Below are positions 1 through 20,237 of a stretch of 20,237 nt of DNA, piece by piece. Under the pieces are notes generated by a model. It worked only from the letters and a program-made list of their open reading frames with translations. It was not told where the DNA came from and ran no database searches. A program made the position numbers and the translations under genes. The stretch lies in the IMG/VR virus record IMGVR_UViG_3300048839_000199, positions 1-20,237 of that record. The stretch is one strand, 5' to 3'. How positions within the stretch are numbered: the stretch's first letter is position 1; the number at the start of each line of letters is the position of its first letter. Source of the DNA: a virus.

Positions 1-1
1 C

Positions 2-112
2 TGGATGGTCGAACACCCCGGCAAGTGCATCAGCGACCTCATCGCGGCCGCCATCGCGCATCACACGAGCCCGCCAGCCGAGCCGCAACCGGCCCTGATG
101 GGCAACGACTGA
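2..112 (+). CDS. C-terminal end of an unidentified protein (partial)
   Basis: An open frame enters from the left edge and ends at TGA 110-112, leaving 36 residues. The visible tail reads WMVEHPGKCISDLI followed by an Ala/His and Pro-rich end. It has no recognisable domain and the start lies outside the window. It is on the same strand as everything up to 17167, so it is probably the last part of an upstream early gene. An 85-base gap follows before the next gene. Function unknown. Confidence 0.5.
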   Translation, partial: WMVEHPGKCISDLIAAAIAHHTSPPAEPQPALMGND

Positions 113-115
113 GCC

Positions 116-138
116 AGCCCACGGGCGGCGGGTGGGCT
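116..138 (+). other. Small GC-rich hairpin in the gap between genes
   Basis: The arms AGCCCAC (116-122) and GTGGGCT (132-138) are perfect 7-bp complements around a 9-base GC-rich loop, just after the first stop codon. No T-tract follows, so it is not a standard intrinsic terminator. It may pause or protect RNA between the partial gene and the next one. The rest of 113-197 holds only the GGAGAGG ribosome binding site before 198. Confidence 0.25.
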
Positions 139-197
139 GAGACCAACCCGATTCCACAACCCGCCGCCCCCGCCCATCACGCACCAGGAGAGGACAC

Positions 198-860
198 ATG
201 TCACGAGCAACAGCACCCGCAGCCGAGCCGGTGGGCCAGACCCAGCAGGACGAGGAGGGCAACGAGCCCAGCCCCCTCACGGCCACCGACTACGACGCCA
301 ACGGCGAGGCCGTCGATGTCCCGGTGGACACAACGGCAACCCAGGCCGGGCTACCCGGCGTCGAGCGCGATGAGCCTGTGGAGATGTTCGACGGCCGCGC
401 GGTCACAGCGTGGAAATACAGCCTGACCGGCAACACCCAGGTCAACCGCAGAAACGCTAACGCGGCCCATCTGTTCGATGGGATGCGGGCGGAACTGCCG
501 GTCACGCTCCTGGTGACCGTCGTGCCCGGGGCCGTGAGCTACAAGCCGAACACCGAGGACGGGCACGTTGTCGGGTTCACGCGCGAACGCAAGCTCCATG
601 TCACGGAGGTCTGGGGGGCTGACGCGGACGCCTCGGAGTTGTTCGAGGGCGGCCTGGTGCGCGTCCGGAAGCCCGGCGACGACGGGATCGGGTTCATGGT
701 CGGCGAGCCCGCCGAGGAGGAGACATTCGGCGACATGCTGGCGGACGCACTGGAGGACATGGCAGTCGAGCCCGGGATGTGTGGGAAGTTCCACAACGGC
801 CACCTGAACCCGTGCCGCCAATCGGCCCATGCCTGCCCGCTCCGCCAGGCGGAGGACTGA
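198..860 (+). CDS. Acidic hypothetical phage protein, 220 aa
   Basis: The ATG follows a good GGAGAGG ribosome binding site. Residues 1-60 are acidic and low in complexity (Glu, Asp, Pro, Thr, Ala), which suggests a disordered N-terminus. The centre (about 65-170) looks folded, with alternating hydrophobic stretches such as LPVTLLVTVVPGAV. The last 30 residues hold three Cys and three His in a pattern that could bind a metal. The next gene starts six bases after the stop. In this position, before RusA and the helicase, it may belong to DNA metabolism, for example as an accessory or recombination protein, but no family was recognised. Function unknown. Confidence 0.7.
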   Translation: MSRATAPAAEPVGQTQQDEEGNEPSPLTATDYDANGEAVDVPVDTTATQAGLPGVERDEPVEMFDGRAVTAWKYSLTGNTQVNRRNANAAHLFDGMRAELPVTLLVTVVPGAVSYKPNTEDGHVVGFTRERKLHVTEVWGADADASELFEGGLVRVRKPGDDGIGFMVGEPAEEETFGDMLADALEDMAVEPGMCGKFHNGHLNPCRQSAHACPLRQAED

Positions 861-866
861 GCCGCC

Positions 867-1319
867 GTGGAGACTCGATTCGCACTGTCGCTGACGCAGC
901 CGTGGGCGTCGGCCATGGCTCTCGGCCTGAAACGGATCGAGACGCGTAGTTGGTCGACTGCCCTTCGCGGGCCCGTGGCCATTCACGCCTCGAAGGGCTT
1001 CCCGTTGGCCGCGCGCGATTTCGCGCTGTGTGAGGCCTATCCGTACCTCAAGCACGAGCCCGAGTGGTTCCCTCGCGGCGCGATTGTGGCGGTGGGCATC
1101 CTCACGGACGTAGTCCCAACCGAGCGACTTCGCCAGCACCTGATGCCGCGCGAGGAGTTCTTTGGCGACTATGGCGATGGCCGCTTTGGCTGGATCTTCG
1201 AGGGCATCCGGGCTTTGCGGACCCCGGTCCCAGCAACCGGGCGCCTCGGCATCTGGACCATGCCGCCCGACGTTCAGGCCGCAGTACGGGAACAACTCGC
1301 GGCGGCGGTGCCCGCGTGA
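867..1319 (+). CDS. ASCH (PUA-like) domain protein
   Basis: This 150-residue protein starts at GTG, six bases after the previous stop. Its N-terminus shows the ASCH pattern: LSLTQPWASAM at 8-18, then GLKRIETR (the G-x-K-x-x-E-x-R signature) at 20-27, a Trp-containing turn, RGPVAIHASK at 35-44, and a later strand GAIVAVGIL. ASCH domains are PUA-like folds that bind nucleic acid or modified nucleosides, and stand-alone phage versions are common. The length fits a single domain. It overlaps the resolvase gene by four bases (GTGA). A role in RNA binding or modified-base handling is inferred from the fold only. Confidence in the domain is good, in the role low. Confidence 0.8.
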   Translation: METRFALSLTQPWASAMALGLKRIETRSWSTALRGPVAIHASKGFPLAARDFALCEAYPYLKHEPEWFPRGAIVAVGILTDVVPTERLRQHLMPREEFFGDYGDGRFGWIFEGIRALRTPVPATGRLGIWTMPPDVQAAVREQLAAAVPA

Positions 1320-1768
1320 TCCGCTTCATCGTCCCCGGGGAGCCGGTCGCGCAGGGCTCGATGGTGCCGTTCCTCGTGCCCGGCATGCGGCAGCCATCCA
1401 TGCACGCCAGCAACGCCAAGGAGCTCAATCGCTGGCGGAAGGCCGTCGCGCTGGCCGCGACTGCCGCGGCTGAGGGGCGCGTTGCCGCCCCGGGACAACC
1501 GGTGATCGTCCGGGCCACGTTCCGGTTTCCTCCCCCGGCGAAGATGCCGAAGGATCGCGTGGCCATGACCGTGGCTCCTGACGCGGACAAGCTACTCAGG
1601 GCGTGTTTGGATGCCATGACCCTCGCGGAGGACCGCAAGGGGAACCGTCTGGGCGTCTATGCGGACGACAAGCAGGTCGTGGACGTGAGGGCCATCAAGC
1701 TCTACGCAACGCCGCTGAACCCGCCCGGTGCCTACATCGAGGTCGATTTCCCGGAGCCAATGCTATGA
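1316..1768 (+). CDS. rusA: RusA-type Holliday junction resolvase
   Basis: The 150-residue product starts at GTG 1316, overlapping the previous stop. It begins MIRFIVPGEPVAQGSM, the usual RusA opening. The acidic active-site features are visible: PDADK at 88-92 (the PDxD motif, D89 and D91) and ADDKQV at 116-121 (the later DDxQ motif). RusA enzymes are small dimeric endonucleases that cut four-way DNA junctions, resolving replication and recombination intermediates before packaging. The length matches the family. The upstream initiator GTG was chosen because it gives the family N-terminus directly; the longer frame 5' of it reads through the ASCH gene and is not credible. Confidence 0.88.
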   Translation: MIRFIVPGEPVAQGSMVPFLVPGMRQPSMHASNAKELNRWRKAVALAATAAAEGRVAAPGQPVIVRATFRFPPPAKMPKDRVAMTVAPDADKLLRACLDAMTLAEDRKGNRLGVYADDKQVVDVRAIKLYATPLNPPGAYIEVDFPEPML

Positions 1769-1788
1769 ACTCTGGGGGAGGGAACACC

Positions 1789-2121
1789 ATGACTGAACTG
1801 ACCGAACCGAAGCGACCCAGCCTCAAGCTCCAGCGCAAAGTGGCCGAAGCGCTGGGCTGGACAGACCTCCACGACGTAGACACGTGGGTCTGGGGTAGGC
1901 GGCCCGACGGAAGCCACTCATTTATGGCCCCCGTACATGTCCTCGACGCCATCGAGGTACGCGGGTGGGTGTGGACATGGGGGACGGACGACGCATGGAT
2001 TTGCACTCGTGACTACACAGCTTCACGAATCTCGTTTGCGATGCCCCGCAGGCCCAATGAGCACCGCGAGGTCATGTTGTACCGCGTGTTCGTCGAGGCG
2101 GTGAAGGGGGCGCGGAAGTGA
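1789..2121 (+). CDS. Hypothetical protein, 110 aa
   Basis: No family was recognised. Two starts are possible: ATG 1765, which overlaps the resolvase stop as ATGA, and ATG 1789, which has GGGGAGGG at the right distance. The second was chosen for its ribosome binding site; the first would add eight Gly-rich residues. The protein is rich in Trp (WTDL, WVWGRR, WVWTWGTDDAW), which suggests a compact fold that might bind nucleic acid or base-like ligands, though this is a guess. It lies between the resolvase and a tiny zinc protein, with a four-base overlap at its 3' end. Confidence 0.75.
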   Translation: MTELTEPKRPSLKLQRKVAEALGWTDLHDVDTWVWGRRPDGSHSFMAPVHVLDAIEVRGWVWTWGTDDAWICTRDYTASRISFAMPRRPNEHREVMLYRVFVEAVKGARK

Positions 2122-2243
2122 CCTGCCCGAAATGCAACGGCACCGGACGCTACAGCGTCTGGCAATCGTGGTACAGCCGGCGGGTCACGGCGTGCGGGCT
2201 GTGTGGCGGCTCAGGGTTCGCGGACTACGGGGGAGAAGGATGA
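2118..2243 (+). CDS. Tiny DnaJ-type zinc-ribbon protein, 41 aa
   Basis: GTG 2118 overlaps the preceding stop (GTGA) and the stop overlaps the helicase start (ATGA), so it fits the tight gene chain exactly. The product contains CPKCNGTGRY near its start and CGLCGGSG near its end. These are two CxxCxGxG motifs, the same type as in the DnaJ/Hsp40 zinc-binding domain, where paired motifs hold one zinc ion. No J-domain is present. Stand-alone pairs like this occur as small phage proteins of unknown role. A zinc-bound RNA- or protein-binding peptide is likely. Confidence 0.68.
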   Translation: MTCPKCNGTGRYSVWQSWYSRRVTACGLCGGSGFADYGGEG

Positions 2244-3610
2244 GCTATCGCGACTTCCTCGCGACGAAGCGCCCGGTGCTGGCGGCTGCCGGCATCGATG
2301 TCCCGGCGTCAGCCGTGAACCCGCTGCTGTTCCCGCACCAGCGTGACCTCGTGCGGTGGGCGCTGCGCAAGGGCCGCTCCGCTATCTTCGCAGACACCGG
2401 TCTCGGGAAGACGTTCATGCAGCTGGAATGGGCGCGTCTCACCGGGGAGCGAACGCTCATCCTGGCGCCGCTGAGCATCGCGCGGCAGACGGTCCGTGAG
2501 GCCCGGAAGCTGGACATCGACCTGACGTTCGCGCGGTCGCAGCCGGAAGCCGGACCGCTGACCATCACGAACTACGAGATGCTCCACCACTTCGACCCGC
2601 AGGCCTTCGGCGCCGTGGTCCTGGACGAATCGAGCATCCTGAAGGCCACGGAGGGCGTGTACCGGAACCGGCTCATCGAGGAGTTCGCCGAGACGCCGTT
2701 CCGGCTGTGCTGCACGGCGACCCCGGCGCCCAACGACATCGCGGAGATCACGAACCACTCGGCGTTTCTCGGCATCATGCCGCGGCGGGATGTGCTGGCC
2801 ACGTTCTTCCTGCACGAGGCTGACGATGCGAGGGCGACCGGCTGGCGGCTGAAGAACCACGCCCGCGAGGCGTTCTGGCGGTGGCTCGCTTCATGGGGCA
2901 TGTCGCTGAAGCGGCCCTCGGACATCGGCTACAGCGACGAAGGCTACCTGCTTCCGCCGTTGGAAATTCTGCCCGTCATCACGGGCGGGGAAGTGAAGGT
3001 GCCCGGGCGGCTGTTCGTGGAGAAGCTGCGGGGCGTAGGCGACCGTGCAGCCGTTCGGCGCCAGACGATTGAGGCGCGTGTGACGGCTGCGGTAGAGCTC
3101 ATCCGCCAGGACCGGCAGCCGTGGATCGCGTGGTGCGGCTTGAACGATGAATCGGCGGCCGTTGCGGCCGCACTTGGTGACGAGGCGGTGGAGGTGACGG
3201 GGAGCATGTCGCCGGAAGAGAAGGCGGAGCGCATCGAGGCGTTCGTGGACGGCCGCTACCGCGTGCTCGTGTCAAAGGTGGCGATCGCGGGGTTCGGGAT
3301 GAACTTCCAGCACTGCGCGCGGATGGTGTTCGTTGGCATCGGCGACTCGTACGAGCAGTACTACCAGGCGGTCCGGCGCTGCTGGCGCTTTGGGCAGGCG
3401 AGCGAAGTAAAAGCCTACGTGGTGCTGAGCGAGCCGGAGCGCGCCGTGTTCGACAACGTGCTGCGCAAGGAAGCGGAGGCGGAGGAGATGGCGCGCGAGC
3501 TGGTGAAGCACGTGGCGGCCTATGAGCGGGCGGAAATCGAGGGCGGTTCACTCGGGAACTTCAACGACGGCCACGACGTGGCGATGGAGGTGCCGCAATG
3601 GCTGGCGTAA
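2240..3610 (+). CDS. SNF2-like superfamily 2 helicase
   Basis: The ATG at 2240 has GGGGGAGAAGG just before it and gives a 456-residue protein. Superfamily 2 motifs follow in order: a PHQRDLV segment near 32, Walker A ADTGLGKT at 51-58, LILAP near 73-77, DESS (motif II) at 129-132, TATPAPND (motif III) at 159-166, GFGMNF (motif V) at 351-356, and QAVRRCWRFGQ (motif VI) at 376-386. The motif III and VI forms match the SNF2 group, which are DNA translocases rather than strand separators. Only the helicase core is present. It overlaps the methyltransferase gene by 13 bases, and phages often pair such helicases with DNA methylases. A role in replication, recombination or anti-restriction is inferred. 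Confidence 0.88.
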   Translation: MSYRDFLATKRPVLAAAGIDVPASAVNPLLFPHQRDLVRWALRKGRSAIFADTGLGKTFMQLEWARLTGERTLILAPLSIARQTVREARKLDIDLTFARSQPEAGPLTITNYEMLHHFDPQAFGAVVLDESSILKATEGVYRNRLIEEFAETPFRLCCTATPAPNDIAEITNHSAFLGIMPRRDVLATFFLHEADDARATGWRLKNHAREAFWRWLASWGMSLKRPSDIGYSDEGYLLPPLEILPVITGGEVKVPGRLFVEKLRGVGDRAAVRRQTIEARVTAAVELIRQDRQPWIAWCGLNDESAAVAAALGDEAVEVTGSMSPEEKAERIEAFVDGRYRVLVSKVAIAGFGMNFQHCARMVFVGIGDSYEQYYQAVRRCWRFGQASEVKAYVVLSEPERAVFDNVLRKEAEAEEMARELVKHVAAYERAEIEGGSLGNFNDGHDVAMEVPQWLA

Positions 3611-4476
3611 TCAGGCAGGAGATCGGCCCGGACTATGCGCTCTACCAGGGGGACTCCGCGGAAGTACTCCGCGGTCTGCCCTCCGAGTCGGTGGACTTCA
3701 TGGTCTACAGCCCACCCTTCCAGGCGCTCTACGTGTACAGCGCGACGGAGCGGGACCTCGGCAACTGCCGCACGCCGGAGGAGTTCTTCGAGCACCTGAG
3801 CTTTATCACGGCCGAGCTGTACCGGCTGCTGAAGCCCGGGCGGCTGATGGCTGTCCACTGCGCGCAGATCACCGCGCAAAAAGTGCTCGACGGGTGGATC
3901 GGGCTGAAGGATTTCCGCGGGCAGCTCATCGAGCACTACGGCCGCCACGGCTTCTACTTCCACCGGGAAGTCTGCATCGACAAGGACCCGCAGGCGCAGG
4001 CGATTCGGACGCACTCGAAGGCGTTGTTGTTCGTCCAGATGCGGAAGGACCGGAGCTGGATCGGCCCGGCCATCGCTGACTTCATTCTCGTGTTTCGGAA
4101 GGGCGTGGATGACCCGGAGGTCCGCATCGACCAGGCCCCGATCACGGAGGACCAGTGGATCGAGTGGGCCCGGCCCATCTGGTACGGCATCCGGGAGACG
4201 GACACCCTGCAGGCGCCGCCGAAGGCCAACGACGAGCGGCACGTCGCGCCACTGCAACTCGGGGTCATCGAGCGCTGCATCCGGCTGTGGAGCAACCCCG
4301 GCGAGACGGTGCTAACGCCGTTCATGGGCATCGGCTCAGAGGCGTATGTCGCGCTGCAGCACGGCCGCAAGGCCATCGGCGTGGAGCTAAAGCCGGAGTA
4401 CTTCGACACGGCGGTGAGGAACATCACGACGGCCCGGGCGCAGCAGGTCCTTGACTTCGGAGGAGGTGATGCATGA
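3598..4476 (+). CDS. Beta-class DNA methyltransferase (N4-cytosine or N6-adenine)
   Basis: This 292-residue enzyme has motif IV SPPF at 38-41 near the N-terminus, and the AdoMet-binding region near the C-terminus: TPFMGIGSE at 240-248 followed by GRKAIGVELKPEY. Catalytic motif before AdoMet motif defines the beta class. The SPP(F/Y/W) form is typical of N4-cytosine enzymes, but N6-adenine members with the same residues exist, so the target base is left open. HVAPLQLGVIERCIRLW at 215-231 matches motif X. No restriction endonuclease is adjacent, so it is probably an orphan phage enzyme that protects phage DNA. It starts inside the helicase gene, and its stop overlaps the next two starts. Confidence 0.88.
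   Translation: MAGVIRQEIGPDYALYQGDSAEVLRGLPSESVDFMVYSPPFQALYVYSATERDLGNCRTPEEFFEHLSFITAELYRLLKPGRLMAVHCAQITAQKVLDGWIGLKDFRGQLIEHYGRHGFYFHREVCIDKDPQAQAIRTHSKALLFVQMRKDRSWIGPAIADFILVFRKGVDDPEVRIDQAPITEDQWIEWARPIWYGIRETDTLQAPPKANDERHVAPLQLGVIERCIRLWSNPGETVLTPFMGIGSEAYVALQHGRKAIGVELKPEYFDTAVRNITTARAQQVLDFGGGDA
4461..4466 (+). promoter_or_regulatory. Shared ribosome binding site for two overlapping genes
   Basis: AGGAGG at 4461-4466 lies six bases before ATG 4473, an ideal distance for the alternate-frame gene. ATG 4469 for the methyltransferase is only two bases from the end of the same element, or about five if the upstream GGAGG register pairs instead. The stop of the preceding gene (4474-4476) overlaps ATG 4473. 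One site therefore appears to serve starts in two frames four bases apart, which could set a ratio between the two products. Confidence 0.5.
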
Positions 4477-5812
4477 CGTGGTACTACGTCCCCAACGAGT
4501 CCTTAGCCTCTGTTCCGGCGCAGGAGGTCTCGACGTCGGAGTGCATGACGCTCTGGGCGGATGCGCTCGCACCGTCGTATACGTGGAACACGAAGCCACT
4601 GCCTGCGAAGTCCTGGCTGCGCGTATTGCGGACGGTGCCCTGGATGACGCGCCGATTTGGGGCGACCTCCACGCCTTCGATGCTCGCCCGTGGCGCGGCC
4701 GCGTGGATGGAATCATTGGGGGCTATCCCTGCCAGCCCTTTTCCGTTGCCGGGAAGCGGCTCGGGACGGCAGACCCGCGTCATCTCTGGCCCCGAATATC
4801 AGCCATCATTCGAGATGTTCAGCCCGCCTGGTGCTTCTTCGAGAACGTGCGAGGGCATGTGCGGATCGGACTGCGAGAGGTGCGAGCGGATCTTCTCAGC
4901 ATGGGTTACGACGTTCATGCGGGCATATTCTCGGCGGCGGAAGTCGGCGCGCCTCACCAGCGCGAACGGCTCTTCATCCTGGCGGACGCCGGAAGCGCCG
5001 GGGCAGACGGGTGGACCGCGTTCGAGGACGGGGAGCGTTGGCAAGGGGCACCAGGTGACGACTGCGGAACAGGCCGAGCACTGGCCGACTCCCAGGACGA
5101 TTACGGGCGGCGGCGAGAGTGGCGAGAGGAAAGCGGAACTCGGCCGGACGGAGAGCGGCGGCGGGGACTTGCAAGCAGCGGTAGCGATGTGGCCGACACC
5201 GCGCTCGGAGGACAGCGAGAGCGCGGGGAACCATCCGGGGGCGACGGACTCCCTGACGGGGGCAACGAGCCAGTGGGCGACGCCTGCGGCTCGCTCAGTG
5301 AAGGGCGGGTACTCAGAGGAGGCGCTTACTCGGCAGGACGGGAAGAGTCGTATGGACATCTTAGACAACCAGGCGATCTACTTCCTCCCTTCCCACCAGG
5401 CCCCGGAGACGCCGACGCATGGCGACGAATCCTCGCAGTCCGCCCCGACCTCGCGCCGGCCCAATCTCGATGGGATGTCATCACGCGTACGCTCCGAAGT
5501 CGAGGCACTGTTCCGCCTGAGCACTCGGGCGGAAACCGTCGTGCTCGACAGGAAGAAACGAGAACTCGTGCGCGTGCCGCGGGCGTCGAGAGGATGGACC
5601 CGGCCCGCCTTCCGGCGGCAACTGAATCCGAACTTCGTCGAGTGGTTAATGAACTGGTGTCCGAAGTGGACCTCTCTCGCACCGCTCGATTGCGCATCAC
5701 CGGGAACGGCGTTGTCCCTCAGTGCGCCAGCCTCGCCTTCCGCACCCTCTGGGGACAACTGGCCGACGCCGGACACACAGAACGTGAGATCAGGGGGGGC
5801 AATGAGAGCTGA
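4469..5812 (+). CDS. C5-cytosine DNA methyltransferase (Dcm-like)
   Basis: The 447-residue product carries the C5-MTase motifs in order: motif I LSLCSGAGGLD near 12-22, motif IV GGYPCQPFS at 84-92 with catalytic Cys88, motif VI ENV at 125-127, motif VIII QRERLFIL at 164-171, and the C-terminal GNGVVPQCA of motif X. A variable region of about 240 residues, containing the target recognition domain, separates VIII from X. It transfers methyl from AdoMet to cytosine C5, probably to evade host restriction. ATG 4469 was chosen; TTG 4451 and GTG 4466 are alternatives. The whole gene overlaps the frame at 4473-5879. A hand count of the first 100 codons gives about 65% GC at third positions, lower than neighbours appear, as dual coding would produce. 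Confidence 0.88.
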   Translation: MHDVVLRPQRVLSLCSGAGGLDVGVHDALGGCARTVVYVEHEATACEVLAARIADGALDDAPIWGDLHAFDARPWRGRVDGIIGGYPCQPFSVAGKRLGTADPRHLWPRISAIIRDVQPAWCFFENVRGHVRIGLREVRADLLSMGYDVHAGIFSAAEVGAPHQRERLFILADAGSAGADGWTAFEDGERWQGAPGDDCGTGRALADSQDDYGRRREWREESGTRPDGERRRGLASSGSDVADTALGGQRERGEPSGGDGLPDGGNEPVGDACGSLSEGRVLRGGAYSAGREESYGHLRQPGDLLPPFPPGPGDADAWRRILAVRPDLAPAQSRWDVITRTLRSRGTVPPEHSGGNRRARQEETRTRARAAGVERMDPARLPAATESELRRVVNELVSEVDLSRTARLRITGNGVVPQCASLAFRTLWGQLADAGHTEREIRGGNES

Positions 5813-5879
5813 GGCGAAGGGGAAGCACGCCATGTCGCTGCATCACGTCGTGGAGGGCTGGTCGCATGAAGCGCCATAG
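4473..5879 (+). CDS. WPTP-repeat phage protein encoded within the methyltransferase gene
   Basis: This 468-residue frame lies over the whole Dcm-like gene. W-x-T-P motifs occur at residues 170 (WRTP), 204 and 240 (WPTP), 268 (WATP) and 430 (WPTP), and LNPNFVEWLMNWCPKWT at 384-400. From memory, repeated WPTP plus an LNP-x-FVEWLMG-x-P-x-GW motif marks a phage protein family often annotated hypothetical or methyltransferase-associated; the stretch KSARLTSANGSSSW also looks typical. ATG 4473 has the best-placed AGGAGG in the region and overlaps the upstream stop (ATGA). Third-position GC over its first 100 codons is about 79% by hand count. It extends 67 bases beyond the Dcm stop. Function unknown. 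The alternative, a chance open frame in GC-rich DNA, does not explain the motifs. Confidence 0.68.
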   Translation: MTWYYVPNESLASVPAQEVSTSECMTLWADALAPSYTWNTKPLPAKSWLRVLRTVPWMTRRFGATSTPSMLARGAAAWMESLGAIPASPFPLPGSGSGRQTRVISGPEYQPSFEMFSPPGASSRTCEGMCGSDCERCERIFSAWVTTFMRAYSRRRKSARLTSANGSSSWRTPEAPGQTGGPRSRTGSVGKGHQVTTAEQAEHWPTPRTITGGGESGERKAELGRTESGGGDLQAAVAMWPTPRSEDSESAGNHPGATDSLTGATSQWATPAARSVKGGYSEEALTRQDGKSRMDILDNQAIYFLPSHQAPETPTHGDESSQSAPTSRRPNLDGMSSRVRSEVEALFRLSTRAETVVLDRKKRELVRVPRASRGWTRPAFRRQLNPNFVEWLMNWCPKWTSLAPLDCASPGTALSLSAPASPSAPSGDNWPTPDTQNVRSGGAMRAEAKGKHAMSLHHVVEGWSHEAP

Positions 5880-6036
5880 GTTCCGTATGGCTGGCATGAC
5901 GTGGCGATTCCGCCCGGTGCCGCGCCCTTGTTTCCGCGACTGGCACGACTGCGGGCCACGGCGCTGGTACGACGGCTGCGCCACCTGCGGGCTGGACTTC
6001 GAGGCAGTGATCCACCGGCCAGGGAGGCGACGATGA
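5866..6036 (+). CDS. Small Arg/Cys-rich hypothetical protein, 56 aa
   Basis: ATG 5866 lies within the last 14 bases of the preceding frame and has GGAGGG upstream. The stop overlaps the next start (ATGA). The basic N-terminus (MKRHRFRMAGMTWRFR) is followed by C22, C29, C38 and C41 with nearby His, the last pair as CATC. This spacing could hold one zinc ion. It is probably a small zinc-binding, nucleic-acid-contacting protein. No family was recognised. Confidence 0.6.
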   Translation: MKRHRFRMAGMTWRFRPVPRPCFRDWHDCGPRRWYDGCATCGLDFEAVIHRPGRRR

Positions 6037-6437
6037 GCGCACCAGGCAACAAGCGCCGCCGCGACGATGGCGGGCGCAACGACTGGCGCACCCCGCCAGA
6101 GTTGTTCCGGCTGCTCGATATGGAGTTTCGATTCACGCTCGATGCGGCGGCGGACGATGAAAACCACCTCTGCGAGCGGTATCTGACCGAAGCCGAGGAC
6201 GCGCTTTCTGCGGACGTGGCCGATCACGTTGTCTGGTGCAATCCACCATACGGCGATCTGGCTCCGTGGGTGACTGCGTTCGCAACCTGGGCCATCAAGG
6301 GCCACTGCACCGTGGTTGCGTTGTTGCCCGCCGCAACCGATACACGCGCGTGCTGCATGTGCGGTGGATCGGCAATGCACCAGCGGTCGCCACGGGACAG
6401 AGCCCGCTATGGGCACCAGGAGGAACAGCATGAGTGA
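6033..6437 (+). CDS. Phage DNA N6-adenine methyltransferase-like protein, C-terminus shortened
   Basis: Residues 17-105 match the phage Dam-like N6-adenine methyltransferase family: DWRTPPELFRLLD, then FTLDAAAD (AdoMet-binding region, D37), VVWCNPPYGD with catalytic NPPY at 70-73, and VVALLPAATDTR at 94-105. Members I know continue for roughly 50-60 more residues, with a RFIRGRLRF-like strand. Here the last 29 residues (ACCMCGGSAMHQRSP onward) look unrelated. Reading either other frame after 6345 does not restore the expected tail, so a simple one-base frameshift is not shown. The core catalytic residues remain, so it may be active, but truncation is likely. It starts at ATG 6033 and ends overlapping the next gene by eight bases. 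Confidence 0.78.
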   Translation: MSAPGNKRRRDDGGRNDWRTPPELFRLLDMEFRFTLDAAADDENHLCERYLTEAEDALSADVADHVVWCNPPYGDLAPWVTAFATWAIKGHCTVVALLPAATDTRACCMCGGSAMHQRSPRDRARYGHQEEQHE

Positions 6438-6735
6438 CGGGACGAAGGTGAATGATACGCCGACCCCTGACGCGGTGGTGCTTGTTTGGGGTGGGCGCTG
6501 CCAGCAGTGCGGGTTGACGTACCCCGGGGATGGCGAGGACCCGGTTATTAGGGCGCATGTGAAATCGGAGTGGGTCAAGGCCGGGTTGGGCCACCTGGTG
6601 CAAGACACATACCCGATGCGGTTCCCGGCGTGGTTGGTGAGGCAGGGGTTCCGGTGCCCTGTATGCGCTGCCCCGGACATGTTAGTTGACCTTGGCGCGC
6701 CCGAGGACCTGCGGGTGCGGGAGATGCCGCGATGA
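6430..6735 (+). CDS. Hypothetical protein with two CxxC pairs, 101 aa
   Basis: ATG 6430 has AGGAGG six bases upstream and overlaps the previous gene. The product holds CQQC near residues 24-27 and CPVC near 76-79, a split pair that suits a zinc ribbon or rubredoxin-like knuckle. The intervening segment is mixed alpha/beta in character. It overlaps the next gene by four bases. It is one of several small Cys-rich proteins in this early block. Function unknown; zinc binding is inferred. Confidence 0.7.
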   Translation: MSDGTKVNDTPTPDAVVLVWGGRCQQCGLTYPGDGEDPVIRAHVKSEWVKAGLGHLVQDTYPMRFPAWLVRQGFRCPVCAAPDMLVDLGAPEDLRVREMPR

Positions 6736-7241
6736 ACGCGGAGAAGCTGACGCTGACACGCGCCGAGATGTCCGCGTGGAATGCCGACCGGTTGGCCGAA
6801 CGGGTGCTCGCCCGGCGCCACCGTCAGGAGTACAACGGCACGTCACCGCGCTGGATCTGGTTCAAGGAACTCTCGGTGCGGACATCGTTCAACCCTCAGC
6901 GCATCGACCTATGGGTGATGGACACGTGGGGGCGGATGAACGCCATCGCCTACGAGGTGAAGGTCTCGCGGGGCGATTTTGCCCGGGAACTGGCCAACCC
7001 GGCCAAGCGGGAGGCGGCGATGGCGGTCTCCAACCAGTTCTACTTCGCGGCGCCGCGCGGCCTGATCGCGCCGGCGGAGGTGCCAGAGGGCTGCGGACTC
7101 GTTGAGGTGCACGCCGGGATCTCGACGGTGGTAGTCCCCGCGCCACGCCGGGAGATCCCGCCACCAGGGTGGGAGTTCCTGGCGGCTGTTGGACGGCGCG
7201 GGTTCCGTTTGGTGCGGGAGTTCCCGGAGGTGGGGCGATGA
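6732..7241 (+). CDS. MmcB-like PD-(D/E)XK nuclease-fold protein
   Basis: The 169-residue product contains the core of a PD-(D/E)XK fold: an early Glu in WFKEL (E46), RIDLWVMD (D59) and then YEVKVSRGDF (E75-x-K77). The following segment, with a conserved-looking NQFYFAAPRGLI at 101-112, resembles the MmcB/DUF-type DNA repair family, in which a similar E-I-K-S-S-x-x-D-F motif is followed by a D-x-F-Y-F-A-x-P strand. Such proteins are thought to be DNA nucleases or nuclease-derived repair factors. It may act with the RusA resolvase or in DNA processing for replication. It starts at ATG 6732 (ATGA overlap). The fold assignment is fairly good and the activity is inferred. Confidence 0.75.
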   Translation: MNAEKLTLTRAEMSAWNADRLAERVLARRHRQEYNGTSPRWIWFKELSVRTSFNPQRIDLWVMDTWGRMNAIAYEVKVSRGDFARELANPAKREAAMAVSNQFYFAAPRGLIAPAEVPEGCGLVEVHAGISTVVVPAPRREIPPPGWEFLAAVGRRGFRLVREFPEVGR

Positions 7242-7387
7242 CCGAGCGCCTCTGCATCCGCTGCAAACGGCCCGCCACACGCCAGACGGTGATCGACGTG
7301 GCTGTTGGCCCGCTGGCGTTCTGTTCGGCACTCTGTGAGCAGCTCTGGGGCCAGGCAGCCGCAGAGCGGGAGGGCTGGCGGTCGTGA
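7238..7387 (+). CDS. Tiny zinc-finger protein, 49 aa
   Basis: ATG 7238 follows GGAGGTGGGG and overlaps the previous stop; its own stop overlaps the next GTG. The sequence opens MTERLCIRCKRPA and later has FCSALCEQLWG. The pattern C-x2-C then C-x3-C, with the FCS element, resembles a small treble-clef or MYM/FCS-type zinc knuckle. No other domain fits in this length. It is probably a zinc-bound protein- or nucleic-acid-binding peptide. Function unknown. Confidence 0.65.
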   Translation: MTERLCIRCKRPATRQTVIDVAVGPLAFCSALCEQLWGQAAAEREGWRS

Positions 7388-8184
7388 GCGACATCATCAC
7401 GATCACCGAGGCCGACCTCGCGCGGCTCCAGTCATGGGAGTTCGAGGAGGTCTGGCGCGCTGTCGGGTACGTCTACCGGCGGCGGGCGCAGGCCCCCGCG
7501 ATGGATCCAGCGCCCGTCCCGCTGGCGCCGGTCGAAGCGCCCCCGGTTGTCCCACCGGGGCGCGCTCCCGGCGAAAAAGAGGGCGCGAAGGGACAGGACG
7601 TTCACGCCAACGGGCCCCGGGCAACCACTGACCCGGCCTGTCCCGAATGCGGGAAGGTCTGCAAGCCCAAGGGCATCGGCACCCATCGGCGGATAGCCCA
7701 CGGGGCCGGCCAGGCGATGGCAACGTGTACGGACTGCGGGATCACCATGCAGGCTGGCGCGCTGGGGCAACATCGGAAGTTCCGGCATGCCGCCCCGACG
7801 GAACCGCCGCCTCCACGAGCTGCGCCGCGCACCTGCGAGGTTTGCGGCTACCAGGCACCGGGGCCGGCCACGCTCGAGGTCCACCAGCGGACGTGCCGGG
7901 TGAAGGCCCCCGAGGCGGCGGTCGTCGAGACGTTCGTGCTTCTAGAGCCGCCCGCCGAGGCACACGTCCACCGCTACAAACTCGGGAGTCCGGCTGGCGA
8001 TTCCGTTGAGGGTCTCTGCGAGTGCGGGCACCGCAAGCTCCACCCGGCCGACCTCAACGGCGACATCTCGCGCAACGGGAAGCGCTCGCCAAATCCCAAG
8101 TGCCCGCGGTGCGGGAAACACGCGCTCCGGGACCGCCACGGGTACTGGTGCAACGGCTGCCAACTGGAGGTACTGGCGTCATGA
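7384..8184 (+). CDS. Multi-zinc-finger protein with tandem C2H2 fingers
   Basis: This 266-residue protein starts at GTG 7384. Residues 1-35 form a likely helical segment, followed by a Pro/Ala linker to about 80. Then come C86-x2-C89-x11-H101-x4-H106 and C115-x2-C118-x11-H130-x4-H135, two fingers with identical spacing, and a third, variant finger C151-x2-C154-x12-H167-x3-C171. A CECGH motif is at 212-216, and a zinc ribbon C240-x2-C243...C256-x2-C259 closes the protein. Tandem C2H2 arrays are common in eukaryotes but unusual in phages, where single Ros/MucR-type fingers are more usual. It probably binds DNA, as a regulator or replication accessory; that role is inferred from the fingers. It lies in the early block just before the replication genes. 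Confidence 0.8.
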   Translation: MSDIITITEADLARLQSWEFEEVWRAVGYVYRRRAQAPAMDPAPVPLAPVEAPPVVPPGRAPGEKEGAKGQDVHANGPRATTDPACPECGKVCKPKGIGTHRRIAHGAGQAMATCTDCGITMQAGALGQHRKFRHAAPTEPPPPRAAPRTCEVCGYQAPGPATLEVHQRTCRVKAPEAAVVETFVLLEPPAEAHVHRYKLGSPAGDSVEGLCECGHRKLHPADLNGDISRNGKRSPNPKCPRCGKHALRDRHGYWCNGCQLEVLAS

Positions 8185-8381
8185 GCGCACAACAGCAGGT
8201 CCGCTACCGCGGGTTCCCCGCAACCGACCGTGACCGGCTACAGCGGTTCATCGACCGCTTCGACGGGGCGTTACAGGGACGCCTGGACGGCGAGGACCGG
8301 ATCGCGCTGGCCGTGCTCCACCTGACGAATCACTGCCCGCACGGGCGCCTGCTGGCGCTCGGCTGGCTGGGGAGGAACTGA
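8181..8381 (+). CDS. Small hypothetical protein, 66 aa
   Basis: ATG 8181 overlaps the preceding stop (ATGA) and its TGA overlaps the next ATG (TGATG). The product is Arg-rich with a likely amphipathic helix (DRDRLQRFIDRFDGALQGRL). The C-terminal part contains LTNHCPHGRLLAL. No domain was recognised. The gene is supported mainly by its exact fit into the overlap chain and by the high third-position GC typical of the neighbours. Confidence 0.62.
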   Translation: MSAQQQVRYRGFPATDRDRLQRFIDRFDGALQGRLDGEDRIALAVLHLTNHCPHGRLLALGWLGRN

Positions 8382-8620
8382 TGGCTAGAGGACCTTCATC
8401 GTTTGGCCGGGAGGCGCGGTACTGGAAGGACCGTAATGGGCAGATGTGGGCGGTCTGCATCGAGTGTGACGCGGCTATCAAGGCGGAACACGCGTTCTGG
8501 CTGCCGAGCGACAAGGTTGTGCGGGATGTACCGGCGTGCCGCGACTGTGCGCTCCGAGCCATAGAGCAGTGGCGCGAGGACATGGAGTGCGTCACTGGTG
8601 AGATCGGGGTGAAAGCGTGA
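8381..8620 (+). CDS. Small zinc-binding hypothetical protein, 79 aa
   Basis: ATG 8381 shares its A with the preceding stop. The product contains CIEC at 26-29 and CRDC near 53-56, separated by about 24 residues with conserved-type aromatic positions, suggesting a two-knuckle zinc ribbon. The C-terminal half is a helix-prone acidic segment. The stop overlaps the GTG start of the replication gene. It could be a DNA- or protein-binding helper for replication, but this is only inferred from location. Confidence 0.66.
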   Translation: MARGPSSFGREARYWKDRNGQMWAVCIECDAAIKAEHAFWLPSDKVVRDVPACRDCALRAIEQWREDMECVTGEIGVKA

Positions 8621-9537
8621 CGACATGGGTGAAGCTTGACGACAACCTCCCCCTTAACCCCAAGGTGCGGCGCGTCTCCGTGGCTGCCAGGTGGAGCTAC
8701 GTCGCCTCCATCTGCTACGCCGGGAACAGCCGGACAGACGGGTACGTGCCCTGTGGTGCGCTCTCCCTTGTGGACGGCACACAGCGCATCGCCAGCGAGC
8801 TTGTGTCGGCCGGTTTGTGGGAGACGGCCCCGGACGGGTGGCGCATTCATGACTACCTCAAGCACAACCGGTCCAAGGAGAAGGTCGAGCAGGTCTCCAC
8901 TGCCCGGAGTGAGGCAGGGCGCGCAAGCGCAGCAAAGCGCCATCAACCTGTTGAACAAGTGCCCAACAAATTGTTGAACAAAATGGCAGCAGCCGGTGAA
9001 CAAGTTGCTGGCAACTTGTTCTTATCTGCTTCTGCTTCTGTTTCTGTTTCTGAAGAAGAAGAGGTGCAGGAGGAGGAGAAACAGCTGTACCTCGGGGTCC
9101 GGATACCGCCCGGGCTCCGGGACCGGGTGATCGAGCACTGCATGGCGCTTGGAGAGCGCAACCTCGATGCCGAGACTGTTCAGGCGGTGATCCAGTGCCA
9201 CGAAGACCTGCCGGCCGCGGACATCGATTGGGCCCGCAAGGAGCTGCGCCGGTCCGTTCCGCGACGGGCGGCATGGCCGAGCAATGTCCGGGAGGTAATC
9301 GCGCAACGGGACGGAAGTTCTGCGCGAACTCCCACAAAGCCGGCCGACGGCTACCGCGAACCGCCTCCGCCGCACATCGAGGACGTGCTGGAGGCGATCA
9401 AAAACCGCCCCTACCGCGAGCCCTCAGACCCCGGGGAGGACGCCCTGCTGGCGGACATGAAGGCCAACAACCCGGCGGCCTACGAGGCGGAGATGGACCT
9501 GCGGCGGCGGGCGCATGAACGGGCGATGTCCACGTGA
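8617..9537 (+). CDS. Putative phage replication initiator / replisome organiser
   Basis: The 306-residue product starts at GTG 8617. Its N-terminus (WVKLDDNLPLNPKVRRVSVAAR, then DGYVPCGALSLV, IASELVSAGLW and WRIHDYLKHNRSKEKVE) matches the winged-helix start of phage replisome organisers and DnaD-like initiators. A low-complexity linker at about 130-155 (Ser/Ala/Val, then Glu) separates it from a helical C-terminal half. It lies directly before a DnaB-type helicase, overlapping by four bases, as expected for an initiator that recruits or loads helicase. Iteron-like repeats and an AT/pyrimidine-rich tract lie inside the gene at 8949-9053, echoing lambda O and its origin. The family call is good; helicase loading is inferred. 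Confidence 0.75.
   Translation: MTTWVKLDDNLPLNPKVRRVSVAARWSYVASICYAGNSRTDGYVPCGALSLVDGTQRIASELVSAGLWETAPDGWRIHDYLKHNRSKEKVEQVSTARSEAGRASAAKRHQPVEQVPNKLLNKMAAAGEQVAGNLFLSASASVSVSEEEEVQEEEKQLYLGVRIPPGLRDRVIEHCMALGERNLDAETVQAVIQCHEDLPAADIDWARKELRRSVPRRAAWPSNVREVIAQRDGSSARTPTKPADGYREPPPPHIEDVLEAIKNRPYREPSDPGEDALLADMKANNPAAYEAEMDLRRRAHERAMST
8949..9053 (+). other. Candidate replication origin inside the initiator gene
   Basis: Three copies of TGAACAA start at 8952, 8975 and 8997, spaced 23 and 22 bp, close to two helical turns. The third is part of a perfect inverted repeat with 11-bp arms, GAACAAGTTGC (8998-9008) and GCAACTTGTTC (9011-9021), around a 2-base centre. A smaller inverted repeat, CAACAA-A-TTGTTG, covers 8964-8976. 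A pyrimidine-rich tract of tandem TTCTGY hexamers follows (9024-9053). Repeats plus an easily melted tract within an initiator gene are the layout of the lambda origin. This stretch is visibly richer in A and T than the surrounding DNA. Origin activity is inferred. Confidence 0.5.
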
Positions 9538-10889
9538 CTGAGCCCGCGTTCTGGGACATGGAGGCCGAGAGGCTGGTGCTGAGCGCCTGCCTCCGCCGGC
9601 GCGAGGCCATGGGCGACGCCATCGAACTCGGGCTGAAAGCGGAGCACTTCTCCGAGGCCAACGGGCTCATTTTCGCCGCCATCCAGGCCGTTGCGGAGAG
9701 CGATGTGCCGCTGTCGCAGGTCACCGTGGCGCGGCAGTTGGGCGACAACCTGGAGTCGGCCGGTGGGCAGACGGCGCTCGGGGACATCTGGCGGGCCGGG
9801 GGGACGGGTGATGCGGTTGGCTACTACGGCGCCATCGTGCTGGAGCGAGCGGCGGTCCGGCGCGAACACCAGCTCGTGCACAGCTACCTGCTAACGCTGA
9901 CGGCGCCCGGGGTGGATGCGAGCCGGGAGATGGCGCGCTTCCGCGACGCGCTCATGTCGGCCGACGCCGAGCAGGTGCGCAGCGATGGCCCCCGGAGCGT
10001 CCGGGAGGTACTCGACCAGGGCGGGTACGAGCGCCTGGAGACCTGGATGGAGAACCCGCAGCAGATCCGCGGGATCCCGACGGGCCATCCGCACCTCGAC
10101 CGCATCCTCGGCGGCCTGAAAACCAAACGCCTGAGCATCATCGGCGCCGCAACCTCCGCCGGGAAAACGCAGTGGATGGAGTACATGGGCCGGTTCGCGG
10201 CCATCGGCGGATACCCCTCGTTGCTGCTGAGCACGGAGATGTCCGCGGACGATAACAGCGACCGGTGGGTGTTCATGGAGGCCCGGCTAGACCGCATGGC
10301 GGCCGAGACCTACGGGCTCAGTGAGCCGGACAAGCAACGCATCCGGGACGCAGCGTGGACGCTGGCCGAGCGACCGTTGTACGTCTGGGAAATGGGCGGC
10401 TTCGACCTGGCGCGGATTCGCGTCGCGGTCCGCCGAATGCGGGCGCGCTACGGGATTCGGCTGGTGCTCCTGGACATGCTCAACGGCGTCCGGGTGGACA
10501 TCAGCAAGGGCGAGAACATGGCGCAGGCGCTCGCCCGCATCCTCTCGGACCTGCATGCGCTGGCGGTCTCCGAGGACATCCACCTGATGGCCACGGCGCA
10601 CGTCAACCGGGCGGCCATGCAGCGCAATGACATCCTCGGCTTGAACGACTTCCGGGACTCCGCGGCGGTCGAACAGTGGGCCGACCAGGCCATCACGTTT
10701 CAGCCGGTCGACGCTTCGGGCAACGTCATCTCGCGACAGCAGGCCAACGCCGACGCCCTCGACCGCGGGTACGTGCGCGTCCTCGCCAACGTCTGCAAAA
10801 ACAGGTTCGGTGCGCTCGGTCAATGCACGATGCACCTGGACTGGCAGTCGGGAGGGCGGTTCACCACGCCACAGGAGGCGACGGCATGA
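9534..10889 (+). CDS. dnaB: DnaB-type replicative helicase
   Basis: The 451-residue product starts at GTG 9534. Residues 5-105 match the DnaB N-terminal helical domain (EAERLVLSACL, then HFSEANGLIFAAI). The C-terminal RecA-like ATPase domain has Walker A GAATSAGKT at 204-212, the catalytic Glu in LLSTEMS at 235, Walker B LVLLDML at 310-316 (Asp314) and LMATAHVNR near 351. NDFRDSAAVEQWADQAITF at 371-389 matches the DnaB segment usually written LRESGAIEQDAD. DnaB forms a hexameric ring that unwinds DNA 5' to 3' at the fork. Some signature positions differ from bacterial DnaB (for example DML instead of DYL), as is usual in phages. The preceding gene is the likely loader or initiator. Confidence 0.88.
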   Translation: MTEPAFWDMEAERLVLSACLRRREAMGDAIELGLKAEHFSEANGLIFAAIQAVAESDVPLSQVTVARQLGDNLESAGGQTALGDIWRAGGTGDAVGYYGAIVLERAAVRREHQLVHSYLLTLTAPGVDASREMARFRDALMSADAEQVRSDGPRSVREVLDQGGYERLETWMENPQQIRGIPTGHPHLDRILGGLKTKRLSIIGAATSAGKTQWMEYMGRFAAIGGYPSLLLSTEMSADDNSDRWVFMEARLDRMAAETYGLSEPDKQRIRDAAWTLAERPLYVWEMGGFDLARIRVAVRRMRARYGIRLVLLDMLNGVRVDISKGENMAQALARILSDLHALAVSEDIHLMATAHVNRAAMQRNDILGLNDFRDSAAVEQWADQAITFQPVDASGNVISRQQANADALDRGYVRVLANVCKNRFGALGQCTMHLDWQSGGRFTTPQEATA

Positions 10890-11092
10890 GCCCTGAACTG
10901 GAGGTCCTGAACCCCGAACTGTGGGAGCTGATCACCATGGCCATCTTGGCGCACAACAGCAGCCACGCCGGCGAGTTCCTGGACTGCGAGGAGGCCGACT
11001 GCATGGATCTGGGGATCGACCTGCTGGAGTGCGTTCGCATGGACCTGCTGTGCCGGGCCCTCGGTGACGAGATGCTGCGAGGTGCTGCGTGA
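10886..11092 (+). CDS. Small acidic hypothetical protein, 68 aa
   Basis: ATG 10886 has AGGAGG at a good distance and overlaps the helicase stop (ATGA). The product is acidic and mostly helical in character (LEVLNPELWELITMAILAHNSSH), with three Cys in CEEADC and LLCRAL that could bind metal but do not form a clear motif. The stop overlaps the next GTG. Function unknown. Its position right after the helicase suggests expression with the replication genes. Confidence 0.65.
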   Translation: MSPELEVLNPELWELITMAILAHNSSHAGEFLDCEEADCMDLGIDLLECVRMDLLCRALGDEMLRGAA

Positions 11093-11514
11093 AGCTCTGC
11101 GCCATCCCCAGCTGCACCGATGTCCACCACGCCCGCGGCTACTGCCAGCGGCACTACGCCCGGCTCTGCCGCCAGGGCACGACCGTGCGCCAGCGCGGGG
11201 CCTCACTGCTCGCCATCGTCCGGGAACTGGAGCGGGCGAACGGGGATATGCTGCCGCTCTGTGAGTTGGCGCCACGTGTCCACCTGTCTCCCCAGAGCGT
11301 GACGGTCTACGTCAGCCGCATCCGGCAGTGGTTCGGGTTCACCTGCATCGAGGGCTCGCCGTCACGCGGCTACCGCCTGGGTGAGTGGCCCGGCAGAGAG
11401 CCGTACTACCAGCGCCCGCCGAAACGCACACCTGTTCGCATGGCGCCGAAGCGAGATTACGATAGTTCCGCCGGGGTCGTTGTGACCGAGGCAGGGAGGA
11501 GGCTAGGACTGTGA
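11089..11514 (+). CDS. Putative DNA-binding protein: zinc knuckle plus winged helix
   Basis: The 141-residue product starts at GTG 11089. Residues 4-30 (CAIPSCTDVHHARGYCQRHYARLCRQG) match the Cys/His knuckle seen at the N-terminus of many phage HNH and regulatory proteins. Residues 40-100 resemble an OmpR-type winged helix: a helical start, LSPQSVTVYVSRIRQWFGF as the recognition helix segment, then a beta hairpin ending SRGYRLGEW, like the family's GxGYRL end. No nuclease motif is present. It lies just before the packaging genes, so it is a candidate regulator of the switch to late expression. That role is inferred from the fold and position. Confidence 0.6.
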   Translation: MKLCAIPSCTDVHHARGYCQRHYARLCRQGTTVRQRGASLLAIVRELERANGDMLPLCELAPRVHLSPQSVTVYVSRIRQWFGFTCIEGSPSRGYRLGEWPGREPYYQRPPKRTPVRMAPKRDYDSSAGVVVTEAGRRLGL

Positions 11515-11576
11515 GCAAACTGGCACCGCCACGGTGTGAGTACTGCCAGCAAAACCCGTGTGTATGCAACCGGTGA
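11511..11576 (+). CDS. Very small Cys-rich peptide, 21 aa
   Basis: GTG 11511 overlaps the preceding stop (GTGA) and its TGA overlaps a following GTG, with AGGGAGGAGG upstream. The 21-residue product ends CEYCQQNPCVCNR, a CxxC-x4-CxC pattern that could hold one metal ion. The overlap geometry on both sides and the strong ribosome binding site support translation, but at this length chance cannot be excluded. Function unknown. Confidence 0.35.
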   Translation: MSKLAPPRCEYCQQNPCVCNR

Positions 11577-11863
11577 GCACTCCCACCATCTGCGCCGCCC
11601 CAGGCTGCCCCAACGTGCGCCCCTGCCCAGCGCATCCAGCGCCCACCGGGAGGAGCCGGGGACACGACTGGTCACGCCGCATCGTCCCCGCCATCCTCAC
11701 CCGCGACGGCCACCACTGCGTGATGTGCGGCCGCCCCTGCCCGCACCCGCGCCATCACCACGTCGACCATCGCACGCCCCGTGCGCAGGGCGGGACAGAC
11801 GACCCGAGCAATCTGCGCACCGTCTGCGCGGCCTACAACCTCAGGGGGAGATGCGACCAGTGA
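11573..11863 (+). CDS. HNH endonuclease
   Basis: The frame can start at GTG 11573 (GTGA overlap, chosen), ATG 11564 or GTG 11558; the product from 11573 has 96 residues. A CxxC pair in HHCVMCGRPC is followed by HHHVDHRTPRAQGG, the first His and the HxDH core, and DDPSNLRTVCAAYN, with the Asn of the motif. Phage HNH enzymes coded next to terminase assist DNA packaging and cutting in HK97-type phages, and this one is the last recognisable gene before the small terminase. One oddity: the usual second Cys of the closing C-x2-C pair is Tyr (CAAYN), so one zinc ligand appears to be missing. Nuclease residues look intact. Confidence 0.82.
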   Translation: MSTPTICAAPGCPNVRPCPAHPAPTGRSRGHDWSRRIVPAILTRDGHHCVMCGRPCPHPRHHHVDHRTPRAQGGTDDPSNLRTVCAAYNLRGRCDQ

Positions 11864-12003
11864 CCCGCCGCGAAACCATGGCTGTGACCGCGCGTGGTGC
11901 CCAACGGGGGGGCGTCGGATTCTCTGGAGAGGCAGGCGACCCCGGGAGAGGCGGTCTTCGTCTCGCGATGTGTATGAATTTCTGGGCGTTTTGGGAGGTT
12001 TGA
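11860..12003 (+). CDS. Possible small protein, 47 aa, before the terminase genes
   Basis: GTG 11860 overlaps the HNH stop (GTGA), and the frame ends at TGA 12001-12003, one base before the small terminase start. The product is Gly/Arg-rich with a hydrophobic end (MCMNFWAFWEV). It contains a run of seven G. Fit to the overlap chain is the only positive sign; the alternative is that 11864-12004 is an untranslated spacer before the packaging genes. The GGGAGG for the next gene lies within its last codons. Confidence 0.35.
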   Translation: MTRRETMAVTARGAQRGGVGFSGEAGDPGRGGLRLAMCMNFWAFWEV

Positions 12004-12004
12004 C

Positions 12005-12478
12005 ATGGCAATTCGGGGGCGAAAGCCGAAGCCGGACAACGAGAAGGTCAATCGCGGACCCGTCCTCGGTTGGATCGAGATCCCGGATGTGCCGTTCGAG
12101 CCCCAGGAGGAGCACGAGCTAGGGCCGCACATGGAGGCGCGACGGAAGTGGGCGCCAGCGACTATCGCCTGGTGGGACGCGGTGAGCCGGATGCCACACT
12201 GCATTCTCTGGGGCCCTGAGCAGTGGCAGTTCGCGCGGTCAACGGCGCTTGTCTATGACCGCTGGGTGAGGGGGGACAACGCCCGGGCCGGGGAGATTCG
12301 CCAGCGCGAGGCCAAGCTGGGCACGACGTTCGACGCCCGGCGTGACCTACGGATTCGCTACGTCAACCCGAAGGCGTTTGAAGCACCGATCGACGTGGAG
12401 GTTGGCGCGGAGGTCCAGACCGACCGGATGGCGGACTTCGAGGCCGAGAGAAGGAGGAGGCTGCTGGATGCCCCATGA
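12005..12478 (+). CDS. terS: Terminase small subunit
   Basis: The 157-residue product starts at ATG 12005 with GGGAGG nearby. It opens MAIRGRKPKPDNEKVNRG, the basic start common in small terminases of HK97-type phages (RGRKPKP). A central helical segment (RKWAPATIAWWDAVSRM, then WQFARSTALVYDRWVRG) resembles the family's oligomerising core, and the C-terminus is an acidic to basic helix. The subunit recognises phage DNA and directs the large subunit to the packaging start. It lies directly before the large subunit and overlaps it by 11 bases. The assignment rests on these features and position. Confidence 0.78.
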   Translation: MAIRGRKPKPDNEKVNRGPVLGWIEIPDVPFEPQEEHELGPHMEARRKWAPATIAWWDAVSRMPHCILWGPEQWQFARSTALVYDRWVRGDNARAGEIRQREAKLGTTFDARRDLRIRYVNPKAFEAPIDVEVGAEVQTDRMADFEAERRRRLLDAP

Positions 12479-14168
12479 CCTGATCCTCGCCCCCGGCCAC
12501 GACCGAAGCCGGTCACTTGGCTGGGTCGCCGTGCGCTGGATCGAGTGGATGTGCCTCTACGGTCGCGGAGATGTTGCCGGGACGCGTCTGCACCTGAACT
12601 ACCCGGGTGCCATCCCGCTCTCCAACGAGCTGGTCGAACTGATCGTCGATGCGTACGCGCTCGAGCCGGACGGGCGGCGGATGTACGACATGGTTTTCTA
12701 CTCGCGGCCGAAGGGGAGCAACAAATCGGGCGTGGCCGCGTGGATCGGCGCGTTCGAGGCGATGGGGCCGTGCCGGTTCGACGGCTGGGCTCAAGGCGGC
12801 GAGACCTACGAGTACCTCGGCTTCCGCTACACCTACCAGGCCGGGGAGCCGATGGGCCGGCCGATCGTCCACCCGTTCCTCCGAATCATGGCCACAGAGG
12901 AGTCGCAAACCGGTCACGTGTACGACGAACTCATGTACTCGCTCGTCAACGGCCCGCTGCGGATGGCGTTCGAGCGCGGAGACGACATCGGGCTCGGCCG
13001 CGTCATCCTCCCGGACGGCGGCGAGATTCGGCCATCGACCGCCTCATCGTCCGCGAAGGATGGCGGTTTGGAGTCGTGGGTGTGCTTCGATGAAGTGCAC
13101 CTGTACTACAAGCCGGAACTGATCCGGATGTTCGAGACGGTCACGCGGAACCTGGCCAAGCGCGAAGCCGCACAGCCATGGGCGTTCATCCCGACCACGA
13201 TGTACGAACCGGGGCGCGGGAGCATCGCCGAACTACTCCACGACGAAGCGCGCGAGATCCAGGCGGGCACCGCCGCGGCCACGCGACTGCTGTTCAACCA
13301 TCGCTATGCCGGCGCCGAGACAAACATGGACGACGATGCCAGCTTCGAAGCGGGGCTACGGGAGGCATACGGCGACGCCGCCAGTTACATCGACATCAAG
13401 GGCCTGATTCAACGCCGGCGGAGCAAAACGGCTTCACGCGAGTACACCGCGCAGTTCTTTCTCAACCAGGCCACGGCCAGCGGCGGGCGGGCGTTCGACC
13501 TCGCCAAATGGGACGCGTCAGTGGTGGAGAAGCCGAAGAGGTACATGAAGCGAGGAGAGCTGATCACCCTCGGGTTCGACGGGTCCCGGACCCAGGACTC
13601 CACGTCGCTGAAAGCAACCCACGTCGCGAGTGGCTTTCAGTGGCGGGTCGCGACGTGGGAGCGCCCGGAACATGCGGTGGACTGGGAGGTCCCGGAGGAT
13701 GAGGTCGACGCGGCCATCGCGGGGACGTTCGCGCGCTACCGCGTGGTGCTCATGTACGCCGACACGTCGAAGTGGGAGGCCGCAGTCTCGCGCTGGGCGG
13801 GGAAGTACAACCACGGGGATGAAGCCAAGGCGATTGTGGTGAAGTGGCCCGTTCAGCTCCACAAGAAGACAGCCGTCGCCATCAAGGCCTATTCGCTGGC
13901 CATCGCGAACGGCGAGGTCCTGCACGGGGACGACCCGCTCGCCCGGCGCCACCTGGCCAACGCCTACCGGCTCCCGCAGAACTTTACGGACGACGACGGC
14001 TCGGCCCTGTGGCTGATCGGCAAGGAGCGCCAGATGTCACCCAACAAAATCGACGACGCCTACGCCGGGATGCTGTCCTGGCAGGCGCGCAACGACGCGA
14101 TCGCGAAGGGTGTGCTGAACGAGACCGGCCCGTCGATCTACGAGTCGAGGGGAGTTTTGGCCTTATGA
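12468..14168 (+). CDS. terL: Terminase large subunit
   Basis: ATG 12468 has AAGGAGGAGG seven bases upstream; the product has 566 residues. The ATPase part shows a divergent Walker A, SRPKGSNKSG at 79-88, and Walker B WVCFDEVH at 204-211 (D208, E209). The nuclease part has the expected acidic residues: LGFDGS (D371), LMYADTS (D432) and PNKIDDAY (D529/D530), a RNase H-like arrangement. The enzyme pumps DNA into the prohead and cuts it. The gene order small terminase, large terminase, membrane protein, portal fits HK97-type phages. The upstream extension of the frame to 12342 overlaps the small terminase and is not credible. Confidence 0.92.
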   Translation: MPHDLILAPGHDRSRSLGWVAVRWIEWMCLYGRGDVAGTRLHLNYPGAIPLSNELVELIVDAYALEPDGRRMYDMVFYSRPKGSNKSGVAAWIGAFEAMGPCRFDGWAQGGETYEYLGFRYTYQAGEPMGRPIVHPFLRIMATEESQTGHVYDELMYSLVNGPLRMAFERGDDIGLGRVILPDGGEIRPSTASSSAKDGGLESWVCFDEVHLYYKPELIRMFETVTRNLAKREAAQPWAFIPTTMYEPGRGSIAELLHDEAREIQAGTAAATRLLFNHRYAGAETNMDDDASFEAGLREAYGDAASYIDIKGLIQRRRSKTASREYTAQFFLNQATASGGRAFDLAKWDASVVEKPKRYMKRGELITLGFDGSRTQDSTSLKATHVASGFQWRVATWERPEHAVDWEVPEDEVDAAIAGTFARYRVVLMYADTSKWEAAVSRWAGKYNHGDEAKAIVVKWPVQLHKKTAVAIKAYSLAIANGEVLHGDDPLARRHLANAYRLPQNFTDDDGSALWLIGKERQMSPNKIDDAYAGMLSWQARNDAIAKGVLNETGPSIYESRGVLAL

Positions 14169-14179
14169 GGAGGGTTTGC

Positions 14180-14395
14180 ATGTTGCGGATACGTGGTATT
14201 CTGTCGGTAATCGCGAATGGGAGTACGCGGTTTCTCGGACTCTTCACCCTCCCAACCGTCGCGGCAATCCTGGGGGCCGTCGTGCTGATAGTCGGTTTAC
14301 ACCAGCTCTTCCCGCCGCTCGCCTACATCGTCCCCGGCGCCGGAGCCCTTGCCTTTGGCGTCTACCTCGCACTCCCAGAACGGAAGCGTGAGTAA
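14180..14395 (+). CDS. Small membrane protein, 71 aa
   Basis: ATG 14180 has a perfect AGGAGGG five bases upstream. An alternative ATG at 14165 overlaps the terminase stop and would add five residues (MRRVC). The product has two likely membrane helices: LFTLPTVAAILGAVVLIVGL at about 21-40, and LAYIVPGAGALAFGVYLAL toward the end, followed by a basic tail PERKRE. It is probably a two-helix inner membrane protein. Such small membrane proteins are common between terminase and portal in siphophages, and their role is unknown. The portal start overlaps its stop (TAATG). Confidence 0.72.
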   Translation: MLRIRGILSVIANGSTRFLGLFTLPTVAAILGAVVLIVGLHQLFPPLAYIVPGAGALAFGVYLALPERKRE

Positions 14396-15903
14396 TGGTC
14401 GGACTCCTGGAGCGCGCGATCCAGTCCCGCAACGCCTACCGCGCCGCCAGCCCTCTCGATGAACGCTACTGGGGCGGCGAGTCCGGCCAGTCCAGCATCA
14501 GGGTCACCGCCGACAGCGCACTCGGGTATGACGCCTTCTACGCCTGCGTCGCGAACATCGCCGAGGACACCGCCCTTCTCCCGTTCGACGTGCTCCGCAA
14601 GCGCCGGCTGAGGGGCCGCGACGAACTCCCGGACCATCCCGTGGCGCGAATCTTCAACACCCAGGCCAATGACCAGCAGCTCGGCTACGAGTGGCGCGAG
14701 TGGATGTTGCGCATCGCCATCCTGTACCCCGAGGCCGTGAGCGAGATCGTCGGCTCCCCGCGCGGTGGGCTCGAACAGGTGCGCCCGCTCGAACATGCAT
14801 GGTTGCGGAAACAGGCAGACCCGGCCGGTCGCGCCGTCCGCTACGAGGTCCGCGAGCCGGGGAAGCCCGTGCGCTACCTCGACCTCGATCAGGTCTACCG
14901 GCTCCCGTCGCGGCTGGGCGTCGGGGTGATTCAGCTCGCGAAAGACGACATTGCCGCCGCCCTCGGCGCGAACCGCACTGCTGCCGCGCTGGCCAAGAAT
15001 GGTCTGACCCCGCGCATGGCCCTCGAACATCCCGGGGCGCTCACCCCGAAAGCGCAGAAACGGCTCTCCGCCAGCGTCTCTCAGCAGGTCATGGGCCCCG
15101 ACAACGCCGGGCACATCCCGGTGTTCGAAGAGGGGCTCAAGTGGATCAAGATCGGCGTCGATCCCAAAGACGCGCAATGGCTCGAGGGGCAGGAGTTCAG
15201 CGTCCTGAAAATGGCGCGCTGGATGCGGATGCAGCCGCACAAGCTGGCCTACATGGTCACGGCGACGTTTGCCAGTATTGAGCAACAGAACATCGAACAC
15301 GTGATCGATACCGTCCGCCCGTGGTGCACGCGGTTCGAGAAAGCCACGGATGCCCAGCTTCTCGCGCAGGAGCCGGGCGTCTACTGCCGCCACAACCTCA
15401 ACGCACTGTTGCGGGGCGACGCGCTCACCCGCGCCCAGGCACAGGAAATCTGGCGGCGCAACGGCGTCATCAACGCCAACGAGTGGCGCGAAAACGAGGA
15501 CCTGAACCCCCGCGACGACCCCGAGGGCGACGAGTACTGGAACAAGCAGCCGGGCACGGGTGACGGCGAATCCAACACCCCCGGCTCGCGGCAGTCCCCG
15601 AAGGCCCAGGCGCTCGCGTTCGCAGCCGCCGGCCGGATGGTGGCGAAGGAGCTCGCAGCTGCCCGCCGCAACGCGGTCAAGTTCGCGGGCGACCCCGAAG
15701 GCTGGGGCGCATGGTGCCGGGACTGGTGGGGCGAACACGCGGCGGATGTGGCGCGCACGATGCTCATCTCGGAGACGAGCGCGGCGATGTACGCTGACGC
15801 GAAACGAGACGAGCTCGAGCGCGACGGCATCGCGGCACTCGAACGGTACGAGGCACGGGATATCCCGATGCTGGCCGATCTCAGCCTGGAGGGCGACTCA
15901 TGA
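14395..15903 (+). CDS. HK97-type portal protein
   Basis: The 502-residue product starts at ATG 14395. It opens in the family style (a short basic start, then ALGYDAFYACVANIAEDTALLPFDVLRKR near 43-71) and goes on to the body of the HK97 gp3 type: HPVARIFNTQAND, EWREWMLRIAILYPEAVSEIVG, PHKLAYMVTATFASIEQQNIEHV, and NEWRENEDLNPRDDPEGDEYW. The portal forms a dodecameric ring at one head vertex and is the channel for DNA. After about residue 400 comes an extra 100-residue segment, mainly helical and rich in Ala/Arg (GRMVAKELAAARRNAV), longer than many relatives. It may be a head or scaffold contact. Confidence 0.9.
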   Translation: MVGLLERAIQSRNAYRAASPLDERYWGGESGQSSIRVTADSALGYDAFYACVANIAEDTALLPFDVLRKRRLRGRDELPDHPVARIFNTQANDQQLGYEWREWMLRIAILYPEAVSEIVGSPRGGLEQVRPLEHAWLRKQADPAGRAVRYEVREPGKPVRYLDLDQVYRLPSRLGVGVIQLAKDDIAAALGANRTAAALAKNGLTPRMALEHPGALTPKAQKRLSASVSQQVMGPDNAGHIPVFEEGLKWIKIGVDPKDAQWLEGQEFSVLKMARWMRMQPHKLAYMVTATFASIEQQNIEHVIDTVRPWCTRFEKATDAQLLAQEPGVYCRHNLNALLRGDALTRAQAQEIWRRNGVINANEWRENEDLNPRDDPEGDEYWNKQPGTGDGESNTPGSRQSPKAQALAFAAAGRMVAKELAAARRNAVKFAGDPEGWGAWCRDWWGEHAADVARTMLISETSAAMYADAKRDELERDGIAALERYEARDIPMLADLSLEGDS

Positions 15904-16112
15904 CTCAGATACTGGCCGAGGGCCGTGCGGACGGCGGGACCGAGATCGTGACGTGGCAGACAACCCGCGAGGCGCTGGCCTTGCTGATCGAAACGTTCAA
16001 TGCCGCCCGGCCGCGAAAGGGCAACTACGTTGTGCGGCTGGAAGCGGACGAGTACGAGCCCGGCAAGATGACCTTGACAGGCTACCTGGATTCACCGGAG
16101 GGAGACTCATGA
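15900..16112 (+). CDS. Small hypothetical protein, 70 aa
   Basis: ATG 15900 overlaps the portal stop (ATGA) and its own stop overlaps the next ATG. The product is a compact alpha/beta sequence: a strand-like EIVTWQTT, a helix (REALALLIETFNAA), then NYVVRLEADEYEPGKMTLTGYL. No family was recognised. In this position between portal and protease, a head-assembly or accessory role is possible but not shown. The overlap on both sides supports translation. Confidence 0.7.
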   Translation: MTQILAEGRADGGTEIVTWQTTREALALLIETFNAARPRKGNYVVRLEADEYEPGKMTLTGYLDSPEGDS

Positions 16113-17167
16113 AAACCTACGCACACGTGGCCCGACTCGTGCTCGATCAGCCATGGGCGGTCACACCCCGGATGCTCGGCATCATCCAGGGCATCCTCGC
16201 CGAACGCCTCTCCGGGAACATCCCGAGCCCCGACGTGATCGCCGGGCGCATCGCCGAGGAACGCGACCTGGCCGCGGCCGACACCCGCCGTGGTGGGCGG
16301 CTCGCCGGTGCCGTCGCGGTCATGCCCGTCTACGGCGTCCTCATGCAGCGCATGGACATGATGATGGAGATGTCCGGCGGCACCTCCGTCGAAGCGCTGT
16401 CGAAAACGTTCCGCGCCCTCCTGAACGATCCCGCAGTAGGGACGATCGTGCTGGACATCGACTCTCCCGGCGGCGGCGTCTACGGCATCGCGGAGTTTGC
16501 CGAGGAGGTCTACCAGGCGCGCGGCCAGAAACGGATCGTGGCGGTCGCGAACAGCATGGCGGCCTCGGCTGCCTACTGGATCGCCAGCGCGGCCGGGGAG
16601 CTGGTTGTCACGCCCGGCGGTGAGGTCGGGAGTATCGGCGTGTACATGCTGCACGAGGACTGGAGCGGCGCCTACGAGATGCTCGGCGTGAAACCAACGG
16701 TCCTCAAGTTCGGCGAGAACAAGGCCGAGGGGATCGACGTGGAGCCGCTGTCGGATTCAGCCCGGGAGCATTTCCAGGCGCGGATCGACCAGTACGGCGG
16801 CATGTTCGTCGCGAGCATTTCCAAGCATCGCGGCGTGTCGAAAGCGACCGTGATGAGTGACTTCGGGCAGGGCATGGTATTCGGCGCCAAGGATGCCGTG
16901 CGGCTGAAGATGGCCGACAGGGTAGCGACGCTGGAAGAGACGATCGTCCGGTTCGCCGGGAGCCGGAGCACGGGGGCGGCAGCGAGCGCCTACGGCGACG
17001 TGATCGCGTACGAGGGCGAGAGGCCGGATGACAGCGACCCGGGCGAGCAAATCCTGATCGATGGTGAGCCGGTGTTGGTGGAGGCCGTCGCAGGGTCTGC
17101 CCCCGCCGGCCGCTCGCTGCGCGACGCGGAGATGCGCTACCGGCACGGGCGGTTGGTCTCGCCGTAG
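16109..17167 (+). CDS. S49 (SppA-like) head maturation protease
   Basis: The 352-residue product starts at ATG 16109 with GGAGGGAG nearby. Family features: VMPVYGVLMQRMD near 71-83, IVLDIDSPGGG at 113-123, NSMAASAAYWIAS at 148-160 with the likely nucleophile Ser153, GSIGVYM at 174-180, and a LKFGENKAEG segment with a candidate catalytic Lys205. S49 proteases use a Ser/Lys dyad; in HK97-type phages they cleave scaffold and capsid N-termini during head assembly. Its place just before the capsid gene supports this. The C-terminal 80 residues (about 270-352) are more acidic and may be a scaffold-like tail, as in other protease-scaffold fusions; that part is inferred. It ends 10 bases before a convergent gene. 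Confidence 0.88.
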   Translation: MKTYAHVARLVLDQPWAVTPRMLGIIQGILAERLSGNIPSPDVIAGRIAEERDLAAADTRRGGRLAGAVAVMPVYGVLMQRMDMMMEMSGGTSVEALSKTFRALLNDPAVGTIVLDIDSPGGGVYGIAEFAEEVYQARGQKRIVAVANSMAASAAYWIASAAGELVVTPGGEVGSIGVYMLHEDWSGAYEMLGVKPTVLKFGENKAEGIDVEPLSDSAREHFQARIDQYGGMFVASISKHRGVSKATVMSDFGQGMVFGAKDAVRLKMADRVATLEETIVRFAGSRSTGAAASAYGDVIAYEGERPDDSDPGEQILIDGEPVLVEAVAGSAPAGRSLRDAEMRYRHGRLVSP

Positions 17168-17177
17168 TCGGGTGTAG

Positions 17178-17486
17178 TTACTCGCCTTCGCTGGACGAAT
17201 CCTGTTCCGCGCCGTCCCTTTCTGCCAGGAACTTTTCCAGCCTGTCGAGCTCTGCGGCCAACTCCTCGTCGGAAGGAATCGTCCACTCGGGGCGGCCACG
17301 AAGTACAAACCTCATCGCCTTCCTATCGAATCTGACGATGGCATCGGGGTCGGGGCGCAGTGCCACATCCTCCCGGAGCAGGTAAACGATCTGGGCGTTC
17401 AGGGAGCGCTCCTCCTCTTTTGCCCACTCAACGAGCGCGGCGTGAAGTTCGGTCGGGAATCGCAATGTCACCTTGGTTTCGTCCAT
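17178..17486 (-). CDS. Arc-type ribbon-helix-helix DNA-binding protein
   Basis: The only clear minus-strand gene here, 102 residues, starting at ATG 17486 and ending 10 bases from the protease stop. Its N-terminus TKVTLRFPTELHAALVEWAKEEERSLNAQIVYLLRED has the Arc/Mnt pattern: a short DNA-contacting strand (VTLRF), helix A, a turn at SLN and helix B. The remaining 60 residues are acidic, ending in a Glu/Ser-rich tail (SSSEGE). RHH dimers bind short palindromes in the major groove as repressors. A 13/16-match inverted repeat lies just upstream (17490-17538), so autorepression and control of the divergent genes are likely. No strong ribosome binding site was seen, so the mRNA may be nearly leaderless. 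Confidence 0.82.
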   Translation of the reverse strand: MDETKVTLRFPTELHAALVEWAKEEERSLNAQIVYLLREDVALRPDPDAIVRFDRKAMRFVLRGRPEWTIPSDEELAAELDRLEKFLAERDGAEQDSSSEGE

Positions 17487-17489
17487 GGC

Positions 17490-17538
17490 GGCATGATACC
17501 ACCATATTGACGTTACGGCGCAATGGTGGCACTATGCC
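17490..17538. promoter_or_regulatory. Candidate operator with divergent promoters
   Basis: Two 16-bp arms, at 17490-17505 and 17523-17538, form an inverted repeat with 13 matching positions and a 17-bp gap. Each arm has CCACCAT or its complement on the inner side and GGCAT on the outer side. The left arm covers a TG-n-TATCAT extended -10-like box for the minus-strand gene (17493-17501). The right arm covers a weak CACTAT (17530-17535), which lies 17 bp from TTGACG (17507-17512) for the plus strand. Binding here by the adjacent RHH protein would block both directions. Promoter strength and binding are inferred. Confidence 0.45.
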
Positions 17539-17547
17539 GTTAGTCAT

Positions 17548-17617
17548 GGCGCGGCGCGGCATGGCAAGACTGGGCTCGGCTCGGCAAGGCCCGGCACGGC
17601 CCGGCTCGGCTAGGCAA
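17548..17617 (+). repeat. GGCNN pentamer array 1 (14 units)
   Basis: Fourteen tandem pentamers of the form GGCNN, with one unit GACTG. The last two bases of each unit vary (GC, AT, AA, TC, CC, AC, TA). The array lies in the leader before the gene at 17646. A second, related array of the same size lies at 18727-18796 beyond the two-gene cassette. GG doublets every five bases could also form two-layer G-quadruplexes with three-base loops. The frames across it give low-complexity Arg/Gly/Ala-rich peptides and are not credible genes. Confidence 0.85.
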
Positions 17618-17619
17618 GG

Positions 17620-17631
17620 GCCCAACAGGGC
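17620..17631 (+). other. Hairpin GCCC-AACA-GGGC after array 1
   Basis: A short hairpin with a 4-bp stem and AACA loop follows the array, then AAAAGGAG, the ribosome binding site of the next gene (17646). The corresponding place after array 2 has GTTC-AACA-GAAC (18805-18816): same loop, same position, with two stem pairs changed on both sides (C-G to T-A). This is the pattern of a conserved RNA structure, though it rests on only two copies. Confidence 0.5.
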
Positions 17632-17645
17632 AAAAGGAGAAAGAC

Positions 17646-18218
17646 TTGGAACTGACGATTCGACTCACAGGAACGCGGCCGATGCTGCAACACAACGGGC
17701 GGCTGGCAAACCCGCTCGACCCGTGGACACAGCAACTCAAGGCGCTCACATCCAAACGAAAGAAGACCGACGAGGATCTGATGGCGATCATGGCGACGGA
17801 GGCTCGCGGCGCGTGCTGGGAAACGGAGACCGGCGAGATTGGAATCCCAAACGCGGCGGTTTGGCGCTCAATCTACGATGCTGCGACTGCCTATAAGCTC
17901 GGCGCCAACGTCAAGCGCGCGCTCGGCTTCGAAGACCTGACGGTGCCGCTGCTGTTCGACGGCAAGCCGCAAGCCTGCGATGTCTTCCTGAATGAGCCCG
18001 GGCATATCGATTATCGTCCGGTGGTGATCAACCGGGCGCGTACAATGAGGGCTAGGCCACGCGTCTTCGGCTGGCAGTCCACGCACGCCTTTGAACTGCT
18101 CGAGGACGTGATCGACCCGCGCGAATTGGTGCCCGTGCTCGAACGTGCCGGGCGGCTGGTAGGCGTCGGCGACTGGCGCCCTACCTACGGGAAGTATGCC
18201 GTGGAGGTGCTTTCATGA
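17646..18218 (+). CDS. Hypothetical phage protein, 190 aa (possible RAMP/Cas7-like fold)
   Basis: TTG 17646 has AAGGAGA at the right distance. The product begins MELTIRLTGTRPMLQHNGRL and contains EIGIPNAAVWRSIYDA near 64-79 and, close to the end, GVGDWRPTYGKYAVEVL at 173-189. From memory this matches an uncharacterised phage family with a C-terminal G-[LIV]-G-D-[WF]-R-P-x-[FY]-G-[RK]-[FY] motif. An 'IP-x-A-x-hhR-x-hh' segment and a Gly-rich end are also superficially like RAMP (Cas7-type) proteins, but no CRISPR genes are present, so the likeness is weak. It is the first gene of a two-gene cassette between protease and capsid. Function unknown. Confidence 0.7.
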   Translation: MELTIRLTGTRPMLQHNGRLANPLDPWTQQLKALTSKRKKTDEDLMAIMATEARGACWETETGEIGIPNAAVWRSIYDAATAYKLGANVKRALGFEDLTVPLLFDGKPQACDVFLNEPGHIDYRPVVINRARTMRARPRVFGWQSTHAFELLEDVIDPRELVPVLERAGRLVGVGDWRPTYGKYAVEVLS

Positions 18219-18718
18219 CGGCGCATGACGAAATCATTGAGGCGGTGGGCGACCGCTGGGGCACGGACCCGCACGACCTGGCTGATCAAATCGCGGCGGG
18301 ATTGAGCCATGGCGCGATGGTCTACGCGCTTGGTTGCCTGCTGTCGAACATCCAGCGGGTAAACGCGCGGAAGGTCGAGGATGAAGTCTTTCGGGCTGCG
18401 ACGGCCACCACGGTTCCGAAGGGAATCGGCCCCGGTAGGCAGGTGAAACTCGATGCGGTGCGGGCGCAATTCGCACCGCTGTTCAAGACGCAAATCGCCG
18501 TCGGAGATGGACACACCGTGACCTGGGGCAGCGCGACGGTCGCACAGCACCGGATGCGGATTGCGATGCTCGAAGGCAAGATCGGCGGGTTGAGCATGAC
18601 GGTGCAGCGCCACAAGATGGCGATCTCTCTCATCGAGTCCGCCGGCGTGACCTGCCTTGAGGAGATCGGATGGGTGAAACCAAAGAGGGAACGGATTCCG
18701 GCGCTGGCGAGCGCATGA
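18215..18718 (+). CDS. Hypothetical phage protein, 167 aa
   Basis: ATG 18215 overlaps the preceding stop (ATGA) with GGAGG upstream. The product is largely helical. The part from 76 to 150 (QVKLDAVRAQFAPLF, then VTWGSATVAQHRMRIAMLEGKIGGLSMTVQRHKMAISLIESAGVTCLEEI) looks like a conserved phage segment with a WG-x-x-T-x-x-x-H element, followed by a likely coiled-coil helix pair. I recall similar proteins in phage genomes, all of unknown function. It is co-translated with the previous gene, so the two may work together. Confidence 0.7.
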   Translation: MTAHDEIIEAVGDRWGTDPHDLADQIAAGLSHGAMVYALGCLLSNIQRVNARKVEDEVFRAATATTVPKGIGPGRQVKLDAVRAQFAPLFKTQIAVGDGHTVTWGSATVAQHRMRIAMLEGKIGGLSMTVQRHKMAISLIESAGVTCLEEIGWVKPKRERIPALASA

Positions 18719-18726
18719 TATAGCTG

Positions 18727-18796
18727 GGCTTGGCGCGGCACGGCGCGGTTTGGCTCGGCAAGGTATGGTTTGGCCCGGCTAGGCTGGGCTCGGCAA
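18727..18796 (+). repeat. GGCNN pentamer array 2 (14 units)
   Basis: Fourteen tandem pentamers of the same GGCNN form, with three units reading GGTNN. They are followed by one extra A and another GGCAA (18798-18802). The variable dinucleotides differ from array 1, but both arrays end in GGCAA followed by CAAGGG-type bases and a CAACAG core (array 1, CAAGGGCCCAACAG; array 2, CAAGGGTTCAACAG). The pair of arrays therefore forms two related, direct-oriented elements flanking the 17646-18718 cassette. No function is known to me. Confidence 0.85.
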
Positions 18797-18804
18797 AGGC
18801 AAGG

Positions 18805-18816
18805 GTTCAACAGAAC
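18805..18816 (+). other. Hairpin GTTC-AACA-GAAC after array 2
   Basis: A 4-bp hairpin with AACA loop, the counterpart of the one at 17620-17631. The stem changes are compensatory relative to that copy. It lies just before the terminator. Confidence 0.5.
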
Positions 18817-18821
18817 AGAGG

Positions 18822-18847
18822 ACGGGGCTTCGGCCCCGTTTCTCTTT
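18822..18847 (+). terminator. Intrinsic terminator after the cassette
   Basis: A perfect 7-bp stem ACGGGGC / GCCCCGT with a TTCG tetraloop (18822-18839) is followed by a T-rich tract (18840-18847). This is a strong rho-independent terminator for the cassette transcript. It isolates the capsid gene, which has its own promoter immediately downstream. Confidence 0.88.
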
Positions 18848-18853
18848 GTCCCC

Positions 18854-18884
18854 TTGACACGCCCCGCGCCGGTGTGATTACACT
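18854..18884 (+). promoter_or_regulatory. Sigma-70-like promoter for the capsid transcript
   Basis: TTGACA (18854-18859) is a perfect -35. The best -10 choice is TACACT (18879-18884) with 19-bp spacing, or ATTACA (18877-18882) with 17 bp. It directly follows the terminator, so it is well placed for a new transcript covering the leader and the capsid gene. The start site is expected near 18891. Confidence 0.6.
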
Positions 18885-18889
18885 GGCGC
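18866..18889. promoter_or_regulatory. Inverted repeat over the capsid promoter (candidate operator)
   Basis: The arms GCGCCGGTGT (18866-18875) and ACACTGGCGC (18880-18889) match at 9 of 10 positions around a 4-base GATT centre, overlapping the -10 region. The position suits an operator for a dimeric repressor or activator. It does not resemble the RHH operator at 17490-17538, so a different protein would be expected. Confidence 0.45.
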
Positions 18890-18965
18890 CAGCCAATGCG
18901 GTAATCCCGAGGCCTCCGTCGAGAGCTAAGGGCAAGCCGAACGCAGCAAGCAAGCGTCTGTCGAC

Positions 18966-19019
18966 AGCGCGCGAACTGCTCAATCCAGATTCCAGATCTG
19001 GGGCGAGTCGCGCGCTTTT
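18966..19019 (+). other. Possible attenuator-like stem in the capsid leader
   Basis: The arms AGCGCGCGA (18966-18974) and TCGCGCGCT (19008-19016) are perfect 9-bp complements, and the second is followed by TTT. Inside lies a smaller hairpin, CCAGAT/ATCTGG (18985-18990 and 18996-19001). Together they could act as an attenuator, or simply as a structured leader. The long loop makes it weaker than a typical intrinsic terminator. Confidence 0.4.
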
Positions 19020-19028
19020 CTGATGTCC

Positions 19029-19051
19029 GCCTCCCGCCCCACAAGGGAGGC
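19029..19051 (+). promoter_or_regulatory. Hairpin covering the capsid ribosome binding site
   Basis: GCCTCCC (19029-19035) pairs perfectly with GGGAGGC (19045-19051) over a 9-base loop. The second arm includes AAGGGAGG, the ribosome binding site of the capsid start (ATG 19057). Folding would block ribosome entry, so translation of the capsid may be controlled at this step. Whether it is opened by a factor or by coupling is unknown. Confidence 0.5.
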
Positions 19052-19056
19052 AAACT

Positions 19057-20237
19057 ATGGATACCCTTCGTCGGCGACTGAATGCCGAACTCCAGGAAGG
19101 CAACGCCAAGGCCGACGCGATCTTCGATGCCGTCAAGGCCGAGGGCGAACGTGAACTGACGGCCGAGGAACTCTCGGCGCTGGACACCTGGACCGCCCGC
19201 AAGGACGCCATCAAATCGCAGCTCGCGGCTCTCGATCGCCAGCGCGACGAAGCGGGCGCGACCCACGAAGCCCGCGGCGGTATCGTTCAGAGCGTGCACG
19301 ACAACCGCGAGGACAAGCCCTGGGGCATCGGGGAATTCCTCCAGGCGGTTGCGATTGCGGAAACCGACCGGTCCGAGATGGACCCGCGCCTCGCCAAGCT
19401 GCAGGTCGGCAACGGCTACCGGATGGCGGCCAGTGGGGCCAACCAGGGGGCTGGCTCTGAGGGCGGGTTCCTCGTAAGCACCCAGTTCTCGGACGCCCTT
19501 CTCGACCGGGCACGCGAGGAATCGCCAATCCTGAGCATGTGCCGATCCATCCCCATCGATGACGGCGCCAGCGAGCTGGATCTGCCCGTCATCGACGAAA
19601 CCAGCCGCGCTACCGGCTCGCGCTGGGGCGGCGTCCAGGTCTACCGCGCCGCCGAGGCTGCGACTGTGACGGCCACCAAGCCGGCGTTCGGCAAACTCAA
19701 GCTGACCACGTCAAAGATCATGGGCCTCGCCTATGCGACGGATGAGCTGCTCCGCAACGCGCGCGCCCTCGGCGCCATTTTCGGCGACGCGTTCTCGTCG
19801 GAGTTCGCCTTCAAGGTCACCAACGAGATCTTCCGGGGCGTCGGCGGCGACGAATGCCTGGGCGTCATCGCCGGGCCGTGCACCGTCGATCAGGCCAAGG
19901 AGACGAACCAGGAAGCCGCCACCATTAACACCAAGAACCTCAGCAAGATGTGGATGCACCTGCCCGCGCGCTCGAAGCCGCGGTCGGTGTGGCTCATCAA
20001 CAACGAGTGTGAGCCCGAACTGGACGAGTTGACCGTCCCGGCGGGCACCGGCGCCGTCGAGCCGCGCATCGTCACCTACGGCCCCGAGGGAGCCCTGCGG
20101 ATCAAGGGCCGCCCGGTCATGCAGGTCGAACAGTGCGAGGCACTTGGCACCTCGGGCGACATCATGCTCGCTGATTTCAGTGAGTACCTGCTCGCCCCCA
20201 AGGGCACTCTTGAGCAGCAGGAATCGATGCACGTCCG
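19057..20237 (+). CDS. HK97-fold major capsid protein (partial at 3' end)
   Basis: ATG 19057 follows AAGGGAGG and opens a frame that runs 393 residues to the window edge without a stop. Residues 1-75 (LRRRLNAELQEG...LTAEELSALDTWTARKDAIKSQLAALDRQ) are helical and coiled-coil-like, the delta/scaffold domain of this family. The mature part starts near GSEGGFLVSTQFSDALLDRA, with SPILSMCRSIPID, LDLPVIDE, KPAFGKLKLTTSKIMGLAYATDELL and later IINN-like LINNECEPELDEL, all family features (Phage_capsid/HK97 gp5 type). The preceding S49 protease would remove the N-terminal domain after assembly, probably near residues 110-130. The last residues before the edge (EQQESMHVR) suggest only the final strands are missing. 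Confidence 0.9.
   Translation, partial: MDTLRRRLNAELQEGNAKADAIFDAVKAEGERELTAEELSALDTWTARKDAIKSQLAALDRQRDEAGATHEARGGIVQSVHDNREDKPWGIGEFLQAVAIAETDRSEMDPRLAKLQVGNGYRMAASGANQGAGSEGGFLVSTQFSDALLDRAREESPILSMCRSIPIDDGASELDLPVIDETSRATGSRWGGVQVYRAAEAATVTATKPAFGKLKLTTSKIMGLAYATDELLRNARALGAIFGDAFSSEFAFKVTNEIFRGVGGDECLGVIAGPCTVDQAKETNQEAATINTKNLSKMWMHLPARSKPRSVWLINNECEPELDELTVPAGTGAVEPRIVTYGPEGALRIKGRPVMQVEQCEALGTSGDIMLADFSEYLLAPKGTLEQQESMHV

Follow-up and report, generated by a model that had tools for sequence, protein, structure and literature searches.

A phage C5-cytosine methyltransferase probably encoded as two subunits in overlapping reading frames

Two open frames behind one start region

The window analysed here is a stretch of viral DNA of 20,237 nucleotides (IMG/VR record IMGVR_UViG_3300048839_000199, positions 1 to 20,237), and two long reading frames lie over one another on its plus strand. 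Frame A is open from a TTG codon at 4451 to a stop codon that ends at 5812, and it comprises 447 amino acids when counted from the ATG at 4469, which is its likely start. Frame B extends from an ATG at 4473 to 5879 (468 amino acids). The two overlap by 1340 nucleotides, with the codons of B sitting one base 3′ of those of A. Both ATG codons belong to a shared translation start, GGAGGAGGTG (4459 to 4476), recognized from its sequence and from the tandem starts found in relatives; the stop codon of the upstream gene (3598 to 4476), a TGA at 4474 to 4476, falls within the same region.

Frame A (4469 to 5812) has the features of the large subunit of a C5-cytosine methyltransferase, with motifs I to VIII, a largely unstructured middle and then motif X. 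This identity, proposed earlier in a sequence-only reading of the locus, is confirmed by a Pfam match to PF00145 (E = 1.8e-31; residues 16 to 178, numbered from TTG 4451) whose core includes motifs I, IV (PCQ), VI (ENV) and VIII. Frame A also matches phrog_363 in PHROGs, and its residues 11 to 171 match M.HaeIII at the sequence level. The AlphaFold model has ten-residue mean pLDDT values of 80 to 98 over residues 11 to 170; its predicted fold is that of the catalytic core, matches M.HhaI and M.HaeIII, and covers about 180 columns of M.HhaI (327 residues). We place the catalytic and SAM-binding core with motifs I to VIII at 4493 to 5008 from these pLDDT values and from A-type substitutions in relatives. 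In the same model, pLDDT is below 50 in residues 184 to 279 and 284 to 301, with residues 184 to 301 predicted to be disordered. Motif X, RLRITGNGVVPQC (5687 to 5725), includes GNGVVP at residues 412 to 417, of which G412, N413, V416 and P417 are invariant among 61 aligned rows. Across the relatives, the ends of frame-A chains show GN in nearly all loci, L065 and L458 being the exceptions.

Frame B (4473 to 5879) is the candidate second subunit, with a W-x-T-P region followed by a motif IX-like block, as judged from the open +1 frame, its PHROGs matches and a switch of selection in relatives. The variable region (4977 to 5621), delimited by frame-B selection in relatives and by the pLDDT of A, carries WRTP at 4980 to 4991 over LADAGS of A, WPTP at 5082 to 5093 over LADSQ, WPTP at 5190 to 5201 over VADTA, and WATP at 5274 to 5285 over GDACG. 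The motif IX-like block (5622 to 5672), assigned from sequence and family evidence, reads LNPNFVEWLMNWCPKWT in frame B and TESELRRVVNELVSEVD in frame A, and has N for G and C for P at two nearly invariant consensus positions. A fifth WPTP (5760 to 5771; LADAG in A) lies 3′ of motif X of A. The sequence-only reading had described frames open for about 1.34 kb, W-x-T-P motifs over these five segments, and a hand-counted third-position GC of about 65% and 79%; we recover all of these, with recomputed values over the first 100 codons of 0.65 in A and 0.79 in B. When the codons of A were permuted synonymously 2000 times, frame B was stop-free in 0.1% of cases (mean 5.3 stops), and W-x-T-P motifs in B averaged 0.49 with a maximum of 4, versus the 5 observed. 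Two open frames and five such motifs in the window are well beyond chance.

Searches with frame B gave no Pfam match at E 0.1 and no NCBIfam match at E 1, and the former result counts against an HNH endonuclease or another catalogued domain in this frame. Frame B does match phrog_1008, which is named DNA methyltransferase (E = 6.9e-22), as well as phrog_27243, and its relatives match one or more of phrog_1008, phrog_27243 and phrog_31772. The last of these carries the same name as phrog_1008, and the PHROGs descriptions listed make no mention of members sharing their DNA with phrog_363. The W-x-T-P region, in which the number of units varies from 0 to 7 per locus (239 loci), is probably the target recognition region. 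This label is taken from its position, because the predicted structure of the W-x-T-P and IX part of B is poor (pLDDT 61.6, pTM 0.27) and a search of the B profile against PDB sequences returned no C5-methyltransferase, the sole matches being ribosomal protein L32e (best E = 0.068) and a single initiation factor.

Selection alternates between the frames in relatives

Hundreds of further sequences from phages and prophages share this two-frame layout, and in 15 of 18 annotated records that have it, frame A is the only one listed. We compared 85 independent pairs of relatives, each locus being used once, from 376 nonredundant loci that remained after 71 of 447 were dropped at 97% identity or more. 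Mismatch rates were taken at A codon positions 1, 2 and 3, which are B positions 3, 1 and 2, and pairs that lack the landmark of a region were left out for that region. Over motifs I to VIII the rates are 0.167, 0.094 and 0.316, and pairs with more mismatches at A3 than at A1 stand to the reverse as 55:0. Over the variable region they are 0.334, 0.123 and 0.106 (2:50), over IX 0.223, 0.059 and 0.057 (1:42), and at X 0.116, 0.060 and 0.311 (44:5). Selection therefore alternates, acting on A over motifs I to VIII, on B over the W-x-T-P region and the IX-like block, and again on A at motif X. The change of frame is abrupt where motif VIII ends and again past IX, and in the final 72 nucleotides before IX neither frame is dominant. 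The middle of A is thus not wholly linker, since this last stretch has no dominant frame and residues 301 to 380, inside the B-selected region, have moderate pLDDT values of 65 to 84.

An enterobacterial clade, sampled as 15 non-independent pairs, has A3 above A1 in 15 of 15 pairs over motifs I to VIII, A1 above A3 in 15 of 15 over the variable region, and A3 above A1 in 13 of 15 after IX; the IX block itself divides 4 to 4, with 7 even. The window itself lacks close relatives and does not feature among the 85 pairs. Compared with 25 distant loci it shows the same direction weakly, in alignments that were made in the favoured frame and are thus biased towards it. The switching pattern among the 85 pairs agrees with the earlier suggestion that both frames are under selection. 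In the variable region of the relatives it also gives a direction that had been left open, with the LADA-type repeats of A being imposed by the W-x-T-P repeats of B.

Codon choice in the IX block tells the same story from the side of frame A. Searching for the frame-A peptide EPAxxRVADG irrespective of codon use gave 108 stretches, 90 of them in methyltransferases, where the codons CCC, GTG, GCT, GAT and GGG are used in 90 of 90 and CGA in 84 of 90. Read in frame B, these codons spell LNPx[FW]VEWLMG with few variants, whereas wobble positions are mixed in the 18 remaining matches. Together with the substitution phase in relatives, this fixation bears out, for the family, the earlier view that the second frame is more than a passive shadow.

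Each frame also remains mostly open over the segments in which selection acts on the other. Beyond IX, frame A is open in 329 of 346 loci that have IX in the +1 frame (376 loci less 30, of which 17 lack the IX pattern, 6 have it in A's own open reading frame and 7 meet contig ends), whereas permuting the codons of B would leave it open in about 11.5 of 239. The other 17 of the 346 have A ending before IX and include three actinophages (L004 to L006) with motif X in frame B; in 11 of the 17, the IX block lies more than 300 nucleotides past the end of A. Across motifs I to VIII, frame B has 324 stops versus 785 expected, and the third frame 1485 versus 1628. One relative with a GC content of 0.49 (L007) has a single frame-B stop versus 12.0 expected. 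These counts are partly ascertained, because many loci were retrieved via frame B; the sets fetched through frame A, from one of which 26 of 172 loci were dropped at 90% identity or more for the stop counts, agree with those retrieved via B.

The tandem start is likewise shared. In 73 distinct relatives the B position holds a start codon. Counting upstream codons only, 57 of these have a frame-A start codon 1 to 13 nucleotides upstream, 50 of them at −4, versus 7 of 73 in the third-frame control. A Shine-Dalgarno-like tetramer is present in 60 of the 73 relatives (18 and 3 in the controls).

Complementary parts of one enzyme and the alternatives

From these sequence comparisons we believe that the locus very probably encodes one two-subunit C5-methyltransferase from two frames, in which A would provide catalysis and SAM binding and B would provide motif IX and probably target recognition. 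Frame A would yield a large subunit with a core of motifs I to VIII, a middle that is mostly an out-of-frame reading of B, and then motif X, while frame B would yield a second subunit with W-x-T-P units, taken as the recognition region, and then the IX block. Both chains could come from one message by alternative initiation, given that a single Shine-Dalgarno sequence precedes the two start codons, which are four bases apart. We infer that B is translated, that it pairs with A to form one enzyme, and that DNA is contacted by the W-x-T-P units. Placed next to each other, the two chains would restore the order of motifs I to VIII, recognition region, IX and X.

Frame A has no recognizable recognition domain or motif IX, as indicated by frame-B selection, by its low pLDDT and by a PF00145 match that ends at residue 178. 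Its variable region, which the sequence-only reading took to include its recognition domain, is probably not one; selection in this stretch acts on frame B. The LNPxFVEWLMG block of B corresponds to the segment directly before motif X in single-chain C5-methyltransferases, and hhalign aligns the two at 94.9% for L560 and 83.0% for L008 over 23 to 25 columns. From its place, this segment would be motif IX. Single-chain relatives carry the B motif before X in one frame, and stops in their +1 frame are at the expected level (20 versus 20.4 in L560; 7 versus 7.3 in L008). Three architectures are seen, namely single-chain, two-chain with X in A, and two-chain with X in B.

It is possible, though unlikely, that the window's own copy is degenerating and its enzyme inactive, which would be compatible with the two-subunit reading of the family. 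The two departures in its IX block, extra sequence ahead of IX that L003 (Synechococcus phage Yong-M2-251, a consensus-like relative), L007, L009 and L002 do not have, and a WPTP 3′ of motif X all point that way. However, both frames are still open, although B is stop-free in only 0.1% of codon permutations, and the motifs of A and the tandem starts are intact.

That B is an independent protein, acting for example in DNA binding or anti-restriction, and overlaps the methyltransferase incidentally is less probable still. The sequence-only reading took B for a separate phage family, and B has neither a Pfam or NCBIfam family nor a profile match to a related solved structure. However, the loci tested gave no B without a methyltransferase, and B therefore does not form a phage family of its own. 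In 243 of 245 loci, a count that includes duplicates, B lies over a C5-methyltransferase in phase +1, the exceptions being L008, a single-chain gene with a chance B match, and L243, a weak match. Among the 120 matches listed in a scan for the B motif, 114 overlap a methyltransferase in phase +1, 3 do so in the other phase, 2 lie inside a methyltransferase open reading frame, 1 is cut by a contig end and 0 stand alone. Two loci with the IX block inside the methyltransferase frame (L335 and L344) look like local frame changes and were left out of the single-chain evidence. The earlier reading would have counted a lack of homologues outside such overlaps against the second frame; the lack is real in these loci and speaks against a separate family, but it does not refute that frame B codes. 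Furthermore, B has the block that single-chain methyltransferases carry where A has none, and in the phage Geodirt motif X itself is in frame B.

A single chain made by ribosomal frameshifting, with a shift into B past motif VIII and a return to A ahead of X, is improbable to a greater degree. The alternation of A, B and A is exactly what a twice-shifted chain requires, and the 17 loci in which A is not open to IX would suit it. However, such a chain would need neither the open A through the B-selected region in the remaining 329 of 346 loci, nor a B that is largely open over the A-selected region with its own start near that of A. Finally, although a high GC content, as in the window, often leaves the +1 frame of a gene open, frame B as a passive by-product of codon use has a practically negligible probability and is rejected for the family, in which loci near 50% GC share the open frame, wobble positions are fixed and substitutions follow frame B.

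Long same-strand overlaps are usually pictured as two unrelated proteins in one DNA. Here, the two readings appear as interlocking parts of one enzyme, with selection handed over at motif borders. We hold it about evenly balanced whether the overlap in hundreds of divergent loci generally joins complementary parts of one enzyme, with catalysis in one frame and recognition in the other, and with W-x-T-P units that could be exchangeable recognition modules. In that reading, with selection changing frame at motif borders, each chain would carry the other mostly as linker that is free of selection. If the two readings are indeed parts of one enzyme, many phage C5-methyltransferases have their recognition part in a frame that is mostly unlisted in the annotated records examined, and the listed gene expressed alone would probably fail. 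If the units are exchangeable, specificity would change in the hidden frame and the catalytic frame need only stay open. These loci would offer hundreds of natural replicates for studying the origin and splitting of dual-frame genes.

Relation to known split and dual-frame methyltransferases

A search of the literature at the level of titles and abstract openings, with most subscription papers outside its scope, found no description of this overlap. A plasmid search with a B protein gave 8 records, with no EcoHK31I or EaeI among the feature names listed. A hidden frame within a phage methylase has a precedent in the ShiLan domain, an HNH endonuclease hidden in a second frame within the DNA methylase gene of a mycobacteriophage, both readings being open as they are here (PMC11855218). 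As described there, the ShiLan domain is a mobile insertion of an unrelated endonuclease (PMC11855218), whereas the hidden frame at this locus appears to be part of the enzyme and has no Pfam domain.

M.AquI (CYCGRG) is a two-polypeptide C5-methyltransferase, as proposed here. Its small subunit also has motif X, whereas X is in frame A in the window, which is therefore not of the M.AquI type. The M.AquI layout, with IX and X in the second chain, is seen among the actinophages (Geodirt; locus L006).

The nearest counterpart is M.EcoHK31I, whose small-subunit gene reportedly lies inside the large-subunit gene in another frame. At our locus the starts are four bases apart and B has W-x-T-P repeats, in contrast to M.EcoHK31I. 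In that two-polypeptide enzyme (YGGCCR), motifs I to VIII and X are assigned to the large subunit and IX to the small one (PMC3404938), much as A here has I to VIII and X and lacks IX while B has a IX-like block, a likeness of description, not of sequence. The recognition domain of M.EcoHK31I was predicted in the large subunit (PMC3404938), whereas here the region at the recognition position is selected in the hidden frame. The split proposed here is the one reported for M.EcoHK31I, except that the probable recognition region lies in the hidden frame.

Two frames at one locus

The window, an IMG/VR virus record of 20,237 bases, carries a C5-cytosine methyltransferase frame (frame A, 4469-5812; PF00145, E 1.8e-31; phrog_363) and a second open frame in the phase one base 3' of it (frame B, from an ATG at 4473 to 5879), the two overlapping by 1340 nt. 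The coordinates given in the sequence-only reading, its five W-x-T-P motifs in frame B, the LADA-type segments that shadow them in A and its GC3 counts were all confirmed on recomputation. When A's synonymous codons were permuted 2000 times in the window alone, frame B was stop-free in 0.1% of permutations, and W-x-T-P motifs averaged 0.49, with the observed five never attained. The starts are clustered, reading GGAGGAGGTG ATG C ATG. The surrounding region (2132-6437) comprises a helicase (2132-3610; SNF2-related and Helicase_C domain matches) and then three consecutive methyltransferase units, which by domain match are an N6/N4 enzyme (PF01555, 3598-4476), the A/B pair and a Dam-type enzyme (PF05869, 5901-6437).

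A block resembling motif IX (LNPxFVEWLMG type; 5622-5672 in the window) lies in the +1 frame in 353 of 376 nonredundant frame-A loci from virus contigs, named phages and genomes. A single frame-B query retrieved 73 loci in genomes, many of them bearing names of Alphaproteobacteria. Among 50,697 phage records, 197 gave a match to an enterobacterial frame B, and some of these were inspected individually. Eighteen annotated records, each having A with motif X and an overlapping B, were inspected with frames checked from coordinates: 15 list A only (including a Bacteroides finegoldii plasmid copy whose annotation covers just A's end), two list B only and one lists both. The last is Xanthomonas phage PhiXhv-18, in which overlapping frames (680-1672 and 762-1667) were deposited as separate DNA methyltransferase genes. 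In Pseudomonas phage PMG1 (798-1559; noted as similar to ‘putative Mte8-like protein’) and Erythrobacter phage R6L (1356-1739), what is annotated as the methyltransferase gene is the non-catalytic frame, B. Of three actinophages with another split, two list both frames and Gordonia phage Geodirt only B.

Openness and identity of frame B

Open-frame and W-x-T-P counts are partly ascertained, many loci having been retrieved by frame-B queries: frame B has 202 stops versus 757 expected in 146 nonredundant loci (of 172 with a frame-A match), with 1713 versus 1996 in the third frame as control, and 239 loci with all landmarks hold 594 W-x-T-P motifs in frame B (75 expected) and one in frame A. The stop deficit holds at GC near 50% (1 versus 12.0 expected in locus L007 and 0 versus 6.1 in L166), less clearly in locus L002 (6 versus 8.9). 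The 80 loci retrieved by frame A only agree with the frame-B-retrieved sets. Frame B has 98 stops versus 321 expected in the 49 whose IX-like block was recognised in that frame by sequence pattern, and 59 versus 188 in the other 31, five of which end inside A; a single-chain locus, L560, accounts for 20 of the 59.

A Pfam search of frame B returned no family. It matches phrog_1008, as do the C-terminal parts of two single-chain methyltransferases, L560 and that of Mycobacterium phage Fushigi. In profile comparison, B's LNPxFVEWLMGWPxGW aligns with LNPKFVEYMMGLPEGW in L560 and VSAEFYEWLMGLPRGW in Fushigi, both upstream of motif X within one chain, and the +1 frames of these genes have the expected stops (20 versus 20.4 and 7 versus 7.3). 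Geodirt has the IX block as well as motif X in frame B, its frame A ending earlier. Given these layouts, the DNA order of motifs I-VIII, variable region, IX and X is constant, and only the reading frame of the later pieces differs. Among the matches listed, the IX-like block of three loci (L257, L269 and L353) is offset from the methyltransferase frame by the other phase instead of +1.

The AlphaFold model of A has a confident catalytic core (residues 11-170), pLDDT below 50 at 184-279 and 284-301, moderate values (65-84) at 301-380 and renewed confidence near 421-430; Foldseek aligned it to about 180 columns of M.HhaI (327 residues). For the part of B that holds the W-x-T-P motifs and IX, the predicted model is poor.

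Selection by frame, and two chains or one

In 85 pairs of relatives, every locus used once, mismatches over motifs I-VIII concentrate at A's third codon position (0.316, versus 0.167 at the first and 0.094 at the second). In the variable region (4977-5621 in the window) they concentrate at A's first position, corresponding to the third of B (0.334 versus 0.123 and 0.106), as they do in the IX-like block, and at motif X (5687-5725) again at A's third. Profiled in 24-nt bins, the third-to-first ratio is 2.05 directly before the end of motif VIII, 0.64 directly after and 0.21-0.38 further on, then 0.26 in the IX block and 3.73 at motif X; it also drops to about 1.2 at 49-96 nt upstream of the motif VIII end. 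Over the final 72 nt before the IX block (FPPGPxDxxxW in A) the ratio is 0.7-1.0, residues are kept in A too and neither frame dominates, making this stretch a candidate for genuine double constraint. An enterobacterial set of 15 non-independent pairs, including Salmonella phage epsilon15, repeats the switch (motifs I-VIII 15/15, variable region 15/15, after IX 13/15), its short IX block favouring neither frame. Between epsilon15 and Klebsiella phage 2 LV-2017, mismatches at the three A positions number 10/6/34, 21/11/5 and 2/1/12 in these regions.

When the virus collection was searched for EPAxxRVADG, a peptide of frame A, with every codon choice allowed, 108 stretches were retrieved, 90 of them in methyltransferase frames. 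In all 90 the codons CCC, GTG, GCT, GAT and GGG are fixed, with CGA in 84 and GAA in 87, and frame B reads LNPx[FW]VEWLMG with few variants. Elsewhere in these genes the same residues have mixed codons (GTG 0.30, GCT 0.19, GAT 0.36), as they do in the 18 other matches. Therefore, A's wobble freedom in the EPAxxRVADG stretch has been ceded to frame B.

A ribosomal frame shift yielding a single chain from A and B is very improbable. A shifted chain needs no open A across the region selected in B, so A's openness there favours two chains: of 376 nonredundant loci, 346 have a +1-frame IX block and no contig-end problem, and A stays open beyond that block in 329 of them; when B's codons are permuted, A remains open in about 11.5 of 239. 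Also against a shift, frame-B stops over motifs I-VIII number 324 versus 785 expected in the 239 loci (third frame, 1485 versus 1628). In all 239 the variable region is free of frame-B stops, and in 173 frame B comes as close as 60 nt or less to where A's profile match begins, or runs past that point. The three actinophages show no such preservation of frame B over A (5 versus 4.3, 2 versus 2.6 and 2 versus 3.0 stops), as expected if B starts late. Relatives have two tightly clustered start codons, in many cases as RTGAATG. Of the relatives, 73 distinct ones carry a start codon where B begins; in 57 of these it is preceded at 1-13 nt by a start codon of frame A (50 at -4), compared with seven in the third-frame control. 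A tetramer resembling a Shine-Dalgarno sequence occurs 6-16 nt upstream in 60, versus 18 and 3 for two control places.

In the remaining 17 loci (L015, L047, L055, L268 and 13 others), A terminates ahead of the IX block. The first three have a second A-like piece downstream, suggesting that A itself may be split. In the B. finegoldii plasmid copy (L475, 1241-2524), a frame-A stop separates the first-motif piece (ending at 1513) from the PCQ piece (from 1637).

A putative two-subunit enzyme

We conclude that A and B are probably the large and second subunits from which one C5-methyltransferase would be assembled. The case for the family is stronger than that for activity of the window's copy, a distant member present in none of the 85 pairs. 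Against its best 25 frame-B relatives, substitutions follow the expected direction weakly. In its IX block, LNPNFVEWLMNWCPKWT, N and C occupy two positions that almost never vary in the family; there is an insertion upstream of IX, and the fifth WPTP lies downstream of X.

The subunits of M.EcoHK31I are reportedly also encoded out of frame in overlap. As described in PMC3404938, the large subunit of that enzyme holds motifs I-VIII, X and the predicted recognition domain and the small one IX only, and M.AquI is split into I-VIII plus IX-X. Judged by these descriptions, the window divides the motifs between A and B as M.EcoHK31I does, and Geodirt, with IX and X in frame B, as M.AquI does. Unlike M.EcoHK31I, whose recognition domain is predicted in the large subunit, selection here places the putative recognition region in the hidden frame B.
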